From: Pyxidicoccus trucidator
Lineage (GTDB): Bacteria; Myxococcota; Myxococcia; Myxococcales; Myxococcaceae
Direction of reading: 5' to 3'
Length of the DNA: 64,000 nt
NCBI RefSeq assembly: GCF_010894435.1
Contig: NZ_JAAIXZ010000001.1
Span: 960,322-1,024,321, forward strand
Made by a program: the position numbers and the translations under genes. The notes under the pieces are model-generated. The model was given only the letters and a program-made list of their open reading frames with translations. It was not told where the DNA came from and did not search any database. Shown here piece after piece: positions 1 through 64,000 of the stretch. Numbering within the stretch: the stretch's first letter is position 1; each line of letters begins with the position of its first letter.

Positions 1-8
1 TTGGCTTT

Positions 9-860
9 TCAGGGGCCGGGCGGGGGCAGCGGCCCGCGCAGCTCCAGCGTCTCATGGCGCACCTCGGCGCCCGCCTCGCGCAGCAGCCCGTCCAGGCGCG
101 CGTCGTCCGTCACCACCAGGTTGAGCGCCGCCACGTCGTCCGGCAGCTGGGCGAAGGCCGCCTCCAGCAGCGCCCGCGCATGGCCGGGGGACACCGCGAA
201 GAAGGGGAAGAGCAGCCGCCCGGCGGCGCGCTGGTCCATCACCCCCAGCGGGGCGTCCGAGGCCGCGGCCGGGTCCACCAGTCGGGACAGCTGGTGCGAG
301 GGCTTCGCGGCGAAGCGCGCCAGCTTGCCTGGAATCATCCCGAAGGCCGCCGTCAGCGGCGCATGCTCCTCCAGGCCTACCGGCAGCAGCCGCAGCCCCG
401 GCGGCGCGGCCGGCAGCGCCGCCACCTGGGCCCGCGTCACCAGGAGTGTCGCCGCCTCGCGCACGGGCCGCATCCCCACCGAGGTGTAGAGGCGCAGCGC
501 GGGCAGGTTGTCCCGCTTCACGTACAGCGCCCAGCGCTGGCAACCCTGCGCCCGGAGGCGCTCCGCCAGCCGCGCCATCATCCACCGACCCAGGCCCTGC
601 CCCCGCGCGGATGGGTCCACCACCAGCTGCCCCACGTACCCCACCTCGCCCAGGGACTCTGTCATCGCGTAGGCCACCACCCCACCCCGCCCTTCCGCGA
701 AGACGGTCAACGGGGCGAGCTCCGACTCCCACACCGGCGGCGGAGGTGGGGGGTCGTCGACCCCAAGCTCCGCGAACAGCCGGATGAAGAGTGCATGGTC
801 CTCGGGCCGACCGGCTCGCAACACCCACGATGAGCCCTGCTGTCCCACGTCCACCGCCAT
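9..860 (-). CDS. GNAT-family N-acetyltransferase, tandem-domain
   Basis: Predicted acetyl-CoA-dependent N-acetyltransferase of 283 residues; substrate unknown. The first half has the GNAT signature RGQGLG in the acetyl-CoA loop (about residue 85), followed by the helix and strand expected after it and the LYTSVGM segment typical of the fold's end. The last 130 residues resemble a second GNAT-like half but show no RxxGxG loop, so only the first half is likely catalytic. The start was chosen because GAGGAGGGG lies just ahead of this ATG; earlier in-frame ATGs have no such site. It is transcribed away from the sigma-54 regulator gene and is separated from it by a terminator-like hairpin. Family call is firm; function is not. 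Confidence 0.85.
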   Translation of the reverse strand: MAVDVGQQGSSWVLRAGRPEDHALFIRLFAELGVDDPPPPPPVWESELAPLTVFAEGRGGVVAYAMTESLGEVGYVGQLVVDPSARGQGLGRWMMARLAERLRAQGCQRWALYVKRDNLPALRLYTSVGMRPVREAATLLVTRAQVAALPAAPPGLRLLPVGLEEHAPLTAAFGMIPGKLARFAAKPSHQLSRLVDPAAASDAPLGVMDQRAAGRLLFPFFAVSPGHARALLEAAFAQLPDDVAALNLVVTDDARLDGLLREAGAEVRHETLELRGPLPPPGP

Positions 861-931
861 CAGGCACCCCTCCTCACGCATTGGAAGGGGACTGACGGAA
901 ACGCGAAAGCTTTCTGGACGTAGAAAAGAAG

Positions 932-964
932 GCGGCCCGACACCCCATAAGGGTGCCGGGCCGC
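932..964 (-). terminator. Rho-independent terminator, leftward
   Basis: A 14-bp stem (932-945 with 951-964, one A-C mismatch) closes a 5-nt loop. On the minus strand it is followed by a T-rich run (TTCTTTTC, about 931-922). It would end leftward transcription arriving from the sigma-54 regulator gene or from the small reading frame that stops 8 nt before it. It insulates the GNAT gene. Confidence 0.75.
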
Positions 965-972
965 GGGTCTTC

Positions 973-1104
973 TCAAGGTGACTCACCGGAAGTGCTGAAG
1001 GGGTGGGGGGGAACCGCCTTCAGCCCCGCTTCGATGTGTCCCGCGCATTCCTTTAGCAGCCGCCGTGCCAGCGTCTTCGCGAAGCCAAAGTCCAGTTTTC
1101 TCAA
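973..1104 (-). CDS. possible 43-residue small protein
   Basis: A short reading frame that I do not recognise. It would start at TTG and encode a basic amphipathic segment (AKTLARRLLKECAGHIEAGL) ending in GESP. Support is positional: its TGA lies 8 nt before a good leftward terminator, and residue composition looks protein-like (third-position GC, helix-like spacing). Against it: no clear ribosome site, a TTG start, and an in-frame stop only four codons further upstream. It could equally be the surviving 3' end of a decayed gene, or part of the 3' untranslated region of the regulator operon. Low confidence. Confidence 0.3.
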   Translation of the reverse strand: MRKLDFGFAKTLARRLLKECAGHIEAGLKAVPPHPFSTSGESP

Positions 1105-1292
1105 GGACTTGGCTCACCACCCGACGCTACTGGCCCCCCTCGATTGCATTGCAGCCCTGAAATGGAGTTGCAGAAGTGAAAACTACAAGTGATTTCGAGC
1201 ACTTGCGCTTTTCACCGATGAACCCCCGTTTTCGGATCTGAATCCAAGGGTGCGGGAAAGCTACAGCGGTGGGCCTACCCCCCACATCCACC

Positions 1293-2734
<1,442 letters not shown>

Positions 2735-2738
<4 letters not shown>

Positions 2739-5245
2739 GGGAAGGACGGGGGCTGCGACAGGGGCAGCCGGAAGGTGAAGGTGGTACCGCGGCCGGGCGT
2801 GCTCTCCACGGCGATTTCGCCCCGATGCTCCTCGAGGATGCGCTTGACGACGGCCAGGCCCAGGCCGGTGCCCTGCGCCTTGGTGGTGAAGAAGGGCTCG
2901 AAGACGCGGTGGAGCAGCTCCGCGGGAATGCCCGGCCCCTGGTCCGCCACGTCGATGCGAAGCTGCTCCCTGCCCGCATGGGCCTCGCGGCGCGCGCGCA
3001 CCTGTACCAGTCCCCCCTGCGGCATGGACTGGATGGCGTTGACGGCCACGTTGACGAGCGCCTGGCGGATGAGGCGCCGGTCCATGGGCACCGGCGGCAG
3101 CCCCGGCTCCACGTCCGACTTGATGTGGACGGGCCGCTCCGGCCCCCCACCCTGCACGCGCGCGGCCTCCAGCGAGTCCTGGAGCACGCGCCCCAAATCC
3201 TCGTGCTGGAGCACCGGGTCCCTGGGACGTGTGTAGTCCAGCAGGTCTCCGACGATGCGGTTGAGCCGGTCGCTCTCCTCGCCCAGGATGTCCAGCAGCA
3301 TGGCCGCGTCACCGCCCGGGTCCAGCAGCCGGCGCAGCGAGGCCACCGCGTTGAAGATGACGCCCAGCGGGTTGCGCACCTCGTGGGCCACAATCGCGGA
3401 CAGCTCGCCCAGGGCGGCCAGCCGCTCGCGCTTCACCATCTCCGCGCGGGTGGCGGCCAGCTCCGCGTAGCTGGCCCACAGGGACTCGTACAGGCGCGCG
3501 TTGGCGATGGAGAGCGCCAGCTGGCCGCAGGTGGCCTCGGCCAGCTCGACCAGCTCCGGCCCGAAGGAGCGCGGCCGGCGGGTGTCGTCCACCACCACCA
3601 CGCCGATGAGCTCCTCGCGCGAGGTGAGCGGCAGGGCCAGCAGCGCCTTCTCCCCGAAGCGGTGGGCGAGCTGCGAGTCGAAGCCCCCGCCGGCGGCCGC
3701 CACGTCGTCGATGGCGATGGGCCGGCGCTCGCGGGCCACGCGCGTGGCCAGGCTGTCACCGTGCAGCGGCAGCACCACCGTGCGGAAGAAGTCGCGGTGG
3801 ACGGTGGAGGCGGCGGCGCCGCGCAGCAGCTTCGCCGACTCGTCGTACAGCATGATGTAGCAGTTGGACACGTCCAGCAGGTGGACGAGGAAGTCGGACG
3901 CGACGTCGAGGATGCTGGAGGTCTCCAGCACGCCCGACGTGGTGCGCGCCAAATCCAGCAGCAGGCGCGTCTCGGCGAGCTGGCGCGAGGACTCGGCGCG
4001 CAGCCGGCGCTGCTCCAGCAGCGTCACCAGCAGCTCCGCCAGCGTCCCCAACAGCCGCACGTCCCGGATGTCGAAGGGCTGGCCCGCGGCGCGCAGCACC
4101 TGGAGGCTGCCGCACACCTCGCCGCCGCGCGTGAGCCGCGCCACCGCTCCGCACCCCAGCCGCCCGCCGGACAGCCCGCCCAGCGTCGCGCCCTGGTCGT
4201 CCGTGGAGAGTCCACCCTCCCCCTCGTCCGCCACCGCCAGCAGCCGGGTGAGCTGCTCCGCGTGCGCGCTGTCACGCACCAGGTCGGCCAGCCCCACGTG
4301 GGTGGCCAGCGCCAGCGCTCCACCCTGGGGAGGCGACAGGTGCAGCGCCGCGGCGCGGCCCTGCAGCAAGTCCGAGACGCGCGCCAGGAAGTCCTCCAGC
4401 GAGGGCGGCACGGGCTGGGCGACGAAGCGGGCCACCTGGGCCACCGCCTCCACCTCCCAGCGGCTGCGCGCGCCGTCCGCCTGCACGCGCGCGTCCGTCA
4501 GCGCGGCGCCCACCACCTTGGCGAAGAGCGTCAGCACCGAGCCATGGCGCGGGGCCACCCACGGCCCCTCCACCCACAGCACCTCGGCCTGAGGGCCACC
4601 CACCGGCAGGTACACGTGCGAGGGCGCGGCCCGGTCCGCGCCACCAAAGACGGGGCGCCCGTCCGCCAGCGACTCCATGCCCAGGCGCACGTCCTCCGGC
4701 AGGGGCTCGCCGTCGTGCGCCAGCAGCCGCTCGCCGTCCCAGCGCAGCAGGCGGCCCCGGAAGCCCGCGTCCCGCAGGCCCTTCAGCGCCACGCGGCGCA
4801 CCGCGTCCTCGGAGTGCGCGGTGACCAGCTCCGCGGACGTCTCCACCAGGCACTCGGCCACCGCCATCTCCGGGGGCCGGTTCCCCATGAGCAGGCAGTT
4901 GAGGAGCAGCGCCCCGGCGCCGCCCTCCATCGGGAGGCGCGTCGCGAAGAGGGACACCTCGCGGCTGACGCCGCCCGCGCAGGGCACCTGGTAGGTCTGC
5001 GTCCGCGCCTCCAGCGGCGCGCCGGCCTCCAGCAGGCGGTAGCGCTCGGACAGGCGGCTGCGCTCCTCCGGCTGGACGAAGTCCATCAACGGGCGCCCCT
5101 CCACCTGCTCCCGCGGGAGCCCGAGCATGGCGAGCCACGCGTCATTCACGGCGGACACACGTCCGTCCACCACCGCCAGCACGGGGTTGCCGTAGGGCTC
5201 GATGAGGACGCGCAGGTCGGCCTCGCTGTAACGCTTCGTGCTCAT
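2735..5245 (-). CDS. soluble multi-sensor histidine kinase (PAS, GAF, HisKA, HATPase)
   Basis: Sensor kinase of 836 residues, predicted cytoplasmic as no membrane segment is visible. An N-terminal PAS domain (about 10-125, NPVLAVVDGRVSAVND) is followed by a long region with at least two GAF-like domains (about 320-450 and 440-590, the latter with LLDVSNCYIMLYDE). The dimerisation/phospho-acceptor domain has the H-box AIVAHEVRNPLG near residue 620; the ATPase domain has N (NVAVNAIQSM), G1 (DQGPGIP), F (FEPFFTTK) and G2 (GTGLGLA) boxes. It starts with an ATG that overlaps the selB stop by 4 nt and ends overlapping the response regulator start by 4 nt. The signal is unknown; PAS and GAF suggest a small intracellular ligand or redox cue. 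Confidence 0.93.
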
Positions 5246-7158
5246 CCGCGACGCAGCACCCGCTTCTCGCCCACCCGTAGCGTCACCTTCTCCCGGTCGA
5301 AGTACTCCGACAGCGGGATGACGAACTTGCGGCTCTGGCCGACCATTTCCTTGAAGGCCTGGGTGGTAATCTCCTTCTTCTCGCGCAGGTGGGCAACCAG
5401 GCGTTCGCGCAGGCCCGCGAGTGCCCCCGCGTCGAAGCACAGCTCCTCGCTGACCCGCACCACCGTCCCCTCCGCCACCATCACCTTCAAGAGCTCCTGG
5501 AGCCGGGGCATGGGCAGCAGCAGCTTCTGCGCCAGCTCATTCAGGGTGGAGGGCGCCAGCCCCGCCGCGGACAGCTCCGCCGCCAGCTTCGTCCGGGCCG
5601 CCTCGTCCCCCAGCGACAGCGTGCGGCCCCGCCCCTTGAGGCGCACCACCTCCTTGTCCAGCTCCACCTTCCCGCCGTCCACCAGCGCCTGCGTCACCCG
5701 CTGGAAGGTGCGCGAGTCCAGCTCGGCGGACAGGCGCTGGCGCAGCTCCTCGCGGGGCAGGCCCTCGCGCAGGGGCTCGCGCTCATGGAAGGCGGCCAGC
5801 AGGGCCAGCGCCCGCCCCTGCAGCCCCTCGAACACCTCGCCGGAGAGGTACAGCCGCCGCTCCCGGTCCACCAGCAGCGCCCCGCCCCGCGTGCCCAGCA
5901 GCTCCAGCGCGCGCGTGAGTACTTTTGGCCCCAGCCCCGAGCGGCCGAACAGCTCCTGCTGCGTCAGCCCCCGGTAGCCGGCCTGCCGCAGCAGCCACGC
6001 CACCTGCCCCGCCGGGTCCGCCTCCAGCAGCGGCGCCACCACCGTCGAGCCTCCCCCGCGGCGCCGGGGCGGCGTAATCGACAGGATGCGCCCCCCCGCC
6101 ACCGTGGCCCCACGGCCGGGCAGCGCGCGCGCGCCGCGCAGGATGAAGCGCTGGCCCACCAGCGCGCCCACCGGGCCGTCCAGGCGCAGCTGCGCGAGCG
6201 CCGTCTCACCGGGCTCCAGCCGCTCCACGTCCAGCAGCGCCACCGTGGCCTCCACCTGCGCGGTGCCCAGGTGCAGCAGCAGCTTCTTGCGCCGGGGCAG
6301 CGCGGCCTCCGCCGCGGGCAGCAGGGCCAGCTCCACGTCCAGCATCCGCGTCTCCGGCAGCTCCCCCGAGCGCACCAGCACCATGCCCCGGTGCAGCGCC
6401 TCCGGCTCCACGCCGGTGACATTCACGGCCGCGCGCTGGCCCGCGTCCACCCTGGGCACCGGCTGCCCGTGCACCTGCACGCCGCGCACGCGCAAGGGGC
6501 CGGGCAGCCCGGGCAGCAGCGCCACCGCGTCCTCCACGGCCACCGTGCCCGACAGCAGGGTGCCCGTCACCACGGTGCCGAAGCCCTTGATTGTGAAGAC
6601 CCGGTCCACCGGCAGGAAGGCGGGCCCCTCCGCCGGACGCTTCGGCAGCGCCCCGGCGGCACGGGTGAGCGCGGCCTTCAGCGCGTCCAGGCCCTCGCCC
6701 GTCTTCGAGGAGCAGGGCACCACGGGCGCGCCCTCCAGGAAGGTGCCGGCGGTGAGCGCGCCCAGGTCCGCCTCCACCAGCGCGCGCCACTCCGGGCCCA
6801 GCTCCGCCAGCAAATCCGACTTGGTGAGGGCGATGACGCCGGCCCTCACGCCCAGCAGCCGGCAGATGTCCAGGTGCTCGCGCGTCTGGGGCATGACGCC
6901 CTCGTCCGAGGCCACCACCAGCACCGCCAGGTCCACGCCGCCAGCGCCCGCGGCCATGGCCTTCACGAAGCGCTCGTGGCCGGGCACGTCCACCACGCCG
7001 GCCACCGTGCCGTCGTCCAGCGTCAGGTGCGCGAAGCCCAGCTCCAGCGTGATTCCGCGCCGCTTCTCTTCCTTCAGCCGGTCGGTGTCGATGCCGGTGA
7101 GGGCCTTCACCAGGGACGTCTTGCCATGGTCGATGTGGCCCGCCGTCCCGACAATCAT
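5242..7158 (-). CDS. selB: selenocysteine-specific translation elongation factor SelB
   Basis: GTPase that delivers selenocysteyl-tRNA to in-frame UGA codons at a SECIS hairpin. The 638-residue protein opens with the G1 loop [10 protein letters not shown], then the SelB-typical [20 protein letters not shown]3 DVPGHE and G4 TKSD. Translation-factor beta-barrels follow to about residue 370. The C-terminal 250 residues are predicted winged-helix modules (for example [19 protein letters not shown]) that bind SECIS RNA. Start is an ATG 19 nt after the phosphoribosyltransferase stop. Its stop overlaps the histidine kinase start, an unusual partner. No selA, selD, selC or selenoprotein gene is in the window, so the rest of the pathway must be elsewhere. 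Confidence 0.95.
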
Positions 7159-7177
7159 CGCCCCACCCCGCCGGGGC

Positions 7178-7906
7178 TCACGCCCCCGCCTTGTCCGGGT
7201 CCTCGTCGAAGCGGGCGTCGCCCGTGGACGGCTCGTAGTCCCAGGGGAAGACCACCAGCGAGGCAGTGGCCAGCGCGCAGTAGTCCGGCGCGAAGCCCTC
7301 GGGCCGCGCCACCAGGCACGCCGTCTCCACCTTCTTCGCGCCCACCTCGCGCGCCAGCTGGGACGCCAGCTCCAGCGTGTCCCCGCTGGAGGCCACGTCG
7401 TCCACAATCAGCACGCGGCGCCCCTTCAGCTCGCGAGGCATCTCCCCGCTGAGCTTCGGGTTGCCCCGCGTCTTCGCGCCCTGCCCCCTGTCACGGCTGC
7501 GGCGGCTGATGCGCACGGGGAAGAACTCGCAGCCGAGCGCCGACGACAGCGCCCCGCCCACGAAGACGCCACCGTGGGCCACGCCCACCACCGCCTGCGG
7601 CGCGAAGGACTCGCGGATGGCGCCGGCCAGCTTCTGCACGGCGCGGTCGAACTCCGCCCAGGTCAGCTCGCGCGGGCCGGTGGCGGACCGGCCGCGGGAC
7701 TGGTCCCTGCCCGTGGGCTGGCGGGGGGCCTCCACCTGCGGCGCCAGCACGAGGTCCGCGGGAATGGAGACCAGCTTCTCCGCCTGGCGCCGGGACGTCT
7801 TCGGCGCGGCAGAGGGCTTGGAGGGGGACTTCTTCACAGAGGGCTTCGTGGTGGGCTTGCGCTTGCCCTGGGCACTGGGCCCGGGCGCTGCCCGCTTGGT
7901 GGCCAC
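7178..7906 (-). CDS. phosphoribosyltransferase domain protein with basic N-terminal tail
   Basis: Type I phosphoribosyltransferase fold protein of 242 residues. The PRPP-binding loop [13 protein letters not shown] is near residue 170 and [11 protein letters not shown] earlier forms the pyrophosphate loop. It resembles the xanthine-guanine or hypoxanthine branch, but the base cannot be assigned. The first 60 residues are Lys/Ser/Pro-rich and look disordered, perhaps nucleic-acid binding. I chose the GTG at 7906 because CGGAG sits 8 nt ahead; an upstream in-frame start at 7969 would add 21 residues without a better site. It is first in a leftward unit with selB, the histidine kinase and the regulator. 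Confidence 0.85.
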
Positions 7907-8031
7907 AGCGGTAACTCCGGATGAGGTGCGTGCGGCCCCGTCATACCCCGAGGCACGCGCCCTGGCCACCTCCGCCCGCGTCGCCCCACCTCTTCAGGTC
8001 CGTACGAAGAGGTGGGAGCAACCCCACCCGC

Positions 8032-9063
8032 TCAGGCGGACAGCTTCTCTTCCACCATGCGGTCGGCCACCTGCTCGGGGCGAAGACCGGAGTCCTTCGC
8101 GCGCGCCAGCACCGTGTCGATGGTCTCGAAGATGAGCGCGGCGCGGGCGTAGGCCTTGTCCCGGTCATACCCCGCCCACTCCTGGGCCACGTTGATGAGG
8201 CCACCGGCGTTGGCCGCGTAGTCCGGCACGTAGAGGATGCCGCGCTTCGCCAGCTGCTCGCCATGACGCGTCGTGAGGAGCTGGTTGTTGGCCGCGCCAC
8301 ACACCGCCTTGACGCGCAGCAGCGGCAGGGTGGTGTCGTTGATGGCGCCGCCCAGCGCGCAGGGGGCGTAGATGTCCGCCTCCATCCGGTGCAGCGCATC
8401 GGCCGTCACCGAGGTGGCGCCGTACTGCTTCACGGCCTGCTCCACGCTGGCGGCGTTGATGTCGCTCACCCACACCTTCGCGCCGCGCTCGTGCAGCTCC
8501 TTCACGAGGTACATGCCCACGTGGCCCACGCCCAGCACGGTGACGCGCAGGCCCTTGAGGTCCGGACGGCCGAAGAGGTGCTTGGCCGTGGCCTCCATGG
8601 CGCGCGCCACGCCGTACGCCGTCACCGGCGACGGGTCCCCGCTGCGCTCCTTCAGGCCCACGACGTACTTCGTGTGCTTGCGCACATGCTCCATGTCGTC
8701 CGGGCTGGTGCCGCTGTCCTCGGTGGTGATGTAGCGGCCGCCGAGCGACTCCACCGCGCGGCCGAAGGACTCGAAGAGCTTCGCGCGGTCGAAGTTGCCC
8801 CGGGGCAGCATGATGACGGCCTTGCCACCGCCGTGGGGCAGCCCGGCGAGCGCCGCCTTGTACGTCATGCCGCGCGCGAGCCGGAGGGCGTCCGCGACGG
8901 CCTCCTCCTCGCTGGTGTACGTCGCCAGCGCGCGCGTGCCGCCCAGTCCGGGCCCCAGCCGCGTGTTGTGCATGCCGACGATGGCGCGCAGCCCCGTCTT
9001 GGAATCACTCAGGAGGTGGACGGCCTCGTAGCCGCCCTCGAGCAGTTGCGTGAAGTAGCTCAT
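8032..9063 (-). CDS. leucine/valine/phenylalanine dehydrogenase
   Basis: NAD-dependent oxidative deaminase of branched-chain or aromatic amino acids, 343 residues, the usual length for this branch of the Glu/Leu/Phe/Val dehydrogenase family. Visible signatures are the glycine-rich catalytic-lysine region GLPHGGGKAVI (about residue 75), the dinucleotide-binding loop GVGHVGMYLVKEL (about 185) and the substrate segment CGAANNQL. In myxobacteria such enzymes feed branched-chain 2-oxo acids into iso-fatty acid synthesis, so leucine dehydrogenase is the likeliest specificity (inference). A TTGACT/TACTTG pair lies directly upstream and there is no clear ribosome site, compatible with a nearly leaderless transcript. 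Confidence 0.92.
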   Translation of the reverse strand: MSYFTQLLEGGYEAVHLLSDSKTGLRAIVGMHNTRLGPGLGGTRALATYTSEEEAVADALRLARGMTYKAALAGLPHGGGKAVIMLPRGNFDRAKLFESFGRAVESLGGRYITTEDSGTSPDDMEHVRKHTKYVVGLKERSGDPSPVTAYGVARAMEATAKHLFGRPDLKGLRVTVLGVGHVGMYLVKELHERGAKVWVSDINAASVEQAVKQYGATSVTADALHRMEADIYAPCALGGAINDTTLPLLRVKAVCGAANNQLLTTRHGEQLAKRGILYVPDYAANAGGLINVAQEWAGYDRDKAYARAALIFETIDTVLARAKDSGLRPEQVADRMVEEKLSA

Positions 9064-9073
9064 GGCGCGGCGG

Positions 9074-9102
9074 CAAGTACCGTTGAGGCCCGCTCAAGTC
9101 AA
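9074..9102 (-). promoter_or_regulatory. candidate sigma-70 promoter for leucine dehydrogenase
   Basis: On the minus strand TTGACT (9102-9097) is separated by 17 nt from TACTTG (9079-9074). The -35 box is good, the -10 box weak. Predicted initiation near 9067 would leave only a few bases before the ATG at 9063, so the mRNA may be almost leaderless. The -35 box overlaps the end of hslO. Confidence 0.35.
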
Positions 9103-9989
9103 ATCGCACCGGCCTCCAACATGGCCCTAATTTCCTCTCCTGGAATGACGTAGCGCGTCGTGCAGAACTGGCACGTGGCCTCGGCCTGGCCTTCCTTCTC
9201 CAGCAGGTCCGTCAGCTCCTCGCGGCCCATGGCGAGCAGCGCACGCTTCACGCGGTCCTTGCTGCACGAACAACCAAAGCGCAGCGGATAACGCGACATC
9301 ACCTCGAAATCGGACTCCGGAAGCAGCGCGCGCAGCACCGCCGAGGCGCCGGCCGCCGCGTGCGCCTGGAGCACGGGCTCGAAGTCGCGGCGCAGGCGGA
9401 CACCCAGTTCCTTGAACGCGTCCATGTCCCCGCTGGGGAGCGGCTGGACGAGCAGGCCGGCGACGGTGCCCAGCAGGTCCGCCTTGCCGTCGCCCGCGGA
9501 GGGGAGCTGGGCGAGCAGCAGGTGCGAGGGGAGCTGATCCGACTGGTGGAGGTAGCGCTCGATGTCGGCCGCGAGGTCGAAGTGCACCAGCTCCACCGAG
9601 GAGCGGTAGAACTCGCCGCCGCCCTGGTCCTTCAGCACGGACAGGAAGCCCTTGTTCCCCAGCACCGGACGCCAGTGGTACTGGCCCTCGCCGCCCACGT
9701 ACTCCACGAGGAGGTTCTTCACGTACCCGCGGACGAGCCCGGAGGCGTCACCGTCCACGAAGAGGCCGCGCAGGGGGCCGTCGCACTCCACCTGGAGGTT
9801 GATGCGCGCGTCATGTTTCTGGAGGGCGCCCATGATGGCGGCGGCGGTGAGGGCCTGCGACAGGAGGGCCGCGGCGGCGGGGGCGGTGCCATGGGTGGTC
9901 CGCGCCTGGCGCGACAGCTCCGAGGTGGTGGCCAGCACCACGCGCAGGTCCGTATTCTTCAGCAATCCACTGACAAGCTCATCGGACAT
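9099..9989 (-). CDS. hslO: redox-regulated chaperone Hsp33
   Basis: Holdase chaperone activated by oxidation, cytoplasmic, about 296 residues as usual. The C-terminal zinc-binding redox switch is intact: CSC near residue 243 and CQFC near 276 supply the four cysteines. The body shows the Hsp33 pattern including QVECDGPLRGLFVDGDASG and the GTVAGLLVQPLPSG segment. I prefer the ATG at 9989; a TTG two codons earlier is in frame. Its promoter region is shared with the divergently transcribed cytochrome b558 gene and contains two inverted repeats. It reads into leucine dehydrogenase, with 35 nt between them. Confidence 0.95.
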   Translation of the reverse strand: MSDELVSGLLKNTDLRVVLATTSELSRQARTTHGTAPAAAALLSQALTAAAIMGALQKHDARINLQVECDGPLRGLFVDGDASGLVRGYVKNLLVEYVGGEGQYHWRPVLGNKGFLSVLKDQGGGEFYRSSVELVHFDLAADIERYLHQSDQLPSHLLLAQLPSAGDGKADLLGTVAGLLVQPLPSGDMDAFKELGVRLRRDFEPVLQAHAAAGASAVLRALLPESDFEVMSRYPLRFGCSCSKDRVKRALLAMGREELTDLLEKEGQAEATCQFCTTRYVIPGEEIRAMLEAGAI

Positions 9990-10021
9990 AGGCAAGCGAC
10001 TAGCGTGCCCGAGCCCGCATT

Positions 10022-10045
10022 GCCCGCCAACGACAGAAGGCGGGC
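10022..10045. repeat. inverted repeat upstream of hslO
   Basis: Seven-base perfect arms GCCCGCC (10022-10028) and GGCGGGC (10039-10045) around a 10-nt loop, 33 nt ahead of the hslO start. It could be a 5' leader hairpin or an operator. No T-run follows on either strand, so a terminator is unlikely. Confidence 0.45.
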
Positions 10046-10089
10046 GCCGTGCCGCTCGCCAGGGGAGCAGCAGCCCCGGCCAGGGGGAC

Positions 10090-10109
10090 GCATAAGGTCC
10101 GCCTTATGC
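10090..10109. promoter_or_regulatory. perfect 8-bp inverted repeat (possible operator)
   Basis: GCATAAGG, 4-nt spacer TCCG, then CCTTATGC, in the divergent hslO/sdhC intergenic region. The AT-rich arms stand out in a very GC-rich background and the dyad geometry fits a dimeric regulator site. It lies 135 nt before the sdhC start and 100 nt before the hslO start. Confidence 0.45.
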
Positions 10110-10244
10110 CTCCGTGTGGGGTGGCTGGCGTCCGGGGGTGCGGAAGAAATCCAGCCCTCCGGCGGGAACGGTTATAAACCGCCGACCGACTGTCACTTGA
10201 CTTGGACGCGGTAGCACCGCCCGCGCGCCGTCGCTGGAGACCCG

Positions 10245-10925
10245 ATGAGCAGCCAAGCCGCCGAAGCCGTGCCGACAAAGACTCCGCTCCTCAAGTCCCG
10301 CCTGGGCTCGTTCCTGGCGGTGGTGCCGCTCTCCATCTGGGTGGTCAACCACCTCTGGGACAACCTGTCCGCCTTCAACGGCGCGGCGGCGTGGGAGACC
10401 TCGGTGACGAGCTACTCCAACCCGTTCGCCCAGGCCTTCACCCTCATCATCGTCCTCCTGCCGCTGCTCATGCACACCGGCTGGGGCATCGTCCGGCTGT
10501 TCAGCTTCAAGCCGAACAACGTCAGCTACAGCAACTACGGCAACCTCAAGTACCTCGTTCAGCGCATCAGCGCGGTGGGCGTCCTCTTCTTCCTCGGCGC
10601 CCACATCTGGCTGGCCTTCCTGCACCCGCGCCTGGTGGAGGGGCACCCGGAGCCGTTCTCCGACATCGCCCGGGAGATGCACCACCACATGCCCACGCTC
10701 ATCGTCTACCTGCTGGGCACCCTGGGCACCGCGTACCACCTGGCCAACGGCCTTCAGAGCTTCGCCATGTCCTGGGGCATCTTCGCCAGCGACCGCTCCA
10801 TGCGCCGCTTCGAGCCGGTGGTCATCGGCCTGTTCCTGCTCCTGACGGCGATGAGCTGGGCCGTCATCTACGCGCTCTACACCGCGGGCGCCGCCTTCAG
10901 CCCCGTGGGCGCCTCGCCTCCGTGA
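10245..10925 (+). CDS. sdhC: succinate dehydrogenase/fumarate reductase cytochrome b558 subunit
   Basis: Membrane anchor of a B-type succinate:quinone oxidoreductase, carrying haem and handing electrons to quinone. The 226-residue protein has five predicted membrane helices and the expected histidines within them: NHLWDN in helix I, MHTGWG in helix II, AHIWLAF in helix III and YHLANG in helix IV. ATG is preceded by TGGAGA. Normally sdhA and sdhB follow directly; here the next gene is convergent ssb and a terminator closes the unit, so the catalytic subunits must be encoded elsewhere or lost from this locus. Confidence 0.92.
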   Translation: MSSQAAEAVPTKTPLLKSRLGSFLAVVPLSIWVVNHLWDNLSAFNGAAAWETSVTSYSNPFAQAFTLIIVLLPLLMHTGWGIVRLFSFKPNNVSYSNYGNLKYLVQRISAVGVLFFLGAHIWLAFLHPRLVEGHPEPFSDIAREMHHHMPTLIVYLLGTLGTAYHLANGLQSFAMSWGIFASDRSMRRFEPVVIGLFLLLTAMSWAVIYALYTAGAAFSPVGASPP

Positions 10926-10980
10926 GGCCCCGAGCGCGGCGCCAGCACGGGCCGCGCGGGCCACGGCGCTGGAAGACAGA

Positions 10981-11020
10981 CCGGCCGCCCCCCAGGGACT
11001 CGGGGAGCGGCCGGTTTCAT
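10981..11020 (+). terminator. terminator after sdhC
   Basis: CCGGCCGC plus CCCC pairs with GGGG (bulged A) plus GCGGCCGG across 10981-11014, followed by TTTCATTT. It lies 56 nt after the cytochrome gene stop and between two convergent genes. Confidence 0.75.
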
Positions 11021-11047
11021 TTCCAGGGGCTTCGGAGTGCCGCTGCG

Positions 11048-11554
11048 TCAGAACGGGATGTCGTCGTCGCCACCGCTGTGGCCACCACCCATGTTGCTGT
11101 CGTCCATGGGAGGAGGCTGCTGGCCGTAGTCGCCGTCCATGCCGTTGCCGTTGCCGCGCTGGGCGGGGCCCTGCCGGCGGCCACCACCACCGCCGCCGCT
11201 GCTCATGCCCTCACCGGCGTCACGCCCCCCGAGGAACGTCACCGCGTTGGCGACGACCTCCGTGGTGTAGTTCTTCCGGTTCTCCTTGTCGGTCCACTCG
11301 CGCGTCTGCAGGCGGCCCTCGACGTAGCACTGCCGTCCCTTCTTCAGGTACTCGCCGCAGAGCTCCGCGAGCTTTCCCCAGACGACGATGCGGTGCCACT
11401 CGGTCCGCTCCTGCTTCTGGCCATTCTTGTCCGTCCAGCTCTCGCTGGTGGCGATGCGGAAGTTCGCCACCGCCTGACCGCCCGGAGTGAAGCGAACCTC
11501 GGGGTCCGCCCCCAGGTTGCCGATGAGAATGACCTTGTTCACGCCTCCAGCCAT
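11048..11554 (-). CDS. ssb: single-stranded DNA-binding protein
   Basis: Replication and repair protein that coats single-stranded DNA as a tetramer and recruits partners through its tail. The N-terminal 110 residues form the OB fold ([17 protein letters not shown], then [12 protein letters not shown] and [11 protein letters not shown]). A glycine/asparagine/glutamine-rich linker leads to the conserved acidic tip DDDIPF. At 168 residues it is of usual size. The start is the ATG preceded by AAAGGAA. A 7-bp inverted repeat lies about 50 nt upstream. It is monocistronic as far as can be seen. Confidence 0.96.
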
Positions 11555-11604
11555 GACTGCGTTCCTTTCACGAGAACCGACCCACCACGGGCCGGTTGCA
11601 CCCC

Positions 11605-11622
11605 GCCAGGACAGCTCCTGGC
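11605..11622. repeat. inverted repeat upstream of ssb
   Basis: GCCAGGA, spacer CAGC, TCCTGGC: 7-bp perfect arms in the ssb leader or promoter region. Could be an operator or a leader hairpin; it does not look like a known LexA box. Confidence 0.4.
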
Positions 11623-11706
11623 AGGTTGGCTTCCACCTATAGCAGTGCACACCGACATGCGGGCCCGCGCAAAAAATGTTCCCCCGGGCCTGGACGCACG
11701 GCTGCT

Positions 11707-11734
11707 CCCCGGGCGAGGAGGCTCACGCCCGGGG
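11707..11734 (-). terminator. GC hairpin after the PBP4-type gene
   Basis: A 9-bp perfect stem CCCCGGGCG/CGCCCGGGG with a 10-nt loop lies 26 nt past the carboxypeptidase stop. No T-run follows, so it may be a transcript-end stabiliser or a weak terminator only. Confidence 0.45.
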
Positions 11735-11759
11735 TAGGTGTAGCTCTGGAACGCGGAGA

Positions 11760-14033
11760 CTACCCGCCGGGACTCGTCTCGGCGGTGCGCGCCTCGGGCG
11801 GGTTGCCGGAGCGGCTCGGCGGGCGCGGCGCGGCGCCGGCCGGAGCCACCACCTGCACCGGGTCGAGGCCGTCCTGCGGCGGAACCTTGGCCTCGGCCAC
11901 CTTCTGCGACAGCGTCGAGTCCAGCCCCTTGGCGAAGGCGGCGAGCCGCGGGTCCGAGGCGCCCAGCATGCGGCGCAGGGACTTCCAGAAGGGGTGGTCC
12001 GCCTGGCCGGCCTGTACCAGCGCGCGGGCCAGCAGCGAGGTGGAGGCGTCGCGGTCCCCGGCGCTGGCGGCGCGCAGGGCCACCACCAGCTCCTCGGGGG
12101 CGGTGCGGGCCACCTCGCCCAGCGCCTCGGACATCTCCTGCTGCGCCTGCGGGTCCGTCCCGGCGGCACCGGCCAGCTCCAGCACGCGGGCCAGCGCCTC
12201 GGTGTTCCCCCCGGCGGCCAGCTCCACCATGCTGCTGACGCCCGGCACCTCGACGGCGAGCACCCGCGCCACTTCCTTCAGCCGGCCATACACCTCGCCG
12301 GTGGCGGAGTAGCTGTCCAGCAGCGTGCGCGCGCCCAGGTAGTCATGCGGGTTGGACTGGTAGAGGCTCTCCGCCAGCACCGCGCGCACCGCCGGGTCTC
12401 TCTCGCTGCGCCACGCCGTGCGCAGGAAGCCGATGTTGCGCTGGTCGCGCTGCTTGCCCAGGTCCAGGTACGTCTTGATGCGGGCGGCCACGTCGTTGAT
12501 GGCGCTCGCCGGGCGGCTGCTGTCGGCCAGCGCGGCCACCGCGTTGGAGGGCCCCAGGCTGGAGCCGGTGGCGGCCACCGCCGCGCCCAGCGCGTCCAGG
12601 CCGGCGATAATCGGACCGGCGCGGCCCGCGAAGTCGTTGGCCATGATGGAGAAGGTGAAGCGCTCACCGCCCGCGCTCGTCACGTAGCCGCTGAGCGCGG
12701 ACACGCTCTCCAGCGTGCCCGTCTTGGCGCGCAGGCGGCCCACCGCGTCGCTGCCCTCGAAGCGGTACTTCAGCGTGCCGTCCTTGCCGGCAATGGGCAC
12801 GGAGGAGAGGTACTCGGGGGCGAAGGGGAAGCGCTCGGACATGTGGCGCAGCAGCCGGTTGAGCTGCGTCGCGGAGAAGCGGTTGGCGTCGTTGAGACCG
12901 CCGCCGTTCTTCATGACGTAGGTGCCGCGAGGGATGCCCACGTCGCGCTCGAGGAAGTGCTCCACGACGTCCATGCCCTTGGTGAAGGAGCCCGGCGCGC
13001 CCCGCAGCTCCGCGCCCATCGTCTTGATCAGCTGCTCGGCGACGAAGTTGCTGGAGAGCTTGTTGAGGCGCTTGAGGATGACGTCCAACGTGTCCGACGG
13101 GGACACGTGCAGCATCTTCGCCTTGGAGGGCGTCAAGCCCAGCCTGACCTTCCCCTTCATCTTCACGCCACGGGTGGCCAGCATCTGCTTCAGCGTCTGC
13201 CCGAAGTACATGGGCGGGTTGTCGATCTTCTTCCACACCTTGGCGGCGGCGCCGCGCTCCTCGGGAAGCACGCCGCGGACGACAATCTTCTGCTGGGAGC
13301 CGGCCGGGGCCGACTTCACGAACACGCGGCGCGAGTGGCGCGAGCCGGTGGTGAGCTGGTTCTCCACGCTGAAGTAGTCGCTGGGCGGCTCCATCTCCAC
13401 CGTGCCCTTGGCCCCGGGCCCGCTGCCGGGGCGCAGGTAGATGGCGACGGCGTTCCAGTTGAGGCTCAGCGCGCCGGTGGGGGCCATGTACGGGCGGTCC
13501 GTGTCCTCCTGGTCATAGCCGGGCGGCGTGCGCTCGGCGTCGAACCAGGAGTCGTCCACGACAATCTCGCCCACCTCGCGCACGCCGGTGTGCCACAGCT
13601 CGGAGACGATGCCCCACATGCGCTCCGTGGTGATGGACGGGTCGCCCTTGCCGCGCACGTAGAGCGTCTTGACCTTGCCGTCCGCACCCAGCTCCGGGTC
13701 CACGAGGAACTCGGTGTCGTAGCGGTACTCGGGCCCGAGCGACACGAGCGCGGCCGCCGACGTCACCAGCTTCACGTTGGAGGCCGGGTTGAGCAGCTCG
13801 TCGGCGTTGTGGCTGAACACGACAGCGCCGTCGTCCAGGCTCTGCATGTAGACGCCGACGCGGCTCGCCTTCAAGGGCGCGCGCTGGAGCACCTCCATCA
13901 GGGCCGTCTTCAGCGCCTCACGGTCCGCCCGCTTTTCGGCGGCGGATGGAGGCGCCGAGAGCGCGGGGCTCGGGAGTGTCAGGAAAATAATGGCCGTTGC
14001 GGCCAAGAAGGGGCTGGCTCGATGGACCTGCAC
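11760..14033 (-). CDS. dacB: D-alanyl-D-alanine carboxypeptidase/endopeptidase, PBP4 family, with C-terminal extension
   Basis: Periplasmic low-molecular-mass penicillin-binding protein that trims or cleaves peptidoglycan crosslinks. A signal peptide (about 1-27, ending ALSA) precedes the serine peptidase S13 domain. Catalytic motifs are all present: SNVK at 85-88, SSN near 328 and KTG near 436. The protein is 757 residues; the usual family size is about 480. The extra 250 residues are helix-rich, alanine/leucine-rich and possibly HEAT- or TPR-like, ending in a proline-rich tail. The GTG at 14033 has GGAGAG just ahead; an ATG at 14060 is the alternative. It stands alone and is divergent from the ABC importer. 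Confidence 0.9.
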   Translation of the reverse strand: MQVHRASPFLAATAIIFLTLPSPALSAPPSAAEKRADREALKTALMEVLQRAPLKASRVGVYMQSLDDGAVVFSHNADELLNPASNVKLVTSAAALVSLGPEYRYDTEFLVDPELGADGKVKTLYVRGKGDPSITTERMWGIVSELWHTGVREVGEIVVDDSWFDAERTPPGYDQEDTDRPYMAPTGALSLNWNAVAIYLRPGSGPGAKGTVEMEPPSDYFSVENQLTTGSRHSRRVFVKSAPAGSQQKIVVRGVLPEERGAAAKVWKKIDNPPMYFGQTLKQMLATRGVKMKGKVRLGLTPSKAKMLHVSPSDTLDVILKRLNKLSSNFVAEQLIKTMGAELRGAPGSFTKGMDVVEHFLERDVGIPRGTYVMKNGGGLNDANRFSATQLNRLLRHMSERFPFAPEYLSSVPIAGKDGTLKYRFEGSDAVGRLRAKTGTLESVSALSGYVTSAGGERFTFSIMANDFAGRAGPIIAGLDALGAAVAATGSSLGPSNAVAALADSSRPASAINDVAARIKTYLDLGKQRDQRNIGFLRTAWRSERDPAVRAVLAESLYQSNPHDYLGARTLLDSYSATGEVYGRLKEVARVLAVEVPGVSSMVELAAGGNTEALARVLELAGAAGTDPQAQQEMSEALGEVARTAPEELVVALRAASAGDRDASTSLLARALVQAGQADHPFWKSLRRMLGASDPRLAAFAKGLDSTLSQKVAEAKVPPQDGLDPVQVVAPAGAAPRPPSRSGNPPEARTAETSPGG

Positions 14034-14247
14034 ACTCTCTCCGGGGAAGTTGCTGGCCATTATGGGGAAGGGGGCGAAAGCCCGGCAAGGGAGAGAGGCA
14101 GCGGGAGTCCACGGTTGGGCGCTCGCTGTTCCACCAGGCGGCAAGCGGATGCCTGGCATGTGGACTTCTTTTCACTGCGCTCTCTCAGAGTCCAAGACTA
14201 CACGGGCGTAGAATGCCGGCTCTCTCTGACATCCCCCCTGTAATCGT

Positions 14248-15891
14248 GTGACAGATACGTTCCGCAGGCGCCTTCCTCCGCCCACCCGGGCCTCCATCCC
14301 TCCGAGTGGCGCGCTCCGGTCCTTCCGGAGCGCCCTCCTATCCGGCCTGCTGGCCCTGCTCGGCGGGCTTGGAGCGTCCGGGTGTCGCGAGGAGGCGCCG
14401 GCGGACGGCGTGACGGTGCTGCTGGAATCGCCGCCGGACAGCCTGGACGACCGGTTTGCCTTGACGGCCAACGGCCAGCGGCTGGCGGCGCTCATCACCC
14501 CGGGGCTGCTGGCCTTCGACGACGCGAGCCAGCCGACGCCGGTGCTGGCCGAGTCCTTCCGAGAGGTGTCCCCCACCCTCATGGAGTTCACCCTCCGCCC
14601 CGGCCTCACGTTCCACGACGGCAGCGCGCTGACGGCGGAGGACGTGAAGGCCACCTATGACGGGCTGCGGGACGCGGCGGTGCGCAGCCCCAAGGCGGAG
14701 CGGTACGCGGTGCTGGAGCGCGTGGAGGCGGTGGACGTGCGCACCGTGCGCTTCCACCTGAAGCGCCCCCATGCGCCCCTGCTGGCGGAGCTTTCCGCCG
14801 GCATCATCCCCGCCGAGCGGGCCAGCGCGGCCAGCGTGGTGGCACAGGGCGAGCACCCGGTGGGCGCGGGGCCCTTCCGCTTCGAGTCCTGGCCGGACGA
14901 GGAGCACCTCACGCTGGCGCCCTTCGCGGGCTGGCACGCGGGCACACCCGCCCTGCCCCGGCTGCGCTTCCGGGTGGTGCGCGACGAGACGACACGCGTG
15001 CTGGAGCTGCTGAAGGGGCGCGCGGACCTCGCGGTCAACGTGGTGTCTCCGGCGGTGCTGCCGGTGCTGCGGCGCGAGTCCCACCTGCGCGTGCTGTCCC
15101 GCCCGGGCACCGGCTTCGCCTACGTGGGCCTCAACCTGCGCGAGGGCCCGCTGGCGGATGCGCGGGTGCGGCGGGCCCTGTGCCACCTGGTCGACGTGGG
15201 GCCGGTGGTGGAGCACAAGCTGCACGGACTGGCGAAGGCGTCCCGGGGACTGCTGCCGAGCGCGCACTGGGCCTGGGCGCCGTCAGCCGGGTGCGGGTAT
15301 TCACCGGAGGCGGCCGCGCGCCTGCTGGACGCGGCGGGGTACCCGGACCCGGACGGCCCGGGCGGCAGGCCCCGGCTGACGCTGTCCCTGAAGACGAGCA
15401 CGGACCGGCTGCGGCGCGCGGTGGGGCTGGTGCTGAAGGAGCAGCTCGCGCGCGGCGGCGTGCAGGTGGAGGTCCGCGCCCTGGAGTTCGGCACCTTCTT
15501 CGAGGACGTGCGCCGGGGCCGCTTCGAGCTGTTCACCCTGAAGTGGGCCTCCGTCATGGAGCCGGACCTGCTGCGCGGCGCCTTCCACTCGGCGAACATC
15601 CCCGGGCCGGAGAACCACTGGGGCGGCTTCAACCGGGGGGCGCTGCGGGACGCGTCGCTGGACGCCCTGCTGGAGGAGGCGTTGCGCGTGCCCCGCGAGG
15701 AGCGGAAGGTCCTCTATATGGAAGCGCAGCAGCGGCTGGACGCGCTGATGCCCATCCTGCCGCTGTGGCATGAGGACAGCGTGGCCGTGGTGTCCACCCG
15801 CCTGGAGGGCTTCGAGCCGAGCGCCCATGGCCTGCTCACCCCGCTGGCCCGCGCGCGACTGGCTCCGGGCGCGGGAAAGAGGACACCGTGA
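14248..15891 (+). CDS. ABC importer substrate-binding lipoprotein, peptide/nickel type (SBP_bac_5)
   Basis: Extracytoplasmic solute receptor of the oligopeptide/dipeptide class, 547 residues. A long N-region leads to a hydrophobic stretch and lipobox (GASGC, Cys 46), so it is predicted to be lipid-anchored. Family features include the segment FREVSPTLMEFTLRPGLTFH, the typical DGSALTAEDV motif and a C-terminal PLWHEDSVAVV segment. GTG start. Its stop overlaps the first permease start (GTGA), so the three import genes are translationally coupled. The ligand (peptide, nickel chelate or other) cannot be told from sequence. Confidence 0.9.
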   Translation: MTDTFRRRLPPPTRASIPPSGALRSFRSALLSGLLALLGGLGASGCREEAPADGVTVLLESPPDSLDDRFALTANGQRLAALITPGLLAFDDASQPTPVLAESFREVSPTLMEFTLRPGLTFHDGSALTAEDVKATYDGLRDAAVRSPKAERYAVLERVEAVDVRTVRFHLKRPHAPLLAELSAGIIPAERASAASVVAQGEHPVGAGPFRFESWPDEEHLTLAPFAGWHAGTPALPRLRFRVVRDETTRVLELLKGRADLAVNVVSPAVLPVLRRESHLRVLSRPGTGFAYVGLNLREGPLADARVRRALCHLVDVGPVVEHKLHGLAKASRGLLPSAHWAWAPSAGCGYSPEAAARLLDAAGYPDPDGPGGRPRLTLSLKTSTDRLRRAVGLVLKEQLARGGVQVEVRALEFGTFFEDVRRGRFELFTLKWASVMEPDLLRGAFHSANIPGPENHWGGFNRGALRDASLDALLEEALRVPREERKVLYMEAQQRLDALMPILPLWHEDSVAVVSTRLEGFEPSAHGLLTPLARARLAPGAGKRTP

Positions 15892-16802
15892 GCCGACGCC
15901 TCGGGTCCGCGGTGATTGCCCTGGTGGGCGCCCTGCTCCTCGTGTCGCTGTTCCTGCACCTCGTGCCGGGAGACCCGGTGGACGTCATGCTCGGCGAGCA
16001 GTCCACGGAGGTGGACCGCGAGGCCCTGCGGCGCGCGGTGGGGCTGGACTTGCCGTGGTACTCGCAGCTCGGCGTCTTCACCCGGCAGCTCGTCACGGGA
16101 GAGCTGCGCACGTCGCTGCCCCCCTTCCAGCGCAAGGTGCTGCCCTCCATCGGCGCGGCGCTGCCGTACACGCTGGCGCTCACCGTGGCGTCCATGCTGG
16201 TGGCCCTGGCCCTGGCCCTCCCGCTGGGCGTGGCCGCCGCGGCGAGGCGGGGCTCCGCCGTGGACGCGGTGGCCATGGGCACATCGGTGGCGGGCGTGGC
16301 GCTGCCGCGCTTCTGGCTGGGCCCCATGCTCATCATCGTCTTCGCGCTGAAGCTGGACTGGCTGCCCGTCTCGGGCGCGGAGTCCTGGCGTCACCTGGTG
16401 CTGCCCGCCTTCACGCTGGGCACCGCGCTCGCCGCCTTCCTCGCGCGGATGACTCGCGCCTCCATGCTGGAGTCCCTGCGCGAGGACTACGTCACCGTCG
16501 CCCGCGCCAAGGGCCTGTCCCCGCGCACCGTGCTGTGGAAACACGCCTTCCGCAACGCGCTGCTGCCGCTGCTCACCGTGCTGGGACTGGAGTTCGGCAC
16601 GCTGCTGGGCGGGGCCATCGTCACGGAGAAGGTGTTCGCCTGGCCCGGCATGGGCACCCTCCTGCTCACCGCGATTGAGAAGCGCGACTACAACACCGTG
16701 CGCGCCACGGTGCTGGTCTTCACGCTCTGCTACGTGGCCGTCAACACGCTCACCGACGCCGCCTACGCCCTGGCCGACCCGCGCGTGCGGAGGCGCTCGT
16801 GA
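15888..16802 (+). CDS. ABC importer permease, DppB type
   Basis: Inner-membrane permease of 304 residues with six predicted helices. The cytoplasmic EAA loop, which docks the ATPase, is visible as [20 protein letters not shown] near residue 200. The N-terminal [15 protein letters not shown] segment is characteristic of the DppB/OppB subgroup. It overlaps its neighbours on both sides by 4 nt. It should form a heterodimer with the following permease. Confidence 0.92.
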
Positions 16803-17635
16803 GCCGGAGACCGCGCCGCTTCCGGCTGTCCTCCTGGGGCGCCCGCTTCGGGCTCGCGGTGGCCACCCTCTGGGTGCTCACCGCGCTGCTGGCACCCGTG
16901 CTCGCGCCCTATGCGCCGGACAGGGTGGACCTGCCCTCGGAGCTGTCCCCGCCCGACGCCGCGCACCTGCTGGGCGCGGGGGAGAACGGCATCGACGTGC
17001 TCACCCACGTGCTGTACGGCGCCCGCGTGTCGCTGCTCGTCTCCGTGTTCGCGGTGGCGCTGTCCGGACTCGTCGGCGTGACGCTGGGCGGTGTCGCCGG
17101 CTACGCGGGCGGCTGGGTGGACGAGGTGCTGATGCGCGTCGTGGACGTGCTGCTCGCCTTCCCGGGCATCCTCCTGGCGCTGTTCATCACCGCCGTGCTG
17201 GGCCCCAGCCTCGCCAACGTCGTCTTCGCCCTCTCCTTCACGGGGTGGACGGGCTACGCACGGCTGGCGAGGGGACAGGTGCTCACCCTGCGCGAGCGCG
17301 AGTACGTCCAGGCCGCACGCGCCCTGGGCAGCGGGCCGGGACGCATCCTCTTCCGCCACCTGCTGCCCAATGCCGCGGGGCCGCTGCTGGTGCAGGCCAC
17401 CTTCGCGCTGCCGGGCGCCATCCTCGCCGAGGCGTCCCTGAGCTTCCTCGGCCTGGGGGTGCCGCCCGGGACTCCCTCGTGGGGCGCGCTGGTGGACCAG
17501 GGCACGCAGTACCTCCTGGTGGCCCCGCACGTGGCCCTCTTCCCTGGCGTGGCCCTGGCCCTCACCGTGCTGGGCTTCAACCTGCTCGGGGACGCGCTGA
17601 GGGATGCGCTGGACCCGCGCCACCTGGAGCGGTAA
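16799..17635 (+). CDS. ABC importer permease, DppC type
   Basis: Second permease of the importer, 278 residues, six predicted helices. The N-terminal region ([11 protein letters not shown] then [24 protein letters not shown]) is the DppC/OppC hallmark; the usual LGTDxxGRD motif is modified to LGAGENGID. The EAA loop [26 protein letters not shown] is intact. GTG start overlapping the previous gene. No ATPase gene follows; dtd is next after 50 nt, so the motor subunits must come from another locus. Confidence 0.92.
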
Positions 17636-17685
17636 CGGAAGGCCCCACGGGCCGGGGCCTGCGCCCGGGCCAGGAGGACACGTCG

Positions 17686-18147
17686 ATGCGAGCCGTGGTG
17701 CAGCGGGTGCTGGAGGCGTCGGTGACGGTGGAGGGCCAGCGCGTGAGTGAAATCGGCCCGGGGCTGCTCGTCCTGCTGGGCGTGGGCAAGGGCGACACCG
17801 AGGCGGACGTGACGTGGATGGCGGAGAAGCTCGCCACCCTGCGCATCTTCGAGGACGCCGCCGGGAAGATGAACCTCTCCCTGGAGGACACCTCGAAGCA
17901 GCTCATCGTCGTCAGCCAGTTCACCCTCTACGGCAACGCCCAGAAGGGCCGGCGGCCCAGCTTCATCGACGCCATGGAGCCTGCCGGCGCGAAGGCCCTC
18001 TACGAGCGCGCCTGCGAATTGCTCCGCCAGCGCGGCCTCACCGTGGGCACCGGCATCTTCGCCGCCGACATGAAGGTGGCCCTCGTCAACGACGGCCCCG
18101 TCACGATTCTCCTGGAGAGCCCCGGCCCCGCCGCGCCGAAGCCCTAG
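17686..18147 (+). CDS. dtd: D-aminoacyl-tRNA deacylase
   Basis: Proofreading enzyme that removes D-amino acids wrongly attached to tRNA, cytoplasmic homodimer. The 153-residue length and both active-site motifs match the family: SQFTLYG (about 78) and NDGPVTI (about 138, the cross-subunit GxP loop). An AGGAGG site lies 8 nt before the ATG. It probably shares a transcript with the ABC importer. Its TAG stop overlaps the stop of the convergent downstream gene within a shared CTAG. Confidence 0.96.
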
Positions 18148-18989
18148 ATGCGGACGCCGGAGCCCTTGGTCACCAGCGCCGCCAGCCCCTGCTTCGCCAG
18201 CGCCGCGTGGCGGATGTGCGCCGTGAGCGCGCCCAGCTCGATAATCCAGTTCGCCGCGCGCGGGCCCAGGCCGGAGAACGCCACCGTGAGCGGCGGCGGC
18301 TGGGCCACCTTCCCCAGCCAGTAGCCGAGCACCTCGTCCTTCTCCGGCAGCGAGGGCAGCTTCATCCGCTCCTGCTCGCGCGCCAGCAGCCGCTCCAGCT
18401 TGCGCGGCAGGTTCACCTGCCAGTGCGCCACCATCCGCGCCGGACGCCAGGCCCAGTCCGCGAAGGCGAAGCGCTCGCTGGGGAAGTACTCACCCCGGCC
18501 CTGGGTGCTGAAGACGCGGTCCGGTGGGAACTCAGGGAAGGGCTCCCACTGCCCCGACAGCAGCGAGGCCAGCCCCATGTCGGCCATCGGCCGGAAGCGC
18601 ATGCCGTCCCGCACCTCGCGCGAGCTACGCGCGTCCCAGTACGGGTAGCCCGGCTCCTCCAGCATCAGCGCCAGGTGCAGCGCCTCGTCCCAGGCGTCCG
18701 CGTAGCCGCCCTGCATCCCGCCCACCTCCCAGCCCGAGGGGCCTTCCTTCCAGGGCAGGAAGACGAGCCGGTCCACCAGGTCCGACCAGGGCTCCGCGTC
18801 CACCGCGCCCACCCCGCCGGGCACCGCCGTGGACAGCAGCCGCTCGCAGAGCATCCGCGCCTGGCCGTCAGCCACCCCGTCGAGCATGGACTCCAACGCG
18901 CCCGACGCGTCCCCCATGGCACGGGTGAGGAAGGGCAACACCTGCTCGTGGAAGAACCGATCGTTGATCGGTCTCAGGACTACATCCAT
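18144..18989 (-). CDS. conserved hypothetical protein
   Basis: A 281-residue soluble protein that I do not recognise. No signal peptide or membrane helix is visible. It is rich in tryptophan and aromatic residues in the middle ([20 protein letters not shown]) and has charged segments ([23 protein letters not shown]). It lies 24 nt downstream of ptsN in the same direction, so co-transcription with the phosphotransferase protein is likely. The ATG is preceded by GGGGGGAG. It may be a lineage-specific myxobacterial protein. No function is proposed. Confidence 0.75.
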
Positions 18990-19013
18990 GGAGCTCCCCC
19001 CGGAGCCAGCCGC

Positions 19014-19475
19014 TCAGGGCCGTGCATCTTCCTGGATGATGAGGGCGTGGATGTCCGCGGCCGTGGGGGCCTCGAGGATGGACGTCCGGAAGCGCGGGTT
19101 CTTGAACAGGCGCGAGATACGGGCCAGCGCCTTGAGGTGCACCCCCGCGCTGTTCTCCGGCGCCACCAGCGCGAAGAACAGGTGGGTGGGCCGGCCGTCG
19201 ATGGCCTCGAAGTCCACCCCGGCGCGAGACACGCCGAAGGCGGCCTGGAGCTGCGCCATGCCCGGCAGCTTGCCGTGGGGAATGGCCACCCCCTCGCCGA
19301 TGCCGGTGCTGCCCAGCTTCTCCCGCTCGCGCAGCACCTCCACCAGTCGGTCCGCGGAGAGCAGCGGGTGGGCGCGCACCAACGTGGCGCTCAGCTCGCG
19401 CAACACCTCCGGCTTCGTCCGCGACTGCATGTCGGCGATGACGGCTTGGGGGCTGAGGAACTCGGCGATTCTCAC
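19014..19475 (-). CDS. ptsN: PTS IIA-like nitrogen regulatory protein PtsN
   Basis: Single-domain EIIA of the nitrogen-type phosphotransferase system, 153 residues. The phosphorylated histidine lies in the motif GVAIPHGKLPGM (about residue 67), with VAPENSAGVHLKALARISRLF further on as in EIIA-Ntr proteins. Such proteins are regulatory rather than transport components and relay PEP phosphorylation status. The GTG start has GGGAG upstream. In many proteobacteria this gene follows rpoN and hpf; here it lies in the same orientation further down, after inserted genes. No EI or HPr genes are in the window. Confidence 0.92.
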   Translation of the reverse strand: MRIAEFLSPQAVIADMQSRTKPEVLRELSATLVRAHPLLSADRLVEVLREREKLGSTGIGEGVAIPHGKLPGMAQLQAAFGVSRAGVDFEAIDGRPTHLFFALVAPENSAGVHLKALARISRLFKNPRFRTSILEAPTAADIHALIIQEDARP

Positions 19476-19629
19476 TGACGCTCCCGCGCTGGCGCTCCTG
19501 ATGGCCGCAATTACTCCTCACCCTTCTCTAGCGCAAGGGTCGCCTGCCGTCCCGGCCCCCGACTGCGCTCACTGCGCATCATGGCGGACGGGAGAAGGGA
19601 GCGCCACACGACGCGACGCCCTCCCGTAC

Positions 19630-19644
19630 TGGCGGACGATATGC
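19630..19644 (+). promoter_or_regulatory. weak candidate sigma-54 element
   Basis: TGGC, then a 9-nt interval, then TGC gives correct -24 GG to -12 GC spacing, 64 nt before the lipoprotein start. The rest of the consensus is poor and chance is a real possibility. Confidence 0.2.
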
Positions 19645-19707
19645 GCTTCACGGCATGGCGTTTTTCCAGACGAGTCCACTCCACACCCCGAACACGGAGG
19701 ACCTTCC

Positions 19708-20340
19708 ATGAACCGCCTGCTGATGTCGACCCTTACCGCCCTCTCCCTCCTCGGCACCGGCTGCGCCGCCACCTCGGGTGCCCAGGGCGCCGCCAGCGGC
19801 GTGGCCCTGGGCGACGCGTCCGGCGAGCCGCTGCGGCTGGAGGGCGCGGCCATCACCGGCCCCCACTCCTCCCTGGTCATCGAGGAGGACGGCATGCGGG
19901 GCCGCTTCCGGACCCACTCCGTCGCGCTCAAGTGGGACTACCAGCAGCTGACGGGCTCGGTGGGCGACCTGGCCACCCGCCTGCAGCTCGCCGAGGGGGA
20001 CGACACCCGCGTCTGGGGCGCCTTCGGCGGCACGCCGGTGGACCTCACCGAGGACGGGACGTGGCTGCAGGGCCGCGTGGGCACCTGCGCCTATGCCTTG
20101 AAGCGCGAGGGGGACGGCTTCAAGGGCATGCGGGAGTGCGGGGGCACCCTGGAGAAGGACATCCACGTGTCCTTCCCCCAGGCGCTCGCGACCCGGCCGG
20201 TGGGCGAGCGGGCCGCGCTGATGACGCTGATGCTCGTCAACATCAAGTCCGCGCCGGTGGCCCCCATCATGGGCTTCAAGCCCCGGGGCGGCGTGGAGCG
20301 GATGAACAAGTTCAGCGACTGCCGCTACGCCAGCTTCTGA
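19708..20340 (+). CDS. hypothetical lipoprotein
   Basis: A 210-residue protein with a clear signal peptide and lipobox (LLGTGCAAT, Cys 19), so it is predicted to be attached to the outer or inner membrane. The mature part has no family I recognise; it appears beta-rich with three further cysteines, two of which (CAYAL, ECGGT) may form a disulfide. ATG is preceded by ACGGAGG. It is the only rightward gene between ptsN and hpf and has its own terminator downstream, so it looks like an insertion into the rpoN-hpf-ptsN neighbourhood. Confidence 0.8.
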   Translation: MNRLLMSTLTALSLLGTGCAATSGAQGAASGVALGDASGEPLRLEGAAITGPHSSLVIEEDGMRGRFRTHSVALKWDYQQLTGSVGDLATRLQLAEGDDTRVWGAFGGTPVDLTEDGTWLQGRVGTCAYALKREGDGFKGMRECGGTLEKDIHVSFPQALATRPVGERAALMTLMLVNIKSAPVAPIMGFKPRGGVERMNKFSDCRYASF

Positions 20341-20510
20341 GGCCCGGCGGGGCACCCGGGAGATATGCGCCGCGCCGGCGCACGTTCTTCCGGGGGAATG
20401 GCCCAGCCGGGCGGGAGCAGGCGCGGGGGGCGCCCCTTCCGTGGATGCCCGGGGCGAAGGCGCCATTCAGCGAAGTGACGCGCCCCGGCCACACACCGGG
20501 CCAGGGCAAG

Positions 20511-20560
20511 GCGCGCTCCGTCTCCTCGAGGGGGGTGACGGAGCGCGCCATCTTTTTTTG
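20511..20560 (+). terminator. strong Rho-independent terminator
   Basis: Perfect 12-bp stem GCGCGCTCCGTC/GACGGAGCGCGC (20511-20522 with 20537-20548) followed by CATCTTTTTTTG. It ends rightward transcription from the lipoprotein gene, 170 nt after its stop and just before the convergent hpf end. It is the clearest intrinsic terminator in the window. Confidence 0.9.
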
Positions 20561-20578
20561 CGACGGCGCGCGGCCCGC

Positions 20579-21250
20579 TCAGGTGCCCGTGGCGGCGGTG
20601 GCCGTCGCGGGCGCGTGGGGCTCGATGAGGCCGTACTGCCCATCCTTGCGCCGGTAGACGATGCACAGCGAGTCCGACTCCACGTTGTGGAAGACGTAGA
20701 AGTCGTTGTTCATCAGGTTCATCTGCATCACCGCGTCGTCCACCGAGAGCGGCTTGACGGCGAGGTGGGTGGCCCGCACCACACGAGCGGAGGGGGGGAC
20801 CTCGGCGGCGGGTGCCACGGAGAGGGACTTCGGCTCGGCCACCGCGGCGATTCCCGGGGTTGCCTCGTCCATGGCCTCCACGTCCGGCGGCATCTCGAAC
20901 ACGGCGTGGCGGACCCTGAGCTGGTTCACCAGGTCCTGACGGTGGTGCACGCGCTCCTTGCCATGATGGGTCTTCAGCTTGTCGCGGTAGCGCCGCAGCT
21001 GGCGCTCGATTTTGTCCATCGCCAGGTCGATGGACGCGTACATGTCATCGCTCTTCTCGCGCCCTCGCAGCACCCAGGCGCCGGAGTGGATGGTGATGTC
21101 GGCGTGGTGGAGGTGACGCTCCAAGGAGAGAACCACGTGGGCTTCCCCGGCCCGGTCCAGCAGTCGGTTCACCCGTTCGACCTTCTCGCGTGCGTACTCC
21201 TTGAGGGAATCCGACGTGCCGAATTGACGGAAGGTGATGTTGAACTGCAT
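20579..21250 (-). CDS. hpf: ribosome hibernation promoting factor, long form
   Basis: Protein that binds resting ribosomes and pairs them into 100S dimers. The N-terminal 100 residues are the ribosome-binding domain (MQFNITFRQFGTSDSLKEYA, DDMYASIDLAMDKIERQLRR). A Pro/Ala/Val linker of 65 residues precedes the dimerisation domain near the C-terminus (LSVDDAVMQMNLMNNDFYVF and RRKDGQYGLIEP). At 223 residues it is a long HPF. AGGAGG precedes the ATG. It sits in the classic rpoN-hpf-ptsN order, separated from rpoN by two genes. A large hairpin lies upstream. Confidence 0.95.
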   Translation of the reverse strand: MQFNITFRQFGTSDSLKEYAREKVERVNRLLDRAGEAHVVLSLERHLHHADITIHSGAWVLRGREKSDDMYASIDLAMDKIERQLRRYRDKLKTHHGKERVHHRQDLVNQLRVRHAVFEMPPDVEAMDEATPGIAAVAEPKSLSVAPAAEVPPSARVVRATHLAVKPLSVDDAVMQMNLMNNDFYVFHNVESDSLCIVYRRKDGQYGLIEPHAPATATAATGT

Positions 21251-21392
21251 GCGTGGCTGCCTCCTAGGGTGAAAGGGGAGCTCCGTGACAGATCAGAAAC
21301 GCTCTGCCCCCGCGAAAGCAACCCGCCCCCCCAGGTTCCCTCTTCCCGGCCGCACCACCCGTCCGAGGCCGGACATCCGGAAGGCACCCGGC

Positions 21393-21433
21393 GTCGCTGG
21401 CACGGCCCCCCATGAATGGACCGTGCCGGCGAC
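21393..21433. repeat. long imperfect inverted repeat upstream of hpf
   Basis: GTCGCTGGCACGG (21393-21405) and CCGTGCCGGCGAC (21421-21433) form a 13-bp stem with one T-G position and a 15-nt loop, 143 nt ahead of hpf and 78 nt past the stop of the upstream lipoprotein gene. No T-run follows. It could be a read-through attenuator, a transcript-end structure or an operator. Confidence 0.5.
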
Positions 21434-21510
21434 CCTGCTAGAATCACGCGCCGCGTCAGCTCCACGAGATGTGTCGAGCGACGGTGACGCGGGTGCCCCG
21501 AGTGCCGGGG

Positions 21511-22293
21511 CTACTGAATCGTGATGACCCGCTCCTCCGAGTGGAACACGGCCCCTTCGCACGCGGCCACGCCCGTGCACTCCAGCACCGCGCCCGGCGC
21601 CGTCCCGCTCAGCGTCAGCAGGTGGTTGGCGACGGGAGTGTTGGCGGGGATGGTGAAGGTGACGAGTCCCTCCTCCTGCGTGGAGGGCACGGTGGCGGTG
21701 GCCAGGCCGCCCTCGCGCAGCAGGGTGACGGTGATGGGGCCGGGCACCTCCTCGCCCGGCTGCCAGCGGAACGAGTAGGCCTGCCCGCGCGCCAGCCGGT
21801 CCGCGGCCCCCGCCCCCTCGAAGGCGAAGCGGCGCTTGGTCTTCCCTCCCTGGATGATGAGGGACACGGTGCCACTGCCGTCCTGCAGGACGACCCGGGC
21901 GTCCTCGAGGGGCTCCTGCGCCCAGACGTTGGGGTCGAAGTCGAGGAAGGCGCGGGTGGGCTCGCACACGTCCCGGCCCGCGGTGTCGTTGATGCCGCCG
22001 GCCTCCAGGCGCATGGCGGTGCCATTGAGGGTGGCGGTGACGCCTTCGCCCAGGCGGGTGCAGCGGCCGCCCGCGGCCAGGGAGAAGGTGAGGGAGACGC
22101 GGTGGGCGCCGGCCGGCTCCACGCCCTCGAAGATGTCCACGTCGTTGATGGCCCAGGTGAGCGTGCGGTCCGCGAGCCCGGAGAGGCCAATCGTCTCGGA
22201 GTCATCACTGCCGCCACAGCCGGCCAGCAGGCCGAGCGCCACGAGCGCGCCGACGACGGCGCCCCGACGAAGAAAGGAGGGGGAGAGGTGCAT
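21511..22293 (-). CDS. hypothetical lipoprotein
   Basis: A 260-residue predicted lipoprotein: hydrophobic signal segment and lipobox LLAGCGGSDD (Cys 26). The mature chain looks like consecutive beta-sandwich segments (LTWAINDVDIFEG, SLIIQGGKTKRRFAFEG, VTFTIPANTPVANHLLTLSG), but I recognise no family. Two cysteine pairs (RCT/VCE and LECTGVAACE) could form disulfides. It reads in the same direction as rpoN and hpf and lies between them, after the GNAT gene. The gap to the GNAT stop is 66 nt. Function unknown. Confidence 0.8.
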   Translation of the reverse strand: MHLSPSFLRRGAVVGALVALGLLAGCGGSDDSETIGLSGLADRTLTWAINDVDIFEGVEPAGAHRVSLTFSLAAGGRCTRLGEGVTATLNGTAMRLEAGGINDTAGRDVCEPTRAFLDFDPNVWAQEPLEDARVVLQDGSGTVSLIIQGGKTKRRFAFEGAGAADRLARGQAYSFRWQPGEEVPGPITVTLLREGGLATATVPSTQEEGLVTFTIPANTPVANHLLTLSGTAPGAVLECTGVAACEGAVFHSEERVITIQ

Positions 22294-22359
22294 ACGTGCC
22301 GCACCCTATATCCGTCGGGCCCCGGAAACGGGAGCGCACGGCGGGGCGGGTGTCGGGTT

Positions 22360-22995
22360 TCAGCGGGCGAGGAAGCCCTCCAGGCGGGCCTTCACCTCGG
22401 GCCACTCGGTGTCGATGACGCTGTAGTACGCGCTGTCGCGCACGAAGCCGCCCCGCACCAGCATGTGGTTGCGGAGGACGCCCTCGAACTTCGCGCCCAT
22501 CCGCTCAATCGCCGCGCGCGAGCGGGTGTTGCGCCGGTCCGTCTTGAGCTGCACCCGCATGACTCCGAGCGTCTCGAAGGCGTGGCGCAGCAGCAGGTAC
22601 TTGCACTCGGTGTTGATGCGCGTGCGCCACGCCCGGCGGCCCAGCCACGTGTAGCCAATCTCCAGCGTCCGATACTCACGCTGGATGTCCAGGTAGCGCG
22701 TGCTGCCCACCGGCTGGCCCGTCTCGCGCTCCAGGATGACGAAGGCCTGGTCCGTGCCGCACTCCGCTCCCGCGAGCGCTCCGGAGATGAACTCGTCCAC
22801 GTCCGCCCGGGTGCTCAGCACGCGGGAGAACCAGGTGAAGATTTCGGGCTCGCACAGGGCCGCCAGCGCCGGCGCGTGCTCCAGGCGCAGCGGCTCCAGG
22901 CGTACGGCCTGCCCTTCCAGCACGACAGGCGGGACGACGAGCGGCACGAGCTCGCGGCGGGGCAGGTCGGAATCAGACGGAGGGGAGGCGCTCAT
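22360..22995 (-). CDS. GNAT acetyltransferase, RimJ/RimL type
   Basis: Protein N-acetyltransferase-like enzyme of 211 residues. The RimL-class order is clear: VRLEPLRLEHAPALAAL strand and helix at the start, IGYTWLGRRAWRTRINTECKY as the central motif, and a C-terminal LKTDRRNTRSRAAIERMGAKFEG, which holds the usual N-x-x-S-x-R-x-x-E-x-x-G-F/A pattern. The acetyl-CoA loop is atypical: GRRAWRTRIN where RxxGxG/A would be expected, as in many members of this branch. It lies downstream of rpoN in the same direction; a small hairpin separates them. Substrate unknown. Confidence 0.87.
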   Translation of the reverse strand: MSASPPSDSDLPRRELVPLVVPPVVLEGQAVRLEPLRLEHAPALAALCEPEIFTWFSRVLSTRADVDEFISGALAGAECGTDQAFVILERETGQPVGSTRYLDIQREYRTLEIGYTWLGRRAWRTRINTECKYLLLRHAFETLGVMRVQLKTDRRNTRSRAAIERMGAKFEGVLRNHMLVRGGFVRDSAYYSVIDTEWPEVKARLEGFLAR

Positions 22996-23181
22996 GACGC
23001 CGCACTGTGCCCCCGCGCGGACCTCCGGGCCAGGGACAGTCTCCAGGGCCGGCGGCCGTCACAGTCACGGGCCCGCCGGGAGCAAGCGCTCATGCCGGAG
23101 GACACGGCCGGGACCGGCCACCCTCACGGCCTCCACCCGCGGGAGGAGGCCCCCCTTCGTGCGAAGGGGGCACCCCGTGGC

Positions 23182-24699
23182 TCAGTAGTAGCGCTTGCGC
23201 TTGCTGCTGGGGAGGATGCCCAGCACCTCGCGGTACTTGGCCACCGTGCGGCGGGCAATCTCGGTGCCCTGGGCGCGCAGCAGCTCGACAATCTTCTGGT
23301 CCGAGTACGGGTTGCGAGGGTCTTCCTGCGACACCAGCTGCTTGATGTGGTGCTTCACCGCCTCGCTCGCGGTGTCCTCACCGGAGACGCGGGCGATGGA
23401 CGAGTTGAAGAAGTACTTCAGCTCGAAGATGCCCTGCGGGGTGTGCACGTACTTGCTGGTGGTGACGCGGCTCACCGTGGACTCGTGCATGCCGATGTCC
23501 TCGGCCACGTCGCGGAGGATGAGCGGCTTGAGGTGGGCGATGCCCTTGTCCAGGAAGTCCCGCTGGAACTTGATGATGCTCTCGGTGACTTTGTAGATGG
23601 TCCGCTGGCGCTGGTGGATGGAGCGGATGAGCCACATCGCGCTGCGCAGCTTGTCCTGGATGAAGTCCTTCGTCTGGCCGGGGCCCACCGCGCCCGTCTT
23701 CAGCGCGTTCCGGTAGGTGCCGGAGATGCGCAGCTTGGACAGGCCGTCGTCGTTCAGCACCACCGTGTAGTCTTCCCCCATCTTGTAGACGAACACGTCG
23801 GGGGTGATGTACTGCGCGTCGTCGCCGCTGAAGTTGCGGCCCGGCTTCGGGTCCAGCTTGGGCAGCAGCTTCACCGCCTCCACCACCTCCTCCATGGGGA
23901 CCTTCAGGTCCTTGGCGATGGCGGGCAGGTTCTTGCTCTCCAGATATTTCATGTGGCGCTTGATGATGAGGCCCAGCAGGGCCGCGCCCTTCTCCTTCAT
24001 CCCCTGAATCTGGATGAGCAGGCACTCCTGCAAGTCACGGGCGCCGCAGCCGCGGGGCTCCAGCGACTGGATGCGGCGCAGCGTGCGCTCCGCCACGTGC
24101 ATGGGCACGTCCGCCTCGTTCGTCAGGCGGATGAGCGGGTCGCCATCCACGTCCGGCAGCTTGAGGTAGCCGTCGTCATCCAGGTTGCCGAGGATGAGCA
24201 TGGCGACGCGGCGCTCGGCCTCGTTCAGGCGCAGCGTGCCGAGCTGCTCCTGGAGGTGGTCGACCAGGTCCTCCTTCTTCACGAGGTTGGCCTCGAACGA
24301 CGGCAGGTCGTCCGTGGCCACGTTGCCCTTGTTGGAGGCGGTGGTCGGCTCGTTGAACTGGTAGCTGTTGAGGTACTGCTCCCAGTCGATTTCGGGAGGG
24401 CCCTCGCCGTCGGCCTTGAACTCGGGGGCGGTGTCGGCCGTGGCGGCCGGCATCTCCATGTCGCGGGGCACCTCGGCGTTGTCCGCCTCCAGCGAGGCCT
24501 CGCCCGGCTCCTTATCAGCCACGTCGCCAGGCGCCTGCTCGTCTGGCTGCTCAAGCAGTGGGTTCTGCTCCATCTCCTCGCGGACCTGCTCGAGCAGTTC
24601 CATCCGCGAAAGCTGGAGGAGCTTGATGGCCTGCTGCAGCTGCGGCGTCATCACCAGCTGCTGGGCAAGCTTCAGGCTTTGTTTCAGTTCCATCGCCAT
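23182..24699 (-). CDS. rpoN: RNA polymerase sigma-54 factor
   Basis: Alternative sigma factor needed for promoters served by NtrC-type activators, such as the regulator at the left of this window. The 505-residue protein has the glutamine/leucine-rich activator-contact region I (about 1-45), an acidic region II (about 50-115), a core-binding domain, a helix-turn-helix region (ESTVSRVTTSKYV) and the near-invariant RpoN box ARRTVAKYRE close to the C-terminus, which reads the -24 element. It follows lptB in the same direction after a 247-nt gap that carries its own promoter candidates, including a -24/-12 element. In Myxococcus xanthus rpoN is reported to be essential (established knowledge). 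Confidence 0.97.
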   Translation of the reverse strand: MAMELKQSLKLAQQLVMTPQLQQAIKLLQLSRMELLEQVREEMEQNPLLEQPDEQAPGDVADKEPGEASLEADNAEVPRDMEMPAATADTAPEFKADGEGPPEIDWEQYLNSYQFNEPTTASNKGNVATDDLPSFEANLVKKEDLVDHLQEQLGTLRLNEAERRVAMLILGNLDDDGYLKLPDVDGDPLIRLTNEADVPMHVAERTLRRIQSLEPRGCGARDLQECLLIQIQGMKEKGAALLGLIIKRHMKYLESKNLPAIAKDLKVPMEEVVEAVKLLPKLDPKPGRNFSGDDAQYITPDVFVYKMGEDYTVVLNDDGLSKLRISGTYRNALKTGAVGPGQTKDFIQDKLRSAMWLIRSIHQRQRTIYKVTESIIKFQRDFLDKGIAHLKPLILRDVAEDIGMHESTVSRVTTSKYVHTPQGIFELKYFFNSSIARVSGEDTASEAVKHHIKQLVSQEDPRNPYSDQKIVELLRAQGTEIARRTVAKYREVLGILPSSKRKRYY

Positions 24700-24747
24700 G
24701 AGACGGGGCTCCCGATCTGATTCAGTCCCTTATAAACCGGGACCACA

Positions 24748-24763
24748 ATCAAAGACCGTGCCA
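24748..24763 (-). promoter_or_regulatory. near-consensus sigma-54 promoter element upstream of rpoN
   Basis: Read on the minus strand, TGGCACG then GTCT then TTGAT matches TGGCACG-N4-TTGCW at every fixed position except the -12 C, which is A. Initiation would fall near 24737, about 38 nt before the rpoN ATG. A TATAAG box lies just downstream (24736-24731) and could serve sigma-70 instead. Functionality is inference. Confidence 0.5.
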
Positions 24764-24946
24764 ACGTAACAAGATGCCTGGGGTTCGTCTAGTGGGGGAA
24801 AGGTGGTCTCTTGCTTGCACAGCTCAAAATCTGCAAGGAAACCAACAACTTACACACACTCCGCGTGAGACGCGGGTGTTCACCCCACGACGCAAAAGTG
24901 GGGCCAACCCATCCTAGTCACTCGGTTGGCTGGTGGGTAGTGGTGC

Positions 24947-25687
24947 TCAGAGGGCCTGTTGCAGGCGGAACCGTTCCCCCAGGTAGACGGCGCGCGCCTT
25001 GGGGGAGGCGGCAATCTGGGCGGGGGTCCCCTCTTCGAGAATCTGCCCCTGTGCGATGATGTACGCACGGTCACAGATGCCGAGGGTGTCCTGGACGTTG
25101 TGGTCGGTGATGAGGACGCCGAGCCCGCGCTCGCGCAGGAGGAAGATCTGCCGCTGGAGGTCGCCCACTGCGATGGGGTCCACGCCGGCGAAGGGCTCGT
25201 CGAAGAGGATGAAGCGGGGCTGGGGGATGAGGCTGCGGGCAATCTCCGTGCGGCGGCTCTCGCCACCGGAGAGGTCCCCGGCGAACGACTCGCCCACGTG
25301 CGTGAGACCGAACTCCTCCAGGAGTGCGTCGGCGCGCTGCTCGCGGGCGCGCTTGTCCAGCCCCTTCTGCAGCTCCAGCACGGCGAGGAAGTTGTCGCGC
25401 ACGGTGAGCTTGCGGAAGACGGAGGCTTCCTGGGGCAGGTAGCCCACGCCCCTGCGCGCGCGGCGGTGCATGGGCAGGTGGGTGAGGTCCTCATCGCCCA
25501 CGCGCACCCGGCCGCCGTCCGGCGTCACCAGCCCCACCACCATGTTGAAGCTCGTCGTCTTGCCTGCGCCATTGGGGCCCAGCAGGCCCACCACCTCGCC
25601 GGGAGCGACGCTGAAGGACACGCCACCCACCACCTTGCGGCTGCGGTAGGACTTTTCCAGGCCTTCGGCGAAAAGCTTCGCGCTCAC
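24947..25687 (-). CDS. lptB: LPS export ABC ATPase LptB
   Basis: Cytoplasmic motor of the Lpt bridge that extracts lipopolysaccharide from the inner membrane. The 246 residues hold Walker [11 protein letters not shown]-loop LPQEAS, signature LSGGESRR, Walker B FILFDEPF followed by AGVDP, and the switch H in ITDHNVQDT, all as in LptB. GTG start overlapping the lptA stop (GTGA). With lptA and lptC it forms a tight cassette; the LptF/G permeases and LptD are not in the window. rpoN follows, as in many proteobacteria. Confidence 0.97.
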
Positions 25688-26304
25688 TTCGACGTCCCTT
25701 TCTGGGCGGGCGCGGGCTGCGCCGCCGGAGTCCCCGGAGTCACCGGAGCCTGGGTGGAACGGCCAGGAGTGCCCGTCCCCTTCCGGCGGGGCGTGGGCGT
25801 CTGCGAGGGCGGGGGCTCGAAGATGATGACGGCGTTCTCCACTTCGAGCCGCTCGCTACCCAGGGTGAGGCGAACCTTCGTCCCCCTCATGTACGTGGTC
25901 CCCTGGCGGGCCTCCGGGGAGCCAGTCACGACGAGCACGCCGCTGGACACGTCGTACTCGGCGCGCTCGCCTCGGGCCATGCGGTCGCCGTCCTCCGCCT
26001 GCACGCCGCCGGTACACACCACGCGCGTCACCACGCGGGGCTGGGTGTAGTAGGCAGTCATCCGGTCGCACCGCAGGTCCATCGTCCGGTGCTTCGCCTT
26101 CACGTTGCCCGTGAGCACGGCCTGCGTCTTCTCGCCGGTGATGAGGTCGGCGGAAATCTGCACCGGCTCCTTGATGTCCACCGGCGCCAGCGAGCTCGAA
26201 GGCCGCGCGGCCGCGGGCGGAGTCCCACCGTCGGCGGGAGCCGGGGCCGCTGCGGCGGGCGCGGGTTGGGCGACGAAGAAGGCCATCACGAGGAACTCAA
26301 TCAC
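25684..26304 (-). CDS. lptA: periplasmic LPS transport protein LptA
   Basis: OstA-like beta-jellyroll protein forming the periplasmic bridge for lipopolysaccharide. A short N-terminal hydrophobic segment ([12 protein letters not shown]) serves as signal sequence; an Ala/Pro linker follows. The OstA domain (about 45-155) shows [21 protein letters not shown] and [10 protein letters not shown], the recurrent pattern of the family. The C-terminal 45 residues are Pro/Thr-rich and likely disordered. GTG start overlaps the lptC stop. At 206 residues it is slightly longer than E. coli LptA because of the linkers. Confidence 0.92.
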
Positions 26305-26852
26305 TCTGCCGCTCCCAGCACGGTTTCCACCGAGCCTCCGAAGATGAACGTCTCCTCCCGGGTGGACAGCTCGAAGCGGTCCGCCCGGAGCCGGTAGTCA
26401 GGGCCCCTCACCTTCACACCCTCGTTGCCGCTCGCCTGCCCGGTGTTGGCGTCGTACGTCAACCGGGGCGTCTCGACCACCATGCCTTCCTCCGTGCGGA
26501 TGACGACGCCGCCAGAGGCCACCAACTGCTTGGACGCGAGGTTGCCCTCCATATTCGGAGCGCTCACCTCCATGCCCCCCGAGGTGCCCGCCGGGCCCCT
26601 CACCGAGCCCTGTCCAGGAGGCACCTTCAGCGTGGCGTTGGTCCCCTGCACGTCGCCCCCGGCGCGCTGGTAGGTGAGGCGCTCGGCGGTGCCGGAGAGG
26701 GTGACCTGCTCGCCCTGGTAGGACCTCAGGCGCGCGCCATACAGCACCACTTGAGGTGGTGGCTCCTCCTGGGGGCCCTCGGCGCGGGGACGGGGCGAGC
26801 AGGCGGTGGCGAGCAGCAGGGCTGCGAAGCAGGCGGCGGTCAGTCGCGGCAC
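26301..26852 (-). CDS. lptC: LPS export protein LptC-like lipoprotein
   Basis: Jellyroll protein that links the inner-membrane LptB2FG complex to LptA. It has 183 residues. Unlike the membrane-anchored LptC of enterobacteria, the N-terminus ends in a lipobox-like LLLATACSP (Cys 17), suggesting lipid anchoring. The OstA/LptC-type repeats are visible: ARLRSYQGEQVTLSGTAER, GNLASKQLVASGGV and LRADRFELSTREE. I chose the GTG with AAGGAGAGG ahead; it lies 13 nt after the acyltransferase stop. Overlap with lptA is 4 nt. Confidence 0.88.
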   Translation of the reverse strand: MPRLTAACFAALLLATACSPRPRAEGPQEEPPPQVVLYGARLRSYQGEQVTLSGTAERLTYQRAGGDVQGTNATLKVPPGQGSVRGPAGTSGGMEVSAPNMEGNLASKQLVASGGVVIRTEEGMVVETPRLTYDANTGQASGNEGVKVRGPDYRLRADRFELSTREETFIFGGSVETVLGAAE

Positions 26853-26865
26853 GGGCCTCTCCTTA

Positions 26866-27792
26866 TCACCGGGCCGCGGAGGGCGCCGCCTCGGGACGCG
26901 TCTTCCAGCGCTGGTGCATCCACACCCACTGCTCGGGCGTGCGGCGGATGGCGGCCTCGATTCGCGCGGACAGGGCCGTGGTGAGCTCCAGGGCCGCGGC
27001 CTCGCGGTCTCCTGTCTGGGGCACCGGCACCTCTTCCATGGACAGGTGGTACCCACCCTCCACGCGGTGGCAGAAGCCCGTCACCACGGCGGCGCCGGTG
27101 CGGATGGCCAGGTCCGCCGCGGCGCGGGGCGTGGCCGCCAGCTGTCCGAAGAAGGGCACGAAGAGCGACTGCACCCGCGTGTCCTGGTCGATGAGGATGC
27201 CGAGGATTTCGCCGCTGCGCAGCGCGCGCAGCATGGCCCGCGCGGCGCCCTCCTGGCCGCGCCAGATGCTCCGCACGCCGCCGCGCGCGCGGAAGCGGCC
27301 CACCATTTCCGTGAGGCGGGGGTCCGTCGTCTCCTTGGCGATGCTCTGGCTGGGGTAGCCCGCGCGCGCCACGCGGCGGGCGAGCAGCTCCCAGTTGCCC
27401 ACGTGTCCGGAGACGAAGACGACGCCCTTTCCGCGCGCCAGGGCCGTCTCCAGCACGCGACGGTCCCCCTCCGGCCAGGCCACCAGGCGTTCCAGCCCCC
27501 GGTCCAGCGCGCCGGTGCAGGCCACCTCCAGCGCGGCGGCGCCCAGGTGGCGGAAGGCGGCGCGGGCCACGGCCTGCCGCTCCGCGTCGGACTTCTCGGG
27601 GAAGGCCACGGCCAGGGACTTCAGGGCCTTGCGTCGCTCGCCACCGGCCACGGTGTAGGCCATTGCCCCCAACCGCGCGCCCAGGGCCCGGGCGACACCC
27701 AGGGGCAGGGGTTGAAGGAGCAACAGCAGCCCGCGGATGAGCAGGTAGCGGAGGAAACGCTTGAGGCGCTTTGCTAAGGGAGGACGCTCCAC
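26866..27792 (-). CDS. lipid A acyltransferase, LpxL/HtrB family
   Basis: Inner-membrane acyltransferase that adds a secondary acyl chain to lipid A. The 308 residues begin with a basic stretch and a membrane helix (LLIRGLLLLLQPLPLG). The catalytic HxxxxE motif is GHVGNWE (about residue 137), and later LGILIDQDTRVQSLFVPFFG resembles the LpxL family's second conserved block. GTG start. It heads the lptC-lptA-lptB run, so lipid A maturation and LPS export appear co-expressed. It is divergent from astB with only 17 nt between start codons, so promoters must lie within one or both coding regions unless the true start is further in. Confidence 0.9.
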   Translation of the reverse strand: MERPPLAKRLKRFLRYLLIRGLLLLLQPLPLGVARALGARLGAMAYTVAGGERRKALKSLAVAFPEKSDAERQAVARAAFRHLGAAALEVACTGALDRGLERLVAWPEGDRRVLETALARGKGVVFVSGHVGNWELLARRVARAGYPSQSIAKETTDPRLTEMVGRFRARGGVRSIWRGQEGAARAMLRALRSGEILGILIDQDTRVQSLFVPFFGQLAATPRAAADLAIRTGAAVVTGFCHRVEGGYHLSMEEVPVPQTGDREAAALELTTALSARIEAAIRRTPEQWVWMHQRWKTRPEAAPSAAR

Positions 27793-27809
27793 GAGGCGTT
27801 CAATATCCC

Positions 27810-29132
27810 ATGCGCGAATACAACTTCGACGGACTCGTCGGCCCCACCCACAATTATGGCGGCCTCTCGCCCGGCAACCTGGCGTCGCAGAGTCACGTCG
27901 GTGAGCCGAGCCACCCCCGGGAGGCGGCGCTCCAGGGGCTGGAGAAGATGCGCTTCGTGTCCGGCCTCGGCGTGGGGCAGGCGGTGCTGCCGCCCCAGCC
28001 GCGCCCGTCGCTGCGAGCCCTGAGGGCGCTGGGCTTCACCGGCTCGGACGAGGAAATCATCACCCGCGCCGCGCGCGAGGCGGAGCACCTGCTGCGGCTG
28101 ACGTCCAGCGCCTCCGCCATGTGGACGGCCAACGCGGCCACGGTGGCGCCGAGCACGGACGCGGCGGATGGCCGGGTCCACCTGACGCCGGCCAACCTGT
28201 CGCAGATGTACCACCGCGCCATCGAAGCGGAGACGACGCACTCGGTGCTGGGCGCCATCTTCTCGAGCGAGCGGCACTTCACGGTGCACCCGCCGCTGCC
28301 GGGCAGCGGCCACTTCGCCGACGAGGGCGCGGCCAACCACACCCGGCTGGCCACCCCGGGGCACCCCGGCGTCCACCTGCTGGCCTGGGGCCGCAGCGCG
28401 TGGCAGGACGTGCAGGGCCCGAAGCGTTTCCCGGCGCGGCAGACGCTGGAGGCGAGCCAGGCGCTGGCACGGCTCCACAAGCTGGACCCGAAGCAGGTGC
28501 TCTTCCCGCAGCAGAACCCGGACGGCATCGACGCGGGTGCGTTCCACACGGACGTGCTGGCGGTGGGCAACGAGCGCTTCCTGATGCTGCATGAGCTGGC
28601 CTTCGTGGACCACCCGGGCCTGCTCCAGGTGCTGCGTGAGAAGCTGGGCCCGGACTTCCGCGCGGTGGTGGCCAGCAGCGCGGAGCTGCCTCCGAAGGAC
28701 GCGGTGAAGTCCTACCCGTTCAACTCGCAGGTGCTGACGCTGCCGGATGGCACCATGGCGATTGTCGCGCCGATTGAGAGCCGGGAGACGCCCGCGGCGC
28801 GCCAGTTCCTGGAGCGCGTGGTGGCCGAGGACACCCCGGTAAAGGCGGTGCACTACCTGGACGTGCGCCAGTCGATGAACAACGGCGGCGGCCCGGCCTG
28901 CCTGCGCCAGCGGGTGTGGCTGACGGACGCGGAGCGCAAGGCGATTACCGCGGATGTCTTCTACACGCCGGCGCTGCATGACTCGCTGGCCGCCTGGGTG
29001 CGGCGCCACTACCGCGAGGTGCTGCGGCCCAAGGACTTGCAGGACCCGCAGCTGGTGCGCGAGACGATGAGCGCGCTGGACGAGCTGACGCGCCTGCTCA
29101 AGCTGGGCAACGTCTACGACTTCCAGCACTGA
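27810..29132 (+). CDS. astB: N-succinylarginine dihydrolase
   Basis: Second enzyme of the arginine succinyltransferase pathway: converts N2-succinylarginine to succinylornithine, CO2 and ammonia. The 440-residue length and core motifs fit AstB: N-terminal EYNFDGLVGPTHNYGGLS, the acidic/His region DEGAANHTRL, QNPDGIDAGAFHTDV, and the catalytic-cysteine segment MNNGGGPACLRQRVW near residue 365. No other ast genes (astA, C, D, E) are adjacent, so either the pathway is scattered or AstB has a stand-alone role. ATG start, 17 nt from the divergent LpxL-like start. Confidence 0.94.
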   Translation: MREYNFDGLVGPTHNYGGLSPGNLASQSHVGEPSHPREAALQGLEKMRFVSGLGVGQAVLPPQPRPSLRALRALGFTGSDEEIITRAAREAEHLLRLTSSASAMWTANAATVAPSTDAADGRVHLTPANLSQMYHRAIEAETTHSVLGAIFSSERHFTVHPPLPGSGHFADEGAANHTRLATPGHPGVHLLAWGRSAWQDVQGPKRFPARQTLEASQALARLHKLDPKQVLFPQQNPDGIDAGAFHTDVLAVGNERFLMLHELAFVDHPGLLQVLREKLGPDFRAVVASSAELPPKDAVKSYPFNSQVLTLPDGTMAIVAPIESRETPAARQFLERVVAEDTPVKAVHYLDVRQSMNNGGGPACLRQRVWLTDAERKAITADVFYTPALHDSLAAWVRRHYREVLRPKDLQDPQLVRETMSALDELTRLLKLGNVYDFQH

Positions 29133-29281
29133 GTCGGGCGTCCATGCTCCCCTGCCCTACTGGCGGCCCGCCGGGCCGCCGCAGGGTCGGAGTGGCCACG
29201 AGGGAAGCAGTCGGCGTCCGCGCCCGATGGTCGGACACGGCCGGGGTCACCACCTTCTCTGACAAGGAGGTGACATTCCCA

Positions 29282-29803
29282 ATGATTCCGGAATCCATTC
29301 AGCACTACCTCCGTCGAAACCGCGTGCGCTTCGAGCGCTACTGGCACCCCCACGCCGTGAGCGCCCAGGAGCTGGCGGAGGCGCTGCACGTCTCCGGCTG
29401 GCGCGTTGCCAAGTCCGTCATCGTCATGGCGGACCGGCAGCCCTGGATTGTCGTCGTGCCCGCGGCGGGCACGGTGGACCTGCACAAGGTCCGCGACATC
29501 ATCGGTGCCCGCAACGTACGGTTGGCGACGGAGTCCGAGTTCTCCAGCTACTTCCCCGACTGCGAGGTGGGCGCGGAGCCCCCCTTCGGCGAGCTGTACA
29601 AGCTGCCCGTGGCCGTGGACGAGTCCCTCAGCCTGACGGAGCGCCTGCTCTTCCGGGCGGGCTCCCACGAAGAGGCCCTGGAGATGCGCTTCCAGGACTT
29701 CGCCACGTTGGAGTGGCCGCTGGTGGCCGCGTTCATCCAGGCGCCGCAGCGCCAGATGGTGAGCACACCCCAGCCCCAGCTGGAATCCCACGCGCCCGCC
29801 TGA
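29282..29803 (+). CDS. YbaK/prolyl-tRNA deacylase-type protein
   Basis: Stand-alone editing-domain protein of 173 residues, related to YbaK/ProX/EbsC, which hydrolyse mischarged aminoacyl-tRNA. Features: VRFERYWHPHAVSAQELAEA at the start, the conserved lysine in VAKSVIVMAD (about residue 45), the segment GARNVRLATESEF and the glycine region AEPPFGELYKLPV. AAGGAGGTGA, an ideal ribosome site, precedes the ATG by 10 nt and decides this start over longer frames. It follows astB after 149 nt and precedes a convergent gene. tRNA specificity cannot be told. Confidence 0.9.
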   Translation: MIPESIQHYLRRNRVRFERYWHPHAVSAQELAEALHVSGWRVAKSVIVMADRQPWIVVVPAAGTVDLHKVRDIIGARNVRLATESEFSSYFPDCEVGAEPPFGELYKLPVAVDESLSLTERLLFRAGSHEEALEMRFQDFATLEWPLVAAFIQAPQRQMVSTPQPQLESHAPA

Positions 29804-29821
29804 GGCATCCCGGGCGGGCGG

Positions 29822-32443
29822 CTACCGCGTGTCCGACGCTTCACCCGCGCCGCCCGTATTGCCCAGCAGGTGCTCCAGTTCCTCGGCTCGAGGGTCTTTC
29901 GAGAGCTGCTCGCGGCGCGTGTCCACCCGCGCCCGCTCCGCGGACTCCAGCCGGGCCACCCAGGCCTCGGCGTCCTTGCGGGCGCTGGCGGGCAACAGGC
30001 GCATGCCCTCGTGCACCGAGCGCGCCGCCGCGTCATACCGCCGCAGGGCCTCCTGCGTGCGCGCCACCGCGAACCACGCATCCGGCCCGGGGGCCAGCCG
30101 TGCCGCCGTCTGCCGGCGCTCCACCGCGCTGGACAGCAGCCCCTCGCGCTCCAGGCACGCCGCCTCCAGTGACAGCAGCCGCGCCCGCTGCGCGTAGTCC
30201 GTGAGGAAGGGGGATACCGCTTGCAGCGTGTCCTTCGCTCGCCGCGTCAGCCCCGCGTCCAGCTGCCGCGCGGCCAGCGTGAAGGACAGCTCCACGTGGC
30301 CCGGGAAGCGCGCCAGCAGCCGCTCCAGCGTCTGGAGCGCCTCCTCACCCCGCCCCTGCGCCCGCAGCACCTCCGCGCGCAGCAGGTGCGTGTCCAGCGC
30401 GTCGGGCTCGCGGCGCTCCACCTCGGCGCAGGCCGCCTCGGCCACCGGCAGCTCGCCCTTTCGCAGCCGCAGCCGGGCCTCGCGCGCCCACAGGGTCGCC
30501 AGCCCCGCCCGGCCCTCGAAGTGCTCGCGCGCCCAGCCCGAGTAGGCCAGCGCCAGGTCCATCCGCCCCGGCATGCTGCCCAGCGCGTCCAGCAACCGCA
30601 CCGCCACCTCGGGCGAGTCCGGCGTCAACGCGACCAAATCCTCCAGCGAGCGCGCCAGGCGCAGCGCCTCGCCCTGGAGCGCCCCCAGGTCCCCGGCCTC
30701 GTACGCCAGCCGGTACTCCAGGAAGCCCTGGGAGCCACGCCCCAGCGTCAGCAGCGCCCGCGCAGCCACCCGGTGCGACACCGCGTCCACGGGCGACAGG
30801 TAGAGCGCGCGGTTGACGAAGGCCAGGGACTGCTCCGCCCCCTCGCGCCCCCGCGCCGCGTACGCCGACGCCACCAGCCGATAGAGCAGGTAGTCCGACG
30901 GGTGCCTGTCGATGAGCGCCAGCCCGCGTGAGCGCACGTCGGCCTCGGGCGCTCGCGCGGTGACGAGCCCCGCCAGCTCCGCCTCCGCGTCCGACAGGTG
31001 GTGACGGCCGGGCACCAGCGCCACCAGCCCCAGCCCCGTCAGCGCCACGCCCGTGCCCAGCACCCAGGCGGAGGGCTTCAGGCCGCCCGGCTTCCCGGCC
31101 GCACGCTGGCGCGCGCGGGGACGTGCCACCGAGGCCAACACCACCAGCGCCGCCACCGCGCACGCGGGCAGCTCCAGGCTGAAGTCGAAGAGGTCATGCA
31201 GCGCCAGCGCCGCCACGCCCGCGAGCGACGCCAGCTCCAGCGCGTCCAGCCCCTCGCTGCGCAGCAGCCGCGTGAAGCCCCACACCGCCAGCGCCAGCAG
31301 CACGAGGCCCGGCACGCCCAGCTCCACCGCCCCTTGCAGCACCGCGTTCTCCGGGTGCGTGAGGGTGTTGGGGTTGGGCTCGGACTGGTAGCGCGGGAAG
31401 GCCGCCTCGAAGGCGCCACGTCCCATGCCCAGCACCGGGAAGGCCCGCGCGGCCTCCGCCATCATCGGCCACAGTGAGACCTTGGAGTGGCGCAACTCCT
31501 CCACGCTGTCCGCGCTGCGAGCCTCCACCCACAGCCGGTCCGCCGCCGCGTACGCGCCCACTCCCAGCACGGCCAGCAGCGCGACCAGCGCGGCGGCGCT
31601 CCGGGCCCAGACGGGCGGAGCGCGCCCCACCGCCTCGCGGCGACGGCGCAGCAGCAGCAACGCCAGCAGCGCCTGCCCGAAGACGAAGAAGGCGATGCCT
31701 CCGCGCGACAGCGACAGCACCACGCCCAGCCCCCCCGCTCCCGCCGCCAGCGCGTATGGCAGCGCACGCGAGCGGGGCCGCGTGGTGAGCGCCAGCCCCA
31801 GCGCCACCGTGGAGGACAGCCCGAGGAAACCCGCGAGGTGGTTGGGGTTGCCGAAGGGCGTCACCAGCGGGGGCCGCGCGTGGACCCATGACAGCAGGCC
31901 GAAGAGGGACTGCACGCCCAGCAGCGAGTGGCCCAGCCCCACCACCGCCAGCGCCGCGCCGGTGAAGGCCAGCACCGCCAGCAGCCGCTCCCGGCTGGGG
32001 CGCGCGCGGCACACCTGCACCGCCGCGAGGAAGGCCAGGAGGTACGCCACGTGCTTCGCCAGCTCACGCCAGGTGGCCGGCGGGTCCAGCGACACGGGCC
32101 GCGCGCCCTCCAGCCCCAGGGGCACCAGCGCGAACTCCCGCAGCGCCGCGGCCTCGGGGCTCAGCACGCCCAGCACGCCCGCCGGCAGCGGCATCAGTTG
32201 CAGCGCGCACAGCGCCGCGCCCGCCGCCAGGGGCACCGCCAGCAGTGGGAAGCGCAGGGACTGGCCCTGTCGTCTCGCACCTACCGCCGCCAGCACCGCC
32301 GCCGCGCCGGAGAGCGCCACCAGCGGCCAGAGCACCCAGCGCGCCGCGCCACCGAGGGCCACGGGGCCGAGCACGACGAGCGACGCCAGCGCCGCTTCGG
32401 CGAGCAGGGTGAATCGGGACGTGCCGCGGTGTGGGTAGGACAT
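29822..32443 (-). CDS. O-antigen ligase/polymerase-like membrane protein with TPR domain
   Basis: Large 873-residue inner-membrane protein. About the first 480 residues contain 10 or more hydrophobic helices and the Wzy_C/WaaL signature: PFGNPNHLAGFL, LSLSRGG and NTLTHPENAVLQ in the periplasmic loop, which in ligases carries an essential histidine. The last 380 residues are tetratricopeptide-like helices (for example PEAD, EALQTLERLLARFPGHVELSF), facing one side of the membrane. It could polymerise repeat units (Wzy) or ligate glycan to lipid A or a protein. First gene of the polysaccharide region from the left, not overlapping others. Confidence 0.87.
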   Translation of the reverse strand: MSYPHRGTSRFTLLAEAALASLVVLGPVALGGAARWVLWPLVALSGAAAVLAAVGARRQGQSLRFPLLAVPLAAGAALCALQLMPLPAGVLGVLSPEAAALREFALVPLGLEGARPVSLDPPATWRELAKHVAYLLAFLAAVQVCRARPSRERLLAVLAFTGAALAVVGLGHSLLGVQSLFGLLSWVHARPPLVTPFGNPNHLAGFLGLSSTVALGLALTTRPRSRALPYALAAGAGGLGVVLSLSRGGIAFFVFGQALLALLLLRRRREAVGRAPPVWARSAAALVALLAVLGVGAYAAADRLWVEARSADSVEELRHSKVSLWPMMAEAARAFPVLGMGRGAFEAAFPRYQSEPNPNTLTHPENAVLQGAVELGVPGLVLLALAVWGFTRLLRSEGLDALELASLAGVAALALHDLFDFSLELPACAVAALVVLASVARPRARQRAAGKPGGLKPSAWVLGTGVALTGLGLVALVPGRHHLSDAEAELAGLVTARAPEADVRSRGLALIDRHPSDYLLYRLVASAYAARGREGAEQSLAFVNRALYLSPVDAVSHRVAARALLTLGRGSQGFLEYRLAYEAGDLGALQGEALRLARSLEDLVALTPDSPEVAVRLLDALGSMPGRMDLALAYSGWAREHFEGRAGLATLWAREARLRLRKGELPVAEAACAEVERREPDALDTHLLRAEVLRAQGRGEEALQTLERLLARFPGHVELSFTLAARQLDAGLTRRAKDTLQAVSPFLTDYAQRARLLSLEAACLEREGLLSSAVERRQTAARLAPGPDAWFAVARTQEALRRYDAAARSVHEGMRLLPASARKDAEAWVARLESAERARVDTRREQLSKDPRAEELEHLLGNTGGAGEASDTR

Positions 32444-32548
32444 GCTCGGGGGCGGGGGGCGCTGGAGTATGTCACGGCCCGAAACGACCGCCCGCTTCCC
32501 GCCCCCACTCCCGGCCGCAAAGGGACCGGCCGTGCGTGGGGCGGCGCG

Positions 32549-33196
32549 TCAGAAGTGCAGGCCCACCAGGGGGAGCGTGGGATGGGGCCGCCACCGGCGC
32601 GCCTGCAGCGTGCTTCGCGCGTCGCGGCGGGTCTTCAAGTCGCGCAGGTCGTCCTCCAGGCGGATGCGCTCGCGGATGAGCTCCTCGCGGCGGGCGCGGT
32701 TCGCGCTGGACTCCCGCGAGCCGGTGACGAGGCCGCCGACGAGCAGCCCCACACCCACCGCGCCCGTCACCGACAGGCCCGTGCCGAGGCCCACCAGCGT
32801 GGACCTGTCATCACTGTCGTCCGCGTTCAGTCCGATGATGATGAGGGGGATACCAATCAGCAGCAGGGGCGACAGCACGTAGCCGAAGTACGCCATCACC
32901 AGCGAGCCGATGGGGAAGTTCACGTCGATGGAGCGAATCTCGCTCTGGAGCAGCCCCACCTGGCTTGTCAGGTCCTGGATGCGCGCTTCCAGCTCCGGGT
33001 CCATCTGCGGCGCGGCGGGAGGCTCGGACGGAGGCGCGGGCGGCGCGGCCTCCGACGGCGCGTCCGGCGGGGCCTGGGCCACCAGCAGGCGCGCGGACAG
33101 GTAGCGCCCGGACAAGAGGGCCTCGGCGGCCCGCGGGGACGGGGACGGGGAAGCAGGCGCGGCGGTCAGCAGGACGGCGGCGACGAGCGACAGCAT
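32549..33196 (-). CDS. hypothetical membrane protein with coiled coil
   Basis: A 215-residue protein of no recognised family. It begins with a signal-like segment (MLSLVAAVLLTAAPASPS), then a Pro/Ala/Glu-rich linker, a short predicted coiled coil (ELEARIQDLTSQVGLLQSEI), two membrane helices (around FGYVLSPLLLIGIPLIIIGL and GLSVTGAVGVGLLVGGLVTG) and a second highly charged helix (RARREELIRERIRLEDDLRD). GGGAGG precedes the ATG. The arrangement suggests an envelope scaffold. It is divergent from the cysteine-rich lipoprotein and upstream of the O-antigen ligase-like gene in the same direction. Confidence 0.75.
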   Translation of the reverse strand: MLSLVAAVLLTAAPASPSPSPRAAEALLSGRYLSARLLVAQAPPDAPSEAAPPAPPSEPPAAPQMDPELEARIQDLTSQVGLLQSEIRSIDVNFPIGSLVMAYFGYVLSPLLLIGIPLIIIGLNADDSDDRSTLVGLGTGLSVTGAVGVGLLVGGLVTGSRESSANRARREELIRERIRLEDDLRDLKTRRDARSTLQARRWRPHPTLPLVGLHF

Positions 33197-33309
33197 GGGC
33201 GGGTCCTCCCGGGAGTGGGGCAGGCGGGCGACCCTAGCATCCACCCCGGTACGACTGGCATCGCGGACGGCTTGCATCCAGGGGTCCTTCTGGCATCTTC
33301 GCCGCACCC

Positions 33310-33585
33310 ATGCGCCGCCTCCTCATCACCGCCGCCCTCCTGTGCTCCACCCTGTCCGGCCTCGCCGGCTGCAAGGGCGCCTGCCGCGAGCTGTCCGAGA
33401 AGCTCTGCGACTGCTCCACCAACTCCGTGGAGAAGGAGCTGTGCCTCCAGCGCGCCGCCCAGGAAGAGAGCCGCGTGGAGCCCACCGAGGAGGACGAGGC
33501 CGTCTGCGAGCAGCTCGTCGAGAGCTGCAACTGCCGCGAGGTGGAGACCGAGGCCGGCAAGCGCGCCTGCGGCCTGTCACGCTGA
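33310..33585 (+). CDS. small cysteine-rich lipoprotein with duplicated four-Cys module
   Basis: A 91-residue predicted lipoprotein: signal helix and lipobox LAGC (Cys 21). The mature 70 residues hold eight further cysteines in two similar units: C-x7-C-x-C-x9-C (CRELSEKLCDC...) and C-x6-C-x-C-x11-C (CEQLVESCNC...), separated by an acidic stretch (EESRVEPTEEDE). This pattern suggests an internal duplication, with probably two disulfides per unit in the periplasm or at the cell surface. No family is recognised. It stands alone, convergent with an acyltransferase gene. Confidence 0.78.
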   Translation: MRRLLITAALLCSTLSGLAGCKGACRELSEKLCDCSTNSVEKELCLQRAAQEESRVEPTEEDEAVCEQLVESCNCREVETEAGKRACGLSR

Positions 33586-33601
33586 AGCCCCGCCCCGGGA
33601 C

Positions 33602-34792
33602 TCAGGCCCCGGGCACCACCGGCCGCGCGGGGATGCTGGACTCCTCGTCCACCCACGGCTGTAGCGCCTTGCGCACCCTCGAGCGGAAGGGCGTCTCCAC
33701 GTAGCGGTGCACCCCCACCGACGCCAGCACGCCCACGACCAGCACGAAGGCTAGCAACGTCACGGGCGAGTACACGTCCAGCGACGGCGGAAGCACCCTG
33801 GCCAGCGCGTGCGCCAGCCCCGACGCTGGGAACTGGAGGAGATAGAGCGCGTAGCTGGCCCCGCCCAGGTGCACCAGCAGCGGGCGCGACAGCAGCCAGC
33901 CCAGCGGGCCGCCCCCACGCGCCAGCCCGTACACCAGCAGCCCCGACGCGGGCGCCAGCAGCGCGTTGTGCATCAGCGGAAACGGAATCCGCGGGCCCGC
34001 CGCGCCCGCCGCCACCAGCAGCGCCGCGCCCACCGCCGCCAGCACCGCGCCGCTGCCCTGCTTCGCCCCGCCCGAGGCGCGCTCGCGCACGAAGCACCAG
34101 CCGAGCAGCACGCCGAAGACGAACTCGGGCAGGCGCAGCAGCGGGTTGAACTTGATGACCGTCAGCCACGTCGTCCAGGTGCCCGCATCCGTCGGAGCCG
34201 TCCCCTCCGGCTGCAGCCCCAGGTACAGCAGCGGCGGCACCAGCCCGAGCACCCACGCCGCGCCCAGCGCCACCGGCAGCAGCGAGGGACGCAGGCGCGG
34301 CAGCACGCGCGCCAGCCCGGGGAACAGCGCGTAGAAGACGGCCTCCACCGCCACGGACCAGCCGGGCGGGTTCCAGTAGAGCGCCAGCAGGGGAATCCAC
34401 GCCTGCACCAGCGCCAGCGTGCCCAGGCCGCCGACCACCAGCTTCGCGACGGCCACCAACCACCCGTTGTCGGACACGGACGCGGCGATGGTGAAGGGCG
34501 CCGCGAGGAGGAACGTCAGGAGGTAGACGGGGTAGACGCGGGCCACGCGTGCGGCCAGGAAGGCGCGCGGCCCCGTCTCCATCCGACCGTCCCGGTCCAG
34601 GTAGTTCCAGGCGAGGACGAAGCCCGACAGGACGAAGAAGACACCCACGGCGGAGTAGCCCGCCCCCACCCAGTTGCGCAACCCCTCGGGGGCCGTGTCC
34701 ATGCACGGCTTGCCGAAGTGGAACAGCACCACGTGGAGGGCCGCGAAGAAGCGCAGCCCCGTGAGCCCGTCGAGCGCCCCGCCCTGCTTCAT
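33602..34792 (-). CDS. acyltransferase-3 (OafA/NodX) membrane protein
   Basis: Polytopic O-acyltransferase of 396 residues that probably acetylates a sugar of the surface glycan. Diagnostic: an N-terminal GLTGLRFFAALHVVLFHF with the conserved R and catalytic-type H, then GVFFVLSGFVLAWNYLDRDG and FLAARVARVYPVY, followed by about ten membrane helices. It has no SGNH domain. The ATG overlaps the UDP-glucose dehydrogenase stop by 4 nt, so it is co-expressed with that enzyme. One of four such proteins in the window. Confidence 0.92.
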   Translation of the reverse strand: MKQGGALDGLTGLRFFAALHVVLFHFGKPCMDTAPEGLRNWVGAGYSAVGVFFVLSGFVLAWNYLDRDGRMETGPRAFLAARVARVYPVYLLTFLLAAPFTIAASVSDNGWLVAVAKLVVGGLGTLALVQAWIPLLALYWNPPGWSVAVEAVFYALFPGLARVLPRLRPSLLPVALGAAWVLGLVPPLLYLGLQPEGTAPTDAGTWTTWLTVIKFNPLLRLPEFVFGVLLGWCFVRERASGGAKQGSGAVLAAVGAALLVAAGAAGPRIPFPLMHNALLAPASGLLVYGLARGGGPLGWLLSRPLLVHLGGASYALYLLQFPASGLAHALARVLPPSLDVYSPVTLLAFVLVVGVLASVGVHRYVETPFRSRVRKALQPWVDEESSIPARPVVPGA

Positions 34793-36087
34793 CGACGGCC
34801 GATGCCGTAGTACGTGAAGCCCTGCTCGCGCATGCGCACCGGGTCGTACACGTTGCGACCGTCGAACACGACGGGCGACTTCATCAGGCCCTTCATCCGC
34901 TCGAAGTCCGGGTGGCGGAACTCGTTCCACTCCGTCACGACGAACAGGCCGTCCACGCCCTCCAGCGCCTCGTAGGGCACCGAGGCATAGCGGATGCGGT
35001 CACCGAAGACGCGCTTCGCGGAGTGCGCGGACACGGGGTCGTGCGCCACCACCTGCGCGCCCTTGCCGATGAGGCCCTCGATGACCTCGATGGCCGGCGC
35101 CTCGCGCATGTCGTCCGTCTTCGGCTTGAAGGCCAGGCCCCACACGCCGAACTTCTTGCCCTCGAGCGAGCCGTAGTGCTTCACGGCCTTGTTCACCAGC
35201 AGCTTCTTCTGGCGCTCGTTGGTGCGCTCCACGGCGCGCAGCAGGTCCAGCTCCAGGCCGTAGTCGCGCGCGGTGGCCACCAGCGCCTTCACGTCCTTGG
35301 GGAAGCAGGAGCCGCCGTAGCCCACGCCCGGGAAGAGGAACGGGTAGCCGATGCGCTTGTCCGAGCCCAGGCCCTTGCGCACGAAGTCCACGTCCGCGCC
35401 GACCTTCTCGCAGAGCGCGGAGATGTCGTTCATGAAGGAGATGCGCGTGGCCAGCATCGCGTTGGCGGCGTACTTCGTCAGCTCCGCCGAGCGCGTGTCC
35501 ATGTAGATGACCGGGTTCTCGGTGCGCACGAAGGGCGCGTACAGCTCGCCCATGATTTTGCGGCCGCGCTCGGAGTCCACGCCGATGACGACGCGGTCCG
35601 GCTTGAGGAAGTCGTCCAGCGCGGCGCCTTCCTTGAGGAACTCGGGGTTGGAGACGACGTCGAACTCGATGCTCGTCACCTTGCTGATGGCGGCGCGGAC
35701 CTTGTCCGCGGTGCCCACCGGCACGGTGCTCTTGTCGACGACGACGGTGTACTGCTTCATCGCCTTGCCAATCTGCTCGGCGGCGGCCAGCACGTACTGG
35801 AGGTCGGCGTCACCGCTCTCGCCTTCGGGCGTGCCCACGGCGATGAAGACCACCTGCGCGGTGGCCACGGCCTCCGGGAGGTCCCGGGTGAAGAAGAGGC
35901 GCTTCTCGCGCACGTTCTTCTTGATGAGCTCCTCGAGGCCCGGCTCGTAGATGGGCACTTCGCCCGCCTGGAGCATGCGGATCTTCCGCTCGTCGATGTC
36001 CACGCACGTGACGTCGTTACCCGAGTCCGCGAAGCAGGTGCCCGCGACGAGGCCGACGTAGCCCGTTCCGATGATGGCAATACGCAT
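34789..36087 (-). CDS. ugd: UDP-glucose 6-dehydrogenase
   Basis: NAD-dependent oxidation of UDP-glucose to UDP-glucuronate, a precursor for acidic polysaccharides and for pentoses. The 432 residues start with the Rossmann loop GTGYVGLVAG. The catalytic cysteine lies in GYGGSCFPKDV (about residue 260), and the C-terminal UDP-binding domain has GVWGLAFKPKTDDMREAP and FDGRNVYDP. All active-site blocks are intact. ATG start chosen at the Rossmann fold; a longer frame adds 19 residues without support. It overlaps the following acyltransferase and lies 102 nt downstream of the nucleotidyltransferase-like gene. Confidence 0.97.
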   Translation of the reverse strand: MRIAIIGTGYVGLVAGTCFADSGNDVTCVDIDERKIRMLQAGEVPIYEPGLEELIKKNVREKRLFFTRDLPEAVATAQVVFIAVGTPEGESGDADLQYVLAAAEQIGKAMKQYTVVVDKSTVPVGTADKVRAAISKVTSIEFDVVSNPEFLKEGAALDDFLKPDRVVIGVDSERGRKIMGELYAPFVRTENPVIYMDTRSAELTKYAANAMLATRISFMNDISALCEKVGADVDFVRKGLGSDKRIGYPFLFPGVGYGGSCFPKDVKALVATARDYGLELDLLRAVERTNERQKKLLVNKAVKHYGSLEGKKFGVWGLAFKPKTDDMREAPAIEVIEGLIGKGAQVVAHDPVSAHSAKRVFGDRIRYASVPYEALEGVDGLFVVTEWNEFRHPDFERMKGLMKSPVVFDGRNVYDPVRMREQGFTYYGIGRR

Positions 36088-36189
36088 TGAAAGAGTCCCA
36101 GTTGGGATGTGTCTAGCGGACGACTCATACGCCGGGAGGCGCACCGAAAGGAAGCCCGTCCCCGGGGGCTGGAGGGCAGGCGGGCGGCC

Positions 36190-37158
36190 TTACTGGCCTG
36201 TGAGAAGCCGGCGCACCCGCTCCAGCCCCTTGAGGGCCGAAGTGCGCCCCGGGGTGCTCACCGCACCCACCACCGTCCGGTCCAGCAATTCGCGCGTAGC
36301 CCGACGCAGCGGGGGGAAGGCGGCGGTGGCGTCCGGGGCGGCCTCGGGGAAGAGGCGCGCGACGATGGCCAGGGACGTGTAGAGGGCGCGCTCCAGGCGC
36401 CACTCGGCGGCCCGGGCCAGCAGCGCGGGCACGTCCACCGGGCGCGAGTACGGGCCGCCCATGGCCTTGGCGCCGGTGATGAGCTCGCGCAGGTCCAGGA
36501 AGGACAGCCAGGGCACTTCGTACCCGTGGCGCGCGTGCTCCAGGGCCACCAGCAGCACCGCGTCCTCCAGGCTCGCGCGGAAGACGGAGGGGCCGTACAT
36601 CTTCATCGGCATCGCCCGCTCGATAATGCCCGCGGCCTGCTCCCGGCGCTGGGGGCCCAGCACGTCCGAGTAGAGGAAGATGAGGGTGCGCCCGTCGGAC
36701 ACCGCCTTCGTGGCGCCGGTGCCCTCGGCGTCCTCCGGCTTGAAGTCGTGGTTGGCGAGGAAGCCGGCGAAGCCGTCCACGTCCAGCCGGCGCATCATCA
36801 ACTGGAGCTCCGTGACGGGGCGGAAGGCGACGTGCGGGTAGAGGGAGTCGGCGAAGGCCGCCGCGCCGAACAGCACCAGCCTGCGGCCCTGAAGGTCGTC
36901 CACCATCTGCTTGAAGTTGACGAGCTTCATCACGTTGTCGTTGGCCGAGCCCTGGTAGATGGCCAGGAGCCTGTCGCGGACCCACTCCGGTACGTTGGCG
37001 CCGCCGAGCCGATACTGGAGGTTGTAGGCCGCCAGGGGCGCCAGGCCCTGGGAGATGGCCCAGTCCACGTACTCCTCCCACGGCGCGCCCCGCAGCGAGC
37101 CTCGCGGTGGGTCGAAGGAGGCAAGGACGCGGAAGGTGTCGAGGAGGCTCGGCGGCAT
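36190..37158 (-). CDS. nucleotidyltransferase-like protein, DxD motif missing
   Basis: A 322-residue soluble protein resembling the uncharacterised nucleotidyltransferase family (PF14907 type). It shares the plan of the gene at 40202-41236: helical N-terminus, a strand with LVLFGAAAFADSLYP, then the metal-site strand and a helical C-terminal half with PWLSFLDLRELI. In the position of the active D-x-D it reads VTELQLMM (E117, Q119), and the usual K-G of the preceding loop is F-G. So it is probably inactive as a transferase or altered in metal use. ATG start; upstream of ugd in the same direction. Confidence 0.75.
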   Translation of the reverse strand: MPPSLLDTFRVLASFDPPRGSLRGAPWEEYVDWAISQGLAPLAAYNLQYRLGGANVPEWVRDRLLAIYQGSANDNVMKLVNFKQMVDDLQGRRLVLFGAAAFADSLYPHVAFRPVTELQLMMRRLDVDGFAGFLANHDFKPEDAEGTGATKAVSDGRTLIFLYSDVLGPQRREQAAGIIERAMPMKMYGPSVFRASLEDAVLLVALEHARHGYEVPWLSFLDLRELITGAKAMGGPYSRPVDVPALLARAAEWRLERALYTSLAIVARLFPEAAPDATAAFPPLRRATRELLDRTVVGAVSTPGRTSALKGLERVRRLLTGQ

Positions 37159-37363
37159 GGGGGCCCCTTTAACGGGCCGGACGCCGGGCCTGCAACGCCC
37201 GCCTTCGTACCCCTGCTGTGTGCGCGGCCGGACACAACCGGGTAGGAATGGTGCCCAGGCGACACGCGCCAGCCCTTCGGGGTGGGTCCGGAAGGCCGGG
37301 TGGATGAATACCTCGGGGCTCGGTTCGTCTGCGGCCGGGCAGGCATCCGTGGGAGGTCTCTTC

Positions 37364-40123
37364 ATGGGGCAGCAGGGCTGGACGGACAGACGGGCGGGCT
37401 CGTGGTGTGTGCTGGGAGCGCTCGGGCTGGTGGCGTGCAGCGGCAGCGCCCCACAGGAGCCGGCCGCCCAGGGGACGACGGCGGTGGTGGAGGCCGAAGC
37501 CCGCTGTGAGGTGCGGCCCCCCTTCGAGCCCCACTTCGAGCCCGAAGTGGAGTGGGCGTGGACGGACAGCCCGCTGATGCCCACGCACACCAACGTGGAG
37601 ATGACGCCGGTGGTGGTGGACGTCAGCGGCGACGGCGTGCCGGACGTGGTGTTCAACAGCTTCGAGGGCTGGAACTTCAAGACGAACGGGGTACTGCGAG
37701 CCATCAGTGGAACCGATGGCTCGGACCTGTGGGCGGTGACGGACCCGGCCCTGCGGACGCGGGGCGCGGCGAGCGTCGCGGCGGGGGACATCGACGGCGA
37801 CGGGCGGGTGGAGCTGTGCACCGTGCCGGAGAGCGCGCTGGGCCTCATCTGCTTCGAGCACACCGGCGCCTTCAAGTTCCGCGCGGATGGGCCCCGGCTG
37901 GACTGGGGCGGCGTGTCGCTGGCGGACCTGGAGGGCGATGGGTCGGTGGAAATCATCGCCGGCAACCACGTCTATGACAGCACCGGCGAGTTGAAGTGGG
38001 TGGGCAGCGACGGGGTGGGCGGCCCGCCGAACGACACCGGCCCGCTGGCGTTCGCCGTGGACCTGGACGGGGACGGGAAGCAGGAGGTGGTGAACGGCCG
38101 CTCCATCTACGGGCATGACGGCACGCTGAGGTGCACGGCCGAGGCCCTGGGCCACGGCCTGTCCGGCGTGGGCAACTTCGACGCGGACCCCGCGGGCGAG
38201 GTGGTGGTGGTGTGGGACGGCCACGTGTCGCTGATGGAGGCCGACTGCACGGTGCGCTGGACGGTGGAGCACCTGGGCGGTGGCGTGGGCGGGCCGCCGA
38301 ACATCGCGGACTTCGACGCGGACGGGCAGGCGGAAATCGGTGTGGCCGGCGCGGCCTGGTACTCCGTCTTCGAGGCGGACGGGACGGTGAAGTGGCTGAG
38401 ACCGACGCAGGACCACAGCTCCAACCGCACGGGCTCGTCCACCTTCGACTTCGAGGGCGATGGCCGCGCGGAGGTCGTCTACGCGGACGAGACGGCCCTG
38501 CGCATCCATGACGGCGCCACCGGCGAGGTGCGCTTCGAGACGCCGCACAGCTCGTGCACCGCGTATGAGAATCCGGTGGTGGTGGACGTGGACGGTGACG
38601 GCAACGCCGAAATCGTGGTGGCGCAGAACACCGCGTGCGACTTCGGCCCGTTCCACGGCATCCGCGTGTTCAGGGACAGCAAGGACGGCTGGGTGAACAC
38701 ACGGCGCATCTGGAACCAGCATGCGTACTCCGTCACCAACGTGGAGGAGGACGGCTCCATCCCCGCCCGCCCCGCCACCAACTGGCTCACGCCGGGGCTC
38801 AACACCTTCCGCACCAACAGCCAGGGCACGGGCACCGTGAAGCCCTTCGCCGCGCCGGACCTGGTGGTGGACGCGGTGTCCGCCACGTGTGACAGCGCGG
38901 GCGGCGTGACGCTGGGGGCGCGGGTGCGGAACGACGGAGATGCGGCGGCCTCGGCGGGCGTGCGGGTGGCCTTCTACCGGGGGGCCGCTGCTGACGGCAC
39001 GCTGCTGGGCGTGGCCACGGTGGAGGACAAGGTGGATGCGGGGGCCGAGGTGTTCGTGGAGCTGGAGTTCGACGCGGCGCCCGGGGGCCGGGGCGAGGTG
39101 TTCGCGGTGGTGGATGACGACGGCACCGGCTCCGGGCGGGAGCTGGAGTGCCGCGAGGACAACAACACCGGCTCGGCGCTGGTGGGGCTGGAGTGCTCGG
39201 TGAACGAGCCGCCCGTGGCGGTGTGTCGGGACGTCACGGTGAGCGCGGATGCGATGTGCCGGGCCTCGGCCGGCGTGGATGACGGGAGCCATGACCCGGA
39301 TGGGCAGCCGGGCCCCTTCACGGTGACGCAGGCGGCACCGGGGCCGTTTGGACTGGGGAGCCATGCGGTGACGCTGACGGCCTCGGACGGTGAGGCCAGC
39401 GCGGTGTGCACGGGCACGGTGACGGTGGTGGACACGACGCTGCCGCACATCGTCTGCCCGGCGCCTCAAGTCCTGGAGTGCACCGCGGGCGGGGCGAAGG
39501 CGTCCTACGTGGCGCGCGCGGAGGACAACTGCGGCCCGGTGACGGTGACGTGTACGCCGCCCACGGGGGCTTCCTTCCCGCTGGGACGGACGGTGGTGGA
39601 CTGCAACGCGACGGACGGCTCGGGCAATGCGTGCGGGTGCGGCTTCTCGGTGACGGTGCGCGACACGCGGCCTCCTCAGCCGGGAAGCTCGGTGGGGGCG
39701 CGGCTGTGGCCGGTGGACCACCAGTACCGCACGGTGACGCTGGCCGAGTGCGCGGGCGTCGCGAAGGACGCGTGCGCGGGCGACCTTCCGCTGGAGCGCT
39801 ACGGCCGGATTGTCCGCGTCACGTCGGACGAGTCCGAGGACGTGGGCGGCACCTGTGACGGCGCCACGTGCGACGACATGGACGTGCGGGTGAACGCGAC
39901 GTCGGTGCAGCTCCGCGCCGAGCGCGACGACACGGGCGACGGACGTGTGTACACGGTGCACTACGTGGTGGAGGACCCGTCCGGCAACTCGGCGGCGGGG
40001 AGCTGCACCGTGGACGTGCCGCGCGAGTCGTATGGACAGCTGGTGGCGCGGGACAGCGGGCCGAAGTACTGCGTGGGCCAGGCGTGCCCGTCGGGCATGG
40101 GTGGCAGTCCGCTGTGCCCGTGA
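37364..40123 (+). CDS. FG-GAP/CARDB/HYR surface lipoprotein
   Basis: A 919-residue lipoprotein. Signal segment and lipobox GLVACSGS (Cys 25). Residues 60-430 form a beta-propeller of FG-GAP-type repeats with calcium-binding loops such as DVSGDGVPD, DIDGDGRVE, DLEGDGSVE, DLDGDGKQE, DFDADGQAE, DFEGDGRAE and DVDGDGNAE. A CARDB domain follows (APDLVVDAVSATCDSAGG, about 500-610), then two HYR-like Ig modules (about 615-770, with PHIVCPAPQVLEC) and a cysteine-containing C-terminal region. GGGAGG precedes the ATG at 37364, which was preferred to a start 300 nt earlier. Likely exposed on the cell surface; binding partner unknown. Confidence 0.88.
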   Translation: MGQQGWTDRRAGSWCVLGALGLVACSGSAPQEPAAQGTTAVVEAEARCEVRPPFEPHFEPEVEWAWTDSPLMPTHTNVEMTPVVVDVSGDGVPDVVFNSFEGWNFKTNGVLRAISGTDGSDLWAVTDPALRTRGAASVAAGDIDGDGRVELCTVPESALGLICFEHTGAFKFRADGPRLDWGGVSLADLEGDGSVEIIAGNHVYDSTGELKWVGSDGVGGPPNDTGPLAFAVDLDGDGKQEVVNGRSIYGHDGTLRCTAEALGHGLSGVGNFDADPAGEVVVVWDGHVSLMEADCTVRWTVEHLGGGVGGPPNIADFDADGQAEIGVAGAAWYSVFEADGTVKWLRPTQDHSSNRTGSSTFDFEGDGRAEVVYADETALRIHDGATGEVRFETPHSSCTAYENPVVVDVDGDGNAEIVVAQNTACDFGPFHGIRVFRDSKDGWVNTRRIWNQHAYSVTNVEEDGSIPARPATNWLTPGLNTFRTNSQGTGTVKPFAAPDLVVDAVSATCDSAGGVTLGARVRNDGDAAASAGVRVAFYRGAAADGTLLGVATVEDKVDAGAEVFVELEFDAAPGGRGEVFAVVDDDGTGSGRELECREDNNTGSALVGLECSVNEPPVAVCRDVTVSADAMCRASAGVDDGSHDPDGQPGPFTVTQAAPGPFGLGSHAVTLTASDGEASAVCTGTVTVVDTTLPHIVCPAPQVLECTAGGAKASYVARAEDNCGPVTVTCTPPTGASFPLGRTVVDCNATDGSGNACGCGFSVTVRDTRPPQPGSSVGARLWPVDHQYRTVTLAECAGVAKDACAGDLPLERYGRIVRVTSDESEDVGGTCDGATCDDMDVRVNATSVQLRAERDDTGDGRVYTVHYVVEDPSGNSAAGSCTVDVPRESYGQLVARDSGPKYCVGQACPSGMGGSPLCP

Positions 40124-40201
40124 GGCCGTGAAGGCGACTGACTTCTCCGGGGCGCACCTCCATGCAGCCCTGGAGGTGAAGCCCCGGCCGCACAGCGCGC
40201 G

Positions 40202-41236
40202 TCAGCTCCGAGTCCGCGTCCGCACCGCGTTCCCCACCCGCCGCAGCGCATAGCGGGCCATGGCTCCAGGCCGGGGAGCCAGCAGCAGCTTCGCCGCCAC
40301 CCAGGCCGGCTTGCTGCGCGCCAGCTCCGCGCCCAACAGCCGCTCGTCCGAGAAGAACCGCCCCGCCAGCACGCGCTGCCACCGGGGCGGCGCCAGCGCC
40401 GACAGCACCTCCTCGGGCACCGGCGCATCCAGCAGCCTCCGCGCCGCCTCCCAGCCATACCAGGCCAGATGCGGGAAGGCCGTCCCTCGCGCGCCCTCCA
40501 CCACGCCCCGCCAGTCCAGCCCCGCCAGCGCCAGCAACTTCAAGTCGAAGACCCACGCCAGCCGCTGCAACAGGTGGTTGCTCGCGTGCAGCGACAGGTA
40601 CACCGCCTCGTCCTCCGGCCGCAGCCACCGCACGCGCCGGCCCTCCACCTGCCCCTCCACCGCTCGCGCCATCAGCGCATCACCCTCCAGCGCCTGCCCC
40701 CAGCCCGCCAGCGCGCGGAAGTGCAGCTCCACCAGTCCCGCCGGCCCCACCAGCTCCAGGTGGTGCGAGTCCTCCTCGCCATGCCGCGCGCCGTCCCCCG
40801 CCCGCACCGCCAGCCCCAGCCCGGTCAGCGCCCGCACCGCCGCGTCCACGTCTCCCCGCGCCACCAGCAGGTCCACGTCCGTGGTGGCCCGCTGCAGCGG
40901 GTCCGGGTACAGCCGCTGCGCCAGCCCGTATCCCTTGAGCAGCACCGGCACCTGGCCCACCGCCGCCAGCGCGTCCAGGCTCCGCGTGAGCAGCGCCTTC
41001 ACCCGCATCACCCGCGCCGCGCCCAGCAGGGACTCGCGGCGCAGCAGCGCGCTCGACTCAGGAGGCAGCACCCACCCGGCCCGCGCCACCGCGTGCTCCG
41101 CGAAACCCGCCAGCCCATGGTGCACGGCCGCGCGCACCAGCCCGTCGGCCTCCGCGTCCACCGGGGCCGCGCGCGCGGGTGCCTGGGGCCAGGACCGCAG
41201 CAACGCCCCGAGGGCGCGCGCGTCCACCGCCGTCAC
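40202..41236 (-). CDS. nucleotidyltransferase family protein
   Basis: A 344-residue soluble protein of the uncharacterised nucleotidyltransferase family (PF14907 type). The active-site features are intact: LLKGYGLAQ (K101, G102) and the metal-binding TTDVDLLV (D120 and D122), followed by DSHHLELVG and VELHF, where the third acidic residue E is expected. The role is probably transfer of a nucleotide or phospho-sugar group; no substrate is known. The GTG start overlaps the stop of the WecA-type gene (GTGA), so the two are coupled and it may act on the same glycan pathway. Compare the DxD-less relative at 36190-37158. Confidence 0.85.
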   Translation of the reverse strand: MTAVDARALGALLRSWPQAPARAAPVDAEADGLVRAAVHHGLAGFAEHAVARAGWVLPPESSALLRRESLLGAARVMRVKALLTRSLDALAAVGQVPVLLKGYGLAQRLYPDPLQRATTDVDLLVARGDVDAAVRALTGLGLAVRAGDGARHGEEDSHHLELVGPAGLVELHFRALAGWGQALEGDALMARAVEGQVEGRRVRWLRPEDEAVYLSLHASNHLLQRLAWVFDLKLLALAGLDWRGVVEGARGTAFPHLAWYGWEAARRLLDAPVPEEVLSALAPPRWQRVLAGRFFSDERLLGAELARSKPAWVAAKLLLAPRPGAMARYALRRVGNAVRTRTRS

Positions 41237-42720
41237 CGCCGCAGCGCGATGACGCGCCCGGGCTCCGGCACTTCCGGCAGCGCCTGGAGCCGCACGGCAC
41301 GCTCGGCCACCGCGTCCGCCACCACCTCCAGCGCCAGCTCCTCGTCGCGGTTGATGGCCGACCGCCCGTCGCGCCACACCAGCAGCAGCGACCCGAGCAC
41401 CTCCTCTTCGTCCTTCACGTCGATGCTCACCTCGAGCGGCACTCCCGCTCCCGCGGGACGCTGCGTCTCGAAGACGATGCCCTCCGTCTGCCCGTCCGAC
41501 ACGCGCTGGAAGCGCAGCTCCTGCCGGGACAAGTCCAGCGCCTCCGCCAGCGGCCGCACCGCATTCCACACGTCCTGCAGCGACGGAGCCAGGCGCACCG
41601 AGCGGGTGACGTCCTTCACCAGCGAGCGCAGCCGGATGTTGCGCTGCCGCACCTGCTGCACGTCGGACGCGCGCCGCAGGTCCAGGTAGCCCAGCTTGCG
41701 CATCAGCACCGCGATGACCACGCCCATGCCACACAGCAGCATGGCGCTCTGCGCGCTGTTGGCGAAGTTCAGCCCCAGCGCCGTCAGCGCGAAGAGGCCG
41801 CACAGCCCGTACAGCACCAGCACCGTCGAGCGATGGCTCAGCACCATGCGGCTCATCACCCGGTGGTGGATGTGCTCCCTGTCCGCGCTGAACATCGGCC
41901 GGCCCAGCATCGAGCGCCGCACCATGGCCAGCAGCGTGTCCATGATGGGCAGCCCCAGCGCCATCACCGGCACCAGCATGGCCACCGTCGTCCCGCTCTT
42001 CGTGCTCGTCTTGATGGCCACCGCCGCCAGCACGAAGCCCAGGAACATGCTCCCCGTGTCCCCCATGAAGATGGAGGCCGGGTTGAAGTTGAACACCAGG
42101 AACCCGAGGATGGCGCCCGCCAGCGCCGCCATCAGCAGGCACAGCAGGATGTCCCCCCGCGACAGCGCGAGGATGAAGTTGGTGCCCACGCCGAAGAAGG
42201 CCACCCCGCCCGCCAGCCCGTCCAGGCCGTCGATGAGGTTGAGCGCGTTGACGACGCCCACCACCCACAGCACCGTGAAGGGCAGGCTCAGCGCGCCCAG
42301 CGTCAGCTCCGGACCGAAGGGATTGGCGATGACCTCGATGCGGAAGCCCAGCGCGTAGAGCCCCAGCGCCACCGAGAGCTGCACGGCGAACTTCAGCCGC
42401 GCGCCCGAGCCCCTCAGGTCGTCATACAGCCCCAGCGCCGCGATGACCGCGCCGCCGATGAACAGGCCCGCCACCAGCTCCCGGTGCGAGCGGAAGTTGT
42501 GCCCCACCCCCGAGTCCACCAGGAACAGCGCGCACAGCGGCGCGAAGAAGCCTCCGACGATGCCAATCCCTCCCAGCCGCGGGATGGGGCGCACGTGCAC
42601 CTTGCGACTGGAGTTGGCCTGGTCCAGCCACCCCCACGCCACGGCCCGGTTGCGCACGAGCAGCGTGAGCACCAGGGCCACCATGAGGGAGACGAGGAAC
42701 GCGACGAAGAAGGTGATCAT
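41233..42720 (-). CDS. undecaprenyl-phosphate GlcNAc-1-phosphate transferase (WecA/MraY family) with C-terminal GAF-like domain
   Basis: Polytopic enzyme starting glycan synthesis by attaching a phospho-sugar to undecaprenyl phosphate. The first 335 residues hold about eleven helices and the family motifs: VHVRPIPRLGGIG, LGLYDDLRG, NLIDGLDGLAGG, the magnesium-site IFMGDTGSMFLGF and the histidine loop REHIHHRVM. The extra 160 residues beyond the last helix are soluble and look like a GAF-type fold (APSLQDVWNAVRPLAEAL, then VPLEVSIDVKDEEEVLGSLLL and RDEELALEVVADAVAERAVRL). That fusion is not part of classic WecA. The ATG was selected at the first membrane helix. Confidence 0.9.
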   Translation of the reverse strand: MITFFVAFLVSLMVALVLTLLVRNRAVAWGWLDQANSSRKVHVRPIPRLGGIGIVGGFFAPLCALFLVDSGVGHNFRSHRELVAGLFIGGAVIAALGLYDDLRGSGARLKFAVQLSVALGLYALGFRIEVIANPFGPELTLGALSLPFTVLWVVGVVNALNLIDGLDGLAGGVAFFGVGTNFILALSRGDILLCLLMAALAGAILGFLVFNFNPASIFMGDTGSMFLGFVLAAVAIKTSTKSGTTVAMLVPVMALGLPIMDTLLAMVRRSMLGRPMFSADREHIHHRVMSRMVLSHRSTVLVLYGLCGLFALTALGLNFANSAQSAMLLCGMGVVIAVLMRKLGYLDLRRASDVQQVRQRNIRLRSLVKDVTRSVRLAPSLQDVWNAVRPLAEALDLSRQELRFQRVSDGQTEGIVFETQRPAGAGVPLEVSIDVKDEEEVLGSLLLVWRDGRSAINRDEELALEVVADAVAERAVRLQALPEVPEPGRVIALRR

Positions 42721-42843
42721 TCGAGTGTGCTGCCCGACATCGTGACGGCCCCTGGCTCGGCGCGTCAATGCGCGGCACGGTGTGATAACAACCAGACCCT
42801 ACGCTTGCTTACCCAGCCACCAACCCTGCGAAATTCGAGGCTT

Positions 42844-43992
42844 TCAGTGCTGGCGGAGAAGTGCCTCGTAGAGAGACAGCGTGCGGGCGGCGATGCCCCG
42901 CCAGGTCATGCTCCGCACCTCGGCCTGGGCGGCCGTGCGCAGCGCCAGCAGTCGCTCACGGTCCTCCGCCAATGAGCGCAGCGCACCCACCAGCGCCGAC
43001 ACGTCGCCAATGGGGATGAGCCGCCCTGTCACTCCCTCGCGCACCACCTGGAGCGCCACACCCACAGGAGATGACACCGGCGCGAGCCCACAGGCCATGG
43101 CCTCCACCAGCGCCATGCCGAAGCCCTCCGCGTGGCTGGGGAAGAGCAGCACCTCCTCGTCCGCCAGGTGTCGGGGGAGCTCGGCGTGGACGTACCGCGG
43201 CACCACGCGGAGCCGCTCGCGCACGGCGGAGGGGAAGCTCGCCAGCACCTCGTCCTCTCCCAGCCCCGTGCCGTACAGCGACAGGCGGAAGGGAACGCCG
43301 CGCGCGGAGAGCCCGGTGGCGACTGCAACCACGTCGTCACGTCCCTTGCGCTGAATCCAGCTCCCCACGAAGGCCACCCGCAGGGGCGCGCTGTCGCTGA
43401 CGGCGTCGCGGGTGCCGCTCGGCGGTGGCAGTCCGAGGAAGGCTTCGTCCAGGCCATGCGGGATGACGCTCAGCCGGTCCGCGGGGAGGCCCAGCCGCTC
43501 GCGTGAGAAGGCGGCGTCCTCCTCGTTGAGGAGCACGGTGTGGTCCGACAGCAACAGCGACTGGCGCACCTCCCAGAGGCGGAGGCCGCCATGGTACAGC
43601 GGGTACTTCCAGCTCAGCCGGGCGCGCCCCTCGCGAGCGTCGGCACGGAGGTGCTCGGACACCACGTGCTCCAGCCCGTGGCTGCGCGTCACCAGCGCAT
43701 GGCGGGCGCGCGCACCGGGACGGCCCATGCGCGCCCAGGGCCACGCGTCTCCGGTGGTGATGTCCAGCACGTCGAAGCGGGCGGCCTCGCGCGCCAGCCA
43801 CCGCGCAAGGCTCCAGGGGAAGCGCACGCCATGCCAGACGGTGTACCAGTCCCGGGTGGGGAAGGCCTCGTGGTAGCTGTAGTAGTCCACCTCGCAGCCC
43901 AGCGCGGACAGCGCCTGGCCCAGCGCGAGCGTCACGCCCGGGGCGCCCAGGTCCGGGTCCAGCGGATGGTGGATGCCGAGGAGGACTCGCAT
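42844..43992 (-). CDS. glycosyltransferase, GT4 family
   Basis: Predicted retaining glycosyltransferase of GT-B fold, 382 residues. An N-terminal GIHHPLDPDLGAPGVTLALG resembles the acceptor-side loop, VAFVGSWIQRKGRDDVV opens the donor domain, and HAEGFGMALVEAMACGLAPV is the GT4 E-x7-E nucleotide-sugar site. No membrane helix. It lies 123 nt upstream of the WecA-type gene in the same direction and is divergent from the acyltransferase-FkbM-GT2 unit. Donor and acceptor sugars are unknown. Confidence 0.92.
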   Translation of the reverse strand: MRVLLGIHHPLDPDLGAPGVTLALGQALSALGCEVDYYSYHEAFPTRDWYTVWHGVRFPWSLARWLAREAARFDVLDITTGDAWPWARMGRPGARARHALVTRSHGLEHVVSEHLRADAREGRARLSWKYPLYHGGLRLWEVRQSLLLSDHTVLLNEEDAAFSRERLGLPADRLSVIPHGLDEAFLGLPPPSGTRDAVSDSAPLRVAFVGSWIQRKGRDDVVAVATGLSARGVPFRLSLYGTGLGEDEVLASFPSAVRERLRVVPRYVHAELPRHLADEEVLLFPSHAEGFGMALVEAMACGLAPVSSPVGVALQVVREGVTGRLIPIGDVSALVGALRSLAEDRERLLALRTAAQAEVRSMTWRGIAARTLSLYEALLRQH

Positions 43993-44138
43993 GAGCGGGG
44001 TGCCTTCTAGGCCATCGCGCCGCGCCCTGGCGACTTCTTGTTCCCTCCTTTCCTCCGGACGGCCGCCCCCCTGGTTGCTATTGACGCGCGAGCGCCCCGG
44101 AAGACAATGGCCGGCCCGCTGCCGTGGGCCGCGCCCTC

Positions 44139-45227
44139 ATGTCCCCTTCCCTCCGCCCCACGCTGCAGGCGTGCCTCGACAGCCGCCGCAACAACCTCGA
44201 CTTCCTCCGCTTCGCGGCCGCGTCGGGCGTCATCCTCAGCCATGCCTTCCCCCTGGGCGAGGGCCGCGGCACCGTGGAGCCCCTGGACCTCTTCTCGCGG
44301 GGACAGCTCTCGCTCGGCCGGCTGTGCGTGGCGGTGTTCCTGGTCATCAGCGGCGTGCTCATCACCCGCAGCTGGGAGCGCACGCCGGACCTGGCGCGCT
44401 TCACCTGGGCGCGCGTGCTGCGCATCTTCCCGGGCCTGGCGGTGATGTTGCTGCTCACCACGCTGGTGCTGGGCCCGGCCTTCACCACCCTGCCGCTGCG
44501 CGACTACCTGCTGTCCGCGGACACGCACCTGTACTGGCTGCGCAACCTCACCCTGGTGAATCCCCAGTGGGAGCTGCCCGGAGTCTTCGAGTCCAGTGCG
44601 TACTCGAAGGCCGTCAACGGCTCGCTGTGGACGCTGAAGTACGAGGTGGGCTTCTACCTGCTGACGCTGGGCCTGGGGCTCGCCGGCCTGCTCCGCAAGA
44701 GCATGGTGGCCGTGGGCTGGGTGGGCGCGGCGGTGGCGCCCTTCGTCACCGGGCGGCTGGGCTTCTGGCCGGAGCTCTACCTGTACTTCGGCGGCGGCGT
44801 GGCGCTGTACCTCTGGCGGGACAAGGTGCGGATGAGCCCGTGGCTGGCGCTGGCGTGCACGGTGGGGTGGCTCGCCCTGACCTGGCTCGGGTATGGCCGC
44901 ATCGGCACGGGGCTGTTCGGCTCCTATGTGGTGCTGTACCTCGCCTTCCTGCCGGCGGGCCCGCTGGCGCACTTCGGGCGCCGCGGTGACTTGTCCTACG
45001 GCGTCTATGTCTACGCCTTCCCCGTGCAGCAGGCCGTCACCGCGCTGCTGGGCGGGCGCACGGAGTGGTGGGTGAACGCGGCGGTGTCCTTCCCCGTGGT
45101 GGTGGCGCTGGCCGCGCTGTCCTGGCATGGGGTGGAGAAACCGGCGCTGACGCTCAAGGACCGGCCGCCCGCGTTGCTCCGGCGGCTGCGGTTCGGCTCA
45201 CGAGCCGCGATGCAGGGTAACGGATGA
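44139..45227 (+). CDS. acyltransferase-3 membrane protein
   Basis: O-acyltransferase of 362 residues with about ten membrane helices. Hallmarks: NNLDFLRFAAASGVILSHAFP with the conserved R and H, RLCVAVFLVISGVLITRSW and RVLRIFPGLAVMLLL. The C-terminal helix carries SWHGVEKPALTLKDRP, the usual family ending. The start is given at the internal ATG; a GTG five codons earlier is possible and neither has a clear ribosome site. It overlaps the FkbM gene by 4 nt. Probable role: acetylation of a glycan residue. Confidence 0.9.
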   Translation: MSPSLRPTLQACLDSRRNNLDFLRFAAASGVILSHAFPLGEGRGTVEPLDLFSRGQLSLGRLCVAVFLVISGVLITRSWERTPDLARFTWARVLRIFPGLAVMLLLTTLVLGPAFTTLPLRDYLLSADTHLYWLRNLTLVNPQWELPGVFESSAYSKAVNGSLWTLKYEVGFYLLTLGLGLAGLLRKSMVAVGWVGAAVAPFVTGRLGFWPELYLYFGGGVALYLWRDKVRMSPWLALACTVGWLALTWLGYGRIGTGLFGSYVVLYLAFLPAGPLAHFGRRGDLSYGVYVYAFPVQQAVTALLGGRTEWWVNAAVSFPVVVALAALSWHGVEKPALTLKDRPPALLRRLRFGSRAAMQGNG

Positions 45228-45994
45228 TGAAGGCCCCCATGATGCGACTGAGAGACTTGCTGACGCCCCTGAGCCGGCTGCGCTACCTGGCCTGGCGTGC
45301 CCTGCCGCTGGGGCGACGGCTGACGGTGCGCCTGCGCTCGGGTGAGCGCCTCATGCTGCGGCCGCTCCCCGCCACGGACCTGGACACCGCGTTCGAGTTG
45401 TTCGTCGCCGAAGTCTATCGCCCGCCCTTCCCGGTGGAGCCGGACGCCACGCGCCGCATCGTCGACGTGGGCGCCAACTGCGGCCACTCGCTCATCTTCT
45501 GGGGCCGGCAGTATCCCCGCTCCCACGTGGTGGCCTTCGAGCCCCACCCCACCCACCTGGACCTGCTGGAGCGCAACGTGGCGCTCAACGCGCTGTCCGG
45601 CCGGCTGACGCTGCACCGCGCGGCGGCGGGAGTCAGCGCGGGCGAGGTCCAGTTCCTCGACGCGGAGAACCGCTCCTCCATCGTGGACGCGGCGTCGGGG
45701 CCGACGCTCCGCGTGCCGCTGGTCGACTTCTTCGACACCGTGGGGCCGGAGCCCATCGACCTCCTCAAGATGGACATCGAGGGAGGCGAGTACCCGCTGC
45801 TGAAGGACCCGCGCTTCGCCCGACTCCAGGTCCGCACGCTGGTCATGGAGTGGCACCGCACCTCCGAGCACCCGGACGGCAAGGCCTGGTGCGAGCGCGC
45901 CCTCGCGGAGATGGGCTACGAGGTCCGCGCCGGCATCTGGACGGGTGAGGAGAACGGACTGCTCTGGGCCCGTCGTCAGGAGGCCCACGGATGA
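45224..45994 (+). CDS. FkbM family methyltransferase
   Basis: SAM-dependent methyltransferase of 256 residues, a family common in glycan and lipid-sugar decoration. Motif I is IVDVGANCGHSLIF (about residue 80); motif II HVVAFEPHPTHLDLL; the FkbM-specific segment is DLLKMDIEGGEYPLL (about 180). The N-terminus is basic and may lie at the membrane surface (MRLRDLLTPLSRLRYLAWRALPLGRR has no full helix). It overlaps the acyltransferase stop (ATGA) and its own stop overlaps the next glycosyltransferase, making a coupled three-gene unit. Confidence 0.92.
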   Translation: MMKAPMMRLRDLLTPLSRLRYLAWRALPLGRRLTVRLRSGERLMLRPLPATDLDTAFELFVAEVYRPPFPVEPDATRRIVDVGANCGHSLIFWGRQYPRSHVVAFEPHPTHLDLLERNVALNALSGRLTLHRAAAGVSAGEVQFLDAENRSSIVDAASGPTLRVPLVDFFDTVGPEPIDLLKMDIEGGEYPLLKDPRFARLQVRTLVMEWHRTSEHPDGKAWCERALAEMGYEVRAGIWTGEENGLLWARRQEAHG

Positions 45995-46944
45995 GCACGG
46001 CTGGTGTGACGCTCGTCATCCCCACGTACAACGGGGCCCGCCGCATCGAGGACCCGCTGCGCGCCCTGCTCGCGCAGGAGGCCCGGCCCGAGTCCTTCGA
46101 AGTCGTCGTGGTGGACAACAACTCGAAGGACGGGACGGCCCAGGCGGTGGAGACGAGCCCGTCCGCGGCGGGCCTTCGCCAGCGCGGCGTGGACGTGCGG
46201 GTGGTGCAGGAGACCCGGCAGGGGCTGCTCTTCGCGCGCCTGCGCGGCATCCACGAGGCCCGCAGGGACATCGTGTGCTTCCTGGACGACGACAACGTCC
46301 CCGAGCCGAACTTCGTCACCGACGGGCTCGCGCTCTTCGAGGACTCGAAGGTCGGCGTCGTCGTCTCTCGGCTCTTCCCCCGCTACGAGGTGCCACCCCC
46401 GCCCAGCATCGGACGCCGCGAGCACCTGCTGGCCATCAACCACCGGATGGGCGACGCCGTCGTGGACTTCGGTGCCCGGCCCACCCTCGCGCCGACCATC
46501 GGCGCCGGGCTGTGGCTGCGCCGCGCCGCCTTCCTGGAGTCCGTGCCGTGGCAGACCCCCGAGCAGCTCATGCCGGACCGGCTGGGCACGCGCCTGCTGA
46601 GCGGTGGGGACATCGAGTTCGGCTACCTCCTCGGGAAGGCCGGCCATGAGCGCCGCTACGGGCCGACCCTGAAGGTGTGGCACATCATCCCGCGCTCGCG
46701 CTTCGAGACGCGCTACTTCCTGCGGCTCATCGTGGGCGTGGTGCGCAGCGAGCAGACGCTCGAGGCGCGCTACCTGGGCCGGCGCTTCCAGGGGCTCGCG
46801 CGGCTGAAGGCCTGCGCGCGGCTGGTGGGCGCGGGCATCGCCAGCCCCGCCCTGGCGCTGCGAGGCGACCCGGTGCGCGAGGTGCTCTTCGTGCTGGCTC
46901 GGCGCTGGGCGCAGGTCCAGGGGCCGTACACCCACCTGCGCTGA
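45991..46944 (+). CDS. glycosyltransferase, GT2 family
   Basis: Inverting GT-A glycosyltransferase of 317 residues. The nucleotide-sugar fold starts with VTLVIPTYNGARRIED, continues with VVVDNNSKDGTA, and the metal-binding motif is VCFLDDDNVPEPNF (about residue 105). A later GGDIEFGYLL corresponds to the catalytic base region. No membrane helix is clear, though the end may be membrane-associated. Third gene of the acyltransferase-FkbM-GT2 unit, overlapping by 4 nt. Sugar specificity unknown. Confidence 0.93.
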   Translation: MSTAGVTLVIPTYNGARRIEDPLRALLAQEARPESFEVVVVDNNSKDGTAQAVETSPSAAGLRQRGVDVRVVQETRQGLLFARLRGIHEARRDIVCFLDDDNVPEPNFVTDGLALFEDSKVGVVVSRLFPRYEVPPPPSIGRREHLLAINHRMGDAVVDFGARPTLAPTIGAGLWLRRAAFLESVPWQTPEQLMPDRLGTRLLSGGDIEFGYLLGKAGHERRYGPTLKVWHIIPRSRFETRYFLRLIVGVVRSEQTLEARYLGRRFQGLARLKACARLVGAGIASPALALRGDPVREVLFVLARRWAQVQGPYTHLR

Positions 46945-46977
46945 CCGGGGCCCGCGACTGGCACGCGAGCCCACCGC

Positions 46978-48189
46978 TCAAGCGGCGCGCGGGACGACCT
47001 TGTCGGCGACTTCCTTCGTGGTGAAGCGGTCCTTGAGGCGCAGCAGGGGCCGCTCGAAGCACCGCCAGGACACGACGGTGAGCGCCAGCAGCACCGCGTA
47101 CTCGAACAGCAGCGCGAGCGCGGTGGCCACGACACTCGAAGGAATGAGGCGCTGGAAGAGGGGCCGCGAGTAGTGGGCCCCCACCGGGAAGACGAGCGCG
47201 TGGAACAGGTAGAGGCCGTAGCTCACCTGCCCCATGAAGCGCAGCGGCCTCCACTGGAGCACGGCGTCGAGCACCCGGACACGTCCGGTGAGCACCCACC
47301 CCAACAGGCTGGCGAAGCCCGCGGTCCACAGCGTGTACACCCCCGCCACCAGCAGCGTGCGGAGCTGCGAGCCACCCGCGCCGACGAGCGCCTCCGGCGT
47401 GTGGATGGAGTGCCCCCGGTTGAAGAAGACCGTGACGAGCCCGAAGGCCGTGAGCAGCGCGGGCACCGCGAGGCGCCGCCCCCACCGCTCCAGGCGCTCC
47501 GCCGTGTGCTGGCCGTCCACCACCCCCAGCGCCAGCAGCCCTCCGAGCGCCAGCCCATCCAGGCGGAAGAGCGGGAAGGTGTAGACGCGGAAGGGCGAGA
47601 CACCCTCCAGCAGCGCGGCATAGCGCGCCACGGGAGACAGCAGCACGCACGCCCACAGCAGGACGCGGAGCTGCCGGGGCTTCAGGAAGAACACCAGGAG
47701 CGGCCACACCAGGTAGAACTGCTCCTCGATGGCCAGCGACCACGTCACGTTGAGCGGCTCGGGCCCGAAGTCCGGCAGCCAGAGGTTCTGCACGTAGAGC
47801 GCGTAGAGCGTCCACGGATACCGCTCGGAATCGAAGGCCATGGCCGGCAGCAGCAGGCCCATGACGCCGAAGACGAACGCGAGCAGCAGGAAGTACAGCG
47901 GCCAGATGCGCAGCGCGCGCCGCACGTAGAAGGTGCGGAAGTAGGCACCGCGCTCGCGCGTCTGCAGCAGGATGCGGGTAATCAGGAAGCCGGAGAGGAC
48001 GAAGAAGAGGTCCACCCCCGCCCAGCCCGCCTGGAAGAGGCCGCCGAGCGACGCGGTCTGAATCTCTCCCAGCGAGTGGTAGGCAATCACCAACAGCACC
48101 GCCACGCCGCGCAGGCCGTCCAGCGCGGGAAGGTGGCCGGGCAGGCGCAGGGGCTCCGAGGGCACGGTCCTCATCTCGGGCGCGACCAT
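46978..48189 (-). CDS. acyltransferase-3 membrane protein
   Basis: O-acyltransferase of 403 residues with about ten helices. N-terminal LPALDGLRGVAVLLVIAYHS has the family R and H; GWAGVDLFFVLSGFLITRIL and YVRRALRIWPLYFLLL follow; TWSLAIEEQFYLVWPLLV is the well-known middle block. No SGNH domain is attached. The ATG at 48189 has AAGGAA ahead; a second ATG five codons in is less supported. It lies 25 nt after the phosphoglycerol-transferase-like gene in the same direction, suggesting joint decoration of one polymer. Confidence 0.93.
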   Translation of the reverse strand: MVAPEMRTVPSEPLRLPGHLPALDGLRGVAVLLVIAYHSLGEIQTASLGGLFQAGWAGVDLFFVLSGFLITRILLQTRERGAYFRTFYVRRALRIWPLYFLLLAFVFGVMGLLLPAMAFDSERYPWTLYALYVQNLWLPDFGPEPLNVTWSLAIEEQFYLVWPLLVFFLKPRQLRVLLWACVLLSPVARYAALLEGVSPFRVYTFPLFRLDGLALGGLLALGVVDGQHTAERLERWGRRLAVPALLTAFGLVTVFFNRGHSIHTPEALVGAGGSQLRTLLVAGVYTLWTAGFASLLGWVLTGRVRVLDAVLQWRPLRFMGQVSYGLYLFHALVFPVGAHYSRPLFQRLIPSSVVATALALLFEYAVLLALTVVSWRCFERPLLRLKDRFTTKEVADKVVPRAA

Positions 48190-48214
48190 AGCCGGGTTCC
48201 TTCGCGCGTCCCCA

Positions 48215-50137
48215 TCAGGGCGCGGGAGCCTCGGCCGTCGAGGGCCCCGCCGCCCTGTCCCTACGAGCGGGCACCACGCTGAAGCGCTCGCCCGCCAGCC
48301 GGTCAAAGGTGAGCAGGCGGTAGCGCCGCAGCCACTCGGCCGCGGAGCCCGGGGCGGGTGACACGGCATCGCGCTCCGACAGCGGCAGGTACTCGCCGGA
48401 GGCCGTCTTGAGCACGTCGCCCTTCACCACCGGGACAGCGCGGGACAGCTCGGTGAGGAAGGCGAAGAAGCCGTGGGGCTTCATCCCCGCCGCTTCGAGG
48501 ATGCGCGGCGTGAGCATGCCCATGCTCAGGTGGACGTCCTGCTTCGGCATCGCGAAGTTCGACCAGAGGACCACGGGGACCTCGGCCATGCGCTCGCGCT
48601 GGGTGTCCGTCCAGGGCTCCTGGAGGAACCCCGTCTCCCGATAGAGGGAGTAGTTGGGGCCCAGCATCGGCAGGTGGTCGCCGAAGACGACCAGCAGCGT
48701 CTTGCGCGGCCTCGCCTCCAGCGCCCGCACCAGCCGCTCCAGGGCGCGGTCCGCCTGTCGGAGCTTGTGCGCGTAGTTCGTCAGCAGGAGCTTGTTTTCG
48801 GGCGACAGCTCCCCCAGCACCTGGACCTCCTCCGCGCCGGTGAGCGGGAGGCTGTAGGGGCCATGGGTGGACATGGTGACGGCCATGACGAACCGGGGCC
48901 GGCCCGTGTCCTCGAGCTGCTGGAGGATGTGGTCCACGACGGCCTCGTCCGACACCCAGGGGCCCTCCAGCTTCGCGGAGGCGAAGTCGGTGAGCGGCTG
49001 GAACGCGTCGAAGCCCAGCAGCGGGTACACCACGTCGCGGCTCCAGTACCAGGCGTGGAACGGATGGATGGCCGTCGTCTGGTAGCCGGCGTCCCGGAAC
49101 AGCGAGGGGAGCGCCTCGACGGGCTTCAGCACGTAGTGCTGGTACGGGAAGGCGCCATCCGGGACGAAGGAGGCCGACATGCCCGTGAGCAGCTCGAACT
49201 CCGCGTTGGCCGTGCCTCCACCGAAGGCCGGGCTGATGAGGTGGCCCGCGCTGTGGGTGGCGGCGAGCCCGCGCAGGAAGGGCAGCGGGTCCGTGCTGAG
49301 CCGCACGCCCAGCTGCGTCGGGTCCCAGAGGGACTCCGCCATGTAGATGACGACGTCGACCGGCTCGGCGGGCACGGGGGCGGGCGCCTCCGCGTCACGG
49401 CCCAGGGCGGAGCGCACGGCCTCCACCGAGTACGCGGCCCCTGGCTCCAGGCGCAGCCCCTCCCAGTTCCAGAGCAGCATCAGCGGCAGCCCGTTGACCT
49501 GGAAGTTGGAGCGCTGGTCCCACACCTGATGCATGACCCCGAAGCGGATGAAGGCCTTCGGGAGCAGGGGCACGTGCGCGAAGAAGGTGATGAGGCCGAG
49601 GTACGCCAGCGACGCCACGGCGAGGACTGCCCGCGCGCGCCCGGGCAGCGGGAAGCGGGGGCGGCCCCGCCTCACGGCGCGCACGGTGGCCACGACGGCG
49701 GCCAGCAGGACGAGGCCCGCGAGGATGGCGGCGAAGGCCCCGGCGCCGGGAAGCAGCGTGGGCGCGAGCGACGTCACCTGCCGCCACTCCAGGAAGTCCC
49801 AGGGCACCAGCGGCCTGCCGATGAGCTGGAGCTTCCGGATGTGGAGCGAGGACGTGAAGAGCAGGCCCGCGCCCACCAGGCCCAGCGCGACGCCGAGCCG
49901 GTCCGTCGCGGTCCAGAGCAGCCCCACCACGCCGGTGAGGACGCCCACGCTGATGGCCATCGACCAGAGGTTGCGCTCGTGGATGCCCTGAAGGCCCGCG
50001 GGTGAGAACGCCGCGATGGACAGCTCCGTCGCGGCGACAAGCCCGGCGGAGGCCAGGATGACGCCGAGGCATGGCCAGAGGACGGACCGCTTCTCCTGGA
50101 ACGAGAGCGCCTGCGGGTTCAGTGGACGGCGTGCCAA
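48215..50137 (-). CDS. LtaS/MdoB-like phosphoglycerol transferase (membrane sulfatase fold)
   Basis: Inner-membrane enzyme with about five N-terminal helices and a large periplasmic alkaline-phosphatase-type domain. Metal and catalytic motifs: VVIYMAESLWDPT (first acidic site), FGGGTANAEFELLTGM with the threonine nucleophile, VTMSTHGPY, and VVFGDHLPMLG. These match LTA synthase and MdoB/OpgB, which transfer phosphoglycerol from phosphatidylglycerol. In a Gram-negative organism the target could be a periplasmic glucan or surface polysaccharide. The start is uncertain: the TTG at 50137 has GGAG upstream, while the frame stays open to a TTG at 50233. Confidence 0.87.
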   Translation of the reverse strand: MARRPLNPQALSFQEKRSVLWPCLGVILASAGLVAATELSIAAFSPAGLQGIHERNLWSMAISVGVLTGVVGLLWTATDRLGVALGLVGAGLLFTSSLHIRKLQLIGRPLVPWDFLEWRQVTSLAPTLLPGAGAFAAILAGLVLLAAVVATVRAVRRGRPRFPLPGRARAVLAVASLAYLGLITFFAHVPLLPKAFIRFGVMHQVWDQRSNFQVNGLPLMLLWNWEGLRLEPGAAYSVEAVRSALGRDAEAPAPVPAEPVDVVIYMAESLWDPTQLGVRLSTDPLPFLRGLAATHSAGHLISPAFGGGTANAEFELLTGMSASFVPDGAFPYQHYVLKPVEALPSLFRDAGYQTTAIHPFHAWYWSRDVVYPLLGFDAFQPLTDFASAKLEGPWVSDEAVVDHILQQLEDTGRPRFVMAVTMSTHGPYSLPLTGAEEVQVLGELSPENKLLLTNYAHKLRQADRALERLVRALEARPRKTLLVVFGDHLPMLGPNYSLYRETGFLQEPWTDTQRERMAEVPVVLWSNFAMPKQDVHLSMGMLTPRILEAAGMKPHGFFAFLTELSRAVPVVKGDVLKTASGEYLPLSERDAVSPAPGSAAEWLRRYRLLTFDRLAGERFSVVPARRDRAAGPSTAEAPAP

Positions 50138-50341
50138 CTGCGAGCGTCTCCGGGTTGCGCGTACCGGCGTGAGGGACAGGAAGTGTGGGTCCCCACGGTC
50201 TATTCCATGAAGTGCAACGGAAGCGCAACGCAAGACGCCGGGCCGTTGCCTGACTGCTCCGTCCCCCGGGCCCCATGAGGTGGGTGCTGTCTGGGATTGC
50301 CACCGGACTCCAGGCAGCCGGGCGAGCGCGGGGCGCCGCGC

Positions 50342-51367
50342 TCACTTCATCGGAGGCTGCCCCAGGAGCGCCGCGCCGATGGCGCCCGCCAGTTCCCCCA
50401 GCTCCGCCACCAGCACCGGAGGCTGGCGCTCGGGGACGAAGATGTGCGGGCGCATGGCCTCGTGGATGTGCTTCGCGTAGTCGGGCCCGAGCCGCGTGCC
50501 CAGTCCGCCGCCGAGGATGACGGCCTCCACGTCCAGTAGATTGATGGCCGAGGCGAGGCCCGCGCCGAGCATCCTCACCGCCCGGTCGATGAGCCACGTC
50601 GCCAGGGTGTCCTCGTCCGCCAGCGCCTTGGACCAGATGCTGCTCGTCAGGCGGGGGCGCCCCTTCTTGTGCATCAGCTCGAAGAGCATCGTCTTCTCGC
50701 CCCTGCGCACGGCCTTGCGCGCCCTGCGCTCCATGGCCGCGCGGCCCGCGTAGGCCTCCATGCAGCCTCGCCGGCCGCAGCCGCAGCGGGCGCCTCCCGG
50801 CTTCACCACGACGTGGCCGACTTCCCCCGCCGCGCCGCGTCCGCGCCAGGGGACGCCGTTCAGCACGAGCCCTCCTCCCACGCCCGTGCCCCACCACACG
50901 CCCAGCACCGAGCGGTACGGCCGCCCCGCGCCCAGGCGGTACTCCGCGGCCACGGCCACCTGCACGTCGTTGCCGAGCGCCACCTTGCCCTCCACCAGGT
51001 CTCCCAGGTCGGCGGCCACGGGGTACGGCTCCTTCCAGCCCTGCCCCACGTTGCTGACGTGAGACAGCGTGCCCTTGTTGGCATCCACCGAGCCCGGCGC
51101 CCCGACGCCCACCCCCGCGAGCCGCTGGGGCGTCACGCCCGCGGCATGCGTGGCTTCCCGCAGGGTGCCGTACATCGCCTGCACCACGTCAGCCACGCTG
51201 CCATCTCCGGGCGTCGGATGCCGGGCATGACCGAGGACGGCGCCAGCCGTGTCGATGACCACGGCTTCAATCTTCGTCCCGCCCAGGTCGATGCCTCCCC
51301 AGACACTCGACGTGTCGGAGGAGGGCTCCTTCGTCATCTCGACGTCCACCGAGGTTGCCTTGTCCAT
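50342..51367 (-). CDS. ROK family sugar kinase
   Basis: Glucokinase-like ROK protein of 341 residues, cytoplasmic. ATP site GGIDLGGTKIEAVV near residue 25; the catalytic/sugar region LGNDVQVAVAAE (N-D pair); the zinc-binding consensus of ROK proteins CGCGRRGCMEAYAG near residue 200; and VILGGGLG near 300. It lacks a DNA-binding domain, so it is a kinase rather than a NagC-type regulator. The ATG with GGAGGCGGGAG upstream was chosen. It is monocistronic, divergent from the DUF2780-like gene. Substrate could be glucose, mannose or an N-acetyl-hexosamine. Confidence 0.92.
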   Translation of the reverse strand: MDKATSVDVEMTKEPSSDTSSVWGGIDLGGTKIEAVVIDTAGAVLGHARHPTPGDGSVADVVQAMYGTLREATHAAGVTPQRLAGVGVGAPGSVDANKGTLSHVSNVGQGWKEPYPVAADLGDLVEGKVALGNDVQVAVAAEYRLGAGRPYRSVLGVWWGTGVGGGLVLNGVPWRGRGAAGEVGHVVVKPGGARCGCGRRGCMEAYAGRAAMERRARKAVRRGEKTMLFELMHKKGRPRLTSSIWSKALADEDTLATWLIDRAVRMLGAGLASAINLLDVEAVILGGGLGTRLGPDYAKHIHEAMRPHIFVPERQPPVLVAELGELAGAIGAALLGQPPMK

Positions 51368-51633
51368 CTCCCGCCTCCGGAGCCCCCATCCGCCCGGGCT
51401 GCCTTCCCACAAAGATGCGCAGTCCCCCGCGGGGCGGAGCGGGAGCGCTCGGAGGGCAGGGAAGCAGTCCGCGCGCCCGCCAGCAGGGCCCGTGTCGGCG
51501 ACGCACGGCGCGACGGAGCCTCGTGCTGTTCGCGACAAACGCTTCCGTGACGGTTCGCACAGGCCCATCGTCGAGGCTCGCTGGGTTAGAACGACGCCTC
51601 TCAGTTGGGCTCGGGACACGGAAGGAGCACGGA

Positions 51634-52194
51634 ATGGACCTCATCGGACAGCTCTCGCAGCAGCTCGGTGTGAACGGTACGCAGGCGCAGGGAGTGGCGG
51701 GCTCGTTGCTGAAGCTGGTGCAGGGCACGGTGAAGGAGAAGCTGGGTCCGGACGCCGCGAACCAACTGGGCAGCGCCATTCCGGAGATGGACTCCTGGCA
51801 GCAGGCGGGCACGTCGGCCCCCCAGCCCATGCCGGGCGCTGGCGGCGGGCTGATGGACGCAATCGGTGGGCTCGTGCGTGGCAACGACGGGGGCGGGGGC
51901 GGCGGGGGCGGGGGCGGCATGGGCGCCATGCTGGGTTCGATTGGTGGCGTGGCGGCGCAGGCCGGTGAGGTGGCCGCTGTCGTCTCGCTGCTGGGGCGCT
52001 TCAACATCGACGCGAGCAAGGCGTCGCTCGTGGCCCCGCTGCTGCTCGACTTCCTCAAGTCGCGCCTGGACCCGGGGCTCATCAGCAAGGTTCTCGCGGT
52101 GGTGCCGATGCTGTCCGGCGGTAGCGGCGGCGGCACGCCCGGCGGGGGTGGCGGCCTGGGAGGGTTGCTCGGCGGACTGATGGGCGGTCACTGA
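51634..52194 (+). CDS. DUF2780-like protein with polyglycine linker
   Basis: A 186-residue protein. The N-terminus (LIGQLSQQLGVNGTQAQGVAGSLL) followed by a second helical domain (FNIDASKASLVAPLLLDFLKSRLDPGLISKVL) fits the DUF2780/VcgC-like family, function unknown. Between them lies a run of ten glycines, and the C-terminus is also glycine-rich (GGLGGLLGGLMGGH). No signal peptide is visible. GGAAGGAGC precedes the ATG. The 266-nt gap to the divergent ROK gene holds its promoter, but no convincing -35/-10 pair was found. It stands alone before an acyltransferase gene. Confidence 0.8.
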   Translation: MDLIGQLSQQLGVNGTQAQGVAGSLLKLVQGTVKEKLGPDAANQLGSAIPEMDSWQQAGTSAPQPMPGAGGGLMDAIGGLVRGNDGGGGGGGGGGMGAMLGSIGGVAAQAGEVAAVVSLLGRFNIDASKASLVAPLLLDFLKSRLDPGLISKVLAVVPMLSGGSGGGTPGGGGGLGGLLGGLMGGH

Positions 52195-52319
52195 GCACGC
52201 CCGCCGACTCCAGGGAGGGCAGCCGGGCGAGCAGCAGCGCACGGCGCCCACCCCGGGTGCCACGCATTGTCTGGCGGAGGAGGGCCGAGGGGCTGGTACG
52301 CTGACGCGGACTCCCCTCC

Positions 52320-53513
52320 ATGTCCTCTTCCTCTTCCGCCCCTCGCCGCGCTCCGCTCGACGCCTGCACCGGGCTGCGCTTCCTCGCCGCGATGGGAGTG
52401 GTCGGCTACCACTTCTATTGCCCGCCTTGTGAGCCGGGCGCGCCGACGTTTCTCGGCAACCTCTTCCAGGCGGGCTTCACCACGGTGAGCCTGTTCTTCG
52501 TCCTGTCTGGCTTCATCCTGGCCTACAACTACCTGGACGACCGCGGTGGCTTCGTGGGGACGAAGCGGGACTTCTACCGGGCCCGCTTCGCGCGCATCTA
52601 CCCCATCTACCTGCTGGCGCTCGTGGTGGATGTGCCCTTCTTCATCCGCAGCATCCAGATGATTGAGCCCGCCGCGACGGCGGGCGAAGTGGCCCGCATC
52701 TCCTTGACGACCCTCACGCTGACGCAGGCGTGGTTGGAGCTGGGCCGGCCCACGTGGAACATCATGGCGTGGACGCTGTCGGCGGAGGCGTTCTTCTATC
52801 TCCTGTTCCCCCTGGTGGGCCCGTGGCTCGCGCGGCAGGGCACCCGGCGGTTGCTCGCGGTGGCGGTCGGGACCTGGCTGCTGGGCACCACGCCCTTCAT
52901 CGCCGGAGCGGCCGTCTCGTGGTGGGGACTGGAGGGCTCCACCTCGCTCCTGGGCAGTGGCCTGCGCGCGTTCGGTCAGCTCCCCGCGCAGCTCATCCCC
53001 GTCACCCGGCTCCCCGAGTTCATCGTGGGCATCTGCCTCGGGCTGCTCTTCTGCCGCCGCACCCAGGCGGGCCGCGTGGCGGTGCGGACGGCGGGGCTGC
53101 TGGCCACCGGCGCCGTGCTCGTGACGCTCATCGTCCTGCTTCCCCCCAAGCCCTCGCCGGTGGTGCAGATGGGCCTGCTCGTGCCGCTGTTCGCGCTGAG
53201 CATCTGGCTGCTCGCGGGGGGCGTGGCCTGGAAGGGAATGCTGCTGGGCACGCGCCCGCTCGTGCTGCTGGGCGGGGCCAGCTACGCGCTCTACCTCACG
53301 CACGGCACGATGATGGGCTACGCGCTCGCGCTCAACACGCGCACCCTCGCCCTGCCCCACAACGGGGTCGCGCTGCTGCTGGTACCGGTGGCCATCGCCT
53401 GCTCGCTCGTCCTCTTCAAGGCAGTCGAAGAACCCGGGCGCGAGTGGCTCCGGCGAATCGGGCGGGCCCGACCCGCGGACGTCCCCGCGACGGGCTCCGT
53501 CTCGCGCTCCTGA
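52320..53513 (+). CDS. acyltransferase-3 membrane protein
   Basis: Fourth O-acyltransferase of the window, 397 residues, about ten helices. APLDACTGLRFLAAMGVVGYHF holds the family arginine and histidine, VSLFFVLSGFILAYNYLDD and RARFARIYPIYLLAL follow, and WTLSAEAFFYLLFPLVGPWL is the middle block. Closest in style to the one at 33602-34792 (both have LSGFxLAxNYLD and a R-x-YP-x-Y block). It is not overlapped by neighbours. Probably acetylates or succinylates a glycan unit; donor not predictable. Confidence 0.92.
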   Translation: MSSSSSAPRRAPLDACTGLRFLAAMGVVGYHFYCPPCEPGAPTFLGNLFQAGFTTVSLFFVLSGFILAYNYLDDRGGFVGTKRDFYRARFARIYPIYLLALVVDVPFFIRSIQMIEPAATAGEVARISLTTLTLTQAWLELGRPTWNIMAWTLSAEAFFYLLFPLVGPWLARQGTRRLLAVAVGTWLLGTTPFIAGAAVSWWGLEGSTSLLGSGLRAFGQLPAQLIPVTRLPEFIVGICLGLLFCRRTQAGRVAVRTAGLLATGAVLVTLIVLLPPKPSPVVQMGLLVPLFALSIWLLAGGVAWKGMLLGTRPLVLLGGASYALYLTHGTMMGYALALNTRTLALPHNGVALLLVPVAIACSLVLFKAVEEPGREWLRRIGRARPADVPATGSVSRS

Positions 53514-53829
53514 GTGTGACGAGGGAGCGGTAAATCCTGAGCACCCAGGGATGGGATTGCGCCTCCACGGAGCGTTCAGGTGAAGCGTGGCTTGCGTCAC
53601 TGTGCGCGGCTTGACGCCGATCTACCGTTCTGGTTCAAGGCACCGCCCCGTCGCAGCTGTCCGTGAGGAGTCGTCCTCGCAGCACACCTCCCATGTCCTT
53701 GGGAGCCGCAGGCATTTCCGCCTGCGCGGCGACGGGCACATCCGGAGACATCTTGGAACAGCTCGAGAGGGGGCCGCGCCTCGCGTGCGCCCTGGCGGTG
53801 TGCTGCGATCTTCCTTTCCAAGTGAACCC
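53514..53829. other. 316-bp intergenic region, lower GC
   Basis: No convincing gene. It carries a TTGACG box at 53611-53616 with TTCAAG 17 nt on, a weak possible promoter for the small lipoprotein gene. Open frames here continue into that gene's frame but have atypical residues and no ribosome site. Base composition is visibly less GC-rich than the flanking polysaccharide genes, as in the gene that follows. Confidence 0.5.
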
Positions 53830-54246
53830 ATGCGACAGCTCATCCCCATCATTTGCGTACTGTTCGCGTCGTGCAGACACTGGTCGGGGCCACAGGACCT
53901 CGCGGGCCGTCCGTTGCTCGTGTGTCACTCAAACCAGGTCGCCGGGCTCCCCCTCTGCAAGGAGGTGGGTGGCCAGTATCAACAGGCACTCGGTGTCGCG
54001 CGCGCGGATTTCGAGCAGGTCCTCAAGGGCCTTCCCACTGGCGGCGAGCAGGCTGACTTCCTGCGATGCATGAGCCAGCTGACCAGCTACAAGGTCGCGA
54101 TTGGAATCCTGAATGAGGACATCCAGGTCTTCTTCATCCCAACCACCGTCTGCCTCGAGAAAGGGGACCTCATGTCGGGAGCGGGGGCGACCTACACGGT
54201 GCAGAGAAGCGACATGAAGATTCTCAACCGCCAGCTTCATGAATGA
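53830..54246 (+). CDS. small orphan lipoprotein, atypical composition
   Basis: A 138-residue predicted lipoprotein: short signal segment LIPIICVLFASC (Cys 13). The mature chain contains C-x-x... segments VCHSN, LCKEV, RCMSQ and TVCLEKGD, so at least two disulfides are possible. I recognise no family with confidence; the size, cysteines and a hydrophilic helix-rich chain are loosely like immunity-type lipoproteins. The coding DNA is visibly lower in GC and uses more A/T third positions than neighbours, suggesting recent acquisition. It sits between an acyltransferase and a convergent glycosyltransferase with no partner gene evident. Confidence 0.65.
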   Translation: MRQLIPIICVLFASCRHWSGPQDLAGRPLLVCHSNQVAGLPLCKEVGGQYQQALGVARADFEQVLKGLPTGGEQADFLRCMSQLTSYKVAIGILNEDIQVFFIPTTVCLEKGDLMSGAGATYTVQRSDMKILNRQLHE

Positions 54247-54263
54247 CTGAATGAAGCCGTGCG

Positions 54264-55181
54264 TCAGCGCCCCACGACGCGCTGGCGCACGGAGGTGGCC
54301 ACCGCCCACGGCGGGAAGCCCAGCACGTAGCGCCAGCGCGGCGCGGCCAGGTGGAGCGACAGGCCACGCCGGTACAGCCCCAGCGCCAGGTCCGCGCGCC
54401 GCAGCGACAGCAGCCAGTGCGACACGTGGCGGAGGTTGTAGAGGAGCATCTCCAGCCGCTCGCGCCTGCGGGCCGCGCCTCCTGGGTAGCGGCCCAGCCG
54501 CTCCTGCTCCAACTGGTACAGCGTGCCCTGGTAGCTCAGCTCCAGCGCCGAGGACGAGGAGCCTCCGTGCTGGCGGTAGCCCACCGTCACCGGCGCGCGC
54601 ACCCACGCGAAGCCCGGCTCCGTACCCAGCCGGTACAGCAAGTCGTAGTCCTCGCCGTTGATGCGCTTCGGGGTGAAGCCGCCCACCCGCCGCAGCGCCT
54701 CCGTGCGCACCGCCACCACGCACGCGGTGCGCGGCGTCGCGTCCCCAGCGCTCGCCAGGTAGTCCGGGAAGCCCACCACGCGCACCGGCGCACACGTCAC
54801 CCCGGCCAGCTCCTCGGGACGCGCGAAGGACGCTGCCGTGCCCATCACCACCGAGGGCCCGCCCTGCGCTCGCAGCACCTGCCGGTACGTGGCCAGCGTC
54901 CACGGGAACCACAGGTCGTCACTGTCCAGGAAGACGACGTACTCGCCGCGGGCCTCCTGGATGCCCAGGTTGCGCGCCGCGCCCGGGCCCGCGTTGCGCT
55001 GTTGCAGCAGCCGCACCCGCCCGCCATGCCGCGCCAGCGTCTCCAGCGTGTCGTCGGTGGACCCGTCGTCCACGACGAGCACCTCGTAGTCCGTCTCCTC
55101 CTGCGCGAACACCGACGCGAGGGTGTCCTCCAGCAGCCGTGCCCGGTTGTAGGTGGGGATGACGATGGAGAAGAACGGCAT
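54264..55181 (-). CDS. glycosyltransferase, GT2 family
   Basis: GT-A fold inverting glycosyltransferase of 305 residues. FFSIVIPTYNRARLLEDTLAS begins the donor-binding fold, VVDDGSTDDTLE follows, and the metal site is VFLDSDDLWFPW (about residue 95). INGEDYDLLYRL corresponds to the catalytic base E-D motif. The last 80 residues are basic and contain a possible membrane-associated segment. Downstream of a second GT2 and a flippase in the same direction (13-nt gap), so it belongs to the flippase operon. Confidence 0.94.
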   Translation of the reverse strand: MPFFSIVIPTYNRARLLEDTLASVFAQEETDYEVLVVDDGSTDDTLETLARHGGRVRLLQQRNAGPGAARNLGIQEARGEYVVFLDSDDLWFPWTLATYRQVLRAQGGPSVVMGTAASFARPEELAGVTCAPVRVVGFPDYLASAGDATPRTACVVAVRTEALRRVGGFTPKRINGEDYDLLYRLGTEPGFAWVRAPVTVGYRQHGGSSSSALELSYQGTLYQLEQERLGRYPGGAARRRERLEMLLYNLRHVSHWLLSLRRADLALGLYRRGLSLHLAAPRWRYVLGFPPWAVATSVRQRVVGR

Positions 55182-55194
55182 GCTCAGGACGGCC

Positions 55195-56166
55195 TCACAC
55201 CCGGGCGCGCAGGCCCATCTCGGAGATGCGCAGGAAGGTGGCGAGCTGCCGCCGGTACTCCGTCACATTCGTGCGCCCGCGCAGCAGCGTCTGCGTCAGC
55301 ACCGCCGCGTTGTAGGGCAGCGTACCCACCAGGATGGCCCGCATCGCCACCTCGTGCAGCCGGCCGTGGTGCTTGCGGAAGTACGCCAGCCGCGTGCGCC
55401 ACAGCTCGATCCGCACCTTGTCCGGCCCCGTCACGGACGGACGGAAGGAGCGGTTCGCCAGGTGCGTAATCACCGCCTCCGGACAGAACGCCACCTCCCA
55501 GCCCGCCTTCCACGCCCGCACGCACCAGTCCGTGTCCTCGGTGTTGCCCAGCGGAGACAGCTGCTCGTCCAGCAGGCCCACCTCCGCGAGCGCCTCCTCG
55601 CGCACCACGATGCAGGCGCCCAGCACCCAGCTCACCCGGGCCTCCTCGTGCCCGTACTGCGCCGGGTCGATTTCCCGCTCCTTGAGGAAGTGCAGCGGGC
55701 GCGGCAGGAAGACGAGGTCGAAGAGCTGCCCGGACAGCGACATGGGCCGGAAGGTGCAGTTCTGGATGGTGCCGTCCGCGTTCAGCAGCCGCGCACCGGC
55801 CATGCCCACACGCGCGTTCTCGTCCATGAAGCGCACCAGCGCGTCGAACGCCCCGTCGTGGACGATGGTGTCGTCGTTGAAGATGCAGATGTAGCGGCCC
55901 CGGGCCGCGCGCAGCACCTGGTTGTGGTTGGCGGAGAAGCCCTTGCGCTCCGTGTTGAAGAGCCAGCGCACCTGCGGGAAGTCGCGCCGCATCGCCTCCA
56001 CGCCCCGGCCGTCGGTGGCGTTGTCGACTATCCACACCTCGAAGGTGATGTCGCGCGTCGTCGCGTAGAGCGTGCGCAGGCAGTCGTGCAGCAACTCCGG
56101 GTTGCTGTGATTGACGATGGAGATGACCAGGTCGACCTTCTTCATCGAATCGCTCGCGTCCTTCAT
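55195..56166 (-). CDS. glycosyltransferase, GT2 family (rhamnosyltransferase-like)
   Basis: A 323-residue GT2 enzyme of the WbbL-like subgroup. Features: LVISIVNHSNPELLHDCLRT, the typical VWIVDNATDGRGVE, GFSANHNQVLRAARGRYICI, and a metal motif FNDDTIVHDG. LLDEQLSPLGNTEDTDWCVR contains the ED-Y/W motif and ITHLANRSF follows, where rhamnosyltransferases have a conserved H. The ATG overlaps the flippase stop (TGATG). An internal ATG seven codons in is possible. Rhamnosyl specificity is only suggested. Confidence 0.9.
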   Translation of the reverse strand: MKDASDSMKKVDLVISIVNHSNPELLHDCLRTLYATTRDITFEVWIVDNATDGRGVEAMRRDFPQVRWLFNTERKGFSANHNQVLRAARGRYICIFNDDTIVHDGAFDALVRFMDENARVGMAGARLLNADGTIQNCTFRPMSLSGQLFDLVFLPRPLHFLKEREIDPAQYGHEEARVSWVLGACIVVREEALAEVGLLDEQLSPLGNTEDTDWCVRAWKAGWEVAFCPEAVITHLANRSFRPSVTGPDKVRIELWRTRLAYFRKHHGRLHEVAMRAILVGTLPYNAAVLTQTLLRGRTNVTEYRRQLATFLRISEMGLRARV

Positions 56167-57683
56167 CACGTAGCCGGGCCCGCCGGAGCGGCCGACGCCG
56201 CCCGCCGTGCCCGGACGAAGCCCAGGATGTCCTTCAGCTCGCCGAGGAGCGACAGCGTCCCCGGCAGCCGCTCGCGCGCCAGCACCAGCACCGCGAACAG
56301 CACCGCCCCCACCAGCGCCCGCGCCAGCGTACCGGCGACCGGCATCGCCAGTGCCGCCACGCACGCTCCCGCCAGCAGCAGTCCCACGGTGACGAAGGGC
56401 TCCACCACCTGCGCCACCAGCCCGCGCATGGCCGCGTTGAGGCGCGTCACCAGCCACGCCGTCACCCACAGCTCCACCAGCCCCACCAGCAGGCCCACCG
56501 GGCCGATGCCCGCCAGCCCGAAGCGGTGAATCACCCACGTGCCCACCGCCCACCTCACCGCGCCCACCCCTACCACGACGGCCAGCCGCTCCCACGGGCG
56601 CCCGCCCGCGTTCTGCGCCGTGGCCAGCAGGCCCGTCAGCGTGGTGAGCACCACCTCCAGGCTGAACCACTGCACCAGCGCCACCGCCGGCACCCACCGC
56701 TCGCCGAAAAACAGCGGCACCACCACCGGCAGCACCAGCACCACGCAGGGAATGGCGAGCAGCAGCACCGCGGACAGCCGCCGCAGCGACGTGCGCAGGT
56801 ACTCGGCGAAGCCAGCCGGGTCGTCCTGCAGGCGGCAGTAGGCCGGGAAGGCCACTCGGTTGAGGACCACGCTGAGCATCATCGGAGTGGAGGCCAGCGC
56901 CCAGGCCCAGTTGACCAGGCCCACCGCCTCCTTGCCGAGGATGCGCCCCACCACCAGCGGCACCCAGCCGGCCACCAGCGCCGCCACCAGCGGCGGGAGC
57001 TGGAACGCCAGCCCGAAGCCCAGGAGCCGCTTGAGCACGTCCAGCCGGAAGGCCCCCCGGGGCCGCCACGGCGACGCCCACCAGACCAGCACCAGCCCCA
57101 CCGCCCCGCGCGCGAGGCCGCCCAGCGCCAGCGACCACGCGCCGAAGCCCAGCGCCGCCAGGGCGATGGTGGTGACCACCTGCACCACGTTCTCCACCAA
57201 TTCCGCGCGGGCGATGACGGAGAAGGCCAGCCGCCGCTCCAGCGCCATCAGCGGAATCACCCTCAGCGAGGACAGGAACAACCCCAGCGCGAGCGCCCAC
57301 ACCATGGGCACCGCCCCGTCTCCCAGCGCGTAACCGCGCGTGAGCTGGGGCGCGAGCGCGCAGACGGTGGCGACGATGACGGCGGTGAGCGCCTGGTGGC
57401 ACCAGAAGATGGTGAACGTCTCGTCGCGGGTGGGCTCGTGCGGCTGGCGCACCAGCGCGGCGCTCAGGCCCAGGTCGCCCAGGAACACACCCAGCGACGC
57501 CGCGTAGGACACGATGCCGAACAGGCCATAGTCCGCGGGGAAGAGCAGCCGGGACAGGAACAGCGCGCTCACCACCCGCAGGCCCTGCGAAGCCAGGGTG
57601 CGGGCCGCCAACACGAACATGCCCTTCAGGGCACGGGCCTTCACCTCTCCGGTGCTGACTTCGGGTACAGCGGTCTCGGTCAT
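56166..57683 (-). CDS. lipid-linked oligosaccharide flippase (Wzx type)
   Basis: Polytopic membrane protein of 505 residues with 12 to 14 predicted helices, of the polysaccharide biosynthesis/MOP superfamily. The N-terminal ARTLASQGLRVVSALFLSRLLFPADYGLFG is the standard opening of Wzx-like flippases. It should move undecaprenyl-linked repeat units to the periplasm. It heads a leftward unit with two GT2 genes and is divergent from the methyltransferase-GT4-GT4 unit. Together with the ligase/polymerase-like gene at 29822 it suggests a Wzx/Wzy-type route. Confidence 0.92.
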   Translation of the reverse strand: MTETAVPEVSTGEVKARALKGMFVLAARTLASQGLRVVSALFLSRLLFPADYGLFGIVSYAASLGVFLGDLGLSAALVRQPHEPTRDETFTIFWCHQALTAVIVATVCALAPQLTRGYALGDGAVPMVWALALGLFLSSLRVIPLMALERRLAFSVIARAELVENVVQVVTTIALAALGFGAWSLALGGLARGAVGLVLVWWASPWRPRGAFRLDVLKRLLGFGLAFQLPPLVAALVAGWVPLVVGRILGKEAVGLVNWAWALASTPMMLSVVLNRVAFPAYCRLQDDPAGFAEYLRTSLRRLSAVLLLAIPCVVLVLPVVVPLFFGERWVPAVALVQWFSLEVVLTTLTGLLATAQNAGGRPWERLAVVVGVGAVRWAVGTWVIHRFGLAGIGPVGLLVGLVELWVTAWLVTRLNAAMRGLVAQVVEPFVTVGLLLAGACVAALAMPVAGTLARALVGAVLFAVLVLARERLPGTLSLLGELKDILGFVRARRAASAAPAGPAT

Positions 57684-57887
57684 GGTCCTGGTCGGTCCGG
57701 CCGGGCAGTGGCTCAGAGCCGCACGGCGCGAGCAGGGGGCGAAATGCTACCGGCGGCGCCCCAGGCCCACAAGCAACGCGAGGGCCTCGCGCGAAGGTTG
57801 GAGGCTCGCCTGCCGTGCGCCCCTGCCTGCCTGGACGCTCGCGCGCTTGTTGCGAGGGTGGAGTGCCAGGGCTACGGTCCGCCGCGC

Positions 57888-58556
57888 ATGCTCCCTGGCG
57901 GCAATATCTTCCAGTTCCTGAAGCGCGAGGTGCTCGTCGGCGAGCACCAGGTCCTCCGCCGTACGCTGAAGGAGGCGCTGGTCGGCACCTGCGACAGCGT
58001 GCTGGACATCGGCTGTGGCTCGCACTCGCCACTGCAGAGCTTCTCGCACCTGATTCCGCGCACGGTGGGCATCGACGGCCACCCGGCGAGCATCGAGCGC
58101 AGCCGCGCCGCGGGCATCCACCGCGAGTACCACCAGATGGAGCTGATGGACGCGGGCAAGCGCTTCGGCCCGAAGAGCTTCGACGCGGTGGTGGCGCTCG
58201 ACGTCATCGAGCACTTCGAGAAGCCCGACGGCTTCCGGCTGCTGGAGATGATGGAGTCCCTGGCGCGCAAGCGCGTCATCATCTTCACGCCCAATGGCTT
58301 CCTCCCCCAGGACGAGTGGGACAGCAACGTGCACCAGGTGCACCGCTCCGGCTGGGAGGTCTACGACTTCGAGCTGCGCGGCTACCGCGTCACCGGCATG
58401 AGCGGGTGGAAGCCGCTGCGCGGCGACTACGCGCTGCCGCGCATCCGCCCGTTCCTGCTGGGCAGCCGCCTGTCCATCCTCACCGAGCCCTTCGCCACGC
58501 GCTTCCCGCGCCATGCCTTCCAGCTCCTCGCCATCCGCGACATGGAGGCGTCCTAG
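57888..58556 (+). CDS. SAM-dependent methyltransferase, class I
   Basis: A 222-residue methyltransferase. Motif I SVLDIGCGSHSPLQ (about residue 38), the acidic SAM ribose position in GIDGHPASIERS, and the post-II motif FDAVVALDVIEHFEKPDG are intact. The remainder (IIFTPNGFLPQDEWDSN, VHRSGWEVYDFELRGY) resembles methyltransferases in O-antigen and capsule clusters. The start is the ATG giving a full fold; a GTG ten codons earlier also fits. It leads two GT4 genes. Substrate probably a sugar of the glycan; unproven. Confidence 0.9.
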   Translation: MLPGGNIFQFLKREVLVGEHQVLRRTLKEALVGTCDSVLDIGCGSHSPLQSFSHLIPRTVGIDGHPASIERSRAAGIHREYHQMELMDAGKRFGPKSFDAVVALDVIEHFEKPDGFRLLEMMESLARKRVIIFTPNGFLPQDEWDSNVHQVHRSGWEVYDFELRGYRVTGMSGWKPLRGDYALPRIRPFLLGSRLSILTEPFATRFPRHAFQLLAIRDMEAS

Positions 58557-58582
58557 CCCCGGCCCGGTGGCTGGAGCCGCCC

Positions 58583-59728
58583 ATGCCCTCCGCCCCCGCC
58601 TGGCACCTCCTCACGGGTGAGTACGCGCCACAGCCGGGCGGCGTCGGGGACTACTCTCGGCTGGTGGCGCTCGCCCTCGCCCGCGCCGGGCAGCAGGTCC
58701 ATGTCTGGGCGCCAGGGGACGCCGGCACCCGCGTGGAGGACGGCGTCACCGTGCACCGCCTCCCCGGGCTCTACACGCCCCTGGGCCTGCCCCGGCTGTC
58801 GCGCGGACTGGATGCGTGCCCGGGCCCTCGCCGGCTGCTGCTCCAGTACGTGCCGCATGCCTTCGGCCTGAAGGCGATGAACGTCCCCTTCTGCGCGTGG
58901 TTCGCCGCGCGCCGACAGGACGAGCGCTGGGTGTTCTTCCACGAGGTGGTGTACCCCTGGAGCCCGCGCGCGCCGCTGCGCCACCAGGTGCTCGCGGGCA
59001 CCACGCGGTTGATGGTGCGACTGGTGGCCGGCGCCGCGGACCGCGTCTTCGTCTCCATTCCCGCGTGGCTGGAGCACCTGCCCGCCCGGGCCCGCCGTGG
59101 CGCGGGCCTGCACCCCGTGCCCAGCAACCTTCCCACCGAGGCGCCCGAGGCCGCCGTCCAGGCGGTTCGCTCGGGGCTGGGCAATGGGTTGGTGCTGGGC
59201 CACTTCGGCACGTACGGGACGAGCATCAGCGGCCTGCTGGAGCCAGTGCTCGTGCCGCTGCTGCATGCCGACCCGGAGCGCCAGGCGCTGCTGCTCGGTC
59301 ACGGCAGCAAGGCGTTCCGCGAGGCGCTGGCCGGCCGCCACCCGGCGCTGGCCGGCCGACTCCATGCCGCGGGTGGGCTGGCTCCCGAGGACGCCGCCGC
59401 GCACCTGCGAGCCTGCGACCTGCTGTTGCAGCCCTATCCGGACGGCGTCAGCGCACGGCGAGGCAGTGTCATGGGCGGGCTGGGACTGGGCCTGCCCATC
59501 ATCACCAACACGGGGCACCTGACCGAGCCGCTGTGGCGAGAGCTGGGCCCGGTGGAGCTGGTGGAGGGCACCGCGCCGGGGCCCTGGCTCGACGCGGCCG
59601 AGCGGCTGCTGGCCCACGCCGGGGAGCGCGCCGCACTGCATGAGCGAGCCACCCGCGTCTATCGCGAGCGCTTCGCGCTGGAGCGCACGGTGGAGGCGCT
59701 GCTGCGCCCGCAAGGCGGGGCACGGTGA
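58583..59728 (+). CDS. glycosyltransferase, GT4-like
   Basis: GT-B-fold glycosyltransferase of 381 residues. It begins with WHLLTGEYAPQPGGVGDYSR, a typical GT4 acceptor-domain opening with the GGxG loop. The donor domain starts near GLVLGHFGTYGTSISG, and the C-terminal nucleotide-sugar site is divergent: PYPDGVSARRGSVMGGLGLGLPIIT takes the place of the E-x7-E block, with D-G-V-S-x-R-R as an alternative. Such DGxSxRRxS sequences occur in a subset of myxobacterial GTs (impression from family pattern, unverified). It is 26 nt after the methyltransferase and overlaps the next gene. Confidence 0.88.
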   Translation: MPSAPAWHLLTGEYAPQPGGVGDYSRLVALALARAGQQVHVWAPGDAGTRVEDGVTVHRLPGLYTPLGLPRLSRGLDACPGPRRLLLQYVPHAFGLKAMNVPFCAWFAARRQDERWVFFHEVVYPWSPRAPLRHQVLAGTTRLMVRLVAGAADRVFVSIPAWLEHLPARARRGAGLHPVPSNLPTEAPEAAVQAVRSGLGNGLVLGHFGTYGTSISGLLEPVLVPLLHADPERQALLLGHGSKAFREALAGRHPALAGRLHAAGGLAPEDAAAHLRACDLLLQPYPDGVSARRGSVMGGLGLGLPIITNTGHLTEPLWRELGPVELVEGTAPGPWLDAAERLLAHAGERAALHERATRVYRERFALERTVEALLRPQGGAR

Positions 59729-60885
59729 GCACGCGCCCGAGGCCCCGGCTGGCCCTGCTGATGGACCCGCGTGAAGAGGGCTGGCCCAGCATGGACCTGG
59801 TGGGCGAGGCGCTCCTGGAGGGACTGGCCGCGCACCCCACCGAGGTCTCCGCGGTGAGCGTGCGTCCGCCGATGCCCCAGGTGGCGCGCCGGCTGCCGCG
59901 CCTGGGCCTTCGCAACGCGGCCTTCAACGCGGACCGCCTCCTCACCCGCTTCGGCCTGTACCCGGGCCGTGCCCTCCTCGCGAGAGGCCGCTACGACGCC
60001 TTCCACGTGGTGGACCACACGTACTCGCAGCTCGTCCACGCGCTGCCGGCCGGGCGCACCGGCGTCTTCTGCCATGACCTGGACGCCTTCCGCTCCGTGC
60101 TGGAGCCCCAGCGCGAGTCGCGCCCGGCCTGGTTCCGCCTCATGGCCCGCGCCCAGCTCGCGGGGATGGAGCGTGCCGCGCTCGTCTTCCACAGCACCCA
60201 GGCGGTGCGCTCGGAGCTGCTCGCGCGCGGCGTGGTGGACCCGTCCCGGCTCGTCTGGGCGCCCTACGGCGTGTCTCCGGAGTTCCACCCCGGGCCGGAC
60301 CCCACGGACCGCAGTGAGGAGGTGCTCGCTCCCCTGGGCGGCCGGCCCTACCTGCTGCACGTGGGCAGCGCGATTCCGCGCAAGCGGCTGGACGTGCTCT
60401 TCGCCGTCTTCGCCGCGCTGCGGGCCCGCCATCCGGAGCTGCGACTGGTGCAGCAGGGCGGCACGTTGGGCCCCACGCAGCGCGCGCAGGTGGAGTCGCT
60501 CGGCATTGGCGAGGCGCTGCTCCAGCCGACCCGCCAGGAGCGTCCCACGCTGGCGGGGCTCTACCGCCGCGCCCGCGCCGTGCTGGTGACGAGCGAGGCA
60601 GAGGGCTTCGGCCTCCCCGTCATCGAAGCCCTGGCCTGCGGCGCGCCCGTGGTGGCCAGCGACCTGCCCGTGCTGCGCGAGGTGGGCGAGGACACCTGCG
60701 CCTACTGTCCCGTGGGCGAGGTGCCCTCCTGGGTGGAGGCCGTGGACGCGCTGCTCACCGGACGCCAGCCGCCCCCGTCGAGAGAGGCACGGCTGGCCCG
60801 CGCCTCGCGCTTCACCTGGGCCGCGCACACGCGCACCGTGCTGGACGCGTACCTGCGGCTCCTGGAGACAGGCTCCAGGAGCTGA
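59725..60885 (+). CDS. glycosyltransferase, GT4 family
   Basis: GT-B-fold glycosyltransferase of 386 residues. The linker and donor domain contain LLHVGSAIPRKRLDVLFAVF, and TSEAEGFGLPVIEALACGAPVVAS is the canonical E-x7-E site for UDP- or GDP-sugars. The N-terminal half is less conserved; HVVDHTYSQLVHALPAGRTGVFCHDLD is the typical acceptor-domain H-D region. GTG start overlapping the previous stop (GTGA). It ends 7 nt from the convergent SBBP gene, with both stop codons inside a short palindrome. Confidence 0.93.
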   Translation: MSTRPRPRLALLMDPREEGWPSMDLVGEALLEGLAAHPTEVSAVSVRPPMPQVARRLPRLGLRNAAFNADRLLTRFGLYPGRALLARGRYDAFHVVDHTYSQLVHALPAGRTGVFCHDLDAFRSVLEPQRESRPAWFRLMARAQLAGMERAALVFHSTQAVRSELLARGVVDPSRLVWAPYGVSPEFHPGPDPTDRSEEVLAPLGGRPYLLHVGSAIPRKRLDVLFAVFAALRARHPELRLVQQGGTLGPTQRAQVESLGIGEALLQPTRQERPTLAGLYRRARAVLVTSEAEGFGLPVIEALACGAPVVASDLPVLREVGEDTCAYCPVGEVPSWVEAVDALLTGRQPPPSREARLARASRFTWAAHTRTVLDAYLRLLETGSRS

Positions 60886-60897
60886 ACCGGCTTCAGC
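60881..60897. repeat. palindrome spanning two convergent stop codons
   Basis: GCTGAA, spacer CCGGC, TTCAGC. The TGA of the GT4 gene and the TGA (TCA on plus) of the SBBP gene fall within the two arms. Too short for a terminator by itself. Confidence 0.45.
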
Positions 60898-63073
60898 GCC
60901 GCGAGCCGCGAGGCACGGCCGAGCGCTCGCGACGCATCGCCAGCAGCGCCACCATCACCAGCAGCCCGGTGAGCGCCAGTGCTCCCGGGCCACCGCCGAC
61001 AGCGCAGGACCAGCCCAGCGGGGGCGCGTCGCCCTCATCGTCCGTGCCGCCGTCAGACGTGCCCGCGTCCGTGCCACCGCCCGTGCCGGCATCCGCGGTG
61101 CCCGCGTCCGGCCTCGTGCCCGCATCGGTGCCCGCGTCCGTCCCCGTGCCCGCATCCGTCCCGGCGTCCGCGTCGGTCCCGGCGTCCGTGCCCGTCCCGG
61201 CATCCGTGTCGGCGGGAACAAGAACACTGGTCGACGCGAAGCTGGTACGCCCCACGCCATTCCTGGCCCGGACGGTGACGAAGCAGGTCTGCTGCGGGGC
61301 GGGCTGGAAGTTGGGGTAGGTGACGTGGGTGACATCGGCCCGCTCGGCACGGAAGCTCTGCACGTCCTCGCTCTGCTCCGCGTAGCCGATGGCCCACTCG
61401 TAGCCGATGATGCCGCTCTCCGCGTCGGTGAAGCCCGCCCACGAGATGTCGAGGCCACCCCCGGGGAGGAGCCGGGCCGTCACGGTGCCGGAGTCTGGAG
61501 CGAAGCGGTCCACCTCCAGGCGGAAGAGAAAGCCGTCCAGCCCGCCGTTCGACGTGGTGTCCGCGCCCGTGAGTTGATTCATCAAGTTGGGCGCGTTGGA
61601 GACTCCGCCGAGCGTGAGCTGCCCACCCGGACCCGCGGCGATGCCCTTCACCCACTCGGACTCCGTGCCCAGATTCTGCCCGCCCACATAGGAGGCCCAG
61701 AGCTTCTCCGTCACCGTCGGGTTCACCATGGCGATGAAGCCATCGGAGCCGTTGTTGGGACCGGCCGCCAGGTCGGAGTCGAACCCCTTGAGGGCAAACC
61801 GCGTCGGGGAAAAGGTCCTGCCCCCCACGTAGAGGTTGCCCACCGTGTCGATGGCGGCCTGCCCCTCCGTCCGCTCGTCGTTGGGACCGCCCACGCGCAT
61901 GCCCTGTCCCCTGGCACCGCTAGAGGACATGGAAAGCAGGTAGACGTCCTTCCCGCCCAGGCCGGGGCTGAGGAAGTCGCTGGAGTCCGTGTTGCCCACG
62001 AGGACGAGGTCCCCACCGGAGCCGACCTGGATGGAGCGGACGTCGTCGTCATCGCCCGAGCCACCGACATAGGTGAACCAGGAGAACGCGCCGGTGCTGC
62101 TCAGGCGCGTGACGAAGCCGTTGTAGTCCCCGGACGGCCAGGGCGAGAGGGAGGTGAGCCCTCCCGCCACGAGGTCTCCCATCCAGCCTCCGACGTACAC
62201 GCGGTCCCCGGAGGTCGCCACGGCGTAGGCCCGGTCGATTTCGCTGCTGCCGATGATGCGCGTCCACTCGACGATGGGGAATGCCGGCAGGCTGACATCC
62301 ACCCGGGTGACGAACCCCTCGCTGACGGTGTCTTCGCCGCTGCGGTATCGAACGTTGCTCTCCGCCGTGCCTGGCGGGAAGGGCGTGGAGGGACTCCGCC
62401 CCGAGGTAGCACCGACGACGTACAGCACATCGCCGCCGGCCCCCAGGGCCAGGTCATACCCCTCGTCATTGAACGCGCTGCCCAGGTACATGAACCAGCC
62501 CAGTCGCCCATCCGGCTCCACCCGGGCAACGAAGGCGTCACTGCCTCCCTGGTACGTCTTGCCCTGGAACGGCGCCACCACGTTGGCGGGCACGCCGGGG
62601 GCGATGTTGATGGTGGGCGACCGCGTCGTCCCCACCACGAACGCCACACCTTCAGAGTTCACCACCACCCGCCGGCCGACGTCATCGGCGTCACCACCGA
62701 AGACGCGCGTCCACTGCAGCGCCCCGTCGTTGGACTCGGCATAGCGGGCGACGAAGACATCGTCGTTCGAGGTGGCGCTCGGCAGGCCCGCGTCGGCCGG
62801 GAAGGTGCGGGCGTCCGTCCTGCCCGTCACCACCGTCTGGCCCTGCTCGTTCAGCGCGAGCCCCTCCACCTCATCCGTGGTGAAGCCCGTGTCGACGCCG
62901 CCGTCGGGCAGCGTGCCGCCGCCCAGGTACGTGTTCCAGGTGATGTTCGGAGTCCACGTGGGCTCTGCCTGCGCCGTGGCCGGAGCCGGCAGCAGGACGA
63001 GCGCGAACGAGGAGAACAAGGCGGCCACGAGGGCGCCACGGAGGAAGCGCTGGTGCACGGACATCCCTTCCAT
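60893..63073 (-). CDS. SBBP beta-propeller surface protein with DAGT stalk and MYXO-CTERM-like tail
   Basis: A 726-residue secreted protein. Signal peptide (GALVAALFSSFALVLLPAPATAQA) at about 10-35. Residues 45-500 are SBBP-type repeats that should form one or two beta-propellers (units like WFTYVGGSGDDDDVRSIQ, GDLVLVGNTDSSDF). A fibronectin-like domain follows (about 510-610: ISWAGFTDAESGIIGYEWAIG). Next is a 65-residue Asp-Ala-Gly-Thr-rich stalk, then a tail GWSC, a membrane helix and RRER, the layout of MYXO-CTERM sorting tags. ATG at 63073 overlaps the upstream stop; a second ATG at 63064 is possible. Probably sorted to the outer surface. Confidence 0.88.
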   Translation of the reverse strand: MEGMSVHQRFLRGALVAALFSSFALVLLPAPATAQAEPTWTPNITWNTYLGGGTLPDGGVDTGFTTDEVEGLALNEQGQTVVTGRTDARTFPADAGLPSATSNDDVFVARYAESNDGALQWTRVFGGDADDVGRRVVVNSEGVAFVVGTTRSPTINIAPGVPANVVAPFQGKTYQGGSDAFVARVEPDGRLGWFMYLGSAFNDEGYDLALGAGGDVLYVVGATSGRSPSTPFPPGTAESNVRYRSGEDTVSEGFVTRVDVSLPAFPIVEWTRIIGSSEIDRAYAVATSGDRVYVGGWMGDLVAGGLTSLSPWPSGDYNGFVTRLSSTGAFSWFTYVGGSGDDDDVRSIQVGSGGDLVLVGNTDSSDFLSPGLGGKDVYLLSMSSSGARGQGMRVGGPNDERTEGQAAIDTVGNLYVGGRTFSPTRFALKGFDSDLAAGPNNGSDGFIAMVNPTVTEKLWASYVGGQNLGTESEWVKGIAAGPGGQLTLGGVSNAPNLMNQLTGADTTSNGGLDGFLFRLEVDRFAPDSGTVTARLLPGGGLDISWAGFTDAESGIIGYEWAIGYAEQSEDVQSFRAERADVTHVTYPNFQPAPQQTCFVTVRARNGVGRTSFASTSVLVPADTDAGTGTDAGTDADAGTDAGTGTDAGTDAGTRPDAGTADAGTGGGTDAGTSDGGTDDEGDAPPLGWSCAVGGGPGALALTGLLVMVALLAMRRERSAVPRGSRR
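61038..61212. repeat. in-frame short tandem repeat encoding DAGT units
   Basis: Degenerate 12-bp units built from GTCCGTGCCCGCATC-like sequence encode repeated Asp-Ala-Gly-Thr with occasional Gly-Thr and Asp insertions. It lies inside the SBBP protein gene and forms a hydrophilic stalk. Repeat number may vary between strains. Confidence 0.8.
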
Positions 63074-63885
63074 CACGGAGACAACAAGTCGAAGCCAAAG
63101 CCCGCGGAAGCGGTCAGCGCGAACGAGCGGTAGCCCGATTCGGACACCTTGAAGAGCTCGGCGCCCACGTCCACGAGCGCGGTGAAGCTCGGGCCCAGGG
63201 CGAAGCGGGCGCCCACCACCGGACCGCCGCCATACGCGGACAGGCCGGGGATGGCCGTGCCACGCAGCGCGACGTGCGGACGGAACGCGCCGTCCCCCAG
63301 CACGAGGCCCAGCTGGAGCCCCGCGCCCACCTCGCGGCCCAGCAGCGCGCGCGCGCCCAGCTCGAAGGAGCCGCTGCCGTACGTCAGCCCGCCGCCCACG
63401 CCCACCGCCTTGCCCGCCGGGTCCATGAAGCCGAACACCTCCGGCAGCAGCCACGAGCGGCCCGACGCAGCGGGCTCCTCCGTGGGCTCCCCGGGAGACT
63501 CCGTGCTGTCCGCCGCCATCGGGTCCTTCACGTCCGGGGACGGCTGGCGCTCGGCGATCACCTTCTTGCGAAGCTCTCCGGCCAGCAGCACGAACTCCGG
63601 CGGGAAGAGGGCGGGGTCCACCGGCTGCTCCGGGTGGCTGCGCCACAGCTCCTCCAACTGGAGCCGCGTGTCCGCGTTCTCACCGAGCTCGTGCAGGGAG
63701 GCCGCGAGGTACAGGCGCGCGGCGGCGCGCTCACGCGCTCCCAGGCTCCTGTCCCGCAGCTCCAACTCCAGGGCGCGGCGGGCCTGGCCGTACTCGCCCC
63801 GCTCGTACAGCGCGATACCACGGGACTGAGCCAGGGCCACGGAAGGCAGGAGCCACAGGACACACAACAGGATGCTCGACTTCAT
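63073..63885 (-). CDS. secreted TPR-containing, barrel-like protein
   Basis: A 270-residue protein with a clear signal peptide (MKSSILLCVLWLLPSVALAQ). Residues 20-110 look like tetratricopeptide helices (GIALYERGEYGQARRALELEL, AARLYLAASLHELGENADTR). After an acidic, proline-rich linker, the last 130 residues alternate glycine-rich strands (GGGLTYGSGSFELGARALLG, VGAGLQLGLVLGDGAF, GPVVGARFALGPSFTALVD), like an outer-membrane barrel or a beta-sandwich. No family is recognised. It overlaps the SBBP gene (TGATG) and follows the truncated gene by 19 nt, so the three are one operon and may assemble together at the envelope. Confidence 0.8.
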   Translation of the reverse strand: MKSSILLCVLWLLPSVALAQSRGIALYERGEYGQARRALELELRDRSLGARERAAARLYLAASLHELGENADTRLQLEELWRSHPEQPVDPALFPPEFVLLAGELRKKVIAERQPSPDVKDPMAADSTESPGEPTEEPAASGRSWLLPEVFGFMDPAGKAVGVGGGLTYGSGSFELGARALLGREVGAGLQLGLVLGDGAFRPHVALRGTAIPGLSAYGGGPVVGARFALGPSFTALVDVGAELFKVSESGYRSFALTASAGFGFDLLSP

Positions 63886-63904
63886 CAGGCTCTCGATGCG
63901 GGGT

Positions 63905-64000
63905 TCACTGGATGGGCTCGAGCACGACGTGCTGCTCGGTCTGGTCACCCGCCAGGATGGTGACGTGGCTGCTGTACGGCAGCGTGAAGGCGTTGCCTCG
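63905..64000 (-). CDS. C-terminal end of a gene cut by the window edge
   Basis: The last 31 codons of a leftward gene whose start lies beyond the window. The visible end (FTLPYSSHVTILAGDQTEQH) looks like the final strands of a beta-rich domain, compatible with PEGA-like or immunoglobulin-like modules, but too little is seen to assign. It stops 19 nt before the TPR/barrel-like gene, in the same direction. Confidence 0.7.
   Translation of the reverse strand, partial: RGNAFTLPYSSHVTILAGDQTEQHVVLEPIQ

Follow-up and report, generated by a model that had tools for sequence, protein, structure and literature searches.

A conserved sigma-54 recognition element overlaps a putative sigma-70-type promoter upstream of rpoN in Myxococcaceae and may mediate negative autoregulation

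The stretch of DNA analyzed here (the window, 64,000 nt) belongs to a 12.67-Mb genome and carries rpoN on the minus strand at 23182..24699. The open reading frame encodes a sigma-54 protein of 505 aa in which Pfam identified three sigma-54 domains. The gene had a single match in its own 12.67-Mb genome, and the nearest relative by rpoN among the named matches listed was Pyxidicoccus caerfyrddinensis (99% identical). On its 5' side, an ABC-transporter ATPase gene (24947..25687, minus strand; open reading frame and Pfam) ends with its stop codon 247 nt before the rpoN ATG; its position suggests that it is lptB. A gene for a sigma-54 modulation/S30AE protein (hpf-like; open reading frame and Pfam) was located at 20579..21250 on the minus strand, downstream of rpoN and non-adjacent to it. 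In the other families of the class, the lptB-rpoN gap was measurable in 19 of 29 cases and was shorter than 50 nt in 12, 60–123 nt in 6, and 349 nt in one. An Rfam search of positions 24500–25200 gave zero matches at E≤1, and no intrinsic terminator was found in a search of 24650–24960. Two deviating rpoN arrangements were seen in other genomes. One genome (G136) contained, beside the main copy, an additional rpoN-like match of divergent sequence (40% identity over residues 130–503). In one family of the class (f2, G076–G085), the rpoN match fell into two or three pieces with a break near residues 180–200 in 10 of the 10 genomes listed, which suggests an insertion in the protein at these residues.

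The region 5' of the rpoN open reading frame contains the proximal sigma-54-type element TTGGCACGGTCTTTGAT (24764–24748, minus strand), which ends 48 nt before the rpoN ATG. Within it, TGGCACGGTCTTTGAT occupies 24763–24748, with the -24 GG at 24762–24761, the -13 G at 24750 and the -12 A at 24749; the predicted sigma-54 start is near 24737. Compared with YTGGCACGrNNNTTGCW, which we take to be the sigma-54 consensus, the element deviates solely at -12 (A for C). The original prediction had reported TGGCACG-N4-TTGAT in front of rpoN, off consensus only at -12, and this was confirmed on the minus strand with A as the -12 base. The distance given there, 38 to 50 nt before the ATG, required correction, because the element measured 48 to 63 nt from it (10–13 nt more). 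A search word for sigma-54 sites that permitted A or C at -12 had one exact match in the window and, with at most one mismatch, 2 matches versus 0.87 expected, a number equaled by 22 of 100 shuffles. The sequence TGGCACGGCGGCTGCT at 1055–1070 (minus strand) has one mismatch to this word. In the whole genome, TTGGCACG-N4-TTG was found twice, one of the matches being that at rpoN (control word, 1). Near-consensus sigma-54 words ending in TTGCW occurred 4 times (control, 1) and those ending in TTGAW 5 times (control, 0); the counts were too small, and no enrichment of such words was detected in this genome. The chance test inside the window alone is a weak case for the site, and the strong evidence to be read from the sequence is its conservation.

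The word TTGGCA[CT][AGC]-N4-TTG was present within 80 nt of the rpoN start in 79 of 80 Myxococcaceae upstream regions. These regions came from 73 of the 74 genomes with an rpoN match (among 76 genomes) and from 7 of 20 further genomes; L127 was left out, since a contig end cuts its region. The sole miss was L183, in which the gene start is unreadable. All of 18 named Myxococcaceae loci, including M. xanthus, Corallococcus, Citreicoccus and Hyalangium, had the site, although they are partly the same organisms as in the 80-region set. Because the search word fixes TTGGCA, the -15 T, the -14 T and the -13 G and restricts -21 to C or T and -20 to A, G or C, the uniformity of the fixed positions inside the 79 sequences is partly by construction, whereas the 79/80 itself is not. 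Among the 79 sequences, -21 was C in 74 and T in 5, -20 was G in 72 and A in 7, and the four spacer bases varied except for the last one (-16), which was invariably T or C. Of the 25 genera read, in which rpoN identity to that of the window fell as low as 66%, 24 had the element, while across the family the ATG lay at varying distances from it (20–80 nt) and most alignment columns on either side were variable. This pattern makes it scarcely credible that the site is a functionless product of chance or phylogenetic inertia, even though a match of this quality is not rare within the window alone.

The original prediction had named alignment of this region as a check on the GG and GC positions. 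GG at -24 and G at -13 were conserved, but C at -12 was not: 70 of the 79 sequences had A there, 6 had T, 2 had G and 1 had C. With respect to the marks of a sigma-54 promoter, GG at -25/-24 within YTGGCA and the N4 box spacing were found, both being demanded by the word that occurred in 79/80 regions; GC at -13/-12 was not found, since the -13 G is part of that word and -12 is mostly A. Because A stands at -12 instead of C, we classed the element as a sigma-54 recognition element and not as a typical promoter.

Outside the family, the strict word was absent upstream of rpoN in all 29 regions from other families of the class (29 of 44 non-Myxococcaceae genomes of the class, one region, L151, being only 180 nt long). 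A looser pattern occurred in 3 of the 29 (L153, L154 and L158), each time more than 300 nt upstream, and a relaxed 300-nt scan of the same regions gave none at p<0.05 against shuffles. When the relaxed scan was applied to 62 more distant rpoN loci, 5 reached p≤0.03 with about 2 expected, and only L099 was striking. This locus, from a Deltaproteobacteria MAG, contains TTGGCTTGACATTTGCA 43 nt before rpoN, a sigma-54-like sequence with GG and GC that was matched in quality by 0 of 100 shuffles; it is possibly an independent case in a distant lineage.

In the window, TACGTT (24763..24768, minus strand; predicted start near 24756), a -10-like hexamer of a putative housekeeping-type promoter, overlaps the proximal element, its final two T being shared with the beginning of TTGGCA. 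A -35-like hexamer, TAGACG (24786..24791, minus strand), lies 17 bp from TACGTT. In 76 of the 79 sequences, TTGGCA was preceded by TA at a distance of 4 or 5 nt, which yields a -10-like TAnnnT with its last T inside the anchor word; from the regional TA frequency of 0.0197 per position, TA would be expected there in about 4%. The exceptions were two g21 sequences with no abutting -10 and one g5 sequence with a one-base shift. The -35 of the Myxococcaceae regions usually stood 17 bp upstream of the abutting -10-like element and was weak or indistinct in g17 and g23. When the 200 nt preceding the gene start were scanned for sigma-70 pairs without guidance, the best pair fell exactly at the abutting -10 in 45/79 sequences versus 7/790 shuffles, and the abutting pair ranked among the five best in 72/79 (-35/-10 spacing of 15–19 bp). 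The best-scoring pair lay elsewhere in 34/79. A strict consensus scan upstream of the window's rpoN found no sigma-70 promoter. Because of this negative scan and of the rival pairs in some genera, the sigma-70-type promoter was judged by its conservation and not by its strength. The original prediction of a dual promoter thus stands in kind, as a conserved -35/-10 pair that overlaps the -24 element from upstream. The TATAAG box on which it had been based (24729..24734, minus strand) was present in only 2/79 leaders and was dropped as a second promoter. Since the -10-like TAnnnT abuts the -24 element, usually together with a -35, binding of the two polymerases, sigma-70 and sigma-54, is expected to be mutually exclusive. 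The sigma-54 site and the -10-like motif overlap in 76/79 sequences, and the overlapped promoter would be the one used for rpoN.

An alternative is that TTGGCA is itself a sigma-70 -35 with an accidental likeness to a -24 element. TTGGCA agrees with TTGACA at 5 of 6 positions, and in 14 of the 34 sequences with the best pair elsewhere (14/79 overall, including 9 of 11 Corallococcus) the weighted scan used TTGGCA as the -35, with -10 hexamers resembling TCCAAT. However, when the sequences were read up to the ATG, TAnnnT stood 15–19 nt downstream of TTGGCA in 1/79, and downstream of TTGA as the -35 in 0/79. Such a -35 would also leave CA[CT][AG]-N4-TTG at sigma-54 spacing unexplained, as well as its own retention in genera with short leaders, where the corresponding -10 would lie at the gene or within it. 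We regard this explanation as very improbable.

An inverted repeat, predicted to form a leader hairpin (24716..24753, minus strand), holds the TTGAT of the -12 element in its 5' arm. When the leaders of the core genera were folded from the predicted sigma-70-type start, all five TTGAT bases lay in the 5' arm of the hairpin in 36 of 42 distinct leaders versus 3.8 expected with the downstream part shuffled, and the mean energy was -15.1 versus -8.7 kcal/mol in the shuffles. Whole-leader folds compared with whole shuffles showed a modest effect (core-genus mean z of -1.54 to +0.33). RNAalifold did not recover a consensus hairpin from Myxococcus leaders; from Corallococcus/Citreicoccus leaders it recovered the hairpin, with one pair changed on both sides. 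The putative leader hairpin is therefore based on the fixed-arm test and not on covariation, and the inverted repeat could act as DNA instead. A sigma-54 transcript from 24737 would begin within the hairpin, and the full hairpin needs an RNA start further upstream, indicating that, if the hairpin is active in RNA, the functional transcript begins upstream of the -12 box. Just past the hairpin, the Corallococcus leaders L016–L020 and L022–L024 carry a GTGGCACG/GTGGCCCG word some 32 nt upstream of rpoN, for which no -12 partner is evident.

The composite word TANNTTGGCAYG-N4-TTG, which joins the two promoter types, had 50 matches in the 76 family genomes, one each in 50 genomes, while the reversed control had 3. 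All 50 matches were located at most 90 nt upstream of rpoN (coordinates compared by eye). In the 26 genomes without the word, the gap from TA to TTGG was one base longer, a base of the word differed, the adjoining TA was missing (g21), the region was truncated or could not be read, or rpoN itself had no match. The exclusiveness of the word to rpoN in the searched genomes would also be expected if it were the operator of a dedicated rpoN regulator whose resemblance to a sigma-54 site is incidental, as would the lack of an excess of near-consensus sigma-54 words in the window's genome and the inverted repeat that overlaps the 3' end of the element in the core genera. We nevertheless consider such a regulator improbable, because the sigma-54 consensus is matched at every recognized position but -12, with correct spacing and tolerated substitutions, and because the site stands before the sigma-54 gene itself.

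Whether the proximal site could start transcription was judged with the rule of PMC4591121, which places the sigma-54 start 19 bp downstream of the motif center, after correction of the start codons in three loci. In ten genera (g1, g4, g8, g9, g11, g12, g15, g16, g18 and g26), the predicted start preceded the ATG by 36–53 nt, and in six (g14, g19, g21, g22, g23 and g24) by 19–29 nt, so that a productive start is geometrically possible in 16/24 genera. In the remaining eight (g2, g5, g6, g7, g10, g17, g20 and g25), which are mostly known from single or few draft genomes, it was at most 11 nt from the start codon or intragenic in 18 of 19 sequences (18/79 overall), and the remaining sequence had it 13 nt ahead of the codon. 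With such positions, a productive sigma-54 promoter is unlikely in these short-leader genera. Their transcripts would lack a normal ribosome-binding site and the element is still kept, which favors a role as a binding site over one as a promoter; leaderless translation from such transcripts is possible. With regard to the -12 base, A occurred in 6 of the 135 sites of the E. coli sigma-54 ChIP-seq study as counted from its Tables 1 and 2, and the hydN site, with A at -12, is listed there as a confirmed promoter (PMC4591121). Therefore, an A at this position does not by itself mean that a site is inactive.

A second, distal sigma-54-like site, TTGGCCCCACTTTTGCG (24891..24907, minus strand), lies 143 bp upstream of the proximal site, with a predicted start near 24880. 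It has GG and GC at sigma-54 spacing and is off consensus at -22 (C for A) and -20 (C). The distal site was found in 41 of the 80 regions, namely in all those read from six genera (g1, g9, g15, g16, g18 and g26), at 143–147 bp from the proximal site, and its word TTGGCCNNNCYTTTGCG had a single match in the own genome. To judge from its sequence, it is a candidate for a sigma-54 promoter driven by an activator and may be connected with the developmental rise of rpoN in M. xanthus, where a passage of PMC6791715 describes the gene as up-regulated throughout development. Further features were observed around this site. An inverted repeat, GGCCCCAC-N9-GTGGGGTG (24881–24905, minus strand), overlaps it, and the right arm was missing in the other Myxococcus rows among those listed. 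Between the distal site and the -35, at about 24803–24846 (minus strand), the core genera share a conserved TGCAA-containing stretch (TGCAAGCAAG in the window), which is a candidate for an activator site or an RNA hairpin, and a variable inverted repeat lies just upstream of it.

The opposite possibility is positive autoregulation, in which a productive sigma-54 promoter and an enhancer-binding protein would raise rpoN expression in starvation or development, with the sigma-70 pair supplying basal RpoN. Pure negative feedback does not predict the rise of M. xanthus rpoN through development noted in that passage of PMC6791715, which counts against self-repression, as does the geometric possibility of a productive sigma-54 promoter in the core genera. 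Positive autoregulation would also make use of the workable leaders in the ten genera with starts at 36–53 nt and the six with starts at 19–29 nt, and of the distal site with its GC at -12 in six genera. However, it does not account for the retention of the proximal site in the 8 of 24 genera with a start at most 11 nt from, or inside, the start codon, or for the preservation of -12 as A rather than C. Moreover, a search of the 420 nt preceding rpoN in the window yielded zero Nla28 half-sites with at most one mismatch. We judge positive autoregulation to be rather unlikely.

The reading that we favor, and hold to be somewhat probable from the sequence comparisons, is negative autoregulation: a binding site for RpoN-RNA polymerase would be fused to the sigma-70-type promoter of rpoN, and its occupation would repress that promoter. 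It would build on established features of the sequence (the site, its conservation, the fixed -10-like overlap, a composite word exclusive to rpoN and an almost invariable A at -12). Usual transcription of rpoN would proceed from the sigma-70-type promoter, with its start some 57 nt ahead of the ATG. At high RpoN levels, the RpoN holoenzyme would occupy the -24/-12 element as a closed complex, cover the sigma-70 -10 and start, and switch the promoter off. In the genera whose predicted sigma-54 start precedes the ATG by 36–53 nt, the closed complex could be made to transcribe by an activated enhancer-binding protein. In the short-leader genera, conversion to transcription would be unlikely, and the site would have the sole role of an operator. 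In Myxococcaceae, the fused site thus probably lets sigma-54 throttle its own synthesis. The original prediction had raised autoregulation, or repression by a closed complex of the gene's own product; this is partly supported, being favored by the comparative data (a site kept in 79/80 regions that sits on a conserved -10-like element). A bolder version, toward which we are inclined to be skeptical, is that Myxococcaceae made the sigma-54 element a pure operator and RpoN-RNA polymerase a dedicated, gene-specific repressor of rpoN, and that the distal GC site was added in six crown genera for developmental induction. It draws on the conserved off-consensus base at -12 and on the placement of the element in several genera, from which productive initiation would bypass the start codon or the ribosome-binding site.

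If negative autoregulation is true, the polymerase carrying sigma-54 governs the synthesis of sigma-54 itself, and the controlling site could be discarded by consensus sigma-54 promoter scans owing to its -12 base. Portions of PMC2725144 and PMC4641369 report that rpoN is essential in M. xanthus, and part of PMC4320627 gives 53 predicted enhancer-binding proteins as partners of sigma-54 in this species, many of them important for development. In the literature searched, as far as its accessible text extends, no account was found of how the amount of sigma-54 is set in M. xanthus. Autoregulation of rpoN is known as a kind. A search of the open literature, limited to accessible portions of the sources, found no description of the element in myxobacteria, nor of its distinctive traits (the composite of sigma-70 and sigma-54 motifs, the A conserved at -12, the restriction to rpoN and the distal partner site); an earlier account in Keseler and Kaiser 1997 or Dombrecht 2002 is possible.

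Among known systems, rpoN of Rhizobium leguminosarum is called negatively autoregulated, with references, in a section of PMC3538637; that gene is likewise under its own product, and the likeness is drawn from this statement of autoregulation and not from site sequence. Excerpts of PMC12316311 infer rpoN autoregulation through sigma-54 promoters for many classes (Bacilli, Clostridia, Erysipelotrichia, Verrucomicrobiia, Planctomycetia and alpha-, beta- and gamma-Proteobacteria; not significant in other phyla) and cite Geobacter and Dokdonia, and the list in these excerpts does not include Myxococcia. The cases there also have sigma-54 promoters before rpoN, whereas the Myxococcaceae differ by the -12 A and by the lock onto a -10-like element; because of the -12 A, a consensus matrix may miss the Myxococcaceae site. 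Regarding the mode of repression, parts of PMC4591121 mention sigma-54 repression where a site overlaps another promoter, describe no roadblock effect of intragenic sigma-54 sites, and call competition at intergenic sites consistent with the data. In E. coli, the RpoN holoenzyme competes with the RpoD holoenzyme at overlapping promoters according to a portion of PMC8743547. These 'repressive promoters' of E. coli K-12 involve the same competition between holoenzymes as proposed here, but rpoN is not named as a target in that portion, and the Myxococcaceae have a family-wide fixed overlap and a word found only at rpoN. Among single sequences, the E. coli bcsC site IS44 is very similar, has A at -12 and is bound in vivo by sigma-54 (PMC4591121). 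IS44 is intragenic and belongs to a set in which A stands at -12 in 6/135 sites, whereas in Myxococcaceae A is the conserved state in front of rpoN.
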